IMG/VR virus record: IMGVR_UViG_3300030012_004039
Span: 53,844-104,035 of that record
Direction: 5' to 3' (one strand)
Length of the DNA: 50,192 nt
Origin: a virus
In this document: positions 1-50,192 of the stretch, one piece after another
Layout: each line of letters begins with the position of its first letter
Position numbering within the stretch: the first letter of the stretch is position 1
Program-made: the position numbers and the translations under genes
The notes under the pieces: generated by a model
Told to the model about the DNA's origin: nothing
What the model saw: only the letters and a program-made list of their open reading frames with translations
Database searches by the model: none

Positions 1-920
1 TTATCATTATTAAAATAAATACCTGGCTCCCCTGCTCCTGATAATTCAACTCTTTTCCATAAATCTAAAAAGAATTGTTTAGTAATTTTATGTCTCATAA
101 GAACGGCAGAATTATTAGCTCTACCTCTTTGAGGATTATTTTCCCACCATTGACCAGATTTACAAGATATCATTTCATCATCATCAGCATTAAATAGCGA
201 AATAAGTGCTGCACGTCTAATACCACCTGCTAATACAGCGTCAGCAATATGACATACAATATCATGAGCTTCTAATGTAGTAAGTTGAGTTCCATTTTCT
301 TTTTCACGAAGCATACCTTCGATTTTTACTAAACACTCTTTAAGAGGTTGCGGTCCAGGTGCTTTACCACCTGAAGTAACTAGCCTAGCACCTTTAGGTC
401 TAATATCAGAATAATCGAAAATTACTCTTGAACCACCACCATTCATATAAGATTTAAGTAATACTTTTACAGCATCAGCCCAACCTTCTATACTATCACC
501 AATTAAAAATCTTCTTGATCTCTTTGGATATGGTTGAGAAATAGCTGGTAGTTGTTTTACGTGATGTCTTTGTACTGAAAACCCTACACCAGTACCACCT
601 AAAAGTAAAAACATACATTCTGCAAATGAATCGATATGACTTATAGGCATGAAAGCACAATTATATATTCTGTTAGGAGCAACTTCGATTGGTTTTCCAC
701 CGAACTGCATAGATCTCATTGAAGGAAGTATTTTTTTATCATATACCAATTTATAAACTTCTTCTATCTCTTCCTTTAAATTAGGATATGATTTTATATG
801 CATATTTTTATTACGTGTTACTAATTCGTCCCATGTCTCTCTTCTATTCTGCTCAGGTAAATACTTTGCGTATTTCATATAGACAGTAATATCAGAAAGA
901 ATCCTATTTGATACTTCCAT
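1..920 (-). CDS. nrdJ: Adenosylcobalamin-dependent (class II) ribonucleotide reductase, 3' end cut by window edge
   Basis: Reduces ribonucleotides to deoxyribonucleotides for phage DNA synthesis using a cobalamin radical, so it needs no small subunit. I translated it by hand from the ATG at 918-920; about 306 codons are visible and the frame is still open at base 1. Visible signatures are MRSMQFGG, then RIYNCAFMPI, whose Cys matches the first catalytic cysteine region, then FLLLGGTGVGFSVQ and VLAGGIRRAALISLFN, all typical of the monomeric Lactobacillus-type NrdJ/RTPR family rather than class I NrdA. The active-site and C-terminal cysteines lie outside the window. A strong GGAGGA ribosome site sits 7 bases before the ATG. 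It follows the gene 41 helicase by 61 bases and is the last gene of the replication run. Class assignment is fairly sure; monomeric versus dimeric type is less so. Confidence 0.85.
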   Translation of the reverse strand, partial: MEVSNRILSDITVYMKYAKYLPEQNRRETWDELVTRNKNMHIKSYPNLKEEIEEVYKLVYDKKILPSMRSMQFGGKPIEVAPNRIYNCAFMPISHIDSFAECMFLLLGGTGVGFSVQRHHVKQLPAISQPYPKRSRRFLIGDSIEGWADAVKVLLKSYMNGGGSRVIFDYSDIRPKGARLVTSGGKAPGPQPLKECLVKIEGMLREKENGTQLTTLEAHDIVCHIADAVLAGGIRRAALISLFNADDDEMISCKSGQWWENNPQRGRANNSAVLMRHKITKQFFLDLWKRVELSGAGEPGIYFNND

Positions 921-970
921 TTTTTTCCTCCAATTATTTTTTATTTTTTGATGTAATAATAATTATCATT

Positions 971-982
971 ATATACGTATAT
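971..982. promoter_or_regulatory. 12-bp perfect palindrome before nrdJ
   Basis: ATATACGTATAT is self-complementary and lies at the stop codon of the helicase gene, about 50 bases before the nrdJ start, in the only spacer between the two. It could be an operator or part of a promoter. In AT-rich DNA it could also be chance. Confidence 0.25.
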
Positions 983-2364
983 CATTGTAAATTTGCGAAT
1001 GGATCTTTCGATTTATTTTCAGTTGGTTGTACTTCAGTATATTTTTTAGCTAAACGCTTCCTCAAAGCTTCAGACCCACCATCCATTTGTTTTTGAGCTT
1101 GTTTACCATTAACAGACGTCTCTTCATATATCTGTATTTGTCCGTTTGACATATTCATTTTACTAGGAAATGTAATACCATCAGGACCAAATCTATTTTT
1201 AATAACATGCCATCTTCCAGTACCTGCTATTTTATCTTCTATCTTTCTACTTAACGATATTACGAAATCAGCTGTCATAATTTTACTATATGATTCAGCA
1301 ATTTTTTCAGCACCAATAACATCATCTTCTAAAGCAGATCTATTAGCCTGAGAAGCAGTCCATACAGGTATATCATACTCGCCTGCTAAACCTCGTAGAT
1401 CTTCATAAATATTACCTAATTCTAATCTTACTTCTTTACCTGCACCACGCAATAAATCAGCATAATCTACTATAAGTAGATCAGGTTTTTTACTCATCAT
1501 AGTACATCTATCTATATGAGCTTTTAAAGTATTTACAGTTGCAGTTTTAGTAGGATAATATTTTATAATAAGATCACCATCTATTTCAGCTATTTTTTTC
1601 TTAATATCTTCTTGATAATATTTTAAATTTTGAGCTGCTATACCAGTAAATACAGAATCGAATCTTAAACCAACATAAGCACCGCTTAACTCTAATGTAT
1701 ATTGTATTACAGTTTTACCAGCTTTTACTGCGTTTGCAGCAGCATTAACTAATCCCCATGATTTCCCGATACCTGCAGGAGCAACAAATACACCTAACTC
1801 ACCAGGTCCTAATCCACCATCCATAAGATCATCGATAACGTCCCATCCAGTAGGTACAGTTTTTCTGGTAGTTTCAGAAAATCTATCATCGATCATACTC
1901 ATATATTCATGTCCAAGATCTCTATCTGCACCAGCTTTAAGAGCATCATCTATTTTATGCTTTATACCATCATAATCTCCACGTTGAAGAAGATTAACAG
2001 ATTCCATAATAGCACCTTTTAATTTTTGATTCTTACAAAACTTTATAGTTTCATCTTGAACGAAATCCATATCTTCAGCTTCTAGATGTTTCATTACTTC
2101 TTTTAAAGTATCAACTATACTCGTTTTAAGAACTTCGTTATCTACCGAATCAACATTTACTTTCATCACTTCAAGAGTAGGTAAAGATTTATATTCACTA
2201 AAATATTCGATAACAGTATTAGCTATCCATTTATTAGAATCAGATTCAAAATAATTTGAATCTAAAATATCACTTACTTGCTGTAAAAAAGTTTTATTTT
2301 TAAATAAAGCAGCTAAAAGCTTTATTTGAAAACTATATCCATATGTATTAAAAGTATCGCTCAT
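982..2364 (-). CDS. 41: Replicative DNA helicase, T4 gp41/DnaB-like
   Basis: Hexameric 5'-3' helicase that unwinds the phage replication fork and works with a primase. The 460 residues are close to T4 gp41 (about 475). The N-terminal helical domain covers roughly residues 1-160. The RecA-fold core has Walker A APAGIGKS at 195-202, Walker B in LLIVDYADLL near 295, then the motif WTASQANRSA and the region around NRFGPDG typical of DnaB-family motif H4 and arginine finger. The C-terminus is charged and probably flexible. It sits directly after the RNase H-like gene and before nrdJ, downstream of gene 32 and uvsX, as a replication/recombination run. No Shine-Dalgarno is visible at the ATG; the leader is AT-rich, which would suit a Bacteroidetes-type host. 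Confidence 0.93.
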   Translation of the reverse strand: MSDTFNTYGYSFQIKLLAALFKNKTFLQQVSDILDSNYFESDSNKWIANTVIEYFSEYKSLPTLEVMKVNVDSVDNEVLKTSIVDTLKEVMKHLEAEDMDFVQDETIKFCKNQKLKGAIMESVNLLQRGDYDGIKHKIDDALKAGADRDLGHEYMSMIDDRFSETTRKTVPTGWDVIDDLMDGGLGPGELGVFVAPAGIGKSWGLVNAAANAVKAGKTVIQYTLELSGAYVGLRFDSVFTGIAAQNLKYYQEDIKKKIAEIDGDLIIKYYPTKTATVNTLKAHIDRCTMMSKKPDLLIVDYADLLRGAGKEVRLELGNIYEDLRGLAGEYDIPVWTASQANRSALEDDVIGAEKIAESYSKIMTADFVISLSRKIEDKIAGTGRWHVIKNRFGPDGITFPSKMNMSNGQIQIYEETSVNGKQAQKQMDGGSEALRKRLAKKYTEVQPTENKSKDPFANLQ

Positions 2365-2392
2365 ATTTACAATATATGAAATTTATTACTCA

Positions 2393-3439
2393 TTAACAAC
2401 TTTTATTAAAAGTATCTGCATGAGTATCTAATCTCAAAAATCTTTCCCTTAACCAAAATTCTAAATTTCTAAAAACTCCTGTAACACCATCTTCTATTAC
2501 CATTAATTTTAATTTAGTAGAGTTCATTCTACTTATAGGGTTACGTATAATATCCATTATTTTATTTTTAGAATTACCACTTATATCTACTTCACTTAAT
2601 TGCATTAACTTATAATTTAATTCAATTTGCTCTCTATTATTAAAAATATTTTGCATAACTTTAATTTTAGAATCTTTACATTCACTAACAAGTTGATCGA
2701 TAGTAATTTTCTCATCAGAAAATAATAAAGGTAGTCTTTTTTGTAAAGTTGTAATTCCAGTACCTCTTATACCTGGAATATTATCAGATTTATCACCTGT
2801 AAGAGTTCTAAATAATAAATAATTATGTGCAGGTAATTTATAGTCTTGTACTACATCGTTTTTAAAATATAATTTTTTCTTTGTAGGTGACCAAACTGCA
2901 ATTCTATCATCTACTAGTTGTATAAAATCTTTATCAGAAGACATAATAAAAATTTTACTATCTACTAATAACTGTTTACTAATATATGCAATAGCGTCAT
3001 CAGCTTCTATATTTTGCGGAGCTAATATTTGAACTGGTAAATTATCAAGATATTGAACTAATCTACCTAACTGCATTTTCATATTTTGATCTTCTGAATC
3101 TTTATCAGAAAATGCGTTAGTTCTATTAAGTTTAGTTCTTACTAATCTATTAGCTTTATAATCAGGATAGATTTTTCTTCTTCTTTGACTACCTCCTTTA
3201 CCATCAAAACATACTATAACTCTTGTTGGTTGAAGAGTTTTTATTGCAAAACCTATAGACATTAAAAATCCTGTAATTCCACCAACATGAATACCATCAT
3301 CATTTGTTACAGGTGATACAGCAAAACTTCTTATAAACGTATTTAAACCATCTATAATTAAAACTTTATCATTTGGAGAAGCTACTGAAGCTTTTCCTTC
3401 TTCTAAATTTTCTAATATACTAAAATATTTCTTTTTCAT
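2393..3439 (-). CDS. rnh: 5'-3' exonuclease / RNase H-like flap nuclease (FEN family)
   Basis: Removes RNA primers and 5' flaps from lagging-strand fragments, the role of T4 RNase H. The 348-residue protein shows the FEN/5'-3' exonuclease acid clusters in order: IIDGLN near residue 29, VCFDGKGG near 80 followed by the basic stretch RRRKIYPDYKANR, EADDAIAY near 146, MSSDKDFIQL, and LTGDKSDNIPGIRGTG, the helix-hairpin-helix-like DNA-binding loop. All expected metal-binding acids are present. T4 RNase H is 305 residues, so this one is slightly longer. It lies between uvsX and gene 41, separated from uvsX by a 179-base spacer with a hairpin. The start is the ATG after an A-rich leader; no clear GGAG is seen. 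An alternative name is DNA polymerase I-like 5' nuclease; the biochemical role would be the same. Confidence 0.9.
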   Translation of the reverse strand: MKKKYFSILENLEEGKASVASPNDKVLIIDGLNTFIRSFAVSPVTNDDGIHVGGITGFLMSIGFAIKTLQPTRVIVCFDGKGGSQRRRKIYPDYKANRLVRTKLNRTNAFSDKDSEDQNMKMQLGRLVQYLDNLPVQILAPQNIEADDAIAYISKQLLVDSKIFIMSSDKDFIQLVDDRIAVWSPTKKKLYFKNDVVQDYKLPAHNYLLFRTLTGDKSDNIPGIRGTGITTLQKRLPLLFSDEKITIDQLVSECKDSKIKVMQNIFNNREQIELNYKLMQLSEVDISGNSKNKIMDIIRNPISRMNSTKLKLMVIEDGVTGVFRNLEFWLRERFLRLDTHADTFNKSC

Positions 3440-3460
3440 TTTTTTTCTTTTTAAGATAAA

Positions 3461-3495
3461 GGTAGGGACGTCAACTAAATGTATCGGTCCCTACC
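3461..3495 (-). terminator. Hairpin in the uvsX-rnh spacer, possible attenuator or structured leader
   Basis: A perfect 9-bp inverted repeat (GGTAGGGAC at 3461-3469 with GTCCCTACC at 3487-3495) encloses a 17-base loop. On the minus-strand transcript it is followed by an interrupted T run (TTTATCTT) and then the A-rich leader of the nuclease gene. It is GC-rich against an AT-rich background, so it is probably selected. The weak T tract and large loop make a standard terminator uncertain; a processing site or protein-binding hairpin is as likely. The rest of the spacer (3496-3618) holds a further weak pairing (GAGCT at 3498 with AGCTC at 3536) and no ORF. No tRNA fold was recognised. Confidence 0.4.
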
Positions 3496-3618
3496 ATGAG
3501 CTGTTAGTTTTATATGATTTAGTATCGAGTAATATAGCTCTCCTCTCTACATTGGTATCAGCACATATAAATTTTCACATTAATATTCACAGGGCTATAG
3601 GACTGTAAATACTACTCA

Positions 3619-4731
3619 TTATCCCTCCGGTACCGGCTCATCACTAATCTGTATATCATCAATACCTATTGTATCAGTTTTATATTCCATAACTAATGCA
3701 TTACATATTTTTGTATATACTTCATCTTTAATAATAGGATTCTCCTCTAATAGTTTTTGCCAATCTTTAGACAAAAACTTATGAGACTTGCCATCTTCGC
3801 TCACATAAGTATACCAAGCACCTCCTGCTGATACTAACTTTTGAGCTTTCATAACCTTTAACCAACCACCATAATCATCGACTCCTGAATCAAAATAAAT
3901 TTCAAATTCAGCTTTACGTAAAGGAGGTCCCATCCTATTCTTAACGACTTGAGCTTGAGTTTTAATTCCAATAGTCTCATCAACACCATTTACTTTAGCT
4001 TTGATTTGACCCATAGATTTTAATCTCAATCTACAGCTTGAATGAAAAGCAATAGCTTTACCACCGGATGTAGTCCAAGGATCACCGAACATAACTCCGA
4101 GTTTTTGTCTTAACTGATTAGTAAATATAAGAGCTATTCTCTGTCTACCAACCATTTGAGTAACCTTTCTCATTGCTTTCGATAATACAATCGCCTTGGA
4201 AGTCGCCCAACCGTCTTTACTATAATCAGATTCACTTTCAACAGCAGTAGTAGCAGCAGCTACCGAATCAACAACTATAGAAACTAATCTATCTTTATTA
4301 GATTCTCTAATTTTAGTAATAATATTTTCGATAACTTCAAAAATATCTTCGACAGTTTCTAGCTGGACGTATAACATATTTTGAACATCTACACCGATAC
4401 AACGTAAGAACTCTTCGTTCATAGCGTTTTCAGTATCTATATAAACTGCTAAACCACCTTTCTTTTGCGTATTAGCTAATAAATGAGCAGCTAGTAAAGA
4501 TTTACCACTACCTTCTAAACCTGTTATTTCGGTAATTCTACCAACAGGTATTCCTCCATTAGCACGATTAGCAATAGCAAGGTCAAGCATAGACGATCCA
4601 GTAGATATCCATTCAGTTAAATCAGTTGGAGTATCTTCAGAACCATCTAAAAAATATGCTACTTTATAATCTTTAAATTTTTTATTTAAGCTATCTGCTA
4701 GAACAGAAGCTAGATCGTCTCTTTTTGACAT
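3619..4731 (-). CDS. uvsX: UvsX/RecA-family strand-exchange recombinase
   Basis: Forms filaments on single-stranded DNA and drives homologous pairing, recombination-dependent replication and repair. The 370 residues compare with 391 for T4 UvsX. Walker A GLEGSGKS is at 71-78, the Walker B strand SIVVDS at about 151-156, followed by the RecA-like element TNQLRQKLGVMFGDPWTTSGGKAIAFHSS, read as several short blocks containing loops L1 and L2 (key residues QLRQK and TSGGKA). The C-terminus is acidic (IQISDEPVPEG), as in many ssDNA-coating recombinases that interact with gp32. GAGG lies about 9 bases before the ATG. It starts 13 bases after gene 32, the protein it must displace from DNA, so the two are likely cotranscribed. 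The L2 region looks more RecA-like than T4 UvsX does, as is common in marine T4-like phages. Confidence 0.93.
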   Translation of the reverse strand: MSKRDDLASVLADSLNKKFKDYKVAYFLDGSEDTPTDLTEWISTGSSMLDLAIANRANGGIPVGRITEITGLEGSGKSLLAAHLLANTQKKGGLAVYIDTENAMNEEFLRCIGVDVQNMLYVQLETVEDIFEVIENIITKIRESNKDRLVSIVVDSVAAATTAVESESDYSKDGWATSKAIVLSKAMRKVTQMVGRQRIALIFTNQLRQKLGVMFGDPWTTSGGKAIAFHSSCRLRLKSMGQIKAKVNGVDETIGIKTQAQVVKNRMGPPLRKAEFEIYFDSGVDDYGGWLKVMKAQKLVSAGGAWYTYVSEDGKSHKFLSKDWQKLLEENPIIKDEVYTKICNALVMEYKTDTIGIDDIQISDEPVPEG

Positions 4732-4744
4732 ATGTTATAACCTC

Positions 4745-5494
4745 TTATTTAAATAATTCATCGAATGCTTGATTAACGTCATCTACTTTTTTACCTTCAG
4801 CAGCAGTTTCAGCAGCAGGAGCAGTATTCTCATGCGCTTCTTCTTGAGGGTCTAACCACTCTTGTAATGCTTGTTTAAGATCATCATATGATACTTCTTT
4901 AAATATTTCAGTAATCTCTTTTTGACCATCAGTAATTTTACTAGCTACATCTTTATTATCTGTAGCTTGAGTTTGATTAGGTTTTACTCTAATCGACGTT
5001 TTAGGAAAGCTTCCAGCTCCTTCAGCAGCGATAAATTCAACAGTAACATCTCTACCGTTCATAAGATCGGTAATATCACCATAATCAGGATCTGCGATAA
5101 TACTTAATAATTCTTGATATACGGTTTTACCGAATCCCCAGAACTTTACACCTTCGCTTTCTTGACCTCTTACAATAATAGGAACATAAGTTCTCATTTT
5201 AGGTTCCATTTTTCTAGCCATTTGCCAATCTTCTTTATTACCAGAAGATTTAAGTTGTTCACAAAATTCTACAACTGGATCAGCTTTACCGAAAGTTACA
5301 GGTGATAAATATATCTTCTTACCAAGATTATAATGAAAGTATAATTCCTGAAAAGGATTATCTTTATTATACTGATAAGGTACGATTCTGATTGTTTGTT
5401 TGCCCGGCTCGGGCTTCCACAGGTTATTTTGTTTACCTGTTGTAGTTTGCAAGTTAGTTAATTTCTTGCGGATAGCGTCTAAATCAATTGCCAT
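4745..5494 (-). CDS. 32: Single-stranded DNA-binding protein gp32-like, without the zinc site
   Basis: Coats ssDNA during replication and recombination and recruits helicase and recombinase. The 249 residues follow the T4 gp32 plan: a basic N-terminal cooperativity segment (LDAIRKKLTNLQ), an OB-fold core with RIVPYQYN, ELYFHYNLGKKIYLSP and VKFWGFGKTVYQ aromatic/basic patches, and an acidic C-terminal tail (VDDVNQAFDELF). T4 gp32 is 301 residues and binds zinc through a His/Cys cluster; here only one cysteine (VEFCEQL) is present, so no structural zinc is expected. A good AAAGGAG ribosome site lies 5 bases from the ATG. A variant of the recurring GATATTTAT motif is found about 50 bases upstream. 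Located 13 bases before uvsX. Confidence 0.88.
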   Translation of the reverse strand: MAIDLDAIRKKLTNLQTTTGKQNNLWKPEPGKQTIRIVPYQYNKDNPFQELYFHYNLGKKIYLSPVTFGKADPVVEFCEQLKSSGNKEDWQMARKMEPKMRTYVPIIVRGQESEGVKFWGFGKTVYQELLSIIADPDYGDITDLMNGRDVTVEFIAAEGAGSFPKTSIRVKPNQTQATDNKDVASKITDGQKEITEIFKEVSYDDLKQALQEWLDPQEEAHENTAPAAETAAEGKKVDDVNQAFDELFK

Positions 5495-5542
5495 TTTTTA
5501 CTCCTTTAATTTATTAATTATTAATTGTCATTTGTTATTCTA

Positions 5543-5553
5543 TAATAAATATC
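5543..5553 (-). promoter_or_regulatory. Variant GATATTTATT motif upstream of gene 32
   Basis: Coding strand reads GATATTTATTA, 49-59 bases before the gene 32 ATG, in the 71-base spacer. Same core as the recurring upstream motif of this genome, and the same T variant as the site before phoH. Confidence 0.4.
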
Positions 5554-5565
5554 GCCTGACGTTAT

Positions 5566-6063
5566 TTATCCCTTAATATAAGAAACTTTTTTCGTTCTAG
5601 CAACATCTTTACAATGAAAATAGAACTTTGTTAAATTATGAGGAAACTCTTCCATCATACTTCTTATTTCAAATTTATCTAAACCGAACGTTTTATGTAA
5701 TTCATCAACTAAACGATTTAATCTATCTAATTCAGTATTATAACCATCTTCAAATAATTTATTTCTACGTTTATAATATCTCATTTCAATATCTATATAT
5801 TGAGTATCAGTTTTAGGATCTTCAAATCCTTTATAATTTTTTTCAAACTCTTCTAATTCCTCTTTCATCCAATGCATTTCATACTCAGCTTCTTTAAAAA
5901 ATTGAGGATAATCGAAATCACCGTTTTCAATTTTATCTAAAAGTTTAGCAGAAGGTTTCAGCGACTTATGAACTGGAAATCTTCTCCACCAATAAAAAGG
6001 TAATCTACTTCTATGTTTAGGTTTTTTAGGTATTCTCATATTAAGGGTATATACATAGTTCAT
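5566..6063 (-). CDS. Unknown protein, 165 residues
   Basis: No family recognised. The N-terminus is strongly basic (RIPKKPKHRSRLPFYWWRRFP), and the middle has a negatively charged helical stretch (MHWMKEELEEFEKNYKGFE) followed by a basic/aromatic one (MRYYKRRNKLFEDGY), suggesting a helical, possibly nucleic-acid- or partner-binding protein. Two starts are possible: ATG at 6061-6063, which overlaps the preceding lipoprotein gene by 23 bases, or ATG at 6037-6039 (MRIPKK), which avoids the overlap. Neither has a clear Shine-Dalgarno. It is the last gene of a cluster of small unknown genes just before the gene 32 spacer. Confidence 0.65.
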   Translation of the reverse strand: MNYVYTLNMRIPKKPKHRSRLPFYWWRRFPVHKSLKPSAKLLDKIENGDFDYPQFFKEAEYEMHWMKEELEEFEKNYKGFEDPKTDTQYIDIEMRYYKRRNKLFEDGYNTELDRLNRLVDELHKTFGLDKFEIRSMMEEFPHNLTKFYFHCKDVARTKKVSYIKG

Positions 6064-6334
6064 TATTACAAAGAGGGCTGCCAGTAAAATATAATTGGTT
6101 TACATTATGTCCATTATATTCAGGGTCAAAATTAGTTGCATCCCAATCACAACATACTTGATCTAATAATAATTCTTTTTCACAACTAGTAAACATTAAT
6201 AATGATAATAATAAACATACAATTGTTATTACAAAAGTTTTACTAATTTTATTATCAACGTTTATTGATTTTTTTGTAATAGGAAACCTACCCTGATTAC
6301 CCATACCATCATAATCTGTACAATTTCTTCTCAT
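6041..6334 (-). CDS. Small predicted lipoprotein of Bacteroidetes style
   Basis: A 97-residue protein with an unusually long cytoplasmic N-region, a hydrophobic stretch at about 33-50 (TFVITIVCLLLSLLMFTS) and a lipobox-like Cys51 followed by EKE. SCEKE after a hydrophobic segment is a common start of mature lipoproteins in Flavobacteriia, where acidic/lysine residues after the Cys direct surface export. The mature part, with CCDWDATNFDPEYNG and the final LCIYP, resembles the short cysteine repeats ending in CIYP in flavobacterial surface proteins. An AGGAAATA-type ribosome site precedes the ATG; Met11 is an alternative start. It could be a superinfection-exclusion or envelope-modifying protein, but function is unknown. 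The resemblance is from memory of family patterns, not a search. Confidence 0.6.
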   Translation of the reverse strand: MRRNCTDYDGMGNQGRFPITKKSINVDNKISKTFVITIVCLLLSLLMFTSCEKELLLDQVCCDWDATNFDPEYNGHNVNQLYFTGSPLCNNELCIYP

Positions 6335-6335
6335 A

Positions 6336-6680
6336 TTATTTCCAAAATATTTGTAAAGCTACTAAAGTGGTAGCTAAAATTAACGATATTAAAGTTTTAG
6401 TAGTAATTCCTTCTCCCATAATAACGTAAGTAAGTATACTAAAAGCTATCATTCCAGTTCCAAAACCTATAAATCTACCAGGCCATAAAGAACCATTAAA
6501 AAATTCTACTACATAAGTAGTAGCATAGATAAACATATAAGATATAGGTAAAGAAAAAATACATGCCATATAAAACGGATTCTCTTTTGCCCATGTATTT
6601 ATAAATTGACCGTTAGTCTGAAACCATATTAAAGCTTGACCTAGTAAAAATAAAATTATTCCTATTAACAACTTAAGCAT
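6336..6680 (-). CDS. Small multi-pass membrane protein, unknown
   Basis: 114 residues with four hydrophobic segments (about 3-20, 34-54, 68-85 and 93-110) and few charges between them: a predicted four-helix inner-membrane protein. No family recognised. It ends one base before the lipoprotein gene start and overlaps the upstream gene by 8 bases, so the small-gene cluster looks like one operon. A holin role is possible on size and topology alone but there is no direct support, and it is far from the candidate lysis genes near 38-39 kb. Confidence 0.6.
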   Translation of the reverse strand: MLKLLIGIILFLLGQALIWFQTNGQFINTWAKENPFYMACIFSLPISYMFIYATTYVVEFFNGSLWPGRFIGFGTGMIAFSILTYVIMGEGITTKTLISLILATTLVALQIFWK

Positions 6681-6951
6681 ATCTTCTCCAAATTTTATTT
6701 AAAACTATTTTCATTTTTTTATCAAACAGAAAATTATTATCTAGCATTCCTGATAATCCTAATTTTATATTATTAACAAAATCCATATCTTTACCAAACA
6801 TTATACCATTAGGAGAATCCATAGGCATATCACCGTTCTTATTCTCCCAAGCTCTCATACGCTTAAGTAGTTTAGCAATTTTTATAAGTCGTTGATCTAA
6901 ATTAGGACCACCGTCTACATAATCTCCCCATGTCCATTTATGTTCTTTCAT
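6673..6951 (-). CDS. Unknown small basic protein, 92 residues
   Basis: I place the start at the ATG at 6949-6951 (MKEHKWTWGDYVDGG); a longer reading from 6960 would need a TTG codon and overlap the neighbour. The stop codon of the upstream gene is one base away (TAATATG), which favours coupled translation. The sequence is soluble-looking and basic, with WTWGDYVDGGPNLDQRLIK and a basic C-terminus IVLNKIWRRYA. No family recognised. Confidence 0.6.
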   Translation of the reverse strand: MKEHKWTWGDYVDGGPNLDQRLIKIAKLLKRMRAWENKNGDMPMDSPNGIMFGKDMDFVNNIKLGLSGMLDNNFLFDKKMKIVLNKIWRRYA

Positions 6952-6952
6952 A

Positions 6953-7198
6953 TTATGCAAAAGGATTATAAGTTACTAAATAATTCCATAACTCGCCGCA
7001 CTCATCATCTTCATCAACTAATTGTAATTGAATCTCACGATGACCTAATATCTTACTAACTTTAGCTAAATCATCATTAGATATCTTATTCCAATAACCA
7101 AATCTTAAAGATATAGTTTTATCATCTACACCGCCAATTTCAACATCGCAGTCAACTACTTTTTTAATCTCAACTAATTTATCTATTTCTATTCTCAT
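6953..7198 (-). CDS. Unknown small acidic protein, 81 residues
   Basis: A compact protein with alternating beta-like stretches (IEIDKLVEIKKVVDCDVEI, KTISLRFGYWN) and an acidic C-terminal half (VDEDDECGELWNYLV). No family recognised. It is bracketed by small unknown genes with gaps of 1-12 bases and shares their transcript. Confidence 0.55.
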   Translation of the reverse strand: MRIEIDKLVEIKKVVDCDVEIGGVDDKTISLRFGYWNKISNDDLAKVSKILGHREIQLQLVDEDDECGELWNYLVTYNPFA

Positions 7199-7210
7199 AA
7201 TATACGAATT

Positions 7211-7408
7211 TTATTTCGAAAAACCAACAAATAAAGACATACCACCTAAACAAGTAGCTGCCATAAAGAATCCCATTTCGTTCAAAGGATCAGCAAAGTC
7301 GATATAATTTAATATATCTCCAGTACCGGTCATATAAGCGACAACTAAACAAAGGATTCCGAACACAATAATCATTGATTTTTTCGATAACATAACTAAA
7401 TTTTCCAT
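7211..7408 (-). CDS. Small two-helix membrane protein, unknown
   Basis: 65 residues with hydrophobic segments at about 12-28 (SMIIVFGILCLVVAYMTG) and 43-62 (MGFFMAATCLGGMSLFVGF), so two membrane passes are likely. It is the first gene of the small-gene cluster that runs to the gene 32 spacer. There is no clear Shine-Dalgarno; a T4-late-like TATAAATA lies about 15 bases upstream on the coding strand. Confidence 0.5.
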   Translation of the reverse strand: MENLVMLSKKSMIIVFGILCLVVAYMTGTGDILNYIDFADPLNEMGFFMAATCLGGMSLFVGFSK

Positions 7409-7422
7409 ATCTATAACGTTTT

Positions 7423-7430
7423 TATTTATA
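7423..7430 (-). promoter_or_regulatory. T4-late-type TATAAATA in the coding orientation
   Basis: The coding strand reads AGATATAAATAAAAACG upstream of the 7211-7408 gene, containing the exact T4 late core TATAAATA. It is the only intergenic site I noticed with the canonical orientation; most related motifs here read in the opposite sense. The 63-base spacer holds nothing else I recognise. Confidence 0.4.
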
Positions 7431-7471
7431 TCTAAATATAAGATAAATTATTCGGGGAGGCAACTATTTTA

Positions 7472-7876
7472 CTAGTTTTTTTTCACTTTTATATGAATTA
7501 TATCGTGAACTGATGTATCTATTCTACGTAAACCATCATCATTAGTAAGTAGTATACAGTCTCTATAATTTTCCCAATCAAGTTGGTATGAAGTGTCGAG
7601 TACACCGTTATTAACTATTTCTATAGCTCTATTGAGAGCGTTAATTGTATAAAGGGTATTCGTATGTTTTTTACGATGTAAAGATATAGTATGATCTAGT
7701 TTAGAATTATCGATAGATCTATCTATATTATAGGTACACATTAAATCGAAAGTATTATCTACATCTTCTAATACAAAAATCTTATTGTAAATAACATCAT
7801 ATGTATTTACTATAGTATCAACTGTTTTGCGCAGCTTTCTAGTATTCGAAAATGTACATAATAATTGAGTTTGCAT
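7472..7876 (-). CDS. Conserved-looking unknown protein, 134 residues
   Basis: A cysteine-poor soluble protein beginning MQTQLLCTFSNTRKLRKTV and containing MCTYNIDR and ILLTNDDGLRR. I believe similar short proteins recur in marine T4-like phages without known function, but this is memory, not a search. It starts in the stop codon of the upstream 635-residue gene (TAATG), so its translation is probably coupled to that gene. The final stretch HDIIHIKVKKN is basic. Confidence 0.6.
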   Translation of the reverse strand: MQTQLLCTFSNTRKLRKTVDTIVNTYDVIYNKIFVLEDVDNTFDLMCTYNIDRSIDNSKLDHTISLHRKKHTNTLYTINALNRAIEIVNNGVLDTSYQLDWENYRDCILLTNDDGLRRIDTSVHDIIHIKVKKN

Positions 7877-9783
7877 TATTTCTCTACCCCTGTATAACCT
7901 GCTATAATTCCACCACCTCTTCCGTCATACATTCTATCAGTTAAGTTCCATTTTCTTAAATTAGGTGAACCTTGATCAGTTTCAGATTTTAATCCAGTTT
8001 CATCTATAACTTGATGATTATGTTCTATTACTGATAATCCGTTAGATGTTTGCAAAGAAGCTCCAAAAGTAATAATTCCTATCGCTTGAGCTCCACCTTT
8101 CATAAAAGTTTTTACATTATGAGCACCTATAGTTTCAGATAATTTATCTATATCTATATTTTGTTCTAAGACTTCTTTAGCTTCTTCGTTTAAAGATTTC
8201 AACTCTTTACCAATACCAACTAACTGCTTTTTAGTAATTTTACCATCTCCAAGTTTTGATCTAGCTTCGTCAACTTTACTTTGTATTTCTGATAATTTAG
8301 TTCTTACTGCTTCAGGATCTCTAATAGCTTCACTCATTCCACTTTCAGATACTAATTTATCAAACTGATCTTTATCTTGAATAACTGAATCTTTAACACC
8401 CAATGAATAGCCTTCCTGACCAACTCTATTTTTTAATAAATCTCTTTTAGATTCATCAGGATGATATTTTATATACTGAGAAGTTTCACCTGGAAATCCA
8501 TATGAACCATTAGACGCTTTACCAAACTTAACTGATACAGCTGCTACTTTTTCAACTTTACCTTTACCATCCCTATCTACTCTTAATTTATCACCTGATG
8601 GATATGAACCATGAGAAGGTAAATAACACTCATCACCACCTGCAACTTCTGAATCATACAATGCCATTTCAGCTACGTTCTTCATAATAGCTCTCGCAGA
8701 ATCTGGATCAGCTTCATGCATCATTCTAGCCATTGATGAATAAGAATCTTCTACAGCTTTCTTTCTATCTTCAGGAGACATAGAATCAAAATCTTGAGAT
8801 ATTTTTTCCATTCTCGCTTTATGCTCTTCCATTGATTTTCTTACATTAGGATGAGCTGTACCTTGTTGTTCTTGTTCTTTAAGAACAGCAATAGTTTTAT
8901 CTAACGAAGGGTTTTCGTTTACTGATTGTTGAAAATAAGCTTTAGAGTGTTTATTGCTTGGTCTTAATATTTTACCGTCTTCACCTTTAGGACCAAATAT
9001 TTGATGAAAGCCTGAACTTAATCTATTGTAAGGTTCTCTAGAAAATAATTCTCTTACTCCTTCATCATCTTCCGCTGTTGCTTTAGTAGCTAGATCAGGT
9101 TTAGATGCTCCTTGTAAAGCATTTTTAGCTATTTTTTGAACGTCACCTTTACCTTTAACATCAGTTACTTGTTGTATTGCATCAATCATAGCCATAGGAA
9201 GTTTACTACCTTCTCCTAAAGCTTTTCTTCCATCACCAGCTATAACACCAACATATAATTTTTTACCATTAGAACTAACTGATAATTTATATTTTTCAAT
9301 CATTGCATCAGCGACCTCTTTAGTAGGATTTTTAGAAAATTCAGTAAAATCTTTTTCTAAACCTGCAAGTTGAGCTATATCAGAATCACCTAAAACGTTA
9401 TTAGCTTTTAATCTATCTAGTCTTTTAGGTAAATTTTGAAATCCTTTTTTAATATCAGGAGAAGTTTCAGCAACATCTGAATCAACATCCTTTTTTACTT
9501 TTTTAATATCATCAGGAGATGCATCTTTTTTAACTAGTGATTGTGTTTCAGGATTATGATTCTTAACAGTATAAACATTTCCTGTATCTTTATTCTTTAC
9601 AATATCATCTTCATGTAATTTTTGAACTCTAGGAAGATATTCTGATATAAACTCTTCGGTACATCCATACTGACGTAACACAGTTTCTAGAATCTGAATA
9701 TGAGTTCTATTCTGTGGATCAGGGCATCCATCGTTAACTTTATACGCCCAATCTGTTAATGCTTTTTGTATAAAATATTTCAT
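7876..9783 (-). CDS. Large unknown protein, probably virion-associated
   Basis: 635 residues, highly charged and helical, with no family recognised. The N-terminal 50 residues (LTDWAYKVNDGCPDPQNRTHIQ, broken after that) form a compact helical unit followed by a short beta-like segment (DIVKNKDTGNVYTVKN). The middle and C-terminal parts are rich in coiled-coil-like stretches such as SEIQSKVDEARSKLGDG. The end is glycine-rich (YDGRGGGIIAGYTG). It is led by an AGGA ribosome site and a perfect GATATTTATA motif 12 bases before the ATG, like several virion genes, and lies next to the baseplate genes; an internal or injected virion protein is one possibility. Confidence 0.6.
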   Translation of the reverse strand: MKYFIQKALTDWAYKVNDGCPDPQNRTHIQILETVLRQYGCTEEFISEYLPRVQKLHEDDIVKNKDTGNVYTVKNHNPETQSLVKKDASPDDIKKVKKDVDSDVAETSPDIKKGFQNLPKRLDRLKANNVLGDSDIAQLAGLEKDFTEFSKNPTKEVADAMIEKYKLSVSSNGKKLYVGVIAGDGRKALGEGSKLPMAMIDAIQQVTDVKGKGDVQKIAKNALQGASKPDLATKATAEDDEGVRELFSREPYNRLSSGFHQIFGPKGEDGKILRPSNKHSKAYFQQSVNENPSLDKTIAVLKEQEQQGTAHPNVRKSMEEHKARMEKISQDFDSMSPEDRKKAVEDSYSSMARMMHEADPDSARAIMKNVAEMALYDSEVAGGDECYLPSHGSYPSGDKLRVDRDGKGKVEKVAAVSVKFGKASNGSYGFPGETSQYIKYHPDESKRDLLKNRVGQEGYSLGVKDSVIQDKDQFDKLVSESGMSEAIRDPEAVRTKLSEIQSKVDEARSKLGDGKITKKQLVGIGKELKSLNEEAKEVLEQNIDIDKLSETIGAHNVKTFMKGGAQAIGIITFGASLQTSNGLSVIEHNHQVIDETGLKSETDQGSPNLRKWNLTDRMYDGRGGGIIAGYTGVEK

Positions 9784-9794
9784 AATTTCCTACA

Positions 9795-9804
9795 TATAAA
9801 TATC
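9795..9804 (-). promoter_or_regulatory. GATATTTATA motif
   Basis: Perfect copy of the recurring motif, 12 bases before the ATG of the 635-residue gene; the AGGA ribosome site lies between. Confidence 0.5.
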
Positions 9805-9811
9805 TAATTAC

Positions 9812-11080
9812 CTACTCAAAGGTGTAGAGTTCCATTTTATTATAATTATGACCAGTTTTACATTTAACCGGATATAACATTAGTTTTTTAATAGTTTCTA
9901 ATAAAGATATTTCATCAGGATGTAAATCGAATAATAAAGCATCATAAGTATATAAAATTAATTTGCTTTGATATTTACTTAACATATTTTGTATAGAATC
10001 AATTATTAAAACGTTCTGCTCAGTTTCCATAGCTTGAATCATATAATTAAATAATGTCTGAGGTTTTATATCTCTATCTTTAAGATTTTCTGCGTAAACC
10101 TTTCTTTTAAATATAGGTGTTTCTACATAACCTTTCTTATTATAAATATCCCATATTTTAAAAATATGTTGTTTTACTTTACTAAAAAACGGAATATTTT
10201 CAAACTCTTTAGGTACACCACCATATAATATTTTAAACGATATAGCTTTTGATTCATTATATTCATCTTTAGTAATAATAGTTTTACCAAAATAATATTT
10301 ACCTAGATATGTATGAAACGAGCTATCAGGAATTTCATTATAACCAATCATTTTAGCAATTAATCGTAAATGGTATGCGTCAAAATCAAACTCAATTAAT
10401 TTACCTTTATCGAATCTACTAATATATTTTTCTCTAGTTCCATCTTCTTTATTTAAAGCAGCATAATTAACACCATTAAAAGAATTACTCGGTCTACCAG
10501 TTATAGTCCATAGATTATATTTGGTAAATTCGTAACCATTATAGGTAGCTAGTCCTACATTTTCTATATTTCTAAATACTTTTAAAACTTTATTATTGTA
10601 TTCATTAAATCCTATATTATTTTTATTATCGATAACTTTTAAAACTTTATCTTTAATTTTATCGTAATACTCGACATGCTTTAAAACAGGAATAGTATCG
10701 TTTACATTATCTAGCTTCCAGTATTTATTGTAAAAGAAAATATGAGAATCAGTATAAAGTTCTTCTTTATTTATATTACAAAGATTACTCATATAATATA
10801 AAGCATCTATATTTACTGAATTTTTTATCTCAGTACTATAAGTATATTTAACTCTATCGTTATTTAAGAAAGTTAAACTATCAACATTAAATAATTTATC
10901 TGAATGGTTAGCAAGAATAATAAAAGTTTTTTTGGTATCAATAATATAAATATAAAGTAATGATAATCGATTATTAAGTCTATGTTTTTTTATATCACTA
11001 TATAAAGGTATAACGATAGAATCATATCTATCGTATTGAACTTTTAGTTCAGCCAATATTTTATCATTATCAACTATCAT
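9812..11080 (-). CDS. Divergent family A DNA polymerase-like protein (palm/fingers only)
   Basis: 422 residues. The C-terminal half carries the three family A motifs. Before them is TGRPSNSFNGVNYAALN (about 194-210), which matches the conserved TGR...N..N element. Motif A is FDFDAYHLRLIA with Asp232 at the catalytic position, but the usual steric-gate Glu is His237. Motif B is SKAISFKILYGG with Lys278, Phe282 and Tyr286 at the expected spacing, although the first Arg is Tyr274. Motif C is YTYDALLFD with Asp380 in place, while the usual His and Glu neighbours are Tyr and Ala. The N-terminal 190 residues show no clear 3'-5' exonuclease motifs. E. coli Pol I and T7 polymerase are far longer. The catalytic Asps suggest activity is retained, but polymerase versus terminal-transferase or inactive role is open. 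It lies between virion genes, not with the replication genes. Confidence 0.75.
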   Translation of the reverse strand: MIVDNDKILAELKVQYDRYDSIVIPLYSDIKKHRLNNRLSLLYIYIIDTKKTFIILANHSDKLFNVDSLTFLNNDRVKYTYSTEIKNSVNIDALYYMSNLCNINKEELYTDSHIFFYNKYWKLDNVNDTIPVLKHVEYYDKIKDKVLKVIDNKNNIGFNEYNNKVLKVFRNIENVGLATYNGYEFTKYNLWTITGRPSNSFNGVNYAALNKEDGTREKYISRFDKGKLIEFDFDAYHLRLIAKMIGYNEIPDSSFHTYLGKYYFGKTIITKDEYNESKAISFKILYGGVPKEFENIPFFSKVKQHIFKIWDIYNKKGYVETPIFKRKVYAENLKDRDIKPQTLFNYMIQAMETEQNVLIIDSIQNMLSKYQSKLILYTYDALLFDLHPDEISLLETIKKLMLYPVKCKTGHNYNKMELYTFE

Positions 11081-11132
11081 TATAACCTTTTAAAACTTTA
11101 CTTAATATAAAAAAAATTAATTAAAAAAACAA

Positions 11133-11795
11133 CTAACCTCTTAAAATATTTTCATCTATTCTTTCAGCTTCTATTTTTAAATTATTTAATTTAGTTTTAT
11201 ATGTACTAGGATTAGTTTTAAGTTTTCTTTCTTTTGAACCTTCTGAAAGGCTTTCGGTTAACCAATCTTTACCTATTTGTCTTAACTCTACAGGAAGTTG
11301 TTTAATAGTTTCATCTAACCTAAGAATTTGTCTAGATCTTAAATCTAATTCACCTTGTCTTTCAGCAGTAGGCCAAATAAAATCTAAAATAAAATAAATT
11401 CCTTTAGCGATATTATTCTTAAATTGGTCATATTCTTCAGGATCTACTTCAGTAATTTCACCGGTATATCTTACTACTGCAACCCTTCTTAATTGTTGTA
11501 GTGTTCTAACATCTCTTGCAGAAACAGGTCTCTCATAAGGTCTTAATGTTAATGATTCTATTGGCTTTTCAGTTAAAAATTGATACTGTAGTTTAGATAA
11601 TGATTCTAACTCACTCGGTTTATAGTCTTGTCGACCTAGTGCATCTTCTTCTAATGCAGCTACAGTATTTTCAGGTTCATTTTTGTGATCAATATTTTTC
11701 ATTAGCGTACCATCAGGCATATAATGAAACCCTTCAGGTGGTATTAATTTACCTGGTTTAAAAATTCTCGCTTTTGCTCCTATTCGTCTAGCCAT
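11133..11795 (-). CDS. Unknown, likely baseplate- or tail-associated protein, 220 residues
   Basis: Starts MARRIGAKARIFKPGK, a basic tail that is followed by a turn-rich segment and a long helical part (RDVRTLQQLRRVAVVRYTG). No family recognised. It ends the structural run: the hub gene ends 4 bases upstream and the polymerase-like gene starts 53 bases downstream. Position after the hub suggests a baseplate or tail-tip component. The following spacer (11081-11132) is A/T-rich with no recognised element. Confidence 0.6.
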   Translation of the reverse strand: MARRIGAKARIFKPGKLIPPEGFHYMPDGTLMKNIDHKNEPENTVAALEEDALGRQDYKPSELESLSKLQYQFLTEKPIESLTLRPYERPVSARDVRTLQQLRRVAVVRYTGEITEVDPEEYDQFKNNIAKGIYFILDFIWPTAERQGELDLRSRQILRLDETIKQLPVELRQIGKDWLTESLSEGSKERKLKTNPSTYKTKLNNLKIEAERIDENILRG

Positions 11796-11798
11796 AGT

Positions 11799-14700
11799 TT
11801 ACCCCAAATTTCTACCTTTAGGTTGTTTTTTATATTCAGTACCTAAGTAATCATCTATATAGAAGAACGGTTGAACATTGGTACTACCTTTTTTAATTGT
11901 TAAATGTAAATGTGGACCTAATGAATTACCTGCACCTGTAGCTCCTTTTGAACCACCTGACCAAGCAATTAATTCACCAAACTTAACTTTTCTATAATAT
12001 TGAAAGTAGCTTCCTTTATTTATAAAATTAGAATTATTTTTTAGATCAGGCCATTGCATTTTAAGAGATGGATTTTCAGGATCTGCAAAGTAATTTAAAT
12101 GTCCATAATCAGCTTTCAATCTTTCTTTCTTACCATTTACTGGAAATCCTCTACCGGTTGTTCTTGTATAATACCCGTAACCATCACCTCTATTTAATCC
12201 ACCTGAACCACCTTTTTTATCTCCATTTAATCCTTGCATTTTACAAATTAATGTTGCTTCAGGATGTATACAAAGTAATTGAGTATCGTTAGGATTATTG
12301 AAATCAGCTCCACCATGACCAGTAGGACTAGTTCTGAAGTCTTCTTTACTTCCAAACCATGAATTTACTTTATAAATATTACCTTTACCGAAAGGATTAC
12401 CTAAAGCTGCTTCAGTCGGTGCTGTTGTAGAAATTACATTAACACTTGCACGAGGTTTAACAGTAATAGTAGGAGTGTTTTCAGCATCAGGTAAAGGTCT
12501 CATTAACGTACCTATACTTGTAGTCCATCCTTCAGGATTAATTGTATGATCAACACTTGTTATTTGTAATGCTACTGTATTTTTATATCTACTAGGTAAA
12601 ATACCACCTTCATCAACTGAACGTACTCCGATAGCGTTACCCATATAAAGACCTGAAATTCCTTCTAATTCTAAACTTACATCTATAGGTATAGGAGGTC
12701 TATAAGTACCAACCTCAACAGTATTTCCGTGAATATATTTTCTTACAAATTGTTTAGCAATTTTAACACCTTCATCTACGGAATCACTTTCTTGTTTTTG
12801 AGTTGCTGATGCATTTCTCTGTGCAGCTAATAAAATTGCATACGATTGTAACAAATCTGTTTCAGCACGCTGTCTAGTTTCAACAGAGCCAGTTTCATTT
12901 CCAATTACAGTAACATTAGATAATTTTTTTAATCTATCGACTATACCAATACCATACATCTGAAACATCTGTATAGCTGAGCCTTTAGAATTATCAGAAC
13001 CTAAAGTTGAATAATAAGCCATACTAGCTAGTTCACTAGGTATTTTAGATTGTATTTTAATATCTTTAGTTATATTATCTAATCCGTTACCTGAAAAATA
13101 AAATACTCCTGTTTTTTCGTTGAACGGGCTAGGTATAGTAGATTTAATATATGCACTAGTTTTTTCACCTCCGGTATAGTTTTCATCTATAACACTGATT
13201 TGACCAGTAGTTGAGTTAGTTAATATCTTAAAACTCCATGGCTCGCCGCATGCTTTATTACATTCATTTAAAATACTTAAACAAAAACCTTTAACATCTT
13301 TAGCTTTTTCTGACATTTCTAATATCAAATCAATATTAATCATTAAATTTCTTAAGTTACCTGAAGAATAATCAATCTTACCATTTTCATTGTATCCTGC
13401 AAAAATATTTATAGCAGTATCATATCTTAACAAAGGATCAGCTTTAGCAGTAGCTATGCCTCCTTCGATTCCTACACCGTCTAACATTTCACTTGATACA
13501 TCGGAGCCGATAGGTGGTGCTTCTACGCCTTCAGCTACAGGTAATGTAGGTATAGATTCTTGTCCTGGAAGTATACATACTTCAGGGTTATGTGAACGCA
13601 AGTAAGAAGCATTTATAATATAAGTAGGTTTAAAAATCTGTAATCCTGCTGATTCTTCAGTAAGTATACTTAATTCATCATCTTCAAATTCTATATTATG
13701 TTGACTTCTTAAATTTTCTTCAGTCGCAAACATTAATTGTTTTTCCGTATCTGATAATCTATGACCTGAAAAGAATACTGTTTCTAAACTTTCATTATTC
13801 GCGTTATCATTATTGTCAGTACCTGGTGAAGAAGATTTAGGCATATATAGTTCATTTATTATATAATCTTCTACGAATCTCCATGAGACGTATGTATTAC
13901 CGTAAGCTATACTACCTATTGGAAATCCTGCATTTTCAGGAAACATAGTATATCCTAATTCACTAGAAAATGGCTTCCCATCGATACTTATATTTATTGG
14001 TGGTGCATATTTAGGATATACATCAGCATATACCATTTTATTTTCTGTCCCATCTTCTCCATAGAAAAATGGTTTATTACCTTCAGCGATTCGTTCTGAG
14101 TTTGCCCATGAGCAAAATCCCATGTTGGTTGCCATTCCAACTAACTCAGCATCTTTTTTAATAGTTTTATCTAGCTCTTTTTGTTTATCTTCTAGAAGTT
14201 GATTATCAGCATTTTTAGCTTTAGTTTTAAATCTATTTTTAATTTCAGTAGGTGATATAGCGTTTTCACCGGTAAAGGATGCAACTTCTTGATAGTTACC
14301 TGAGTCATCTTTTGTATATACAACTGTACCGGTAATTTTTTGCTGAGACATATATTTATCAGTACCCCATTGCACCTCCTTACCAGATTTATCAATTATT
14401 TTACCATCTTTTTGAGTCCACCCGTTACCTTTATTTCCTTCACTTGATACATTTTGGTTTAAAGTTGTTACACCGTCTACGCTTTCAACATAATTAACGT
14501 ATTTTTTATCTGCTGCTTTAGTTCCGTCAGGATAAAAACTTTTTTCCATTCTAGGTTTATATTTACCACCTAAATTCTGAAACATTTCTTTGATACCGTC
14601 ATCATCCCTACCCCATAATCTAGCTGCCCAGTCTTCAACAGAACCGTTATCTGTATACTCATTACTACCAGGCTTTTTTACATAAACTGAAAATTTATCA

Positions 14701-16397
14701 TTTTTTGTTACATAATAATTACCAGCACGCAATTGTGCACCAAACTTTTTTTCAATTGCAGCTATACCTCCTTTAGCTCCTCCAAAAAGCCCCTTATAAG
14801 TAAATATTTTTGATGCTCTATCTTGATCCATGTGATCAGCTAGCTTATCAACTTGAGCAAACTTATCTGTAAACTTACTCATATCAATATCACCTTTAAG
14901 TGCTTTATTTCTATTGATACCAGCTTGATCCCTTAATCCTTTGTTAGCATAACTTACATAAGCAATAACTTTATTCCACCAGTGTCTATCACCTTTTATT
15001 GGGGTTAGTACCTGTCTTTCACTACCTGCATATTCTTGTAAATAGTAATCTGTTCCTTGTTGTTCACTAATTTCAGCTTCTGAAAAAGTTATATTACCAT
15101 CAGCATCAGCTGATATTTTTATACCATAATTGCTTGTTTCTAATTTTTTAACACTTATAGTAGCTTTTTCTGAACTATCACTTCTTTTAGCTTCAACACT
15201 TTTTGGACTACCTAATCTTATTTTATTATATCTTTTTTTAGCTTCAGCTGCATCTTCAGCACCAACTTGAATATTTGCGATCGCTTTAGTTTCTTTTTTA
15301 ATATATGCATGAATAGTTCTTATGTCTGAAACTTGAACATGTTTTCCATCTGCTACTATTGCACCTCCTAAAACAAAACTTTCAGCTGGTATACCTGCTG
15401 ATAACGATCCTGGTGATATACAATCAACTCTACAATCATATCCTCCTTGACCATCGTTAGTCCAACTAAATTTAGTTACTATACCTAGTAATCCGTCATA
15501 GATACCGGCTCGAGGACCATACTTACCAAAAAATGAGTTAGCTTGATTTTCATAATAACCTATCTTAAATAATTCGGAATCATCTCCAAACTCACCAGTT
15601 AATCCAAACGATTTTTTTAATATTTCAATATTAATATTTTTCGTACTAGTTAATGGTTGACCGTCAGTAATTAATTCTAAATCGATAGGATCCATATAAA
15701 ATTGTGGATGATACCAACCCCATTCTATTAACACTGACATTCCTGGTATCATATACATCATTTCAATAGCTTCTAAATCAGCAGCATTATGAACTTTTAT
15801 ATCGAAAGATGCACGCCTAATAGTACCTAAATCTCCCTTATTAGATACTGATAGTTGTGTGATTCCAGGTATAGGTGATTGTGCATATCCTGGCGTTCGT
15901 TCACCTCTCCAACTAAATGAGTTCCTTCTATATAATCCTTTATCGGTAGCAGAGAATCCTGCATTACCGTGACTAAAGTCACCATCATAATAAAAATTAT
16001 CACCATCTTCGTCTGGAGAATGTTCGATAGCTTTACCACCATAAATAACATAATCTCTCCAATTAGGTACTGCTAAATCTTCAGGATTAGCAATAAATAA
16101 ATTTGAGTTTGTAGTAAATTCATCTTCAGGAATAGCAAATGGTGCAACACGAATCCAAGATGTTCGTTCTTGAAAATAACGATATAGAGATTCTTGATCT
16201 CTTTTACCTTCAGCTACAGTTGCAGGATCACCAGTAACAGTAAAATTAAAGCCAGAATTAAATGTTGTACCTTGCATTTGAGCTATATTAGCTGCACTAC
16301 TAACACCTTGAAATTGGTAAGCTGTTATATGTGTTTCTAACCGTTTTCGTATCAACGGATGAATCGAATCTAAAAAAATTCCTCTAAAACCAGACAT
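11799..16397 (-). CDS. Giant baseplate hub protein with C-terminal M23 peptidase
   Basis: 1532 residues, the largest gene in the window. The N-terminal half has features of phage hub/structural proteins, for example IPGMSVLIEWGWYHPQF and a later segment SVDHTINPEGWTTSIGTLMRP, like the end of gp27-type hub domains. From about residue 1334 an M23 (LytM) zinc endopeptidase follows: GHGGADF with His1361 and Asp1365, YGHLNY with His1433, and GPHLHL with His1496/His1498 complete the HxxxD...HxH metal and catalytic set. It probably replaces the lysozyme of T4 gp5, cutting cross-links of peptidoglycan at injection. A weak CGGA-type ribosome site precedes the ATG; the gp53-like gene ends one base away. 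Role in the hub is inferred from size, domain and position after the tape measure. Confidence 0.8.
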   Translation of the reverse strand: MSGFRGIFLDSIHPLIRKRLETHITAYQFQGVSSAANIAQMQGTTFNSGFNFTVTGDPATVAEGKRDQESLYRYFQERTSWIRVAPFAIPEDEFTTNSNLFIANPEDLAVPNWRDYVIYGGKAIEHSPDEDGDNFYYDGDFSHGNAGFSATDKGLYRRNSFSWRGERTPGYAQSPIPGITQLSVSNKGDLGTIRRASFDIKVHNAADLEAIEMMYMIPGMSVLIEWGWYHPQFYMDPIDLELITDGQPLTSTKNINIEILKKSFGLTGEFGDDSELFKIGYYENQANSFFGKYGPRAGIYDGLLGIVTKFSWTNDGQGGYDCRVDCISPGSLSAGIPAESFVLGGAIVADGKHVQVSDIRTIHAYIKKETKAIANIQVGAEDAAEAKKRYNKIRLGSPKSVEAKRSDSSEKATISVKKLETSNYGIKISADADGNITFSEAEISEQQGTDYYLQEYAGSERQVLTPIKGDRHWWNKVIAYVSYANKGLRDQAGINRNKALKGDIDMSKFTDKFAQVDKLADHMDQDRASKIFTYKGLFGGAKGGIAAIEKKFGAQLRAGNYYVTKNDKFSVYVKKPGSNEYTDNGSVEDWAARLWGRDDDGIKEMFQNLGGKYKPRMEKSFYPDGTKAADKKYVNYVESVDGVTTLNQNVSSEGNKGNGWTQKDGKIIDKSGKEVQWGTDKYMSQQKITGTVVYTKDDSGNYQEVASFTGENAISPTEIKNRFKTKAKNADNQLLEDKQKELDKTIKKDAELVGMATNMGFCSWANSERIAEGNKPFFYGEDGTENKMVYADVYPKYAPPINISIDGKPFSSELGYTMFPENAGFPIGSIAYGNTYVSWRFVEDYIINELYMPKSSSPGTDNNDNANNESLETVFFSGHRLSDTEKQLMFATEENLRSQHNIEFEDDELSILTEESAGLQIFKPTYIINASYLRSHNPEVCILPGQESIPTLPVAEGVEAPPIGSDVSSEMLDGVGIEGGIATAKADPLLRYDTAINIFAGYNENGKIDYSSGNLRNLMINIDLILEMSEKAKDVKGFCLSILNECNKACGEPWSFKILTNSTTGQISVIDENYTGGEKTSAYIKSTIPSPFNEKTGVFYFSGNGLDNITKDIKIQSKIPSELASMAYYSTLGSDNSKGSAIQMFQMYGIGIVDRLKKLSNVTVIGNETGSVETRQRAETDLLQSYAILLAAQRNASATQKQESDSVDEGVKIAKQFVRKYIHGNTVEVGTYRPPIPIDVSLELEGISGLYMGNAIGVRSVDEGGILPSRYKNTVALQITSVDHTINPEGWTTSIGTLMRPLPDAENTPTITVKPRASVNVISTTAPTEAALGNPFGKGNIYKVNSWFGSKEDFRTSPTGHGGADFNNPNDTQLLCIHPEATLICKMQGLNGDKKGGSGGLNRGDGYGYYTRTTGRGFPVNGKKERLKADYGHLNYFADPENPSLKMQWPDLKNNSNFINKGSYFQYYRKVKFGELIAWSGGSKGATGAGNSLGPHLHLTIKKGSTNVQPFFYIDDYLGTEYKKQPKGRNLG

Positions 16398-16398
16398 A

Positions 16399-16701
16399 TT
16401 AATATCCGCTTGAAATATTGTTTTTATTATTACTTATAATTAAATTAGGGTTAGCAGGTAATCTTAAAATAGCACCTTTTTTAATATATAATGTACCTTT
16501 CCCTAATGCGTTAGCTTGAGCTATAACCACCCATAAATTTGGATCGCCATAAAATTTATCAGCTAGATTATCTAATCTATCAGTTGTTGTAACTTCAATA
16601 AATATATCTTCAGGATTAGACTTAGGTATGTCTCCTAAAACATACGATTGTAAGTAACGTTTACCTTTTTTATTAACAATCCTATTAGTGTTATATCTCA
16701 T
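16399..16701 (-). CDS. 53: LysM-domain baseplate protein, gp53-like
   Basis: 100 residues. The central segment (VTTTDRLDNLADKFYGDPNLW, read across to VVIAQANALGKG) is a LysM-type fold: a short helix pair, a DP-N-W core and a return strand ILRLPANP. In T4-like phages gp53 is a baseplate wedge protein with this LysM arrangement; the fold may bind glycan or simply act as a structural brace. AAGGAGAG lies 7 bases before the ATG. It sits between the 450-residue baseplate gene and the hub, as expected for a tail-tip cluster. The domain is fairly clear; the exact equivalence to gp53 is inferred. Confidence 0.7.
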   Translation of the reverse strand: MRYNTNRIVNKKGKRYLQSYVLGDIPKSNPEDIFIEVTTTDRLDNLADKFYGDPNLWVVIAQANALGKGTLYIKKGAILRLPANPNLIISNNKNNISSGY

Positions 16702-16719
16702 AATAACTCTCCTTAATAT

Positions 16720-18072
16720 CTATTGATTACCAGTTCTACGTTTCATCCCGATCTCAAATTTATCACTTGTAATCATTGAATCTTTAATCAAGCCATCTTT
16801 ACCAACTAAACCACCCCTAGCACCAGGTACTCTATTATGAAGAACTTTCAAAGAAATCGCTACATCAACAACTCTTGGCATAATAAATCTATCATATTGA
16901 TTTAATCTATCAGCTTTTTCTTGCAATCTTGGTGTAGGTGGAATAAAGGTATCAGTTTGTCGCTCTAATACTTTTATTTTATCTTGTATCTTACCAGTAG
17001 GATCTAACGGGGGTGCAGCTTTTAATGCCGCTAATTTTTTTAAACGCATAGACCTTAATTTTCTTTGAATTTTATCTTGAATTAAATTACCTAACGATTT
17101 AGATAAAGTTACAGATGGATGGTGTAAATCAGGATCCATTATTTCCCACATTGCATCTTCATTAGGAGTAATAGTAAATCCAGTCATTGCGCAAAGTTCT
17201 TTTTCCATATAACTACCAACAGTTACAGAAACTAATCTACCAGCGAATCTTGAACCTTGTGGATTATCAGTTTGAGGTAAAACGAAATTAGCTATATCAT
17301 TTATTTTACGCCACATATTTCTTAAATCATGTCCTGCTACAGCTGCTATTTGTAAATTAAAAGCAACATCTCTAGCAAATCCACCGTAAGTAACTACTGA
17401 TTGAGGTCTACCAACATATTTATGTTCATTCCAAGTTGGAGTTACGGTATCGGAAAATCCATTTAACATTCCTCTAACTGGTACTCTAATTTCATCGCCT
17501 GAAGTATCAAATCCATGAAATATAACAGGTATTATATCAGGTTTACCGCCTGGGTATAGAGATTTAGCAAGATCAGGATCAAATGAAGTATCTCTACCGT
17601 ATTGTAATCCGTATTTTTTTCTATACTCTTTAGGTGTTACTGGTTCTTTAAAAATTGAAGTTACTCTTTTAGCTACATCTTTTATAGATCTTACCTTTTT
17701 TATATCAGCATAAGTATTAGTAAGTTCAGAAGGAACTACTCCAAGCTGTTGACCTGCTCTTAATACATTAGTAGCTAATTTTGCTGCTTTACCTAAAGTT
17801 GTAGTATTTATAATAGGTGCTACTGCATATTTACCTGCTGTAAATAATCTTGGCTCAACCGATCTAAAGTTACCCAGTAAATATAATCCACCTAGAAGTG
17901 TTGCATCACGTATCTGTTTACTTCTACCTGCTAGCCCTATATATCTTGACCCGTGTAATTTACCAGTAAATAAATCTTTACGAGCAGTACCTGACCAATT
18001 ATCTCTTTTAAGATTATCGTAATAATTTCTTAAATTACTTTTTGAATTTTCTCCTGGTTTCAATATTGCCAT
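16720..18072 (-). CDS. Baseplate protein, possibly tail-tube cap/initiator (gp48/gp54-like)
   Basis: 450 residues. The segment RGMLNGFSDTVTPTWNEH and the following YVGRPQSVVTYGGFARDVAFNL resemble the conserved core of baseplate tube-attachment proteins that contact the inner tube (gp48/gp54 class in contractile-tail phages). The N-terminus (LKPGENSKSNLRNYYDNL) and C-terminus (RVPGARGGLVGKDG) are basic and probably extended. It is followed by the LysM and hub genes and preceded by the tape measure, which fits a protein that starts the tail tube. A GGGA site lies before the ATG, weak but at usual spacing. I could not confirm which T4 gene it replaces. Confidence 0.55.
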   Translation of the reverse strand: MAILKPGENSKSNLRNYYDNLKRDNWSGTARKDLFTGKLHGSRYIGLAGRSKQIRDATLLGGLYLLGNFRSVEPRLFTAGKYAVAPIINTTTLGKAAKLATNVLRAGQQLGVVPSELTNTYADIKKVRSIKDVAKRVTSIFKEPVTPKEYRKKYGLQYGRDTSFDPDLAKSLYPGGKPDIIPVIFHGFDTSGDEIRVPVRGMLNGFSDTVTPTWNEHKYVGRPQSVVTYGGFARDVAFNLQIAAVAGHDLRNMWRKINDIANFVLPQTDNPQGSRFAGRLVSVTVGSYMEKELCAMTGFTITPNEDAMWEIMDPDLHHPSVTLSKSLGNLIQDKIQRKLRSMRLKKLAALKAAPPLDPTGKIQDKIKVLERQTDTFIPPTPRLQEKADRLNQYDRFIMPRVVDVAISLKVLHNRVPGARGGLVGKDGLIKDSMITSDKFEIGMKRRTGNQ

Positions 18073-18073
18073 A

Positions 18074-19876
18074 TTAGTATCCCGACGGTGTTTTTTCTAA
18101 ATGTAGTACTTCATTTAATTGATAACCATCGACACTTAATATTCTACTACTATTTACTGCATCAATAAGGTGATCCATTTTATCTAGTAAAGGTTGTAAA
18201 TTAATTGTAGCTTGACCTCCGCCCCCTCCAAGATTAGTACCTGCTACAACCGTGTCTTTATTATTTAATGATATAGCTCCTTCAGGTCCAAGTAACATTC
18301 TATCACCATATCCAGCATCAGACGATCCAGCAGATAATACGTCATCTCCTTTAGGTACTGCAGATTCACCTGATTTAAATAACTGGAACATTCCATATAC
18401 TGCAGCTCCTGCTAGAGGTAATCCAATACCGAAAGGTATTTGAGCTAATGTTGAAAATATAGAACCGATAGCTTTACCGACGATAGCAACAGCTCCTGCA
18501 ACGTGTTTCATAACTGCTCGACCTGCTAGCGCTAAACTTTCTTTTTGTTTAGTACTTAATAATGCCGCTGCAGTAGCTTGTGCTGCCATAGCTACTTGAA
18601 TAGCTACTTGTATAATTTGCATTGCAAGTAAAAGATCTTTATTACTAGTTAAAGCTGAAGTTTGGTCAGCTATCGAATTCTTTATATTATCATTTAAAGC
18701 AGCTACTTGGTCGAATGCAGTTTTAGCTGCCTCTCGATCTACTTGTTTTTGCTCAAATTCAGCTAATTGACCTTGACGTATTTGTTCTTCTATACCTGCA
18801 ATACGTTCAGCTTCCGCTGCATCAGCTTTCCTAGTTGCTTCAAGCTGTTTAGCATTTTTAAGTTTCATTATATCAACACCTAATGCTTCATTAAGTGCTT
18901 TTATTTGTAATTGATTTAATCCGTCTAGATCACCTGCTTGCTTAACTACTTCTTTAAGCATATCCTCGTGCTTACCTTCTATCGCTAATGCTCTAGCTTT
19001 ATCGAGATTAATATTTTTACCGGTAAGCATATTAAACTTCATTTGTTTTTCAATGCTACTTTCAACGTCTAATAAATTTTCAGACATTGATACCATATCA
19101 CTTAATTCGAATCCCATTCTTCTAGCTGCAACAGCTGCTATAGCTAATTCTTTTCCTGATTTACCTGTAGCATTTGCAAACGCTTCACCACTACTAGCTA
19201 TATCTTTCATTACTTTATCGAATGCTACTCCTGATGCTTCTGATAAAGCTTTAGTACCAGCCATTAAACCAATACCTAGATCATCGCCTGCTTCTCCTGC
19301 AGCGAACATCTGCTTACTAAATGCTGCTGCTGTATCATTACTAATACCTAATTTTTTTGCAGCTACATCTAAATTAACTATCTGATCTGCAGAAAAGTCT
19401 AAAGCACCACCGAATTGATTTTTTAATTCAGCTGCAGTAGCAGTAACTTCAGATAACGTAGTATTCATTATGTTACCTGAGTTTATAGAAGACATTAATT
19501 GTGAATTAAATTTTTCAGCTTCACTTACATTTTTACCCATTGCTTGTGCAGTATTGTTTATATTATTACTATGTCTTTCAGCTACTTTTTGAATCTCTTC
19601 CATAGCTTTTAATAATGCACCACCGAGAAATACCATACGCTGTCTAGTCATAGCTTGTCGTTCAAGTTCAGCTGACATCTGAACCTCAAGTTTCATCATA
19701 GCACCTTGAGTCTTTTGAGTAGCTTCAGTTAACTCTTTAACCTTTTTAGCTTGCTCTGCAACGTCTTTTTTAGCATCACCTGATAATTGCATAGCTTCGA
19801 GCATTTTTTGCTCTAATGCTAAACTTTCTTCACGGGCTTTAACCTGCTGTTTTAATATTTCTAAATCATCTGCCAT
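18074..19876 (-). CDS. Tail tape-measure protein
   Basis: 600 residues, mainly alpha-helical with a long N-terminal coiled coil (LEILKQQVKAREESLALEQ) and alanine/glycine-rich helices typical of tape measures. Near residues 410-505 there are hydrophobic helices (LLAMQIIQVAIQVAMAAQ and FGIGLPLAGAAVYGMFQLF) that could help channel DNA through the host membrane. It follows the tail chaperone pair and a 66-residue gene, the classical order tube, chaperone, tape measure. T4 gp29 is about 590 residues, so the predicted tail length is similar. No clear Shine-Dalgarno; the leader is A-rich. Confidence 0.85.
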   Translation of the reverse strand: MADDLEILKQQVKAREESLALEQKMLEAMQLSGDAKKDVAEQAKKVKELTEATQKTQGAMMKLEVQMSAELERQAMTRQRMVFLGGALLKAMEEIQKVAERHSNNINNTAQAMGKNVSEAEKFNSQLMSSINSGNIMNTTLSEVTATAAELKNQFGGALDFSADQIVNLDVAAKKLGISNDTAAAFSKQMFAAGEAGDDLGIGLMAGTKALSEASGVAFDKVMKDIASSGEAFANATGKSGKELAIAAVAARRMGFELSDMVSMSENLLDVESSIEKQMKFNMLTGKNINLDKARALAIEGKHEDMLKEVVKQAGDLDGLNQLQIKALNEALGVDIMKLKNAKQLEATRKADAAEAERIAGIEEQIRQGQLAEFEQKQVDREAAKTAFDQVAALNDNIKNSIADQTSALTSNKDLLLAMQIIQVAIQVAMAAQATAAALLSTKQKESLALAGRAVMKHVAGAVAIVGKAIGSIFSTLAQIPFGIGLPLAGAAVYGMFQLFKSGESAVPKGDDVLSAGSSDAGYGDRMLLGPEGAISLNNKDTVVAGTNLGGGGGQATINLQPLLDKMDHLIDAVNSSRILSVDGYQLNEVLHLEKTPSGY

Positions 19877-19879
19877 TTA

Positions 19880-20080
19880 TTATTTCTTTTGATATTTAGC
19901 CATAATTGCATCGAAATCAGCTATAGCATCTTTTACATCTTTCATTTTCTTTTTAACTTCAGGGTCTCGCAAAGCTGCAGAACGTGCAGCTCTATCGATA
20001 AATTTTTTACCAAAGAAAAGTCCAACCACACCTTTAACAGCTAGATCGAACAAGTTTTCTCTTATAATTTTTTTACTCAT
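19880..20080 (-). CDS. Small basic protein between tail chaperone and tape measure
   Basis: 66 residues: a short hydrophobic helix (LFDLAVKGVVGLFFGKKF) followed by a charged helix rich in Lys/Asp (VKKKMKDVKDAIADFDAIMAKYQ). No family recognised. A good GGAG site lies before the ATG and a perfect GATATTTATA motif begins 32 bases upstream. Position suggests a tail-assembly or tape-measure-associated role. Confidence 0.6.
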   Translation of the reverse strand: MSKKIIRENLFDLAVKGVVGLFFGKKFIDRAARSAALRDPEVKKKMKDVKDAIADFDAIMAKYQKK

Positions 20081-20111
20081 TAGTATTCTCCACAGTAATG
20101 GTTTTATATAT

Positions 20112-20121
20112 TATAAATATC
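20112..20121 (-). promoter_or_regulatory. GATATTTATA motif
   Basis: Perfect copy, 32 bases before the 66-residue gene and inside the 48-base spacer after the second chaperone ORF. Confidence 0.5.
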
Positions 20122-20128
20122 TAACTAT

Positions 20129-20368
20129 TTACTTTTTACGTGGAATACGTGCCTGAGCTTGTTTTATTTTTTTATTTTGTTCTTCTATATGTTCATTATG
20201 CTTTTTAATTTTATTACTAGTAAGTTTAAAATAAAATTTACGTAGATCTACAGGCATAGTATATAGCTCGGTCCATGAGAACCCAGGCATATGCTCTAAT
20301 ATATAGAACATTTGTTGGTGCAGAACGGCCCTGTAATCAGAGCCTAGGCCAAAAAAAGTTAATGTCAA
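20129..20368 (-). CDS. Tail-assembly chaperone extension, probably made by frameshift
   Basis: A 73-79 residue reading frame in the +1 frame relative to the upstream chaperone gene, overlapping it by 32 bases. The only start near its beginning is TTG at 20366-20368 with no Shine-Dalgarno; the next ATG is 20 codons in. The conserved-looking part is FYILEHMPGFSWTELYTMP and RKFYFKLTSNKIKKHNEH, a helical acidic-to-basic tail. A T7 run lies in the overlap, and slipping by +1 (or -2) there joins the frames to make a 351-residue fusion. This is the layout of the G/GT tail chaperone of many phages. Independent initiation at the TTG remains possible. Confidence 0.65.
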   Translation of the reverse strand: MTLTFFGLGSDYRAVLHQQMFYILEHMPGFSWTELYTMPVDLRKFYFKLTSNKIKKHNEHIEEQNKKIKQAQARIPRKK

Positions 20369-21185
20369 TGGGTAAGTTAATAAACTCGTGATAATCTTCT
20401 TCTGGAACGTCTACTTCAATAGTAAGATCAAAATCAGGGGTAATATCTAGAATGTGTTTTCTTAAATGAAGTGAATCTTTAGCTAATAAATAATTTTCTA
20501 CAAAATCATTAATAAAATTTTTATCATCATTACCATCTACACTTACTATAGTATTTTTTAATTCAGTAGTAGTACGTTTAGGAGGTATACCAGCTTTCTC
20601 TTGAGCAGCTAAAGTTTTTTCGATACGTTTTTGTTCTACTGCAGTACTTAAATTAAATACAATTTTCTTTTTACTAACTGGTAATACATATTCATATGTT
20701 CTAGAGTTATTATAAATACTGTAATCTAGTTCTTTAACTTTTAATTTGTTAATATCTACAGTAGTAGTAAACTCTTTACCAGTTTCAGGATGTTTTATAG
20801 TAATTGTATAATCAGATCCATAACCTAAAACTCTTGCGGCTAACATAATAGCACTTCTATCCCCTACAACTATATCATTTAAATTTACAGGCTCACCTTT
20901 ACCATTACTAACTACTAAAGCTTCATATAATTTATCTAAAGCTATTCCTTTTTTCAAATAGTTAGGGTTAGTTAAAATATCTTCATCCTTACCAGTCATA
21001 TACCTTAGTTCTAATTCACCTGATGATAATGGATTATCAATTGGATATACTAAACCTTTAGAAGGTAAAGGTATTATTTCAGTAGGAAATAATGATTCTG
21101 ATTGTTCAACTTTACTCGCTTTTTTATGAGCACCTGCTATAATTTTAGCTTTTAATTGTGCATCTGTTAACTTTTTTTCTGCCAT
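20337..21185 (-). CDS. Tail/baseplate assembly chaperone, gp26/gp51-like
   Basis: 282 residues. The segment EIIPLPSKGLVYPIDNPL and then GELELRYMTGKDEDILTN is characteristic of a T4-type baseplate assembly protein family (gp26/gp51 group) that assists hub and tube building without being abundant in the virion. The N-terminus is a charged helix. The C-terminus reads INFFWPRL and runs into the stop just past a T7 run, where the frame could shift into the next ORF. AAAGGAG lies 7 bases before the ATG. Located between tail tube and tape measure, the usual tail-chaperone position. Confidence 0.75.
   Translation of the reverse strand: MAEKKLTDAQLKAKIIAGAHKKASKVEQSESLFPTEIIPLPSKGLVYPIDNPLSSGELELRYMTGKDEDILTNPNYLKKGIALDKLYEALVVSNGKGEPVNLNDIVVGDRSAIMLAARVLGYGSDYTITIKHPETGKEFTTTVDINKLKVKELDYSIYNNSRTYEYVLPVSKKKIVFNLSTAVEQKRIEKTLAAQEKAGIPPKRTTTELKNTIVSVDGNDDKNFINDFVENYLLAKDSLHLRKHILDITPDFDLTIEVDVPEEDYHEFINLPIDINFFWPRL
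20351..20357 (-). promoter_or_regulatory. Candidate programmed frameshift site (T7 run)
   Basis: On the coding strand the overlap reads AAC TTT TTT TGG CCT AGG CTC TGA in the zero frame. Skipping one T, or slipping back two, continues as GGC CTA GGC TCT GAT, the frame of the downstream ORF. A -1 shift would meet TAG after two codons, so only +1/-2 is productive. Site is 5 codons before the zero-frame stop. Confidence 0.6.
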
Positions 21186-21212
21186 GTTATAACTCCTTTA
21201 AATTGTTCTATA

Positions 21213-21222
21213 TATAAATATA
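21213..21222 (-). promoter_or_regulatory. TATATTTATA motif (variant of GATATTTATA)
   Basis: 28 bases before the chaperone ATG and just downstream of the gene 19 terminator, so it is well placed to restart transcription of the tail-chaperone operon. Confidence 0.45.
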
Positions 21223-21228
21223 GTAAAA

Positions 21229-21258
21229 CAAAAAAAGTCCCGTAGTTTTACGAGACTT
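21229..21258 (-). terminator. Intrinsic terminator after tail tube gene 19
   Basis: On the coding strand, arm AAGTCTCGTA, a 4-base AAAC loop and arm TACGGGACTT make a 10-bp stem with one T-G wobble, followed by a run of T. Plus-strand arms are 21235-21244 and 21249-21258. It limits read-through from the abundant tube gene into the chaperone gene. Confidence 0.85.
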
Positions 21259-21279
21259 TCTTTAGTCGAATAGCGATGA

Positions 21280-21783
21280 TTATAAATCGTATAATGCCCA
21301 GTCGTATTTAACTGTTATCGATATTTCTAATGGTTGATCATTTGACCAGTCATACTCGCCCATTTCTGTAGCTGATACAAACGCTCCTTTAAGGATAAAT
21401 CTTTCACATATATTACCTGCTGGATCTAATCCTTCTACTGTTATTTCTTTTTTATATTCATTTGGATAGCCTGCTAATCCAGTAGCTGATTGATAACCTA
21501 ACCTTACCCATGACATTACTGCAGTAGCTCCTGAAGGAATAATTGGATCATATAATGTCATCGTTATATCATTCCATTCAGCTTTACCTTGTAATTTTCT
21601 ATACGTGTTTACATGATCAAGTTTAATATCACCAAAAGTTATACCAGGTCTAGTAACTTTTTTAACTAGAAAAGAAGGTATATCAGCTATGGTCATAATG
21701 AATCTATTTGCTACCTTAGGTACAAACAACTCATCTGGGCCTGCCATAAATGATTCAGGGCTTAATTGTTCGAATTCTGGCAT
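21280..21783 (-). CDS. 19: Tail tube protein gp19
   Basis: 167 residues, against 163 in T4. It polymerises into the inner tube within the contractile sheath and conducts DNA. Visible features of the family are NRFIMTIADIPSFLVKKVTRP, GDIKLDHVNTYRKLQGKAEWND, and LYDPIIPSGATAVMSWV, ending with beta strands VSATEMGEYDWSND and ISITVKYDWALYDL. AAGGAG lies before the ATG and a perfect GATATTTATA motif lies further upstream. It follows the sheath gene and has its own terminator, which fits the high expression needed for a major structural protein. Confidence 0.93.
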   Translation of the reverse strand: MPEFEQLSPESFMAGPDELFVPKVANRFIMTIADIPSFLVKKVTRPGITFGDIKLDHVNTYRKLQGKAEWNDITMTLYDPIIPSGATAVMSWVRLGYQSATGLAGYPNEYKKEITVEGLDPAGNICERFILKGAFVSATEMGEYDWSNDQPLEISITVKYDWALYDL

Positions 21784-21803
21784 AGTTTATTCTCCTTATT
21801 TAT

Positions 21804-21813
21804 TATAAATATC
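21804..21813 (-). promoter_or_regulatory. GATATTTATA motif upstream of gene 19
   Basis: Perfect copy, 21 bases before the tube protein ATG in the 31-base gap after the sheath gene; the AAGGAG ribosome site lies between. Confidence 0.55.
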
Positions 21814-21814
21814 A

Positions 21815-23587
21815 TTAATCACCAAAAGTAGCACCAGTTGGTAAGACATTAAAGTCTATTACTATAAATTCAGCAGCTTTAGCTGGCTGTAAAAATATAT
21901 CACCTTTAAGTATATTTCTATCAATAACTTCAGGTGTATTATTAGTTGTATCCATTACTACTTTGAAAGCAAATAATCCTTGATTAGCTTGAACTTCTTC
22001 CATATAAGGAACAACAGCTGATAAAAATCTATTTCTAGTAGCGTTAGTATTATTTTCGAATACTAAGAATTTAGAAGTTGATGCAATAAATTTCTTAAGA
22101 TTAATTAACAATCTTCGTACGTTTATTCTATCTAACGCTGATGCTTTTTTCTGAAGTGTTTTTTGACCGAATGCACAAACACCAACACCAGGAAAAGTAG
22201 CTATAGGGTTAATTCTACCTTCATATAATGTATCTCTATTTGAGTGAGTTAAGTTTCTTTCAGCTCTTACTGCTGTTATACCACCTCTATTTAATCCTGC
22301 TGGAGCAAACCATTCAGCTGCTATACTGTCATTAAACGAAATAACACCTGGCATTACTACCGAAGGTGGTACCCATACATTTTTACCTAATTGATTGTCT
22401 GCAATTTTAACCCATGGCCAATACATTGCAGCATAACTTGAATTATAATCGTTAGCTTCAGCTGTTACTGTTGATAGTGTTGTAGTATTGTAAGGAACTG
22501 GGTCAACTACTGCAAAACAATCACCTCTATCTTCACATACTTGAATAGCTTTATTAACTACTGCAGCATGTTGATTTTGATTAGCACCTGGTACTAAAAG
22601 CATGTTAATATCGTAAAAATCTTGATTAGCTAGTAATTGTAATGCATCTGCATATGCAGTACCACCATTAGTATTTGAAAGATCATTTAGGTCATATCCT
22701 TGAGAGTTAGCAGAATCAATATTTTCATAATATTTTCTAGCACCTGCAACTGTATCACCGTCTGAACCTCCTTGGAATGCACCACCTATTGAACCTGAAC
22801 CGTTAGCAGGTAAAGACGCTGAAGCAGCTCCTACTCTAACATCGCCATTTTCATCAAGATAGTTAATTGTTTGCTTTATTACTTCTACTCTAACGAATGA
22901 TGATCTTGCTTCATAATCTCCAACTGCTTGTATATATGGATCAGCTGTTCCTGAACCTTGTATTTGAAATCGAGAATCACCTACAGCTTTCGCTATATAG
23001 TTAGGTTGATTAGGATCTAGAGATACTTGGTTGAATTGTTCTAGGATAATTTTGTTATTATTAGTATCGTCACCTCTTCGTATTAATAAATTGAAAGTAC
23101 CAGTTTCATCATTTTTACCAGTAATTTCATATCTAATATTATCTTTAGTACCTTCAGCTAACAACTGATTAGATCCTATAGACCCACTATTATTTAATAA
23201 AGCGCCATGAGATAAAGTATGTAGTTTAAATGATATACCATCTGCTGATGGATCTGCTCCTACAGCTATAGAACTGGTTGCTACACTAGCACTAGCTACA
23301 GAAAAATTCTGACCTGCGATTCTAACTACTGTTAAAGCACCACCGAATTCAAGATATCTCTCAGCTGTATGAGATGTTAAAAATTGATATGAATCACTAC
23401 CTGACTCGAATGTATCACCAAATTTTTCTACATATTCAGCGAATGTAGATACTGTTGTTGGTACAAGTACAGGTCCTTTTACTGTTGGTCCAACTATTGC
23501 TGCACCAATCTCACCGATACCAGCGGGTAAGAAAGAAAGATCATTCTCTCTTGTAAATACGCCAGGGCTAACTATTTTTTCTGCCAT
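21815..23587 (-). CDS. 18: Contractile tail sheath protein gp18
   Basis: 590 residues (T4 gp18 is 659). Forms the contractile outer tail cylinder. Begins EKIVSPGVFTRENDLSFLP, the typical N-terminal sheath arm, followed by VVGP-type segments (IGAAIVGPTVKGPVLVP). The C-terminal third has the conserved sheath core, for example NRGGITAVRAERNLTHSNRD, RINPIATFPGVGVCAFGQKTLQ and RINVRRLLINLKKFI, ending with the handshake strand region FIVIDFNVLPTGA. The middle domain is a low-complexity variable insert rich in Gly/Ser/Ala, probably surface exposed. AGGAG lies 8 bases before the ATG. Confidence 0.95.
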   Translation of the reverse strand: MAEKIVSPGVFTRENDLSFLPAGIGEIGAAIVGPTVKGPVLVPTTVSTFAEYVEKFGDTFESGSDSYQFLTSHTAERYLEFGGALTVVRIAGQNFSVASASVATSSIAVGADPSADGISFKLHTLSHGALLNNSGSIGSNQLLAEGTKDNIRYEITGKNDETGTFNLLIRRGDDTNNNKIILEQFNQVSLDPNQPNYIAKAVGDSRFQIQGSGTADPYIQAVGDYEARSSFVRVEVIKQTINYLDENGDVRVGAASASLPANGSGSIGGAFQGGSDGDTVAGARKYYENIDSANSQGYDLNDLSNTNGGTAYADALQLLANQDFYDINMLLVPGANQNQHAAVVNKAIQVCEDRGDCFAVVDPVPYNTTTLSTVTAEANDYNSSYAAMYWPWVKIADNQLGKNVWVPPSVVMPGVISFNDSIAAEWFAPAGLNRGGITAVRAERNLTHSNRDTLYEGRINPIATFPGVGVCAFGQKTLQKKASALDRINVRRLLINLKKFIASTSKFLVFENNTNATRNRFLSAVVPYMEEVQANQGLFAFKVVMDTTNNTPEVIDRNILKGDIFLQPAKAAEFIVIDFNVLPTGATFGD

Positions 23588-23630
23588 TTATTGTCTCCTA
23601 ATATAATTACCAAGTATATAATTATTCTTA

Positions 23631-23640
23631 TATAAATATA
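23631..23640 (-). promoter_or_regulatory. TATATTTATA motif upstream of gene 18
   Basis: 44 bases before the sheath ATG within the 71-base gap after the 80-residue gene. Confidence 0.45.
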
Positions 23641-23658
23641 TGACAAAAACTTCAAACT

Positions 23659-23901
23659 TTACTTTGTAACGGTTAATTCTCCGGTATCAATATTTAATCT
23701 ACCTGCACCATATTTTTTAGTAAGAGTATCCATAGTTTTATTTCTATCTTGAAGTATTTTGTCAATAGACTCAATTATAAGTTTTTTTTGTATTTTTAAT
23801 TTATCAAGTTGATAATTAACTTCACCTAATTTAATAAATAAAGTTTTATGTTCTTCAACTGATTGTTTTATTTCATTAATTTCATTATCTTCTATTTTCA
23901 T
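23659..23901 (-). CDS. Small coiled-coil protein, 80 residues
   Basis: Heptad-like charged sequence (DNEINEIKQSVEEHKTLFIKL and LDKLKIQKKLIIESIDKIL) ending in a beta-like tail (GRLNIDTGELTVTK). No family recognised. It begins in the stop codon of gene 15 (TAATG) and lies directly before the sheath gene, so a neck/tail assembly role is likely by position. Confidence 0.6.
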   Translation of the reverse strand: MKIEDNEINEIKQSVEEHKTLFIKLGEVNYQLDKLKIQKKLIIESIDKILQDRNKTMDTLTKKYGAGRLNIDTGELTVTK

Positions 23902-24740
23902 TAATAACCTCCATTTCTTGTAGAATTATCTACGTTGTCAACATTATTTAATTCATCGCTAGTCATTGTTGTTTCACCTAGCTGTACTTTTGCTTTAGTT
24001 AATACTCTAGAACTACCTTCTTGTGCTTGTTTTTGAATAGTTTTAGGAATAATATGTCCTTCAATAGTTAAAGAAAATTCACTTTTTACTACTCTATCTT
24101 CTCCTACATTTAATTCAACTGCACTAGGAAATTCATCTACTTTAGCTCTAACCATATATTTGTTTTTATCACCCCAGTAACCTCCTTCACCATAACTTAT
24201 AGCTTCAATTATTCTATTCATTTGAGTTAAAAACTCTGTATAAATAACACAAGAATAATTCACTGTAATGTAATCAGGAACTACTATTCTCTCTAGTACT
24301 CTAGAATATTTAAGTTCTTTTTGACGCTGATTAAGCATACTTAATCTATCATACCTTTGATTAGGATCTCTACCACGATCAACAAAAGTATATATAGGTT
24401 TATTAGCATCTACTTTGTTACCTAAGTTTCTATTTTTAGTAATACTATCACGTTTAAATGTAAGTATAGGTAGTTGTATTTTACCTCTAGTATCTCTTTT
24501 TAAATCGTTTGTTTGATAACTCTTCCAGTTTTCAGGTGATGCATAAGTTACAGGAACTTGAGTGATATTACCACCACTATCAGTAATCTGTAATTTTAAA
24601 ACTTCATCAAAGTAATATTTTATAGTTTCATCGATATCATATAAACCAATAGATTTTTCTTCGAATGCATTTTGATCCATCCGAGTTTGAGTTTCTCGGA
24701 CTACATTATTTCTATTATGTTTAATATCGTTTTTAGCCAT
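23901..24740 (-). CDS. 15: Proximal tail sheath stabilisation protein gp15-like
   Basis: 279 residues (T4 gp15 is 272). Caps the tail tube and sheath and joins tail to neck. Recognisable blocks are GLYDIDETIKYYFDEVLKLQ near residue 32, LPILTFKRDSITKNR near 92, and VIYTEFLTQMNRIIEAISYGEG followed by YWGDKNKYMVRAKVDEFP, which fit the gp15 terminator family. The C-terminus is polar and low-complexity. It overlaps gene 14 by TAATG at 24740 and the next small gene by TAATG at 23901, forming a tightly coupled neck operon before the sheath gene. Confidence 0.82.
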   Translation of the reverse strand: MAKNDIKHNRNNVVRETQTRMDQNAFEEKSIGLYDIDETIKYYFDEVLKLQITDSGGNITQVPVTYASPENWKSYQTNDLKRDTRGKIQLPILTFKRDSITKNRNLGNKVDANKPIYTFVDRGRDPNQRYDRLSMLNQRQKELKYSRVLERIVVPDYITVNYSCVIYTEFLTQMNRIIEAISYGEGGYWGDKNKYMVRAKVDEFPSAVELNVGEDRVVKSEFSLTIEGHIIPKTIQKQAQEGSSRVLTKAKVQLGETTMTSDELNNVDNVDNSTRNGGY

Positions 24741-25333
24741 TATCTATATAATCCATTTATTTCATTAGTTATATCACTAACATTACTTTCTACTGGTGAT
24801 TCAATATTTAATTTTGACTTTCTTGTTAAATGAGCAGCTGCTACTGTAGATAGACTTTCACCGTGCATTTCTGATTCATTAGTAAAACCAAAATTTGCTC
24901 CATCGCCAGATATTACATTTTGATTTCTGCCAAACAAGTATTGGTTTTTTATTAACGAATCTATTTCCCAGTAATTAGAATCATAATAAACTAAATCACC
25001 AATCTCTATTGAAAATCCATTTTCTTCATCAGTACCTGAGGTATTTTTACTCCATATATCTTCATTCAAAAAACTATAGGTTATTTTCTGATTGATATCT
25101 ATACCATAATCAGTTTGCATATATTCTTGATCTTCTCTATTTGCCATTGCATGAAGTAAAACACCAGTTCTCCAAGCTTTATCACCATTTACACCTTCAC
25201 CATACAAATTAGTATTAGATTTAGTAATATAAGGTTTAAATACTATTACAGGGGTATCAATAATATCTTCCATTACCTCTTTACTGAAGTGTTTAATTAA
25301 CTGTCTATCTTTTAATCTTCCAAATATAGGCAT
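24740..25333 (-). CDS. 14: Neck protein gp14-like
   Basis: 197 residues (T4 gp14 is 256). Helps complete the head and connect it to the tail. Visible blocks are GRLKDRQLIKHFSKEVMED, VIVFKPYITKSNTNLYGEG, and the acidic beta-rich segment NGFSIEIGDLVYYDSNYWEID. Assigned mainly by order: it lies between the gp13-like and gp15-like genes. Its start has only a weak ribosome site, and its end is coupled by TAATG to gene 15. Confidence 0.75.
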   Translation of the reverse strand: MPIFGRLKDRQLIKHFSKEVMEDIIDTPVIVFKPYITKSNTNLYGEGVNGDKAWRTGVLLHAMANREDQEYMQTDYGIDINQKITYSFLNEDIWSKNTSGTDEENGFSIEIGDLVYYDSNYWEIDSLIKNQYLFGRNQNVISGDGANFGFTNESEMHGESLSTVAAAHLTRKSKLNIESPVESNVSDITNEINGLYR

Positions 25334-25338
25334 AATTA

Positions 25339-26487
25339 TTATCCGATATAAATACCATACGGCATTTTTTGCATTGTTTCTTGCTGGAAGTTAGCAATAT
25401 CGTTTTGTCTTTCCATTAATTGTCTTCTAGATGCTGCTTCTAAATCTTCTCTCAATTCAGAAATTAAAGCATCTCTTTCTGCAGCACCTTCAGTTCTTAA
25501 AGTATCGCCATCGAGTGATACATCACCGTTAGGTATCGGCATTGAACCATATTTACCTCTAATCGAACCTAATAGCTCTTTAACTAAAGCAAGAGTATAT
25601 TTTTTAATCCATTGTTTACCTGGATCATTTATATTACTGTATAGCATATTATCATAACCTGCATTTGAAAAATCAGATATGTCACTAGTTACTGTAAAGT
25701 TTTTTCTATCATTAACTTTTATATAATGAAAAAATAATTTATAAGAAGAATCCGGTAATGGAAATACTCGTATTCTATTGCCTTGAATATGGAATGAATA
25801 AGCTGATTTTCTGACTAGGTCGTTAAATTCAATAGCTTGTATTCTTAATAAATCATCATACATAGGCATAAGTAAATAATTTATAGCTGGAGAGTAGTTA
25901 CCGAATCCGAAAGCATTTAAAAGTTGTTGTGATCCTAAACCAGAACCTATATGTGGATCAAAAAAACGAGTCATAGCAGGAGTAGCTTCATAAAATACTC
26001 TTCGTATTTCTATTGGGTCAGTACCTGCTGTACCGCTCTCTAAAGTAACAAGTGATGAATCAGTTAAATCATAAACACCTTGATTTTCAGACATTGATAC
26101 AGATCCTGAATAAAGTTTTACATCACCACCAACACCTGCTTCAGTACCATATGCTTTCGATATACCGACTATATCATTTAAACTTGAATTAAAATGTTTG
26201 TGTGTAAAATTTGATCCAGTAGAGTTGCCCTTTAATGATAATAAATTTTCTTTAATATTAAATCTATTTACTTGAGAAGAATATTCAGTAATAGATTCTT
26301 CAAAACAAGCGAAAAAATTTTCATCTCTTAATTCAATATCAACTATAGGATATCCAATACGTCTAGCGCACCAATCCGCTACTTTTGGTCCATCAGTTTG
26401 AAATGCAGAATCATTATCGTATGTTCCAAAAGGAGTGCTTTGGCTTATCGCTGCAGCAGATCCATCATATACTGTTGTTGTTGCCAT
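25339..26487 (-). CDS. 13: Neck protein gp13-like
   Basis: 382 residues (T4 gp13 is 309). Closes the portal vertex after packaging. The block KVADWCARRIGYPIVDIELRD followed by FFACFEESITEYSSQVN near residues 35-75 is typical of gp13 in marine T4-like phages. A hydrophobic-aromatic middle part (NYLLMPMYDDLLRIQAIEF) and a charged helical C-terminus follow. AGAGGA lies before the ATG and a perfect GATATTTATA motif about 31 bases upstream. It begins the neck/sheath operon right after phoH. Confidence 0.82.
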   Translation of the reverse strand: MATTTVYDGSAAAISQSTPFGTYDNDSAFQTDGPKVADWCARRIGYPIVDIELRDENFFACFEESITEYSSQVNRFNIKENLLSLKGNSTGSNFTHKHFNSSLNDIVGISKAYGTEAGVGGDVKLYSGSVSMSENQGVYDLTDSSLVTLESGTAGTDPIEIRRVFYEATPAMTRFFDPHIGSGLGSQQLLNAFGFGNYSPAINYLLMPMYDDLLRIQAIEFNDLVRKSAYSFHIQGNRIRVFPLPDSSYKLFFHYIKVNDRKNFTVTSDISDFSNAGYDNMLYSNINDPGKQWIKKYTLALVKELLGSIRGKYGSMPIPNGDVSLDGDTLRTEGAAERDALISELREDLEAASRRQLMERQNDIANFQQETMQKMPYGIYIG

Positions 26488-26517
26488 AGTTTTCCTCTAA
26501 ATATATTATTAGTCTAA

Positions 26518-26527
26518 TATAAATATC
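26518..26527 (-). promoter_or_regulatory. GATATTTATA motif upstream of gene 13
   Basis: Perfect copy, 31 bases before the gp13 ATG in the 50-base gap after phoH. Confidence 0.55.
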
Positions 26528-26537
26528 AAATAAAAAG

Positions 26538-27215
26538 TTATTTAACTTGTTTTTCTTTGTATACCTTGAGAATATCATCTAATATAGGATGCCTATGATT
26601 TTGAAGAAGTTCAATAGTATGTAATCCATTTACAGTATGTACTGATGATAAAAATTTCAATCCACTATCTCCACCTTTCTTTAAATCAACTTGTTGAGAG
26701 TCTCCACAAAACATCATTCTACTATTTAATCCTATTCTTTGTAGAATCATTAGAGTTTGTTCATGATCTAAATTTTGACATTCATCAACTATAACTGATG
26801 CATCTAGAAATGTTCTACCTCTCATATACGATACTGGTACTATTTCTATTTGACCATCTTTTATCATTTTATCAACACGCTCTCGTCTTAATAACTGATA
26901 CATATTACCATAAATAGGCGCAACCCAAGGTGACATTTTTTCTTCCATATTGCCAGGTAAATGTCCAAGGTCTTCTTTCGATATAGTCGGTCGGGTAATA
27001 ATTATTTTTTTCCTTCTCTTTTGTAGGACTTCCTGAAGTGCTATCTGACACGCTAATAGGGTCTTACCCGAACCGGCTTTACCTAAAATAATTGAGATCG
27101 TATTTTCTAGAATTTGTCTTTTTGCTTCTTTTTGCTCGTCATTCAAAGATAATAAAAATCTATAACCTTTTTTATTATTCTTTGCACCAGCGTCTTTTGA
27201 AAATGGTTGTGCCAT
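26538..27215 (-). CDS. phoH: PhoH-like ATPase
   Basis: 225 residues, an ATPase of the PhoH family, common in marine phages. Walker A GKAGSGKT is at 45-52, Walker B VIVDECQN at 141-148, and the family signature MRGRTFLDAS lies at 131-140, with CGDSQQVDL and SGLKFLSSV after it. The host PhoH is part of the phosphate-starvation regulon, but the role of phage copies is not established; RNA-related functions are suspected. It sits between gene 23 (with its terminator) and gene 13. AAAGGAG and a GATATTTATT motif precede it. Confidence 0.93.
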   Translation of the reverse strand: MAQPFSKDAGAKNNKKGYRFLLSLNDEQKEAKRQILENTISIILGKAGSGKTLLACQIALQEVLQKRRKKIIITRPTISKEDLGHLPGNMEEKMSPWVAPIYGNMYQLLRRERVDKMIKDGQIEIVPVSYMRGRTFLDASVIVDECQNLDHEQTLMILQRIGLNSRMMFCGDSQQVDLKKGGDSGLKFLSSVHTVNGLHTIELLQNHRHPILDDILKVYKEKQVK

Positions 27216-27234
27216 AATTATCTCCTTTATTTAT

Positions 27235-27244
27235 AATAAATATC
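27235..27244 (-). promoter_or_regulatory. Variant GATATTTATT motif upstream of phoH
   Basis: 20 bases before the phoH ATG and between it and the gene 23 terminator, giving phoH its own start signal. Confidence 0.5.
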
Positions 27245-27264
27245 ATTATTTACATATATATCCA

Positions 27265-27289
27265 TAAAAAAAGCCCTCCGAAGAGGGCT
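27265..27289 (-). terminator. Intrinsic terminator after major capsid gene 23
   Basis: Coding strand: AGCCCTC, a TTCG tetraloop, GAGGGCT and then a run of seven T. The UUCG-type loop and GC-rich stem make it strong. Plus-strand arms are 27272-27278 and 27283-27289. Confidence 0.93.
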
Positions 27290-27317
27290 CTTATTATTAA
27301 ATTATTCAGAAAGAATA

Positions 27318-28898
27318 TTAGTGAATAGTCACCGCAATCTTACCAAAGAATTCTTTTCTTACAACTTTCTTCGCGTAACGAGTCATTACACCTTTTCTAG
27401 GAGTAAAGTTAGTTGGATCGTACACAAGTGGAGTCATAATTAATGGAATATATGGAGCATATACAGCACCTGTTTCTAGGAACTGGTTACCTCTGAATCC
27501 CATCAATATACCGTCAGCAGTATTTCTGTAAGGGTTCTTATAGATAGTATATCTATTAGCGAACTGACCTACTTTAGTTACACCAGCAGCAAATTGAGTT
27601 TGAGCACTATCACCTGTAGCGTCAGTTGCAAATCCAGGCATTGCTTCAAGAATAGCAGCAATTTCAGGTGACATAACTGCGAAGTTAGCACCACCTCTCA
27701 TTGTAGCTTTATGAATCTGATTAGATACTTTTTGCATTTGGTAACCTAAAGTTTGTACCCAAGTACCAAAGTCATATCTAGCAGTACCGTTTGCTAATTG
27801 AGCAGAAACATATCCAGCAGCTGATCCTGATAATACAAATGTTTCACCTGTATGTAAAGCAGCTCTATCTAACATTGCTAAAATTTCCATGTCGATTTCC
27901 ATCGAGATGTACTCTGATAACATTGAAGTTAATTCAGCTTCAGCATCGATCGAGTGATAAGCATTTAAGTCTTGAGCAAATTCTGGTGACCATACAACTT
28001 TTAGTTTTCTAGTCTTTGCAACAAGAGCTTCTTGTCTTAATTGTACATTCATTTCTGGGATATCTAGATCGTTAGCATCACCTGCATCAGGGTTACCACC
28101 GTTAGTATCTTCAAAATCACCTCTTTCAGCAGCTACTGTAGTGTTTTTGTAGTAATGTACAAAGAACTTATCAGTTGCAGCTGAGTTGGTAGAACCAGTT
28201 CCACCTTGAGCTTTACCATTATATACAAATGATATAACAGTACCAGCAGCATTAGCAGTAGCAGTACCAGCAGTTGTACAAACAACACCAGTATCAGTAC
28301 CTGCAGCAGAAGCAGAAGTTAAAAAGAATGTAGCTGTTAAATCTAAATCAGCAGTCGATGCAGATGCAATCGGCACTGTAATAGCAGCATCAGCAGCTAC
28401 AGCTTGATTTAATGCTGCACCACCTAATTGTGAAAACTTCTTAAGAGTATATCCTTCTTTACCGTCTCCATAAAGTCCTCCTGTTGGAGTTGAAGATGCT
28501 GAAGTATTACCCATTACATCAGTACCATCAGTATGGTTTTCACCTCTTGTTGTACCATATTTGAAATCTAGATAAAATACTAGACCAGATGGTAAGTTCA
28601 TTGGTTGTACACTAACGAACTCTTTTGCGAATATTTCGCCGAAGATACGTCTTACTAATGGAAGTGCAACACCGTTCCACTCTTCTGAACCTGCAGATCC
28701 AATTTTAGAGTTCTCTGTTACTAGCTCTCTAGCTTGGTTTTCTAATAGAATAGCAGTATTATGCTTTTCATAATCTTTTTCGATTCCTTCAAGTAATCCA
28801 GTTTTTTCCCATTTAGTAACGTACTTCTTTGTCTCATTCAACTGTTGTCTATAAGTTGATTGAGCATCGTTTAATAAATTTGAAATTTCTTGTGACAT
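27318..28898 (-). CDS. 23: Major capsid protein gp23
   Basis: 526 residues (T4 gp23 is 521). Forms the head shell and is matured by cleavage of its N-terminal delta region. The N-terminus (TYRQQLNETKKYVTKWEKTG) leads to HNTAILLENQARELVTEN, where LLE at 51-53 fits the L/I-x-E cleavage pattern of the prohead protease. The core then has WNGVALPLVRRIFGEIFAKE and GLVFYLDFKYGTTRG, and ends with FTPRKGVMTRYAKKVVRKEFFG, all typical of T4-like gp23. A variable Ala/Gly/Thr-rich insert at about 160-240 is probably surface exposed. A strong AAGGAG site and a UUCG terminator fit high expression. Confidence 0.96.
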   Translation of the reverse strand: MSQEISNLLNDAQSTYRQQLNETKKYVTKWEKTGLLEGIEKDYEKHNTAILLENQARELVTENSKIGSAGSEEWNGVALPLVRRIFGEIFAKEFVSVQPMNLPSGLVFYLDFKYGTTRGENHTDGTDVMGNTSASSTPTGGLYGDGKEGYTLKKFSQLGGAALNQAVAADAAITVPIASASTADLDLTATFFLTSASAAGTDTGVVCTTAGTATANAAGTVISFVYNGKAQGGTGSTNSAATDKFFVHYYKNTTVAAERGDFEDTNGGNPDAGDANDLDIPEMNVQLRQEALVAKTRKLKVVWSPEFAQDLNAYHSIDAEAELTSMLSEYISMEIDMEILAMLDRAALHTGETFVLSGSAAGYVSAQLANGTARYDFGTWVQTLGYQMQKVSNQIHKATMRGGANFAVMSPEIAAILEAMPGFATDATGDSAQTQFAAGVTKVGQFANRYTIYKNPYRNTADGILMGFRGNQFLETGAVYAPYIPLIMTPLVYDPTNFTPRKGVMTRYAKKVVRKEFFGKIAVTIH

Positions 28899-28930
28899 TA
28901 TTTGTCTCCTTATTTCTTATACGTTAATAA

Positions 28931-29941
28931 TTACAATAGACCAGCTAATCTTTTCATTCGATCAGCCATTCCATTTGATTCTACAATCTGACCTTTCGGT
29001 GCAGTTGAATTTGATTTTTTAGAAGCAAGTCCTTCAGTTAAACCTTTCTTTGAAACAGTTTTGCCTGTAAATGATTCAGCTAAAGTAGTATATACTAATT
29101 TAACTTCTCTTAAGTTAGACGCTCTATCGAAAGTTTCGATAACTTTCATTTTTTGCGACTCACTTAAGTTATTAACCTTAAACAATTTGTTTGAGAATAA
29201 TAATTTAGCATTTAACAAGTTTACTTCCTGAAGTGTGTCTTTCAATGATTCGATAGTTTTGTATGCTTCAGCTAATTCTTCATGCATACCTTCTTCTTTA
29301 TCATCTTCGTCTTCTTCAGTAAGTGATGCAATGATTTCATCTAAATTTAGATCTTCACGCATACCTTCTTCAGTTTCATCTTCCTCTTCTTCTTTCAGCT
29401 TACCTTTACCTGGATCGTCTTGATCTTTACCAGATACTTGATCCATTTTGTTATCGCCTTTTCCGATATCAGTTGAATCAGATGCTTCACGCATTCCTTC
29501 TTCAGCTTCATCTTCATCATCGCCTTCGAGTTCTTTTATGATTGATTCTAAATCAAGGTCATCTTCTTCATCGTCCATATCCTCTTCTCTCATACCTTCT
29601 TCTTTATCATCATCCATATCTTCTTCTCTCATGCCTTCTTCAGCTTCGTCCTCATCTTCTTCACGCATGCCTTCCTCAGTTTCATCTTCGTCGTGCATAC
29701 CTTCTTCGTGAGCTCCTTCTTCTGGTTCATGACCACCTTCGTCGGTATCACCTCTCATTTCGTGCTTACCGTCTTCTAGCTCGTCATCATCCTCCATATC
29801 ATCTTCTTGCAATTTAGCAGATAACATAGATTGAAGTTTTGGTGTGAAAGCTTCTTCAAGAGCAAGTTTCGCATTAGCAATAGCAGTTTCTCTAACAGCT
29901 TTAGCATCAGCAATCGCTTCTTTTAACAAGTCTTTTGACAT
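28931..29941 (-). CDS. 22: Prohead core scaffold protein gp22 with acidic repeats
   Basis: 336 residues (T4 gp22 is 269). Makes the inner scaffold of the prohead, later degraded by gp21. The N-terminus MSKDLLKEAIADAK is followed by a helical segment and then a long Asp/Glu-rich region with repeats of EEGMREED at about residues 75-230, interrupted by a small neutral block (DSTDIGKGDNKMDQV). The C-terminal third is a helical assembly domain (EAYKTIESLKDTLQEV and LNAKLLFSNKLFKVNNLSES), the part conserved in gp22. GGAG precedes the ATG. Its place directly before gene 23 matches T4. The repeats make the locus prone to length change. Confidence 0.88.
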   Translation of the reverse strand: MSKDLLKEAIADAKAVRETAIANAKLALEEAFTPKLQSMLSAKLQEDDMEDDDELEDGKHEMRGDTDEGGHEPEEGAHEEGMHDEDETEEGMREEDEDEAEEGMREEDMDDDKEEGMREEDMDDEEDDLDLESIIKELEGDDEDEAEEGMREASDSTDIGKGDNKMDQVSGKDQDDPGKGKLKEEEEDETEEGMREDLNLDEIIASLTEEDEDDKEEGMHEELAEAYKTIESLKDTLQEVNLLNAKLLFSNKLFKVNNLSESQKMKVIETFDRASNLREVKLVYTTLAESFTGKTVSKKGLTEGLASKKSNSTAPKGQIVESNGMADRMKRLAGLL

Positions 29942-30049
29942 AGTTAATCTCCAATAAATTTTTAAATGTGGAAATAAGATTATTAGGAATCTTAATAGAT
30001 ATTAATTTGTATCTAATACTATATAGAAGGATAGTATATTTTGTACACA

Positions 30050-30059
30050 TATAAATATA
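30050..30059 (-). promoter_or_regulatory. TATATTTATA motif upstream of gene 22
   Basis: Located between the terminator at 30081 and gene 22, 109 bases before its ATG; a related TATTTATG lies just upstream. The remaining leader (29942-30049) is AT-rich with a short AAGATT/AATCTT pairing and no ORF. A possible start for the capsid transcript. Confidence 0.4.
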
Positions 30060-30080
30060 TACATAAATATTTAAACAATA

Positions 30081-30105
30081 AAAAACCCGAATAAAATTCG
30101 GGTTT
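30081..30105 (-). terminator. Intrinsic terminator after the 121-residue gene
   Basis: Coding strand AAACCCGAA, 5-base TTTTA loop, TTCGGGTTT and a T run; plus-strand arms 30083-30091 and 30097-30105. It separates the protease/internal-protein operon from the scaffold-capsid operon. Confidence 0.88.
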
Positions 30106-30111
30106 CTTTAA

Positions 30112-30477
30112 TTAATCAGGTAAATTAGGACCTATTTCAGCTTGAGCAGGTACAATCCAAGTAAAATTTTTCCAATATTCTTTAGAAATTTTTTCCCTTA
30201 ATTGTTGCTTTCTAATAGCGTCTTGCATTTGCTTTCTACGTTTAGCAGACGGTTTTATATATTCTTGTTTAGATCTCATCTTACCTATAATATCAGCATC
30301 TTTCATCTGACGTTTAAGATAACGTAAGCTTTTTTCTAAAGCTCCGGGTGAATTGTCAGGTACTTTAACTCCTCTTGGATTACCTGGTAAATAAAAGTCT
30401 TGTCTAGACCATCTTTTTCTTCGAAAGGCTTTTTTAGGAGGGCCTTGTCCTCCTTCATAATTTTTCTGCATATGCAT
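30112..30477 (-). CDS. Small very basic protein, 121 residues
   Basis: Rich in Lys/Arg (KKAFRRKRWSRQDFYLPGNP and KPSAKRRKQMQDAIRKQQLR), with a predicted pI well above 10 and a helical C-terminal half. No family recognised. Last gene before a terminator in the head cluster; a DNA-binding or packaged internal protein is conceivable. Start is ATG at 30475 or the second Met two codons later. Confidence 0.6.
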   Translation of the reverse strand: MHMQKNYEGGQGPPKKAFRRKRWSRQDFYLPGNPRGVKVPDNSPGALEKSLRYLKRQMKDADIIGKMRSKQEYIKPSAKRRKQMQDAIRKQQLREKISKEYWKNFTWIVPAQAEIGPNLPD

Positions 30478-30544
30478 TATTTTTAGTTAAACGATTATTA
30501 ATTACCTTAATATAAGAAAAAATATACAATAAACCAACATAATA

Positions 30545-31486
30545 CTAATATCTATTGAAATTATTTTTTAGCATTCTACCAACATATTTTTTTATTTGAA
30601 GTGCGTACGATGCTCTTTGTTCAGCATAATAATCTCTACCATACCCGGTTTCACCTTGTGATTGTTTATCATAGCTAGTATATTTGCTGTAACTATCAAG
30701 AATACTATCTTGTAATCTAGTTACTGATTGAAGCTCTTCTACTTTACCACCTATCTCAATTCCAATATTACCGTATCTATCTAATTGCATCTCTTTCAAT
30801 GCTTTTTCAACAAGTTTATTAGAATGAGCAACAGCCGCTAACACCATCTTATGTATCTTATCACCTCTATCAGCAGATTGCTGGAGAGCTTGTGTATATC
30901 TTTTTATATTAGCATCTTTAAATTGTTTAGGTGTTTGAAATGCTGTAGCACCAAATTTTTGATTAGCACGCATTTTTTGTTTATCTTTTAATGCATCTCT
31001 TTTATCTTCATAATTTATTTGAAATACTATATGGGGCATTTCTGACATACCTCTAACACTTCTAGCACCTTGCATATCCATACCAACTTTACTAGAACTA
31101 CTATATTTAGACTTTTGCCCTAAACCATTTTTAGTAACGTATGCTACTTTACCACCAACCATCATTCCGATCATTTGACCTTTTTTAATTTTTCTATTCC
31201 AACCATAAGTTCCTGATTCTTTAAAGTCAAAATCTTTTAAAGCTAAAATAAGATATATACCTTGTTTACCATACAATTGAGCAGGAGTTTTCGCTACTCT
31301 TGTAATATCAGCATCATTGATTGAGTTCCAATCTAACCCGGTTTTAACACCAGCTTGTAGAAAGCTTCTTTTTTCCCATTTAGACATACCATTAACTAAA
31401 GATTGTAATCTTTTAGACCCAAATCTTTCTGATAAAAGAAATCTAACTTCTTCGGATATAATTTTTCTTAATTTAGCTTCTTGCAT
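30545..31486 (-). CDS. Possible internal head protein, 313 residues, with candidate capsid-targeting leader
   Basis: Begins MQEAKLRKIISEEVRFLLSE: a short amphipathic helix containing I-S-E, the cleavage pattern of the T4-type prohead protease, and a second such site L-S-E nearby. The rest is basic and mixed alpha/beta (YGKQGIYLILALKDFDF, KKGQMIGMMVGGKVAYVTKNG) without a family I recognise. It lies between the protease gene and the scaffold gene, where T4-like phages carry genes for head-core proteins. GGAGGA lies 6 bases before the ATG. Function after packaging unknown. Confidence 0.65.
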   Translation of the reverse strand: MQEAKLRKIISEEVRFLLSERFGSKRLQSLVNGMSKWEKRSFLQAGVKTGLDWNSINDADITRVAKTPAQLYGKQGIYLILALKDFDFKESGTYGWNRKIKKGQMIGMMVGGKVAYVTKNGLGQKSKYSSSSKVGMDMQGARSVRGMSEMPHIVFQINYEDKRDALKDKQKMRANQKFGATAFQTPKQFKDANIKRYTQALQQSADRGDKIHKMVLAAVAHSNKLVEKALKEMQLDRYGNIGIEIGGKVEELQSVTRLQDSILDSYSKYTSYDKQSQGETGYGRDYYAEQRASYALQIKKYVGRMLKNNFNRY

Positions 31487-31488
31487 GA

Positions 31489-32175
31489 TTATCCTCCTAT
31501 TCTTGAATATTTGTACATATCTGCTAAAGCTTTAACTGCTTTCTTTTTAGCTTGTTCAAATTCTTTTCCATATCTTCCTGAACCACCACCTTTTTTAGCA
31601 AGGTTTGCCATTTGAAATATTTTTTTAAGGTTTTCAGTCTCTTTGCTATCTTTCATTTTAGGAGCAGCTTCACTTAATTTAGTTTCGTTTTTAATCGCTT
31701 TAGTAATAGCTGCTCTTTTCTTTGCTAGATACTCGTCAGACTCATCTTCATCACCATCATTATCTATATCACCATCTTCTTTACCTACAGGATCTAAAGC
31801 TTCAGATATATCATAATACTTACCTAATTTGTTACCTATGTCTTCAAATACTGATTCAAGTCTTTGCTGTAGAGTAGATAATTCTTTTGCAGCTTTTTCA
31901 AACAATTTAGTAGATTTATTAACTTCAGACATATCCCTTTTTACTGTAACTGCATCAAACCAGTCACCTGTTTCTTGTAAAGCTAAAGTAGATGCACCTT
32001 TAGTCATACTTTTTATAGCTTCAACCATATCTTTAATTTCATTAGTCTTATAAACCTTAGCACCGAAATCATTAAATTTAGATACAGCATCCATAATACC
32101 TTTTTTCTCTTCGCTTGTAAGAGATCTATTAAAAGCTTCTTTATTGCTTTCATGTAATATCTGTTTTAGTTTCAT
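31489..32175 (-). CDS. Possible head-core protein, 228 residues
   Basis: Begins MKLKQILHESNKEAFNR, again a short helix ending in an L-x-E pattern (LHE). The body is helical with KGIMDAVSKFNDFGAKVYK, an acidic middle (GKEDGDIDNDGDEDESDEY) that could bind calcium-like ions or act as a flexible scaffold, and a basic C-terminus (FEQAKKKAVKALADMYKYS). Placed directly after gene 21. No family recognised; internal or scaffold role inferred from position and composition. Confidence 0.6.
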   Translation of the reverse strand: MKLKQILHESNKEAFNRSLTSEEKKGIMDAVSKFNDFGAKVYKTNEIKDMVEAIKSMTKGASTLALQETGDWFDAVTVKRDMSEVNKSTKLFEKAAKELSTLQQRLESVFEDIGNKLGKYYDISEALDPVGKEDGDIDNDGDEDESDEYLAKKRAAITKAIKNETKLSEAAPKMKDSKETENLKKIFQMANLAKKGGGSGRYGKEFEQAKKKAVKALADMYKYSRIGG

Positions 32176-32179
32176 TTAT

Positions 32180-32809
32180 CTACTCCTGATTAGGTAATGC
32201 ACATTTGCAAGTTAGATCGCAAAGCATTTCACTAATAATATTATTTACTTTAAAATATTTATCTTTTTTTACTTTTCTTGTTACTGATTCATTTATAGGT
32301 TTCATAAATGCTCCATGTGTAGATGGATTACTTACGAAGTCCCAACATACTAGTTCGAAATCATTTTGAACAGCAACTGTATCTTCGCTAATTTGTTTAA
32401 CAGAACCAAGACCTCTTGATGAAATACCAAGCTTAATACCAGATCTTAAAAGTTCTTTTAAAATATTTCCTGACGGCGTTGGTAGTACTTCAACTTTACC
32501 CATTACATCGTCTCCATTCCACCATACATCTAATATATTATGAGATGCATTAGCTAAATTTACTACTGAAGTATCAGGATGATCTAATTCTCCTAACGCT
32601 CTTCTTTCTGCAATTTGAACTTTTTTATATTCATTAACTTCACGCATAAGAATATCTTTAGGGTAAACTCTACCATTTTGATTTTTTGAGCCAGCTCGTT
32701 GAAGTACACCTGAAACTATTACTCGTCCATTATTCTGTTGTTCTGACTCAGTAATCATTTGAGGTGATATATCAAATGGAGTATAATCGATTAATAAGCT
32801 TTTACTCAT
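32180..32809 (-). CDS. 21: Prohead maturation protease gp21
   Basis: 209 residues (T4 gp21 is 212). Serine protease that degrades the scaffold and trims capsid proteins at L/I-x-E sites. The triad region is visible: His77 in GELDHPDTS, Ser130/Ser131 in GISSRGLGS, and Asp157 in LVCWDFVSNPS, in the same order and spacing as the T4 enzyme. I choose the ATG at 32807-32809 (MSKSLLIDY), which overlaps the stop of the 40-codon gene as ATGA and has GGGAGAGA at usual distance; the longer TTG reading from 32824 is unlikely. Confidence 0.92.
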   Translation of the reverse strand: MSKSLLIDYTPFDISPQMITESEQQNNGRVIVSGVLQRAGSKNQNGRVYPKDILMREVNEYKKVQIAERRALGELDHPDTSVVNLANASHNILDVWWNGDDVMGKVEVLPTPSGNILKELLRSGIKLGISSRGLGSVKQISEDTVAVQNDFELVCWDFVSNPSTHGAFMKPINESVTRKVKKDKYFKVNNIISEMLCDLTCKCALPNQE

Positions 32810-32928
32810 TTCATTCTCTCCCAAGTACTTCTTTTTCTATAAAGATCAAAAAATATACGAGCAAGTTCATTACGAATAATTCTTCTTACTTCTTCTATAG
32901 TCATATTTTCATTTAAAAGATCTTTCAT
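32806..32928 (-). CDS. Very small protein (40 codons) between head-core gene and gene 21
   Basis: Found by reading the gap by hand. Starts at ATG 32926-32928, which overlaps the stop of the upstream gene as TAATG, and ends at TGA 32806-32808, overlapping the gene 21 start as ATGA. The product begins MKDLLNENMTIEEVRRI, continues as a basic amphipathic helix (RNELARIFFDLYRKRS) and ends WERMK. The double coupling strongly suggests real translation. In T4 the small core genes 67 and 68 lie in this position; a functional counterpart is plausible but not shown. Confidence 0.75.
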   Translation of the reverse strand: MKDLLNENMTIEEVRRIIRNELARIFFDLYRKRSTWERMK

Positions 32929-33368
32929 TAAAATTTTCTCAACTTCTCACTTATACGCATCATTCGTTCTGATATTTTATATAAATTTTTTCTAGTCGAT
33001 TTCCAATACTGTTTATTATCTATACCTTCTTCAGTTTTTAATTTAATATTTTGATTAATAATTCTTTCAATTCTAAAAAGTTTACTACTTACTTCTTTAA
33101 TAGATTTATTTACTTTTTGTTTAGCTGAAAAATCTGAATTATTTTTATAGTCTTTGTAAGAAATTTCGTTTAAAAAGCTAGCTTTAGCAAAAGTTTTAAA
33201 TTTAGATTCTTTAACTTTTTTATATCCTGCTACTTCAATATCTTCATCATCTTTTTTACCAAATGCATATTTAGTATTATAAGCTTCGCCACCACCAGTA
33301 ACAGATATTTCTTCTATTTCTTCTTCAACTTCTTTTAACTTTTTTTCTAACAATTTATTTAGTGACAT
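32928..33368 (-). CDS. Head-core-region protein, 146 residues
   Basis: N-terminal acidic coiled coil (LLEKKLKEVEEEIEEI) followed by a Gly-rich turn with VTGGGEAYNTKYAFGKK, a motif I associate with small proteins in the head clusters of marine T4-like phages, then a basic helical C-terminal half (KNLYKISERMMRISEKLRK). Overlaps the upstream gene by 14 bases and the 40-codon gene by TAATG. Possibly an analogue of T4 gp67/gp68 core proteins. Confidence 0.65.
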   Translation of the reverse strand: MSLNKLLEKKLKEVEEEIEEISVTGGGEAYNTKYAFGKKDDEDIEVAGYKKVKESKFKTFAKASFLNEISYKDYKNNSDFSAKQKVNKSIKEVSSKLFRIERIINQNIKLKTEEGIDNKQYWKSTRKNLYKISERMMRISEKLRKF

Positions 33369-34221
33369 TTCTTAACTCCTTGATTAAATTATAAGAACGA
33401 AGAACTGATACTAAATGTTTATCTCTTATTTTATTTTCTTTTTTTATAAGATTTAATTGTTGAGATACTTCATTTAATTTTATCTTAACAACGTTATTAG
33501 TTACTTTATTTTTTAATAAACCAATAGCTTTATTTACAACATTTATTTCATTAATAATATATTTTTTAAGAGTTGAATTATTGTTAATATTATTAATATA
33601 TTCTTTAAGTAAGTTTTTCTGTTTAATATTTAATTTACCATATTTTGTATTAAATTTTTCAAGTAAAATTTTATATGATAATAATCTTAAATCCTGATCT
33701 TGTTTAGAGTATTCTTTTATAATATTATCTTTATTAGTCTTTGTACTACCAAATTTTTCTAATATATGTTCTGTAAGAAAAAATCTACTCTTCATTGTTA
33801 ATGAAGGTTTCTGTACTCTTTTTATATTCTTACTTTCAAGTAAAGTATATATAGACGCATTTAACTTGTAATTAGGAATATGAGATTTAAAAAAATCGTC
33901 TAACTTATAATTTATTTTTATTTCTTTTATTAAATTATATTTTTCTCTATTTAATTTAGAAGAAGATAATTTACTATGTTCATTAATAACTAAATCTATA
34001 AATCTATTTGCATTATTCTCTGTTTTATACTTCTGTTTAGAAAGAGCTTTAAAAAGATTTAATTCTTTAGTTAGATAACTATTTTTATTAAAAAATTCTT
34101 TAACTATAGTTATAGCAGGAGATTTTTCGATACCATTTATAGTATCAGATGTAATTTGTCGAGTTAGTAACTCAAACAATACTCCAATATTTTTAATTTT
34201 ATTGTGCTTTATATTTGCCAT
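33355..34221 (-). CDS. Unknown Lys/Asn-rich helical protein after the portal gene, 288 residues
   Basis: Almost entirely alpha-helical with very high Lys, Asn, Ile and Leu (for example NINNNSTLKKYIINEINVV). No family recognised. Base composition is more AT-rich than the neighbouring portal gene, which drives the amino-acid bias. It has a perfect GATATTTATA motif about 32 bases before its ATG and starts 49 bases after the portal stop, so it opens the internal-protein/protease operon. Confidence 0.65.
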   Translation of the reverse strand: MANIKHNKIKNIGVLFELLTRQITSDTINGIEKSPAITIVKEFFNKNSYLTKELNLFKALSKQKYKTENNANRFIDLVINEHSKLSSSKLNREKYNLIKEIKINYKLDDFFKSHIPNYKLNASIYTLLESKNIKRVQKPSLTMKSRFFLTEHILEKFGSTKTNKDNIIKEYSKQDQDLRLLSYKILLEKFNTKYGKLNIKQKNLLKEYINNINNNSTLKKYIINEINVVNKAIGLLKNKVTNNVVKIKLNEVSQQLNLIKKENKIRDKHLVSVLRSYNLIKELRNVTK

Positions 34222-34252
34222 ATTCTTTTTCCAGTATATACATCTATGCTTA

Positions 34253-34262
34253 TATAAATATC
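34253..34262 (-). promoter_or_regulatory. GATATTTATA motif after portal gene
   Basis: Perfect copy, 32 bases before the 288-residue gene. Confidence 0.5.
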
Positions 34263-34269
34263 AAGTTAC

Positions 34270-36033
34270 TTATAAAGAATCATCATTGAGCAAATTATTT
34301 TCACTTAACAATGTAGTTTTTTTCTTTTTATCCATACTTTTTAACAAAGAGTCCATTGATTCTTTATATGCATGTTTAATACTTCTATCTCTATTAAAAT
34401 AATCTCGATTTTTAGTTTTATTACCCATTGGATCAGCTCCTCTAACATGATCTTGAGTACCATATTTTGTACCTTCTGGAGGTCTGCCTACAGGGTTAGT
34501 AGAAGATTCAAAAGTATCTTCTTCATTATCAGGTTGTACTTTAGGATCTCGAGCTGGATCTTCACCTTCATCTTCGATTTTAGTTTTTCTGAAAGTTTGT
34601 TTTATATCTTCTATAACACTATTTCTTTCCTTTTCAACATCTTCTTTACTCATATTAAAGATGTTCGAATAAATCCAATCTTCAGATAACATTTTATTAT
34701 CTTTCATATCTCTTGCAAGGTCTACTTTTTCTTTCCATAGATTTAATTTTTCTTGTTGATAAATTGTAGAACTATTTGTAAGTCCAAGTTCAAAATCAAC
34801 TAATTTTTCATCTGTATATCCTTGTGAGTATAAATGAACGATAGCTATTTTAGTTAATTCCGAAACTGCTATACGTTGTATACGTTCTATAGTTCTTGCG
34901 AATCTAACATCCTCGGCTGCTAGTGTAGCTTTACCTTCTGTAGTTTCATCATAACCTAAAAATGCTTTTGGTATTTTTAAACCTGCAAAAACACGATTTC
35001 TTAAATATTCAACATCATCTATACCACCGAAATCCATACCACCTAAAGAATCGATCTCAGTTCCTGATTGACCACCTCGTACAGGTAAATAAAAATCTTC
35101 CATCATATTTTGAATGTTAAATTTTAAATTATATTGACCGGTAGTTTGATCGATATACGGTACTTTTTTCATTTTATCGATAACCTGTCTCATATAGTTA
35201 TCAACTTCATTAGGAGGTATATTACCAATATCTATTTTAAATACTCTTTTTTCAGGAGCTCTCATAATTCTATGAATCATCATTGCATCTTCCATAAGAG
35301 TTAGTTGTTTCCAAACTTTTCTAGCACCCTCTAGCATTGATTTACCATAAGGTAGGAAGTTTGTATCTGATAATAATCTAAAATGAGCTACCTCATAATT
35401 TTCAAGATCTTTTCTGGTTGTTTGACCACCTTGTGAACTTTGACCTGCCATACTTATATCATGTACAAATTTAACGTATTCAGGTCTAGCTGGATCAGTT
35501 CCTTCTTCTCGAACCATTTCATATGTTGAAATAGGTTCAGCGTTAGTAACACCTAACTTTTCAGTAATATCTAGTTTAAGGTAAAAATCACCATACTTAC
35601 ACATATTACGAATCCAAGGCCATAAATTAAATTCGATATTTAATACATCATAAAATAAATTATGTAGAATTTTTTGTATATCTTGATCAGGACATTTAAT
35701 AGTAAGTACTTGATCAAACTCATTTTTTATAGTTGATTCATCAGCGTATATATCTAATGCTGAAGATATTATAGAATCTTCATCCATCGATTCATAATCA
35801 GTAAATAAATTTAATCTTAATACTTGATAGTTTTGATATTGATTATAAGTTAAATTATTTAATGATGCGTGTAGTTTAGTATATCTATCGATTAATCTAT
35901 TAGTAGCTAATCCACTATTAGATTGTATTTTATTAATATCTATAACTTTTAATTTGTTATCTCCTACTCTTCTTACTACTGCATTTGTAGAAAATAGTGA
36001 TTGTAGTCGTCCGAAAAATGATTTATCTGCCAT
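34270..36033 (-). CDS. 20: Portal protein gp20
   Basis: 587 residues (T4 gp20 is 524). Forms the twelve-part ring through which DNA enters and leaves the head and on which the prohead starts. Recognised blocks are YESMDEDSIISSALDIYADE near residue 76, WPWIRNMCKYGDFYLKLDI near 140, FLPYGKSMLEGARKVWKQLT near 232, RAPEKRVFKIDIGNIPPNE near 259, and FAGLKIPKAFLGYDE near 344, all typical of T4-like gp20. The C-terminal 100 residues are charged and low in structure (DEGEDPARDPKVQPDNEED), longer than in T4. CTCC on the plus strand marks a good AAGGAG site. Confidence 0.96.
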   Translation of the reverse strand: MADKSFFGRLQSLFSTNAVVRRVGDNKLKVIDINKIQSNSGLATNRLIDRYTKLHASLNNLTYNQYQNYQVLRLNLFTDYESMDEDSIISSALDIYADESTIKNEFDQVLTIKCPDQDIQKILHNLFYDVLNIEFNLWPWIRNMCKYGDFYLKLDITEKLGVTNAEPISTYEMVREEGTDPARPEYVKFVHDISMAGQSSQGGQTTRKDLENYEVAHFRLLSDTNFLPYGKSMLEGARKVWKQLTLMEDAMMIHRIMRAPEKRVFKIDIGNIPPNEVDNYMRQVIDKMKKVPYIDQTTGQYNLKFNIQNMMEDFYLPVRGGQSGTEIDSLGGMDFGGIDDVEYLRNRVFAGLKIPKAFLGYDETTEGKATLAAEDVRFARTIERIQRIAVSELTKIAIVHLYSQGYTDEKLVDFELGLTNSSTIYQQEKLNLWKEKVDLARDMKDNKMLSEDWIYSNIFNMSKEDVEKERNSVIEDIKQTFRKTKIEDEGEDPARDPKVQPDNEEDTFESSTNPVGRPPEGTKYGTQDHVRGADPMGNKTKNRDYFNRDRSIKHAYKESMDSLLKSMDKKKKTTLLSENNLLNDDSL

Positions 36034-36045
36034 TTTTATTTCTCC

Positions 36046-37626
36046 TTAAAGTAACCATGTTAAATCTTCTTTATTATTTCCTAAATCCATATTCCATGAA
36101 TCGTTAGGATCAGATTTCTGCGTGTAAACTCCATTGTATGATGTATTAGTTCCCATTAATCCTATAGCTCTTTTATTAAGTTCTAATCCTTCGTTTCTTA
36201 ATTTTAAAGCAGTATCTCGAATATACATAGCAATTGAAAATGCCATTACTAAATCATCGTTATACCCAGATTGTGCCTCCGGTCTAGACCCTCTCCAAAC
36301 AAATACAAACAGTTCATCAATAAGTCTATTTGAACGCACAACACACGCTTTTTCTCTAAAATAAATATCAAGCTTTGAAATCAAAAGCGGTCTAGTTCGT
36401 GCAGATGTTGTAAAACCTGGAACCATTTGAGATTTATCTTTCATATCATAACCTTTTTTAAGTTGAATTTCTGGATCAACTACTCCGTCATGTTTATAAG
36501 TATAGTATAAATTACGATACCCTCTATCGATGGCTGGTTGTAAAGCAGCCCAACCTATATTTGCATTTTCAACTACTAATAATGCTTCATTATATTCAGT
36601 AGCTACATTTACTAACATATTACCGAACTCTTTAACACCAAGCTGTCCTTTGTATTCTGCTACTTGCGTTACTGTTTCGATCTCGATTACATGAAAAGTA
36701 GAATAGTCTGCACCATCACCTCTAGCGACGTCTGCTACTACTACATAATCTTTTGTATAATTAGGATATTCCCATACCCAATAAGCATTATCATGACCTC
36801 GTTTTTCAACAGGCTCTTGACACATATTATTTTTATACCAATCTAAAAGCGGTCCTGGTATAACAGAATTACCTGACGATATAAAATCACAATCACATTC
36901 TTGAGCTGCTTGATCAGTACCTAGTATTACATCTTGCTCATCTCTCCAAGATTGATTCCGTTCAGGATGTACGGTCCAGTGTAATCTTATAGTACTAAAT
37001 TTATTTTCACCGTTTTCCGCTTTAACCCATTCTTTATGGAACCAATTACCAACTCCATTAGGTGTTGATAACGCAATACATCTACCACCAGTTGCAAGAG
37101 TTTGTTGAGCTGACGTCCATATCTCATCTATTCCATCAATAAATGCTGCCTCATCGATTACAAGTAATGAAAGTGCTTCAGATCTACCAGCATCAGGAGA
37201 TGACGAAACAGCTTTAACTTGTGAACCATTTTTTAATCTTAACGATAATTTATTATCTTCTAAAACTTGACCTCGTAACCATGAAGGTAAATTTTCATGC
37301 ATTACTCTTATTTTAGTAACTAAATTTTTTGCAGTATCTTGTTTTATAGCAATAACTAATGCATTAAAGTCTGCGTTAAATATCATACCCCATAACGTAT
37401 AACCTGCAGTAAGTGTTGATATACCTAACTGACGGGATTTAAGAATTATATTATAATCGTTATCTTTAAATTGAGTTAATGCTTTTTCTTGAAAAGGGTA
37501 TAGATCAAAATTAATTTTACCTCTAGTTGGATGTTGAATTTTACAATACTTTCTCATAAAATGTACAGGATCTTTTGCACATTTTAGATATTCACTAGCT
37601 ACTATTTGTTTTAAATCTTTTGCCAT
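36046..37626 (-). CDS. 17: Large terminase subunit gp17
   Basis: 526 residues (T4 gp17 is 610). Packages DNA into the head by ATP hydrolysis and cuts concatemers. Walker A-like SRQLGIST is at 64-71, Walker B LLVIDEAAF at 154-162 with Asp158/Glu159, a coupling motif region ALSTPNGVGNWFHKEW follows at 185-200, and the nuclease domain starts with VVVADVARGDGADYS (first acid Asp299). The N-terminal segment (HFMRKYCKIQHP) matches T4-like terminases. No small subunit gene is seen in the window. The ATG is only 6 bases from a TATATTTATA motif and has no Shine-Dalgarno. Confidence 0.96.
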   Translation of the reverse strand: MAKDLKQIVASEYLKCAKDPVHFMRKYCKIQHPTRGKINFDLYPFQEKALTQFKDNDYNIILKSRQLGISTLTAGYTLWGMIFNADFNALVIAIKQDTAKNLVTKIRVMHENLPSWLRGQVLEDNKLSLRLKNGSQVKAVSSSPDAGRSEALSLLVIDEAAFIDGIDEIWTSAQQTLATGGRCIALSTPNGVGNWFHKEWVKAENGENKFSTIRLHWTVHPERNQSWRDEQDVILGTDQAAQECDCDFISSGNSVIPGPLLDWYKNNMCQEPVEKRGHDNAYWVWEYPNYTKDYVVVADVARGDGADYSTFHVIEIETVTQVAEYKGQLGVKEFGNMLVNVATEYNEALLVVENANIGWAALQPAIDRGYRNLYYTYKHDGVVDPEIQLKKGYDMKDKSQMVPGFTTSARTRPLLISKLDIYFREKACVVRSNRLIDELFVFVWRGSRPEAQSGYNDDLVMAFSIAMYIRDTALKLRNEGLELNKRAIGLMGTNTSYNGVYTQKSDPNDSWNMDLGNNKEDLTWLL

Positions 37627-37631
37627 CTATA

Positions 37632-37641
37632 TATAAATATA
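37632..37641 (-). promoter_or_regulatory. TATATTTATA motif at the terminase start
   Basis: Ends 5 bases before the gene 17 ATG, with no room for a ribosome site. If it is a -10-like promoter element the mRNA would be almost leaderless. Confidence 0.45.
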
Positions 37642-37652
37642 TAAAAATAATA

Positions 37653-38048
37653 TTATTGAATTTGTCCTGCAAGATAAATAGCAGTTGATGTTCCTGTAAC
37701 TCCAATTACTATACCAAACCATCTTTTATTATACCATTTATCTGTTATTTTTAATCTATCTGCATATAGTTTAATTTGATCGTTAAGTAATTCAATCTCA
37801 CTATTTTGATTAAGAATAATAGTTTCGTTTTTAAAATTTAAGTTGGTTTTATTTAGTAGTTGCAATTCTAGATCTGCTATAAGTATAGTTTTAATTGAAT
37901 CTTGATATTGTAAAGTATCAACTGCTAGAAAAAAAGCATCTAGTTCCGATTGAGGTATTTTTACTATTTTATCTTGACTACAACATTTTTTAGGAGCAGC
38001 ACATGAAGCTAATAATATTAATCCTAAAACATATAAAAATTTTTTCAT
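37653..38048 (-). CDS. Lipoprotein with C-terminal membrane helix: candidate unimolecular spanin
   Basis: 131 residues. Signal sequence with lipobox LASC at Cys16 (MKKFLYVLGLILLASC), a periplasmic region of about 90 residues rich in heptad-like leucine/isoleucine (QYQDSIKTILIADLELQLL), and a hydrophobic C-terminal segment at about 111-129 (FGIVIGVTGTSTAIYLAG). A lipid-anchored N-terminus with a C-terminal inner-membrane helix is the topology of u-spanins such as T1 gp11, which span the periplasm and fuse the membranes at lysis. It overlaps the upstream membrane coiled-coil gene as TAATG. An alternative is an ordinary envelope lipoprotein; the call rests on topology only. Confidence 0.6.
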   Translation of the reverse strand: MKKFLYVLGLILLASCAAPKKCCSQDKIVKIPQSELDAFFLAVDTLQYQDSIKTILIADLELQLLNKTNLNFKNETIILNQNSEIELLNDQIKLYADRLKITDKWYNKRWFGIVIGVTGTSTAIYLAGQIQ

Positions 38049-38344
38049 TATTTTTTGCTCCTATATTTTTTTTCGAAATCAGAAATAGTTTTTTTAGCTG
38101 ATTTAGTTGATTTTACTTTCTTTTTAGTATTTTTTATCTTCTCTTTTTGCTTAACAATTTTTTCTTCTATTTTTTTCTTTTCTTGTTTTGCTTTTTCAGT
38201 TTTCTTTTTTACGTCTTTTATTTTTTTCTTATTATCTTTAAGATCTTTTTTAAATTGTTTTTTATTTCCTCGCCCTGCAGTTAATGCGAAAATACCAACA
38301 ATAACCGCTCCTACTGCTAGCAGGATATTCCATAACTTTTTCAT
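38048..38344 (-). CDS. Membrane-anchored, highly charged coiled-coil protein (lysis-module candidate)
   Basis: 98 residues: one N-terminal membrane helix (LWNILLAVGAVIVGIFALTA) then an almost pure Lys/Glu coiled coil (TEKAKQEKKKIEEKIVKQKE). The layout resembles inner-membrane spanin partners, in which a membrane-anchored coiled coil extends into the periplasm, or an accessory membrane protein. AAGGAG precedes the ATG, and its stop overlaps the next start (TAATG), coupling it to the lipoprotein gene. The strong Lys bias may just reflect low GC. Confidence 0.5.
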   Translation of the reverse strand: MKKLWNILLAVGAVIVGIFALTAGRGNKKQFKKDLKDNKKKIKDVKKKTEKAKQEKKKIEEKIVKQKEKIKNTKKKVKSTKSAKKTISDFEKKYRSKK

Positions 38345-38347
38345 AAC

Positions 38348-38929
38348 TTACTCCTTATCTTTTAATCTATTGTAAATTTTTCTAGCTGTTTGATAGACTT
38401 GAGATCCTTTTTTAGCTTTTAATGCTGTTCTTAATTTTATATCATTACCTGTTTTAGGATTTTCTATTCTTCTATCACCGTGAGTTTTTCTTACATCTAA
38501 TTCATTTACATCTTCCTCGTTTCTTTGAGTTGCTGGTGGTACTTTAGATCTTTGTTTATCTTTAGGATCGCTTTTTCTTGCTCCTTTAGCTCTTGCATCT
38601 TTAGTTAATCTACCTTTCACAACATTACCACTTTTAGTAAAATAGTGACCAGCAGGAGCACTTTTAGTTTCATCTAAATCAACCGGTTCATTAGATATAG
38701 CTCTATTGAAATCAAGTTCTGCTTTCTGAACTACTTTATGCATTTTAATTAAAGCTTGTTTAAGTTTTTCTTTCTTTTTAGGATTTTTTTCAGCAACAAA
38801 AGCCTTTCTTAATTGTTGTTGTTTAAGTTGAATATCCTGAAGAGCTTCTACCGCTTTTCTAAATCCTTTAGTCATAGATGCTTCTAACATCTTTTGTACT
38901 TCTTCTTTTATTAAATCTTTTATTTTCAT
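38348..38929 (-). CDS. Possible internal virion protein with candidate capsid-targeting leader
   Basis: 193 residues from the ATG at 38927-38929; a longer reading needs a TTG. Begins MKIKDLIKEEVQKMLEAS, an amphipathic helix with I-K-E and M-L-E cleavage-like sites. The remainder is strongly basic and extended (GRLTKDARAKGARKSDPKDK, THGDRRIENPKTGNDIK), consistent with a DNA-associated packaged protein. No enzyme motif seen. It starts 2 bases after the stop of the upstream XhlA-like gene. Confidence 0.6.
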   Translation of the reverse strand: MKIKDLIKEEVQKMLEASMTKGFRKAVEALQDIQLKQQQLRKAFVAEKNPKKKEKLKQALIKMHKVVQKAELDFNRAISNEPVDLDETKSAPAGHYFTKSGNVVKGRLTKDARAKGARKSDPKDKQRSKVPPATQRNEEDVNELDVRKTHGDRRIENPKTGNDIKLRTALKAKKGSQVYQTARKIYNRLKDKE

Positions 38930-38931
38930 AA

Positions 38932-39186
38932 TTAATCCCAAAATATCATTTTAGTTAATATACCGATAAGTGCTATCCATATCGACCATAAAACTTTTGT
39001 AGTTGATTTTCTAAATTGTGTATTTTTATTTACTCTAGCAATAGTACCTTCATCTGGATTTAATAATCTTTCTTTAATCATAGAGAGATCAGCCTGCATT
39101 TTATCTTGATTTTTCTTTAAGTATTCAAGTTCTTGCTTAACAAGATTAATTTCATTACTTAAATGCTCATTCGTTAGCCTTGGCAT
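38932..39186 (-). CDS. XhlA-like small membrane protein, holin candidate
   Basis: 84 residues: N-terminal coiled coil (INLVKQELEYLKKNQDKMQ), a short linker containing EGTIARVNKNTQFRK, and one C-terminal membrane helix at about 65-82 (VLWSIWIALIGILTKMIF). This order is that of XhlA/haemolysin-type phage proteins that act with or as holins. GGAGA precedes the ATG. Together with the two following membrane genes it may form a lysis module, although no endolysin is seen nearby. Confidence 0.55.
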   Translation of the reverse strand: MPRLTNEHLSNEINLVKQELEYLKKNQDKMQADLSMIKERLLNPDEGTIARVNKNTQFRKSTTKVLWSIWIALIGILTKMIFWD

Positions 39187-39742
39187 TTCTTTTCTCCAGT
39201 ACCTCTTTTATTTTATTGTCAAACTCCTGTTTAAGTTCTTTACTATCTTTACCACCACTCCAATCTTCAATATCTCCTGCTTCTGTAATATAATGTTTCG
39301 AATTTCTACTTTCAAGCCATTCATTATATTCTACAGTTATATCGTTTAAAAATGCATTAAAATTCTTTTCATCAAATTGTTTATGCCATTCTTCATAAGT
39401 GCCATTCTCTTTCATATCATATTCCCATTTTGTGACACATACTAAACACATACCCCATCTTCTATACATAGCTTTATGAGCTGGATGGTTAAGTGAGTTA
39501 TTACATTTAGGGCAACACAATGGAGTCTTTAGAATTTTTCTAGCAGATGATAATTTATTTATGGTTCGCTTTATTCCGTTTTTTATAGTCCATTGTTTAC
39601 CATTTTCATTCCACACATCACCTTCTTTATAAATAGTTTCCTTTTTAGTATAACCACTTCTAATTTTAGTTTTATCGTTATACTTTTTAGTAAGAAGATT
39701 TCTCATTCTTTTTACTTTACTTTCACTTATTCCTTTTTTCAT
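39167..39742 (-). CDS. Zinc-ribbon protein, unknown function
   Basis: 191 residues. Two CxxC pairs, CPKC near residue 78 and CLVC near 99, form a zinc-ribbon-like unit around NNSLNHPAHKAMYRRWGM. The N-terminus is basic (SKVKRMRNLLTKKYNDKTK), the C-terminus acidic and helical (KELKQEFDNKIKEVLEK). It may bind nucleic acid or act as a structural virion protein. A GGAGAGG site precedes the ATG; it overlaps the next gene by 20 bases. Confidence 0.65.
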   Translation of the reverse strand: MKKGISESKVKRMRNLLTKKYNDKTKIRSGYTKKETIYKEGDVWNENGKQWTIKNGIKRTINKLSSARKILKTPLCCPKCNNSLNHPAHKAMYRRWGMCLVCVTKWEYDMKENGTYEEWHKQFDEKNFNAFLNDITVEYNEWLESRNSKHYITEAGDIEDWSGGKDSKELKQEFDNKIKEVLEKRNAKANE

Positions 39743-39750
39743 AACCTCTC

Positions 39751-42141
39751 CTAAAACGTCATCATTCCTGCAATTTGGTTTATAGGTCCAAATGCACCTG
39801 TTAATTTATACGTTTTACCTTTATATATAAACACTAAACCTTCAGAAGGTATAATAGCTTTCCAACCTCCTAACTGATTTAATTTATTTAACTGTTGACC
39901 TAATCTATTTAGTTTTTTAAGATCTCCACCTTTTCTAACATCACTAATAGCTTTAGATACTTGTTTTTTAACATTTTGAATAGCCTTATCAGGGTTAACT
40001 GCTAGGAAGTTTTCTACATTCTTAAGTACTACAACACCTAATTCAAAAAATAAAAGTTCAAAAGGTTTCATAGTATCTTGTACTGTACCTTTATGTTTTT
40101 GTTTATCGAATGCTATAATTTTCTCTCGAAGTTCTTGATCTTCTATGTTTTTAGCATTTAATCTAAACGATTTATCAAAGAACGCCCAGCGCTTTACAAG
40201 ACCCATTTTAATTCTACTTTCTAATCCTTTAAAATTTTTATCAATATAATTTTCCCACCATGCTTGGTGATAATCAGCAAACTTATTAGAATCTTTCATT
40301 TTATATGCTGACATTAATTTTTGTAATTTTTTAGTAAAATAAGGAATCTTTTCGCCAAAATCTTGAACCGGTTTTACTTTTAGTATATGAGGTCCAATAA
40401 TACTAAAACTCTTTTGTATATTAGCATCAACTTGTTTAATCATACCTGCTAATATTCTAGCACCATCTCTTACTGTACCAACTGGAGCTCCTTTTTCATA
40501 TTTCAATACACCATGAAATTGTAGTTTAGGAGCATCATAAACTATAACGTTAGCAGATTGTGGATACATAATCTCCATATTCATCCAATTATTACCATTG
40601 TTAAATATTTTCAGTCTTTGTTTTTCGGATAATCTTGATATAGCTTTACTTAAATCTCTAAATGCATAAGTAAACGCTTTTTCTATATTACCTCTTCCTT
40701 TCCATTTAGCAGCAAACGTTTTAGCATCCATACCACCACGTTTTATATCACCGTTATTTCTTGCTGCTTTTAGTTCAGTATCCCATGTAATAAATAAATT
40801 TTGACCGTCAGTTTTTTCAGTTGCAGCCGATTCTAAATTAAGTTTACCTTGCAAAGCAATATTTATCATTTGCTTAAAATCACCAAAAGTTAAATCTTTA
40901 TCATCGAACGGATGCGACATATGTCCATAAGCGCCTCCTTCTAAAATTAATCCTTCATTCATAAGTCTAAATTTTAATAATGGTCTACCATTTATTAAAA
41001 TATCACCTTTTTCATTTTTGGTAATAGTTTTTACAACTACTTTTTTATTTTTAAATTTACCACCTAAAATAGTATCGCCTACGTTAATAGGAATTTTAAT
41101 ATCTTCATTAGTTAAAGATGGTAAATCTTTATTAGGTTCAGGATGATTAGTAGAATCTTCAGCACCTAAATAATCTAATAGTTCGTATCCTAAAGATTTG
41201 GCAAGTTTATCTTTTTCAGCTTTCCATTTTCTATATGCAGTTAAATTAGGATATGCTTTAGGTGCAATAGTTGTAGTTCTACCAGCGACGCCTGAAGGAA
41301 AATTAGATGGTTGTCTAGTAGTTGAATATCTAGAAGGTTCTCGTAATAATTCATTTTCTCCTGAAAGATAATTTAAAACTTGCATACCAAGTCTTTTTGC
41401 AATACTATCAGTAGATTGTTTATAATGACTTTGTGTTTGATACCAAGTTTGAGGTCCATCATCTACATCACCACCAATAGTTTTACTATTTTCTTTAATA
41501 ATTTTTGTAACTTTTCCAGAAGCGATAAAATCTAATATAGATTCATTTACACCTAACTTTTTAGTTATTAAATTATAATTTTTCATATGACCAAAAATAC
41601 CTTTAAATAGTCTCGCTCTATCTTTACCGTCAATAGCTTTAGCGCCAAGTGCTTGTCTAATAGCTGTACCTGACATTTCTCCGTAACCAGGTACTTTTAA
41701 ACTTACATGAGGTGCTTCTATAATGTAAGCACCTTCTTTATATCCTATTTCAGCTTTACCTTTCCATGGTCTAAAAAACTTTCCTTTCAGTCTACCTGAA
41801 TCTTTTGCACCGAACATAAATACAGCTGCTGTAGTATTAGGATCATATTTTTTAAGTAGTTCTTCAGCTTTATAAGGACTCTTTACTTTTATTACATTTC
41901 GTATTCCATAAGAATTAATAATTTTTTTCTTTTCATTGAAAGTAAAAGGAGATTTAGGAAGCTCTACTTTATCTGAAGTTGCTACCCAAGCATCTTTAAA
42001 TTTAGATTTTAAAAATTTATATGCTTGTGCATGGTGCTTACCCATAGGTTGAAATCTACCAGGATAAATAGCCACTATATTTTTTATAGTAGAATTCTCT
42101 TCAGTAATTATTTGGTTAGCAAGCCACTTTCCTAAATTCAT
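39751..42141 (-). CDS. Fusion of an NMN-adenylyltransferase-like domain and an RNA/DNA-ligase-like domain
   Basis: 796 residues from the ATG at 42139-42141, which has GGAG at the right distance; a Met four codons earlier is in frame. Residue numbers are counted from that upstream Met. First, a leader helix with LANQIITEEN. Then a nucleotidylyltransferase fold with PGRFQPMGKHH at 31-41 (the HxGH site is altered to GKHH) and MSGTAIRQAL near 160, like the (I/S)S-T-x-x-R end motif of NadM-type enzymes. A duplicated helix pair follows (residues about 250-265 and 317-332). The C-terminal half is ligase-like: EKTDGQN with Lys447, RNNGDIKRGG, MNMEIMYP with Glu527, LQFHGVL, SEGLVF with Glu771 and YKLTG with Lys783, the five nucleotidyltransferase motifs. 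The substrate is unknown; RNA end repair or NAD metabolism are both possible. Confidence 0.75.
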   Translation of the reverse strand: MNLGKWLANQIITEENSTIKNIVAIYPGRFQPMGKHHAQAYKFLKSKFKDAWVATSDKVELPKSPFTFNEKKKIINSYGIRNVIKVKSPYKAEELLKKYDPNTTAAVFMFGAKDSGRLKGKFFRPWKGKAEIGYKEGAYIIEAPHVSLKVPGYGEMSGTAIRQALGAKAIDGKDRARLFKGIFGHMKNYNLITKKLGVNESILDFIASGKVTKIIKENSKTIGGDVDDGPQTWYQTQSHYKQSTDSIAKRLGMQVLNYLSGENELLREPSRYSTTRQPSNFPSGVAGRTTTIAPKAYPNLTAYRKWKAEKDKLAKSLGYELLDYLGAEDSTNHPEPNKDLPSLTNEDIKIPINVGDTILGGKFKNKKVVVKTITKNEKGDILINGRPLLKFRLMNEGLILEGGAYGHMSHPFDDKDLTFGDFKQMINIALQGKLNLESAATEKTDGQNLFITWDTELKAARNNGDIKRGGMDAKTFAAKWKGRGNIEKAFTYAFRDLSKAISRLSEKQRLKIFNNGNNWMNMEIMYPQSANVIVYDAPKLQFHGVLKYEKGAPVGTVRDGARILAGMIKQVDANIQKSFSIIGPHILKVKPVQDFGEKIPYFTKKLQKLMSAYKMKDSNKFADYHQAWWENYIDKNFKGLESRIKMGLVKRWAFFDKSFRLNAKNIEDQELREKIIAFDKQKHKGTVQDTMKPFELLFFELGVVVLKNVENFLAVNPDKAIQNVKKQVSKAISDVRKGGDLKKLNRLGQQLNKLNQLGGWKAIIPSEGLVFIYKGKTYKLTGAFGPINQIAGMMTF

Positions 42142-42156
42142 AGTTTTCTCCATATA

Positions 42157-42166
42157 TATAAATATC
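42157..42166 (-). promoter_or_regulatory. GATATTTATA motif upstream of the nucleotidyltransferase/ligase gene
   Basis: Perfect copy, 16 bases before the preferred ATG and immediately upstream of the earlier in-frame ATG, which supports the later start. Confidence 0.5.
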
Positions 42167-42171
42167 TAAAA

Positions 42172-42408
42172 CTAATTTGCACCGATAACTTTTTCAATAC
42201 TTGTTCTAGCTACACCTATAATTTTATTAACAGAACTAAAAGAAATGCTTATTATTTTTTGTGTAAATCCTCTTACTGTTATAATTTTTTCGAATCCTAA
42301 TTTATGAAATAGTCTACCATTTTTAAAAATTAATCTACCGCTCTTATTTATAGGGCGCTTTCTTAATACTGAAGGAGTATGAAATAGTCTACCATTTTTA
42401 AAAATCAT
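42172..42408 (-). CDS. Short repeat protein, 78 residues
   Basis: Contains IFKNGRLFH twice (residues 2-10 and 27-35), with a related third stretch (VRGFTQKIISIS) and a basic, beta-like composition throughout. The second half (SVNKIIGVARTSIEKVIGAN) has repeated INKIIG-like turns. No family recognised; adjacent to the beta-helix fibre gene and coupled to it by TAATG, so a fibre-associated or adaptor peptide is possible. Confidence 0.55.
   Translation of the reverse strand: MIFKNGRLFHTPSVLRKRPINKSGRLIFKNGRLFHKLGFEKIITVRGFTQKIISISFSSVNKIIGVARTSIEKVIGAN
42304..42330 (-). repeat. 27-bp direct repeat, copy 1
   Basis: Identical to 42379-42405; encodes the IFKNGRLFH repeat plus flanks. Identity at synonymous positions points to recent duplication. 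Confidence 0.85.
42379..42405 (-). repeat. 27-bp direct repeat, copy 2
   Basis: Second copy, at the start of the 78-residue gene, 75 bases from the first. Confidence 0.85.
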
Positions 42409-44102
42409 TATGTTATCTCCAGATCGCTAAATGTTGAATTAAACGTTGATCCTGAAGCAGGTCTAGTAGCTTCTAAAAAAGATCCAGTACCTCGTGCTTG
42501 AAGTTGTACGTCATAAATTTGATTTACATTTGATGGTGGTACTGATACTGAAACATTTTGCCAGTCATTAGCAAAAGCAGTTATATAAGAACTAGTTATA
42601 ATTAATCCTGATCCGGTGGTATATGTTACTAATCCTGCTGTAGCTCCGGAGCTTGATGGGTAGCCGGGCATATATTTAACTAATATTCCTGGCTTTTGAT
42701 CATTTAGTACATTTACATTATTGTACCATCTTGCATTAACACTAGCGGTAAATGCTGAGCCTGAAAGTACTGGAACTAGAAACGATTGAATACCCTCACC
42801 ATTTATTACTATACCTTCTCCAGATTGAGATACTGATGAGGTGTAATCGACAGAAGAATATTCATATGCACCTAAATCTCTAGACGTTTTATTTGCTTCT
42901 TTGGTATGAAGCGAATGTGTTGCTAGTCCCATTGCTCTTGGATGACCGAGAATATCAGTATCAACAGTTTCATGTGGTACAGGTATTCTTGAACTAGCAG
43001 CTATAGAATAATTTCTAGTGTGTTCATGATGAGTATCACTTTTACCTCTTAATCCATGATTTAATAAAGTTGGTTTTACAGCTTCAACAATTTTCCATGC
43101 TCCATTATATGAATAAAGTACTGCAGGTCCTTTTTTAGTTCCATTATCTCCAACTACAAAACCTGTTGAATTAGGTATATTACTTGTAGATGATTGCATT
43201 CTACCTAATCCAGGTCCATACATTACATTTGCTATTCCTCCACGATAAGTAGAATATAACGATCCTCCACCGATATAACTACCACTTAATATAGCACCTG
43301 ATGATCCCTGATTTTGACCAGAAAATCCAAAAACAGTACCAAGAAGTACAGAATCATGTACTTCGTCAGAATTATTAGCTCCTCTTGCTCCATAACCTCC
43401 TGCTAAAGCAAATCCATTACAAACATTATCATTATTCCAAAAATTTGCTCCGTATCCACCTACCGATACACAATCAACAACATAATCAGCTAGATAAAAT
43501 CCTCCATATCCTGCTACTGCCAACGAATGAACATGTTTATAACCTTGATAATACCCGTATACAGCTGAAATAGCTATACAGTTATTAGTACTTACTCTAT
43601 AAAATCCATAATAAACATTTTGTGCTAAACAGTTGTGTGCATTATAATATCCATCACTTTGACCGTAAAATCCATAACTTAAATGGTTAGTCGTTAGATC
43701 TGCTGAATTATCAAAAGCATTACCTCCTCCATCTACATGTAAATTATGTACCTCGGTTCTCAATTTAGTTATTTCAAATACTCGTCCAAGTACTGAACTA
43801 TTAGATGATTGAGCGTTTATATCTTTTTCATCAGTATTAGTAATTCGAATAACACCTTTCTTTTGCCCAATAAACTGTTCACAATCAGGATCACCTATTA
43901 TTTTATTGTTAAGTGATGTACTACCATTTGAAGCATTATCCATATCGAATATACCACGATAAGTACCTGGTGCGATATAAAGAATATCACCTGCTGAAGA
44001 TAATGCATCCAATCCGGCTTGTAACGTAGCTTTAGCATTTGCTACCGATGTACCATCTTGAGAATCATTACCAGTCTGTGCACTTACATAAAACGTAGCC
44101 AT
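42408..44102 (-). CDS. Right-handed beta-helix (pectate-lyase-like) tail spike or fibre
   Basis: 564 residues. N-terminal FYVSAQTGNDSQDGTS and LYIAPGTYRGIFDMDN match the first rungs of pectate-lyase/NosD-type parallel beta-helices in phage spikes. Many rungs follow with repeated YGFYGQ, YYGFYR, YGYYQGY and GGYGA turns (about residues 140-260), aromatic and glycine-rich, a likely glycan-facing surface. The C-terminal third (SGEGIVINGEGIQSFLVPV onward) is a separate beta-sandwich, perhaps a trimerisation or carbohydrate-binding domain. It is coupled to the 78-residue gene. Receptor binding is inferred; enzymatic activity is uncertain. Confidence 0.72.
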   Translation of the reverse strand: MATFYVSAQTGNDSQDGTSVANAKATLQAGLDALSSAGDILYIAPGTYRGIFDMDNASNGSTSLNNKIIGDPDCEQFIGQKKGVIRITNTDEKDINAQSSNSSVLGRVFEITKLRTEVHNLHVDGGGNAFDNSADLTTNHLSYGFYGQSDGYYNAHNCLAQNVYYGFYRVSTNNCIAISAVYGYYQGYKHVHSLAVAGYGGFYLADYVVDCVSVGGYGANFWNNDNVCNGFALAGGYGARGANNSDEVHDSVLLGTVFGFSGQNQGSSGAILSGSYIGGGSLYSTYRGGIANVMYGPGLGRMQSSTSNIPNSTGFVVGDNGTKKGPAVLYSYNGAWKIVEAVKPTLLNHGLRGKSDTHHEHTRNYSIAASSRIPVPHETVDTDILGHPRAMGLATHSLHTKEANKTSRDLGAYEYSSVDYTSSVSQSGEGIVINGEGIQSFLVPVLSGSAFTASVNARWYNNVNVLNDQKPGILVKYMPGYPSSSGATAGLVTYTTGSGLIITSSYITAFANDWQNVSVSVPPSNVNQIYDVQLQARGTGSFLEATRPASGSTFNSTFSDLEIT

Positions 44103-44105
44103 ATT

Positions 44106-44468
44106 TTATCCCTCTAATACTGTTCTATCAATTTGTCTTTCTCTTATAACTTGTAATGTAGGTTCAGTTAATGTATCATTATAAGAGCCAGTTTCATATG
44201 TTTTGTAAGAAATAGATCTACCTACTATTTCACCATTTTCAAGTTCATTAATAAAATAACGTTGAATAGAAAGTTGCTTATCATTAGATTTAGATTTTTT
44301 AATAAATCCAACTATAACACCTTCACTTGTATAGCTTTTAGTTTCTAAATCAGCTGAAGCGTTAACTTCATCTACATAAGTATTTAACGGATTTATTTTA
44401 CTTTCAGTTTCTTCGTTAATTTTTTCTATTAACATTTCATGTAATTCTTGAATTGTATAATCACTCAT
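44106..44468 (-). CDS. Unknown fibre-region protein, 120 residues
   Basis: N-terminal helix (YTIQELHEMLIEKINEETES) followed by a beta-rich domain (EGVIVGFIKKSKSNDKQLS, GEIVGRSISYKTYETGSYN). Lies between the ISASG fibre and the beta-helix protein with 3-9 base gaps. AGGAG precedes its ATG. Position suggests a fibre adaptor or chaperone; no family recognised. Confidence 0.55.
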   Translation of the reverse strand: MSDYTIQELHEMLIEKINEETESKINPLNTYVDEVNASADLETKSYTSEGVIVGFIKKSKSNDKQLSIQRYFINELENGEIVGRSISYKTYETGSYNDTLTEPTLQVIRERQIDRTVLEG

Positions 44469-44477
44469 AACTTTCTC

Positions 44478-46895
44478 CTATGTTAATTCTACCCATGTTT
44501 TATCTGGATCAAAAAAGATTCCTCGAGATGTCTGATCAATTTTATAGCCTATAATTCGTACATATGCTCCAGCTGTTGTCGGCGCTGTTCCGGTAGTAAG
44601 CCCAGGTGATTCACTTATATATAATGGATCACCTACGGAACCAAACGAATAATTACCGTGATATATAACTCCTTTCAATAAAAATGTTGGTGTACCGCTT
44701 TCAATTGCAATACCTAACATACCTATTGAAGTTGAAGAAACATTTGCATCTGCTAATTCCCATTGATTCTCACTATCCATACAATATAAACCACCTGCAA
44801 TTATATCACCATTTACTCCATTTGGTCCAGTACCTATTGTTATAATATCACCTCCTGATACATTAACAGTTGAATCATTTACATACTCCCTATACTTTGA
44901 CGTAACGGTTCCACTTGCACTAATATTCATTGAGGCTGTTAGATTACCAATTATATTGACACTAGTAGTCTTTGATTTTATAACTACATCACCATTAATT
45001 AAACCTATATAATCATTATTATTAGCATTTGTAAATCTAAATTTACTAGCATACATATCTCCACTTGCGCTTATATCACTTGAAGCAGTAACTGGAGCAT
45101 TTAATGTCAGATTTGCTGAAGAAATAACGGCAGGAACTGTAGGTTCGAGTACTCTTAATTTTATTCCATCAAACGTAGCGACTCTTTGACTACCTGCTTC
45201 TATTTCGTTGGCATTAACAATTCCACTTGCACTTATACCGCCTGAAGATGTTATGTCACCTGAAACGTGGTCTATTGTTACTACTTCTCCAACACTTGGA
45301 TCAACACCATTATTAAAACTAGATGAATGTTGAGCAGTAAAAGCTATTGAGCTTCCGCCTTGTGAAACTACATGACCAAAAGTGGTATCACCAAATACAA
45401 GAAAATTAGTACCGCCTATTCCAACTGATTTTAGTATTTCAGTATTATTTATATCTACGGTAGAAAATAAGCCTCCACTTGCACTTATATCACCTGATGC
45501 GGTTATGTTACCATCAAAACTATACTTTCTTATAGTACCATCATGTTTACCAAATTTAGCTCCTACTGCATTACCAGCTCCTCCTATTCTAAATTCATTA
45601 TCAGCACTATTTAATACTGCAAGTCCATCAACATTATATGAATTTGCAGATATTATACCACTTGAACTTATAGTACCTGAGGCTGTTAAAGGACCTTCTA
45701 TCTCAACACTTCCAGTTAAGTTAGTTTTACCCATAACCATTAATTGATAAGTTGGTGTTCCTGCTAATCCATAATTATCAGTAGGCCATTTATTAGCACT
45801 ATTACCTATACCAACATGATTTCTAAATGCCATCATATCGGTTGCTGCATCAAGTTTGAATGCAATAGCATTATCAGATTTGATTGAAAAATCAATATCT
45901 TCAGAATCATCATTAAAAGTAATTACTCTCTGACCACCATCAGGAGATGCTAATTTTAACATTGATGATAAAGCGGCATTTGCTGAAGAACCTTTTGCTT
46001 CGATAAGATCTGGTCCTATAGTTAACATTTCTCCGTTTTCTGCAGCTCCTGGCGGTTTAGTGGTAAATTTTATTGTTTGGTTGTTTGTACTAGGAGCTAT
46101 AGTTCCGTTCGCTGGTAAAATAAAATTACTAGCGTGTATATCACCACTTGCACTTATATCTCCTGAAGCTGTTACATTACCTAAAATATGTGCTCCATGA
46201 GAAAGTAAAATATGGCTTCCATCACCGTTTATACTATTATCCCTGATAAACATACCGACAGGTTCCATTGCAAAACTTTGAGCTGCAACGGCTCCACTTG
46301 CACTTATATCTCCTGAGGCTGTTATTTCTGTTCCTATAAAATTACCACTTGCACTTATATTACCTGAGGCTGTTATTGCTCCTTTTACATGTACTTGTGT
46401 ACTATTATTACCTGGAGTATCAGTAATTTCAAATTTATCTGTATTTGCAACTATATGAGCTCCAGTTTGCATATTAATTTGAAGTGCAGTTGTTTGAGTC
46501 TGGTCTAACAGAATTACACGTCCTGCTATATTAGCGTCTTTATCCCCTAAAAATATTTTACTAGGACTCGCATCTATAATACCTGAGGCTGTTATATCAC
46601 CGTTTACTTCTAGATTGTTAGTAATAATATTTCCACTTGCGCTTATATCACCTGAGGCTGTTATGTCACCTTGTACTAAAAAACTATCAGAAGCCATAGA
46701 TGCTGTTTCAGCATAAGAGGATGATACTTCTTTTAGTACTTCAACAGAAGCAGATATCGCATGACTAGCAGTTACTTGAAGTACAGGAGCAAGCGAACCT
46801 GTTCCATCAGTTACTTGACCACTGCTAGATATCTGTAATACTCTTTGATAAGTATCTTGTATATTTTGACCTGTAAAATCGTTTGGTCCGGACAT
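44478..46895 (-). CDS. Long tail fibre with ITASGDISASG repeats
   Basis: 805 residues. About ten copies of ITASG(D/N)ISASG and close variants are spread along the chain (near residues 80, 98, 170, 190, 240, 400, 465, 550, 605 and 660), separated by beta-rich spacers of unequal length. Such repeats form trimeric beta-prism fibres in marine T4-like phages. The N-terminus (FTGQNIQDTYQRVLQISSSG) is probably the attachment domain; the C-terminus contains a Gly/Thr-rich tip (YHGNYSFGSVGDPLYISE) that could touch the receptor. Matching DNA repeats give a recombination substrate. Confidence 0.8.
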   Translation of the reverse strand: MSGPNDFTGQNIQDTYQRVLQISSSGQVTDGTGSLAPVLQVTASHAISASVEVLKEVSSSYAETASMASDSFLVQGDITASGDISASGNIITNNLEVNGDITASGIIDASPSKIFLGDKDANIAGRVILLDQTQTTALQINMQTGAHIVANTDKFEITDTPGNNSTQVHVKGAITASGNISASGNFIGTEITASGDISASGAVAAQSFAMEPVGMFIRDNSINGDGSHILLSHGAHILGNVTASGDISASGDIHASNFILPANGTIAPSTNNQTIKFTTKPPGAAENGEMLTIGPDLIEAKGSSANAALSSMLKLASPDGGQRVITFNDDSEDIDFSIKSDNAIAFKLDAATDMMAFRNHVGIGNSANKWPTDNYGLAGTPTYQLMVMGKTNLTGSVEIEGPLTASGTISSSGIISANSYNVDGLAVLNSADNEFRIGGAGNAVGAKFGKHDGTIRKYSFDGNITASGDISASGGLFSTVDINNTEILKSVGIGGTNFLVFGDTTFGHVVSQGGSSIAFTAQHSSSFNNGVDPSVGEVVTIDHVSGDITSSGGISASGIVNANEIEAGSQRVATFDGIKLRVLEPTVPAVISSANLTLNAPVTASSDISASGDMYASKFRFTNANNNDYIGLINGDVVIKSKTTSVNIIGNLTASMNISASGTVTSKYREYVNDSTVNVSGGDIITIGTGPNGVNGDIIAGGLYCMDSENQWELADANVSSTSIGMLGIAIESGTPTFLLKGVIYHGNYSFGSVGDPLYISESPGLTTGTAPTTAGAYVRIIGYKIDQTSRGIFFDPDKTWVELT

Positions 46896-46907
46896 AACTT
46901 ATCGCTC

Positions 46908-47480
46908 CTAATTTCGTTTTTCAAGAACCTTGATAACTTTACTAATTACAGGAGCTTTCTGACTTTCTGTAATATTATTATCAGTTATGTACTCTCCAAT
47001 AATATTATTTAATTTATCTTTTTTAACTGTTAAGTTTTTTAGATTTATATTTTCACGTATCAGCATTTTCATAATATTAATAACGTGTTGTTTTTCGCTT
47101 ACTGTAACTTTATTTTCTTTCATAACTTCAACTTTTAATTTAGGTTTTTTAGATTCAATAATAGGAGCTTGTTGAGATTTTATTTCTACTGTTACTTTTT
47201 TAGAAGTATCAACAGTAAACTCACTCTCCCAAGGGGTAAAATAAGTATCTTCAGCGATTACTTCTAATTTTATTTTACCTTTAGTATCTTCATCTAACAA
47301 CCCTCTTAATCTTTTAACAGGGATACTAACTTTACCAGATTCGGTAATAGTTCCTTTAAATAAAAGATCAAAACCTTCACCTTCTACAACTAATCTTGCT
47401 ATAGATTTTTTTAAAGAAGCACCTTCTAACTGTATTTTAGCTTCGAAATTTTCTATTTTATCAGTGTATAATTTGTACAT
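46908..47480 (-). CDS. Unknown fibre-region protein, 190 residues
   Basis: N-terminal half is beta-rich, like an immunoglobulin-type or baseplate arm domain (FEAKIQLEGASLKKSIARLV and GTITESGKVSIPVKRL); the C-terminal half is helical and basic (MKMLIRENINLKNLTVKKDK). No family recognised. Overlaps the upstream gene by 20 bases. Could be a fibre-attachment or capsid-decoration protein. Confidence 0.55.
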   Translation of the reverse strand: MYKLYTDKIENFEAKIQLEGASLKKSIARLVVEGEGFDLLFKGTITESGKVSIPVKRLRGLLDEDTKGKIKLEVIAEDTYFTPWESEFTVDTSKKVTVEIKSQQAPIIESKKPKLKVEVMKENKVTVSEKQHVINIMKMLIRENINLKNLTVKKDKLNNIIGEYITDNNITESQKAPVISKVIKVLEKRN

Positions 47481-47754
47481 TTCGTTTTATCTCCTCAGCA
47501 ATAAGTTCAACATCTTTTGCGTAGGCTTTAATATTTTTAACTTCTTTTTTTTCGTCATATATTTCAACACCTTTATACTGCATTATAAGTCTGATAAATT
47601 TTTTCTTCTTTTTATCAGAAAGTGTATCAAGTTTTTTTGGAATTCCACCTGTTCCGGTTGATATAATCTCTTCTATTATTTCAACTAGATTCCATAAATG
47701 AGGATTATCATCCCATTTAAAGTTAGCTTCATTCCATTTAATTTTTGTTGCCAT
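47461..47754 (-). CDS. Small unknown protein with atypical start, 97 residues
   Basis: Begins MATKIKWNEANFKWDDNPHLW and continues as a charged helix (KLDTLSDKKKKKFIRLIMQY). The ATG is one base from a perfect GATATTTATA motif and has no Shine-Dalgarno; no later in-frame Met is suitable. Its end overlaps the next gene by 20 bases. No family recognised. Confidence 0.55.
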   Translation of the reverse strand: MATKIKWNEANFKWDDNPHLWNLVEIIEEIISTGTGGIPKKLDTLSDKKKKKFIRLIMQYKGVEIYDEKKEVKNIKAYAKDVELIAEEIKRNVQIIH

Positions 47755-47755
47755 A

Positions 47756-47765
47756 TATAAATATC
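47756..47765 (-). promoter_or_regulatory. GATATTTATA motif touching a start codon
   Basis: Perfect copy ending one base before the ATG of the 97-residue gene, with no space for a leader. Confidence 0.45.
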
Positions 47766-47798
47766 ATCCTATTATATTTAAAGTTAACTTGATTCTAA

Positions 47799-48764
47799 TT
47801 ATCTCATATCTAAGGTAACTGATCTTTCAGAACCGCCTGCATCTCTACCGGTAAAAGTTACTGTACCAAATGTCGATCTTCCATCTCCTTGAACATATGT
47901 AATAGTTAACCCACCTATAGTCATTGTACTTAAGGCAGGATTAACTAGAACTTGTCTAGATGCTTTTAATGATTCGGCTTGACCAGATGAAACACCAGTA
48001 TTATCTATAAATGTCAAAGGATGGCTCGCATTTAATTCATCTCCTGTTACTGTTACTTTTGTTGCAGATCCAGCATTACCAGTTGTTGCTTGATTACCGG
48101 TAGAGTTAACACCGGGTAAGTTAATATCTCTACTACCATCGAAAGATACACCACCTATTGATCTTGCAGTTGCTAATTCAGTAGCAGTTGCAGCATTACC
48201 AGTTGTCATACTACTAGTAACTGCATATGACGCAGAAGTTGCTGTTGCAGCATTACCTGTAGTATCTTGACTACCTCGTGTATTTACTCCTGGTAAATTA
48301 ATATTAGCAGAACCATCAAAAGATACACCACCAATAGTTCTAGCTGTACGAAATTTTTCAGCTTTAATATCTTTTTCTTCTGCAGTTCTTGATAATTTTA
48401 ATAAAGCTTCTTTATTGGTTCTTGCTCTTTTCGGATCTACATCTTGTTTAGTATCTCTAATATCGAACGAAGTTGCTGGATCTTTAGTACCAATACCTAT
48501 CTCACCACTACCTGATATATAGAATGCTACCCTGTCATGTGTTGTACCAGCTGATTGAGAGGGTATCCTAAATTGAATACTGCTTATATCGTCAGGATCA
48601 GCTTCAATAGCGAACGACGATGATGCAGCAATAACAAGTGACATTGATTCAATACTATTAAAAGAACTTGAATGTATTCCTGGTTTCAACATATGAAACG
48701 AACCACTTGCGTCAGTAAAACTAATAGGAATCTTACTTATACCATTACTATCATATTGTGTCAT
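47799..48764 (-). CDS. Tail fibre protein with repeated TARTIGGVSFDGS units
   Basis: 321 residues. Contains two copies of TAR(T/S)IGGVSFDGS followed by INLPGVN, and three TTGNA(A/G)(T/S)AT units, a repeat set common in T4-type fibre tips and short tail fibres. The C-terminus (TIGGLTITYVQGDGRSTFG) is beta-rich. It starts in the stop codon of the S74 fibre gene (TAATG), suggesting both proteins are made together and may be parts of one fibre. Confidence 0.75.
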   Translation of the reverse strand: MTQYDSNGISKIPISFTDASGSFHMLKPGIHSSSFNSIESMSLVIAASSSFAIEADPDDISSIQFRIPSQSAGTTHDRVAFYISGSGEIGIGTKDPATSFDIRDTKQDVDPKRARTNKEALLKLSRTAEEKDIKAEKFRTARTIGGVSFDGSANINLPGVNTRGSQDTTGNAATATSASYAVTSSMTTGNAATATELATARSIGGVSFDGSRDINLPGVNSTGNQATTGNAGSATKVTVTGDELNASHPLTFIDNTGVSSGQAESLKASRQVLVNPALSTMTIGGLTITYVQGDGRSTFGTVTFTGRDAGGSERSVTLDMR

Positions 48765-50192
48765 TATTTATTCTCCAATTCAGCTATCCTTGCTTCTAAT
48801 TCTTGTATTTTTTGTATTGCAGCAGATAAAATAGCTCTTTCATTAATATCAACAGGAACTTTTTTATCTGAAAGAAGTTCATAACGTTCTGCTGATCCAG
48901 TAGGATTACCTTTTGCTTTTATCTTTTTACCACTTTCATTGTATTTGTAATCGGGACCATAAGTTGCAAACAATGGATTAACTTCAGCTATTTCTTCTGC
49001 AATAAATCCTAGATCTTTACCATCACCATTTTTATAGTCAAATTCAACCGACCTAATTTTACTAATATTATCACTAGTTTCAATTGACTTTATATTTTTC
49101 TTTATTTTTCGTGTAGATGAAGTATGTGTTAATTCTTTTGTACTTGTGTTAAATTTAACGTTATTACCAGTACTTGCTTCTAGTAAATTATAAGCGTGTA
49201 TACCTCCATCGGATGCTACTCTAAAATTATGATTACCTGTTGACTCGTTACCACCATTATGAAAATCCATATGCCCGTCAGTAGTACCAAATCTAGCATC
49301 AGTATCGTTATGCTGGAACCATAAATATTCACTAGTAGTAGGACCTGTTCTTACACCATCTTTCACCCAGTAAAATCCATTTGTTCCTTGGAAGCAATAT
49401 GCATCGGTTGAACCATTATTAGTAGCTGATGCTACAATACCTATTAAAGTATCAGTAGTTGAATTATTAGATGCTTGAGCATTAGCACGTATTGCAGCTC
49501 TCGGTTGACCTGCTGTTTGTGCAGCTTGAGTAAGATATTCAACTCGCATAGCTTGCGAGCCACCGGTTGCAGCATCACCTGTAATAGAACAAGCAGCTCT
49601 TTGACGAGTAATATAAACAGTTTCGGTTGATGTCGCTCCTTCAGGATCTTCATCATCACCTATTACTGTTAAATGGCCAGGAAATAGTTTTGCATTGACG
49701 TTAGTAAAAGAAGAGAAAGAGGACATTATACCAGCTTTTCTACTTTTCAATTCAATACCACTTAATCCTGTATCTTGCGCAGCTGGACATGTAGCGGTAG
49801 CATTAGCACCTTTACCTAGTGTTATTGGTGGTAATTCAGTAATATTAGTAGTAAACTCAAACATATTGCTACTACCTGAGAAAAAACGTATTTCAGAAGG
49901 ATCACCTTGACCATCGATCACTATTCTTGTTTTACTTGTATCAGTATTAGTAGTAATAAATCCTGAGCCTGATATCTCCATATTACCACCGGTTAGTTTA
50001 GTTTCTTCGAACGTCCAACCACCTATTCGTGAAACTGCATTACCTCCATCTTTACCTGCAAAAAATGTTATATTACCACTACTATCTCTACATTTAAATC
50101 CATTAGATAACATATCTATTCTGTCATTGCCAGTCTGTGCGGCAGCACTTGTATTTGGATTGAGCTTTTCATTTGCGACATTAAATGGTGAT
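48764..50192 (-). CDS. Tail fibre with C-terminal S74 autoprotease chaperone, 5' end outside window
   Basis: At least 475 residues, because the frame stays open to the right edge (upstream of the ATG at 50113 the reading continues, for example NEKLNPNTSAAAQTGNDRID). The C-terminal domain begins with THSSTRKIKKNIKS, the Ser/Lys start of the S74 intramolecular chaperone that folds fibre trimers and then cleaves itself off, and includes VEFDYKNGDGKDLGFIAEE and ends in a coiled coil (AAIQKIQELEARIAELENK). The central part has beta-helix-like RIGGWTFEETKLTGGNMEI units. Cut site is expected at the first Ser of SSTRK. Confidence 0.85.
   Translation of the reverse strand, partial: SPFNVANEKLNPNTSAAAQTGNDRIDMLSNGFKCRDSSGNITFFAGKDGGNAVSRIGGWTFEETKLTGGNMEISGSGFITTNTDTSKTRIVIDGQGDPSEIRFFSGSSNMFEFTTNITELPPITLGKGANATATCPAAQDTGLSGIELKSRKAGIMSSFSSFTNVNAKLFPGHLTVIGDDEDPEGATSTETVYITRQRAACSITGDAATGGSQAMRVEYLTQAAQTAGQPRAAIRANAQASNNSTTDTLIGIVASATNNGSTDAYCFQGTNGFYWVKDGVRTGPTTSEYLWFQHNDTDARFGTTDGHMDFHNGGNESTGNHNFRVASDGGIHAYNLLEASTGNNVKFNTSTKELTHTSSTRKIKKNIKSIETSDNISKIRSVEFDYKNGDGKDLGFIAEEIAEVNPLFATYGPDYKYNESGKKIKAKGNPTGSAERYELLSDKKVPVDINERAILSAAIQKIQELEARIAELENK

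Follow-up and report, generated by a model that had tools for sequence, protein, structure and literature searches.

A probable programmed +1 frameshift in a T4-like tail assembly chaperone gene, with an apparent switch of frameshift direction in its family

The Chaperone Locus

The window, as the whole analysed stretch of DNA is called here, comprises 50,192 nucleotides (positions 53,844 to 104,035 of the 104-kb IMG/VR virus record IMGVR_UViG_3300030012_004039). The minus strand of this record carries a T4-like tail module made up of sheath, tail tube, two overlapping reading frames (ORF1 and ORF2), a 66-aa ORF, and a probable tape measure gene. The following features, in window positions, are considered.

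21280..21783, minus: tail tube protein, upstream neighbour (phrog_4542, 3.1e-25)
20337..21185, minus: ORF1, probable TAC-N, a T4 gp26-type tail assembly chaperone (TAC) or 'baseplate hub' protein, 282 aa, C-terminus ...NFFWPRL, then stop
20358..20360, minus: codon AAC, directly 5' of the T7 run; its third base is non-T throughout the +1 class, so that no U_UUU_UUU heptamer is formed
20351..20357, minus: T7 shift site, zero frame TTT TTT T(GG); candidate for a +1 slip of tRNA-Phe on UUU_U
20337..20339, minus: TGA stop of ORF1
20129..20350, minus: ORF2, probable TAC-C (T4 gp51 C-terminal domain), +1 frame, from GGC at 20350 to its stop
20129..21185, minus: predicted TAC-NC fusion, 351 aa, ...DINFF followed by GLGSDYRAVLHQQ...
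18074..19876, minus: probable tape measure protein, 600 aa, second gene downstream, assigned by position only

The 3' end of ORF1 reads ATT AAC TTT TTT TGG CCT AGG CTC TGA; the +1 frame is open across it, and the ORF2 protein contains LTLTFFGLGSDYRAVLHQQMFYILEHMPGFSWTELYTMPVDLRKFYF. An earlier note on this DNA had described a 32-base overlap of the two frames, a shared run of seven T, and an ORF2 with neither ATG nor ribosome site at its beginning. All of this was recovered on the minus strand: the sole ORF2 start upstream of T7 is a TTG at 20366-20368, which gives the 32-base overlap and has no Shine-Dalgarno sequence. The note was also right that reading AAC TTT TTT and then skipping one T joins the frames (T7 is read as Phe-Phe, and the computed translation is a 351-residue fusion), and that a -1 shift runs into TAG, which is reached within two codons. 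Its placing of the pair between tail tube and tape measure genes agrees with the phrog_4542 match for the tube and, for the tape measure, with position. The tape measure candidate had no family match in Pfam or phrog profile searches; the immuto relative has an annotated tape measure at the equivalent position.

Across the window's 39 long minus-strand ORFs, the shift site is the single in-frame instance of TTT TTT T, although in-frame UUU_Y is common (154 sites). No tRNA genes were found in the window. Elsewhere, a 1532-aa tail protein (11799-16397) has a C-terminal M23 peptidase-like domain (phrog_7767, 2e-6) and may be a large hub or baseplate protein that carries a lytic function in this domain, and an 800-aa ORF (39751-42153) gave only a weak cytidylyltransferase-like match (0.014).

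Identity of the Two Parts

ORF1 matches PF12322, 'T4 bacteriophage base plate protein', at 2.2e-8, above the family cut-off, and phrog_150 at 4.5e-9; 30 of 35 relatives also match PF12322. Profile comparison relates the window-class gp26 to the cyanophage-type gp26 (E 1.4e-10). ORF2 has no Pfam family match. Its window-class form aligns with the ORF2 of a cyanophage class in which the second part lies in the -1 frame (E 3.2e-9), and this in turn with residues 199-251 of T4 gp51 (E 7.7e-10). The cyanophage-type gp26 covers residues 6-199 of T4 gp51 (E 1.8e-14), and the TAC-N and TAC-C alignments meet at the same Phe. Compared directly with T4 gp51, the +1 class has a weak profile match (E 0.004 for ORF2), and the link runs via the -1 class.

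T4 gp51 itself, by sequence comparison, is an in-frame long form, one chain with both parts, T4 gp26 being the short form. This follows from a PF12322 match over residues 1-201 of gp51, the similarity of gp51 to gp26 (BLASTP 2e-6 for the pair), its position as sister of T4 gp26 in the gp26 tree (support 95/88), and its full-length alignment to TAC-N plus TAC-C, with the joint at that Phe. These comparisons support the identification of ORF1 as a gp26-type TAC-N and of ORF2 as a gp51-type TAC-C.

ORF1 and ORF2 were modelled with AlphaFold2 as separate chains. For the confident ORF1 model (pLDDT 91.6), the two top-ranked PDB matches are the HK97 tail assembly chaperone 2ob9, although both are weak (Foldseek E 0.7, VIA Z 4.8, 3.8 A over 89 residues), and the weakness of this fold match to a known chaperone counts against the reading developed below. 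The nearest viral models are T4-like baseplate hub or gp26 proteins. The ORF2 model consists of three helices (pLDDT 89.7), and no significant match to its fold was found among viral models.

Conservation of the Site

The comparison covers 99 homologous loci, including the window, phage records (Flavobacterium immuto, Microcystis Mel-JY01, Bacillus SP-15, Streptococcus GXN1, Rhodothermus RM378, and an uncultured huge phage), IMG/VR contigs, and MAG contigs. Relatives from the viral scan are the best 80 of 598, and single-protein scans gave one locus with the SP-15 seed and three with the Paride seed. One locus with such a chaperone pair (L096) is on a contig whose record describes a 2.8-Mb bacterial chromosome (WOR-3, CP070664), and represents either a prophage or a mis-assembly.

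In 98 of the 99 loci, TAC-C occupies the +1 frame at the corresponding position, and the conserved fusion block (FFGLxxxYRxxLHxQIF) begins directly at the shift. The earlier note had proposed comparing T7 among related phages; 94 of the 99 loci keep it at this Phe-Phe pair, against a T7 density of 0.22 per kb in the rest of these loci. Other Phe-Phe pairs in the gp26 genes number 4 in 22,530 codons, none written TTT TTT T, and only 75% of the Phe codons elsewhere in these genes are TTT, the first codon of the pair always being TTT in T7 loci. Such conservation across homologous loci rules out chance for the T7 site, and the claim of a tail chaperone pair that needs a frameshift finds support in about 100 homologous loci.

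In a rival reading, ORF2 would be a gene of its own with an independent start. The window does offer the TTG at 20368 and an in-frame ATG about 39 nt after T7, and a distinct ORF is annotated in the records of the Microcystis phage and of cyanophages, as 'gp51' in the latter. Nevertheless, a Shine-Dalgarno sequence is absent at both candidates, the block conserved across relatives starts upstream of the ATG, and T4 gp51 holds both parts in one chain. The earlier note had held that relatives with a separate, well-initiated second gene would speak against a frameshift; in 22 of the 99 relatives, the ORF2 frame upstream of the conserved block contains no ATG, GTG, or TTG at all. Independent initiation is, thus, the least probable of the explanations weighed, and very improbable in itself.

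The five loci that lack T7 (L001, L003, L004, its copy L193, which is the IMG/VR copy of SP-15, and L005) retain an in-frame TTT followed by C or T.

L001: TTT CTT TGG
L003: TTT CTA TTC
L004: TTT TTT CAC
L005: TTC TTT CGT

In the window, T7 by itself would also permit a -2 shift or RNA polymerase slippage, which counts against reading it as a +1 site. The T7-less relatives favour a +1 ribosomal slip, since in all of them tRNA-Phe can move by one base from UUU to UUY; a -2 shift or slippage of the polymerase would suit the T7 loci alone. If ribosomes instead slipped by -2 on U7, as in phage Mu (PMC5009743), one Phe would be added (NFFFGL); U7 permits re-pairing two bases back, in keeping with a first Phe codon that is always TTT in T7 loci. 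Such a slip is unlikely, because L001, L003, L004, and L005 keep UUU_Y and cannot all re-pair two bases back, and because the run, exactly 7 in 84 of 86 distinct +1 loci, exceeds 7 in only two. The earlier note had left +1 and -2 side by side; the former is favoured.

Two Directions at One Phe-Phe Pair

In the +1 class, the codon 5' of T7 ends in T in none of 84 loci, against 41.6 expected from synonymous codon usage, and in none of 34 representatives clustered at 60% identity, against 17.4. The next codon upstream ends in T 36 times for 34 expected. A 5' T would create U_UUU_UUU, a -1 heptamer, and its absence, therefore, excludes this heptamer from the +1 class.

The -1 class includes cyanophages, Methylophilales Melnitz, Delftia PhiW-14, KVP40-like phages, PA5oct-type Paride, RaK2, ZPAH1, Phosso, and 80 IMG/VR loci. 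Here, the same Phe-Phe pair is written T_TTT_TTC (TTT in Melnitz), with TAC-C in the -1 frame, and the preceding codon ends in T in 53/53 distinct loci. All 80 IMG/VR cyanophage-type loci have U_UUU_UUC with a -1 ORF2. The window has a different form, with AAC as the 5' codon, TGG as the A-site codon, and TAG within two codons of the -1 frame. Ackermannvirus T765 (L104, 3200-3410) also carries a -1 ORF2, but its site is altered (GAG ATT TTC ATT TAA) and lacks the Phe-Phe heptamer.

These patterns also bear on RNA polymerase slippage on T7/A7, by which mixed mRNAs would encode the fusion. A seven-base homopolymer can slip, and one lost base gives the ORF2 frame. Against this, four divergent relatives retain the frame relation without a long run, a run capped at 7 and an excluded 5' T are the opposite of what selection for polymerase slippage would produce, and what is conserved in the -1 sister class is a heptamer of the ribosomal type, in register with the codons. 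Polymerase slippage is, therefore, very unlikely, and ribosomal slippage by +1 is retained.

In the gp26 tree, the +1 loci come close to a single clade, flanked on either side by -1 loci (2 changes, against a shuffled mean of 14.8), the placement of RM378 and of the gut phage being uncertain due to long branches. Inside the +1 clade, a Wolfebacteria-binned contig (L097, 3780-4040) carries T9C, as GAT TTT TTT TTC, with TAC-C in the -1 frame; this is possibly a reversal of direction, or else a homopolymer assembly error. On balance, it seems somewhat favoured that T4-like phages changed an essential programmed frameshift from -1 to +1, with a return to -1 in at least one lineage (L097), the Phe-Phe codons at which it occurs staying the same. 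Direction would be set by the bases 5' and 3' of the run, NNT TTT TTC giving -1 and NN[CGA] TTT TTT T giving +1.

Proposed Mechanism and Stimulators

With a probability of about 0.85, judged from the sequences compared, the long form of the chaperone arises by programmed +1 frameshifting of the ribosome. Most ribosomes would read ORF1 to its TGA, giving TAC-N of 282 aa. In a minority, peptidyl-tRNA-Phe paired to the second UUU of UUU UUU U, with UGG next in the A site, would move forward by one base to the overlapping UUU, and reading would resume at GGC CUA ..., giving TAC-NC of 351 aa. The occurrence of slippage, its ratio, and tRNA-Phe as the slipping tRNA are what we infer from the site. 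UUU_Ynn is a known +1-prone tetranucleotide in bacteria according to a 2016 review (PMC5009743). By analogy with lambda gpG/gpGT, both chaperone forms may coat the tape measure protein, and the C-terminal domain may, as in gpGT, recruit tail tube subunits.

A candidate stimulator lies downstream of the run.

20327..20344, minus: hairpin GGCTCTG-ATTA-CAGGGCC, 7 bp, 6 nt 3' of T7, enclosing the ORF1 stop

In the window, this hairpin has a z of -2.95. At fixed geometry, 7/7 pairs form in 14 of 87 distinct loci and 6/7 in none, compared with a random-arm null mean of 1.2 and maximum of 5; the remaining +1 loci lack it. Two-sided changes occur in 5 of the 7 pairs within the 14 loci, and no slid or shuffled version comes near the real one in pairing or covariation score. 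As these 14 loci were selected for pairing, the bimodality and the random-arm null constitute the stronger evidence. We infer a stimulatory role for the hairpin in the subgroup of the window.

Two broader candidates were rejected: a general 3' hairpin in all +1 loci (22 of 87, against 6-28 in control stretches), and an upstream Shine-Dalgarno-like stimulator in the +1 class, which had no meaningful enrichment (-3.6 vs. -3.2 kcal/mol shuffled). The absence of a clear upstream Shine-Dalgarno stimulator and the presence of the hairpin in only 14/87 loci count against the +1 reading.

Relation to Known Systems

Frameshifting is reportedly kept in several T4-like groups. T4 gp26 and gp51 share with the window pair the gene family PF12322 and the same two-form logic. 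A -1 frameshift at a poly-T site has been described in T4-like TAC-N genes (Vladimirov, Gautam and Davidson 2022, Virology 566:9-15, as cited in PMC12846349), as have T4-like phages with separate short and long chaperone genes (Vladimirov et al. 2022, as cited in PMC10885494), both known here through the citing papers. Chaperone frameshifting in general, the -1 form in T4-like chaperones, and the separate gp26 and gp51 of T4 are, thus, already known. The window differs in a +1 shift at UUU_UUU_U with a 5' non-T, instead of -1 at U_UUU_UUC.

Several further systems are comparable, as described in PMC5009743. Lambda gpG/gpGT resembles the window pair in a site between tube and tape measure genes and in a short and a long chaperone made from one start by a rare frameshift, but it uses a -1 shift. 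The tail chaperones of phage Mu (-2) and the archaeal virus HSTV-2 (+1) also reach the +1 frame in a chaperone pair, although they belong to different phage groups. UUU_Y +1 slippage in bacterial constructs, Yersinia YopN-TyeA, and rare RF2 sites involves the same tetranucleotide class; in contrast, the window site is conserved across a large viral clade and has a second TTT upstream.

In the literature searched, no prior report was found of a +1 form conserved across a large clade, of the missing 5' T, of the hairpin, or of the direction switch; the 2022 study, known second-hand, may itself mention +1 cases. The +1 variant and the direction switch, thus, appear to be new. To call the locus a new case in a T4-like phage, as the earlier note did, is nevertheless too strong overall, because -1 chaperone frameshifting in T4-like groups is already in the literature and is widespread in the relatives.

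Significance for T4-like Phages

The same review names T4 as the exception to a chaperone frameshift that is otherwise widely conserved in long-tailed phages (PMC5009743). The T4 gene family would offer three solutions for one protein pair: a -1 shift, a +1 shift, and two separate paralogous genes.

Sullivan et al. (2010) described cyanophage gp51 without its first ~200 residues (PMC3037559), a short form that is explained by a -1 frameshift from gp26. In cyanophage S-RIM8 (L101, 3169-3369) and Melnitz (L102, 3161-3366), 'gp51 baseplate hub assembly catalyst' is annotated as about 45 aa from an internal ATG. The open -1 frame in these phages reaches back to the gp26 Phe-Phe, so this 'gp51' is probably a truncated frameshift extension, and the annotation in many marine and freshwater phages would be corrected. 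The two classes would also provide a natural comparison of forward and backward ribosome slippage at almost the same sequence and, if the direction switch is true, a natural two-way switch for studying what decides the direction of the slip.

Follow-up and report, generated by a model that had tools for sequence, protein, structure and literature searches.

The internal proteins of phage T4, Alt among them, carry short N-terminal leaders ending in L/I-X-E and are ejected into the host together with the DNA; these leaders are 10–19 residues long, and the head protease gp21 cuts after L/I-X-E (PMC9026906). Injection has also been predicted for the polyvalent proteins, which in the accessible portions of the published account are portrayed as chains of many unrelated domains in phages with a portal and terminase, their processing being ascribed to zincin-like peptidases (PMC5512222). 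RNA ligases come up in those same portions solely as lacking an association with 2H domains, and the portions name no ligase or HxGH nucleotidyltransferase (NTase) domain in the published set, which does include pol-beta NTases (PMC5512222). A further point of comparison is offered by the T4-like cyanophages, where T4-GC190, a "citidylyltransferase", belongs to a set of 25 genes which, beyond the T4 core, were common to 16 of 16 genomes compared in 2010, and has been detected in the S-SM1 virion (Sullivan et al., 2010, PMC3037559).

The protein described here is encoded in a 50,192-nt window (the whole stretch of DNA that was analysed) of a 104-kb virus record, by an open reading frame of 800 codons on the minus strand (39751-42153), which also carries all window features located below. 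Because the ATG at 42141 is preceded, at a distance of 6 nt, by a GGAG, a Shine-Dalgarno-type spacing, this start (39751..42141, 796 aa) is likelier than the alternative ATG at 42153; residue numbers, including K447, E527, E771 and K783, nonetheless follow the 800-aa frame. From the N-terminus, a capsid-targeting-type leader is followed by an NTase domain, a linker in which two sites, V-N-E204 and I-K-E221, are conserved and predicted to be cleaved (41467..41544, from the alignment of relatives), a middle domain, an SH3-like insert, a short second linker and an RNA-ligase-like domain. The middle domain (residues ~230-340, 41134..41466) starts at a conserved DDGP and is modelled by AF2 with low confidence, while the insert IKIPINVGDTILGGKFKNKKVVVKTI (residues ~350-396, 40966..41106) is optional, occurs elsewhere in modular relatives too and owes its fold name to inspection by eye. 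The preliminary description, which had proposed that an NMNAT-type and a ligase-type nucleotidyltransferase are fused in one polypeptide, is thus borne out by the single reading frame, the structure and profile matches of the NTase and the invariant ligase motifs; it did not include the middle domain, the SH3-like insert or the larger modular series to which the protein belongs.

The NTase domain (residues ~23-203, 41545..42087) belongs by structure and profile matches to the HxGH superfamily (NMNAT/PPAT-like). In Foldseek its best structural match is PPAT (E 1e-5), with NadM at E 1e-4, and in sequence its best match is to archaeal NMNAT/NadM (1f9a, E 3e-4 in a profile search). It shares with NadM/NadR and archaeal NMNAT the fold and the motifs GRFQP, here GRFQPMGKHH (residues 32-41, 42031..42060, by alignment of relatives), and SGTxxR, here SGTAIR (residues 161-166), but differs from them in having GKHH for HxGH and in its partner, which resembles a ligase instead of being a Nudix or kinase domain. 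Library models recover it poorly: PF01467 (CTP_transf_like) scores 16 bits against a cut-off of 21 for the window protein and 22.4 bits for relative L115, and the NMNAT models of NCBIfam stay far below cut-off for the NTase half. Wherever the stretch is present, H41, S161, T163 and R166 are invariant (53-55 non-redundant relatives). The altered HxGH reported in the preliminary description is indeed there, but it does not hold as a sign of a lost active site. At this position GKHH is found in 82 sequences, GPHH in 14, GAHH in 6 and the canonical HSGH or HRGH in 12; TTGH and HKGH occur as well, and the canonical HxGH is that of divergent relatives. As judged from the aligned sequences, GKHH is an HxGH in which the first His and the Gly have been exchanged in most family members. 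Since it is such a swap and relatives retain the canonical form, loss of NTase activity is not to be assumed, and a dead active site was rejected as the default reading in view of these variants and the invariance of the remaining motifs.

The affinities of the NTase raise the question of whether the protein, though packaged, is chiefly a device for NAD+, with the NTase acting as an NMN adenylyltransferase against NAD-depleting defences and the ligase-fold domain adenylating or modifying another target. The sequence match to archaeal NMNAT/NadM and the SGTxxR motif are in keeping with this, as are the interpretation of virion NTases as NMNAT in the S-SCSM1 proteome paper (PMC9602691) and the carriage of NAD salvage by phages against NADase defences (PMC9503650). 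The structural preference for PPAT points elsewhere, and no NadV-type salvage gene was found in the phage's own 104-kb record, possibly a fragment, whereas NadM-bearing phages all had NadV in the survey (PMC9503650). The constant pairing with a ligase fold and the occasional kinase or pol-beta NTase modules described below point to RNA ends rather than to NAD+, and this alternative is regarded as unlikely.

The C-terminal half (residues 406-800, 39754..40938) was not recognized by the libraries searched: Pfam, including its RNA_ligase model, PHROGs and NCBIfam gave nothing usable, and a profile search of PDB sequences gave no match. Its assignment relies on an AF2 model (pLDDT 87), motifs and structure matches. 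RNA ligases take each of the six best places among its PDB matches, with modest but specific scores (E 0.011-0.14); T4 Rnl1 is the best (E 0.011, probability 0.87, TM about 0.27), and an archaeal RNA ligase and T4 Rnl2 are also among the six. In BFVD the matches consist of the protein's own family and NTase fusions, then mostly RNA ligases, down to E 4.5e-4. Single hhalign comparisons, with low probabilities, gave E 0.026 for T4 Rnl1 and 0.007 for Rnl2 versus 0.48 for an unrelated control, and brought motif I of both ligases into register at the nucleotidyl lysine, and motif III correctly for Rnl1. With T4 DNA ligase hhalign gave no motif alignment, and for that reason a DNA-ligase reading is not favoured.

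The half has the motif set of the lysine nucleotidyltransferases (motifs I, III, IV and V), with motif I as E446-K447-T-D-G-Q-N (40798..40818) and motifs IV (P-S-E771-G) and V (Y-K783-L-T-G) within 39796..39849. None of the residues K447, D449, G450, E527, E771 and K783 varies among 53-55 non-redundant relatives, and a 65-sequence alignment shows the ligase motifs to be invariant too. Of the two observations on which the preliminary description had staked the ligase assignment, conservation of K447 came out in its favour, and a ligase fold in the predicted structure did so tentatively, at modest scores. Its statement that all five motifs are present stands for the invariant K447, E527, E771 and K783 but needs correcting for motif V, where a single lysine (K-L-T) stands in place of the K-x-K of T4 Rnl1 and Rnl2. 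The resemblance to these two enzymes extends to motif I (KxDG or EKxxGxN), the register of motifs III and IIIa, and motif IV; besides the single lysine, the window protein differs in a helical insertion of ~170 aa between motifs IIIa and IV (39874..40386, from the secondary structure of the AF2 model), in having no C-terminal domain, and in an extra HxxHxxD. The latter, H411-M-x-H414-P-F-D417-D418 (40900..40923), is a family hallmark; in 149 of 151 relatives it precedes K447 by 36 residues. The missing C-terminal ligase domain, the large insertion and the lack of a second lysine in motif V might suggest a catalytically dead ligase fold, used within the head as a scaffold with a structural or RNA-binding role. 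Drift would be expected of a dead enzyme, yet the six residues are invariant in distant relatives, and such a scaffold seems quite improbable. The C-terminal half is best described as an RNA-ligase-like lysine nucleotidyltransferase, an assignment that is supported but not settled, the fold being less firmly established than that of the NTase.

The preliminary description considered this combination unusual; the family search instead revealed a widespread, conserved pair. Scanning viral contigs brought up 128 relatives, and a profile scan at least 540 confirmed ones; the fusion is present in more than 100 viral contigs, and 123 of the reading frames fetched have NTase, middle domain and ligase. 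Microcystis phage Mel-JY01 is among the carriers of the fusion. The order can change, to ligase before NTase in L228 and to middle-NTase-ligase in L227; the middle domain is absent from L081 and L124, and the ligase stands alone in L083 (a 462-kb phage) and L230 (a rumen contig of 410 kb). The NTase profile found no separate NTase gene in the L083 phage, and the same profile misses the known divergent NTase of L231. These reordered, stand-alone and middle-less exceptions indicate, at the sequence level, that NTase, middle domain and ligase are separate modules that tend to stay together. L230 and L231, 400-kb rumen contigs binned as Firmicutes/Erysipelotrichaceae, are probably mis-binned jumbo phages, and in L231 an NTase with TQGH is still fused to the ligase.

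Long relatives of 1200-1900 aa carry added modules. A P-loop kinase (PF13671/PF06414) is found in L150, while L101 adds a retropepsin-like domain (PF05618) and a pol-beta NTase, a class represented in the published polyvalent set. The pol-beta NTase of L101 is 32% identical (E 3e-37) to a protein detected in the S-CREM2 virion. That S-CREM2 protein, gp156 (L384:5013-5726), is annotated as hypothetical and proves to be a pol-beta-type NTase (PF01909 at threshold) homologous to the L101 module. Kinases and pol-beta NTases have been described as accompanying RNA ligases when phages repair RNA (PMC7824862). In L098, L101, L115, L129 and L150 (1200-1630 aa) the added modules stand in differing orders; inspection by eye also picked out a stretch resembling ART in L098 and one with HExxH in L115. 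With an NTase and a ligase-like domain in one chain of a packaging phage, and further domains in relatives, the family resembles the polyvalent proteins in joining two or more unrelated enzymatic domains; it differs from them in that its processing is ascribed to the head maturation protease instead of zincin-like peptidases.

A viral structure search with the ligase half led to a protein of 591 aa in cyanophage S-PM2, which contains the same pair in reversed order: KWDG and PEGFV...VKIV motifs in the N-terminal half and a GRFNPPTTGH NTase in the C-terminal half. The former corresponds to Pfam DUF6267 (PF19782) and PHROG 455, both of function unknown, and the latter to CTP_transf_like and PHROG 395. 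In all, 549 phage records match this protein wholly or partly. Cyanophage records place the T4-GC190 "cytidyltransferase" (PHROG 395/3041) beside T4-GC71/DUF6267, and among the loci examined the pair is split into two overlapping reading frames in 79 and fused ligase-first in 49, the fused forms being mainly S-PM2-like; the window protein, in contrast, is an NTase-first fusion. No DUF6267 gene was seen directly beside the NTase in S-SCSM1 and S-CREM2, so that adjacency is not universal. The NTases of the cyanophages and the window are homologous (hhalign E 3e-9), whereas the ligase halves have diverged too far for a significant sequence match (E 0.04), even though the local alignment has motifs IV-V in register, and are linked by structure (E 2.7e-4 between DUF6267-type and window models) and by shared KxDG, EG[YFL]V...K and HxxHxxD motifs. 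HxxHxxD precedes the lysine by 41-43 residues in almost every one of 137 cyanophage reading frames and in 0 of 1146 other segments of those frames. PF19782 gave no match above the Pfam gathering score on the window C-terminal domain, which is accordingly not a member by Pfam's rule, and in the libraries searched DUF6267 is not recognized as a ligase fold. Taken together, the modelled structures, the motifs and the NTase partner suggest that DUF6267 of cyanophages is probably an RNA-ligase-like nucleotidyltransferase. Examples of the family, unrecognized as ligase-like in Pfam and PHROGs, lie at L386:27296-28270, L302:5992-7197 and L237:33486-35261.

The N-terminus of the window protein bears on where such a pair may act. 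Its 14-residue leader MNLGKWLANQIITE (residues 5-18, 42100..42141) ends in I-T-E, and comparison with other leaders together with the L/I-X-E rule for gp21 (PMC9026906) predicts a maturation-protease cut after E18 (I-T-E|E); MNLGKWLANQIITE|E is conserved in form across relatives. The same phage has a T4 gp21-type head maturation protease (32180..32809, phrog_207 E 1.6e-58), and portal, terminase and a gp23-type major head protein (27318..28898) also lie nearby, the head protein having ELVTE|NSKIG close to where T4 has FLTE|AEIGG. Other reading frames of the phage start with similar leaders (MIKLKNILNE, MIKIKDILTE, MKLKKILKE, MKLKQILHE, MKIKDLIKE; enrichment p = 0.0035). A chance origin of the leader was rejected, a 12-column leader profile finding mainly this family and only 4 matches in 660 internal segments.

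Virion proteomes of cyanophages provide a second line of evidence. Besides T4-GC190 in S-SM1, an NMNAT was reported in the S-SCSM1 virion (PMC9602691), an earlier NMNAT report exists for S-CBWM1, as cited in that paper, and the cytidylyltransferase ORF154 was found in the S-CREM2 virion (PMC10665884). The virion-detected NTases begin with T4-type leaders in all three cases checked, MKKFSAFLNE|A in S-SM1, MKSFLQFLKE|A in S-SCSM1 and MKNFSSFLTE|A in S-CREM2. The main texts of the cyanophage proteome papers do not name the ligase partner, T4-GC71/DUF6267, among virion proteins, and presence in the virion is shown for cyanophage homologues of the NTase half. It could be argued that the fusion is an ordinary early or late cytoplasmic enzyme, its leader an amphipathic N-terminus and the proteome NTases contaminants; carry-over was raised by the proteome authors themselves (S-CREM2, PMC10665884; S-SCSM1, PMC9602691), and some homologues, such as the P-HM1 NTase, are leaderless. 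Against this, an NMNAT- or cytidylyltransferase-like protein is listed in at least four cyanophage proteomes, the three checked have T4-type leaders, and an accidental N-terminus would not explain why the leader is copied before an internal domain in many relatives or why the stand-alone ligase L083 also begins with one (MKFLKSYEEFLNE, taken from the alignment of reading frames). A cytoplasmic enzyme is therefore considered very unlikely. By analogy with the cyanophage homologues of its NTase half, the fusion protein of the window phage appears to be packaged in the head, in agreement with the capsid-targeting leader and Alt-like packaging put forward in the preliminary description, in support of which leader copies and cleavage-site enrichment can now be added. 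As the pair would be loaded in the head and one cyanophage partner is found inside particles, it is likely to be at work from the onset of infection.

The linkers have features of the leader. The short linker directly before the ligase reads LMNE|GLILE|GG (40939..40965), and at this place at least 16 non-redundant relatives have a second leader copy (e.g., LGQWLAKQILTE) that ends 0-1 residue before the ligase-opening GG; the window protein has no such copy. In comparison with shuffled sequences, [LIVMF]xE is found 206 times versus 128±9 expected in the leader, 163 versus 66±7 in the NTase-middle linker and 248 versus 175±10 in the middle-ligase linker, deviations that are not independent because the counted sequences are related. 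The stricter [LIV][TNSAKLG]E is enriched in leader and linkers but not in the cores (18 versus 50 expected in the NTase, 131 versus 157 in the ligase). On a plain reading of these sequences, the ligase would once have been a protein of its own with a leader, the state found in L083 and L230, or would still be cut free in the double-leader relatives. Alternatively, the leader may direct a chain that stays whole, the L/I-X-E sites of the linkers remaining uncut and the duplicated leader being the record of a past gene fusion. The window protein, lacking a second leader and having 12 [LIVMF]xE matches of a consensus short enough to arise by chance, would fit this possibility. The confinement of the stricter motif to leader and linkers, its absence as an enrichment from the cores, and the placement of a site immediately before the ligase in most relatives argue for cleavage, and an uncut chain is viewed as a real but rather doubtful prospect.

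The reading that best accommodates these observations, to which a probability of roughly 60% is given, is that the protein is a capsid-internal, leader-targeted multi-enzyme protein of a T4-like marine phage, probably cut by a gp21-type protease and ejected early, most likely for RNA-end repair and/or NAD metabolism. In this scheme, the N-terminal leader would target the chain into the prohead core, and the protease would remove it after E18 and probably also cut the linkers at the L/I/V-X-E sites E204, E221 and E405, so that the NTase and the RNA-ligase-like enzyme come apart; interdomain cleavage of the window protein is suggested by the site pattern of its relatives. Both enzymes, presumably active in view of their conserved catalytic residues, would be ejected with the DNA and work at once. 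The conserved pairing suggests that they serve one pathway, and RNA-end repair is ranked first because the kinase and pol-beta NTase of relatives are known companions of RNA ligases. The likeliest substrates would be tRNA ends, of the host or the phage, left by the cuts of defence nucleases, and the NTase would provide or attach a nucleotide, for instance by keeping up NAD+. A more specific version, in which a virion-borne polyprotein is cut by the maturation protease into a two-enzyme RNA-end/NAD-linked repair pathway (the NTase and a new ligase branch to which DUF6267 would belong, at times joined by a kinase or pol-beta NTase) working before phage gene expression, is tentative and falls somewhat short of an even chance. 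Ejection with the DNA, as proposed here, the leader and the protease are shared with the T4 internal proteins and Alt, from which the window family differs in having two nucleotidyltransferases rather than an ADP-ribosyltransferase or IP proteins, in its multi-domain chain and in the internal leader copies of relatives. T4-GC190, repeatedly found in virions, thereby acquires as partner a function-unknown family that is now a probable ligase-fold nucleotidyltransferase, and since another marine lineage has the pair fused behind capsid-targeting leaders, a role that can be tested is at hand, RNA repair or NAD upkeep loaded in advance for the moment of infection. The combination of a leader with L/I-X-E linkers may also be used as a sequence signature to find other injected enzymes.

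Further proteins of the window show related features. The reading frame at 31489-32175, also on the minus strand, joins the leader MKLKQILHE to an acidic EF-hand-like segment (DPVGKEDGDIDNDGDEDESDEY) and is a modular, probably packaged protein; this segment is common to the cyanophage "cytitidyltransferase" GC534 and PHROG 764 proteins. A second reading frame, at 38348-38929 (minus strand), starts with MKIKDLIKEEVQKMLEA, contains the module HYFTKSGNVVKGRLTKDARAKGARKSDPKDKQRSKVPPATQ and looks like a leader-bearing modular head protein. Elsewhere in the same phage (G000:C1 40130-42056), GroEL- and GroES-like proteins are encoded, and queuosine/archaeosine-type genes, identified by eye, lie near 47-52 kb.
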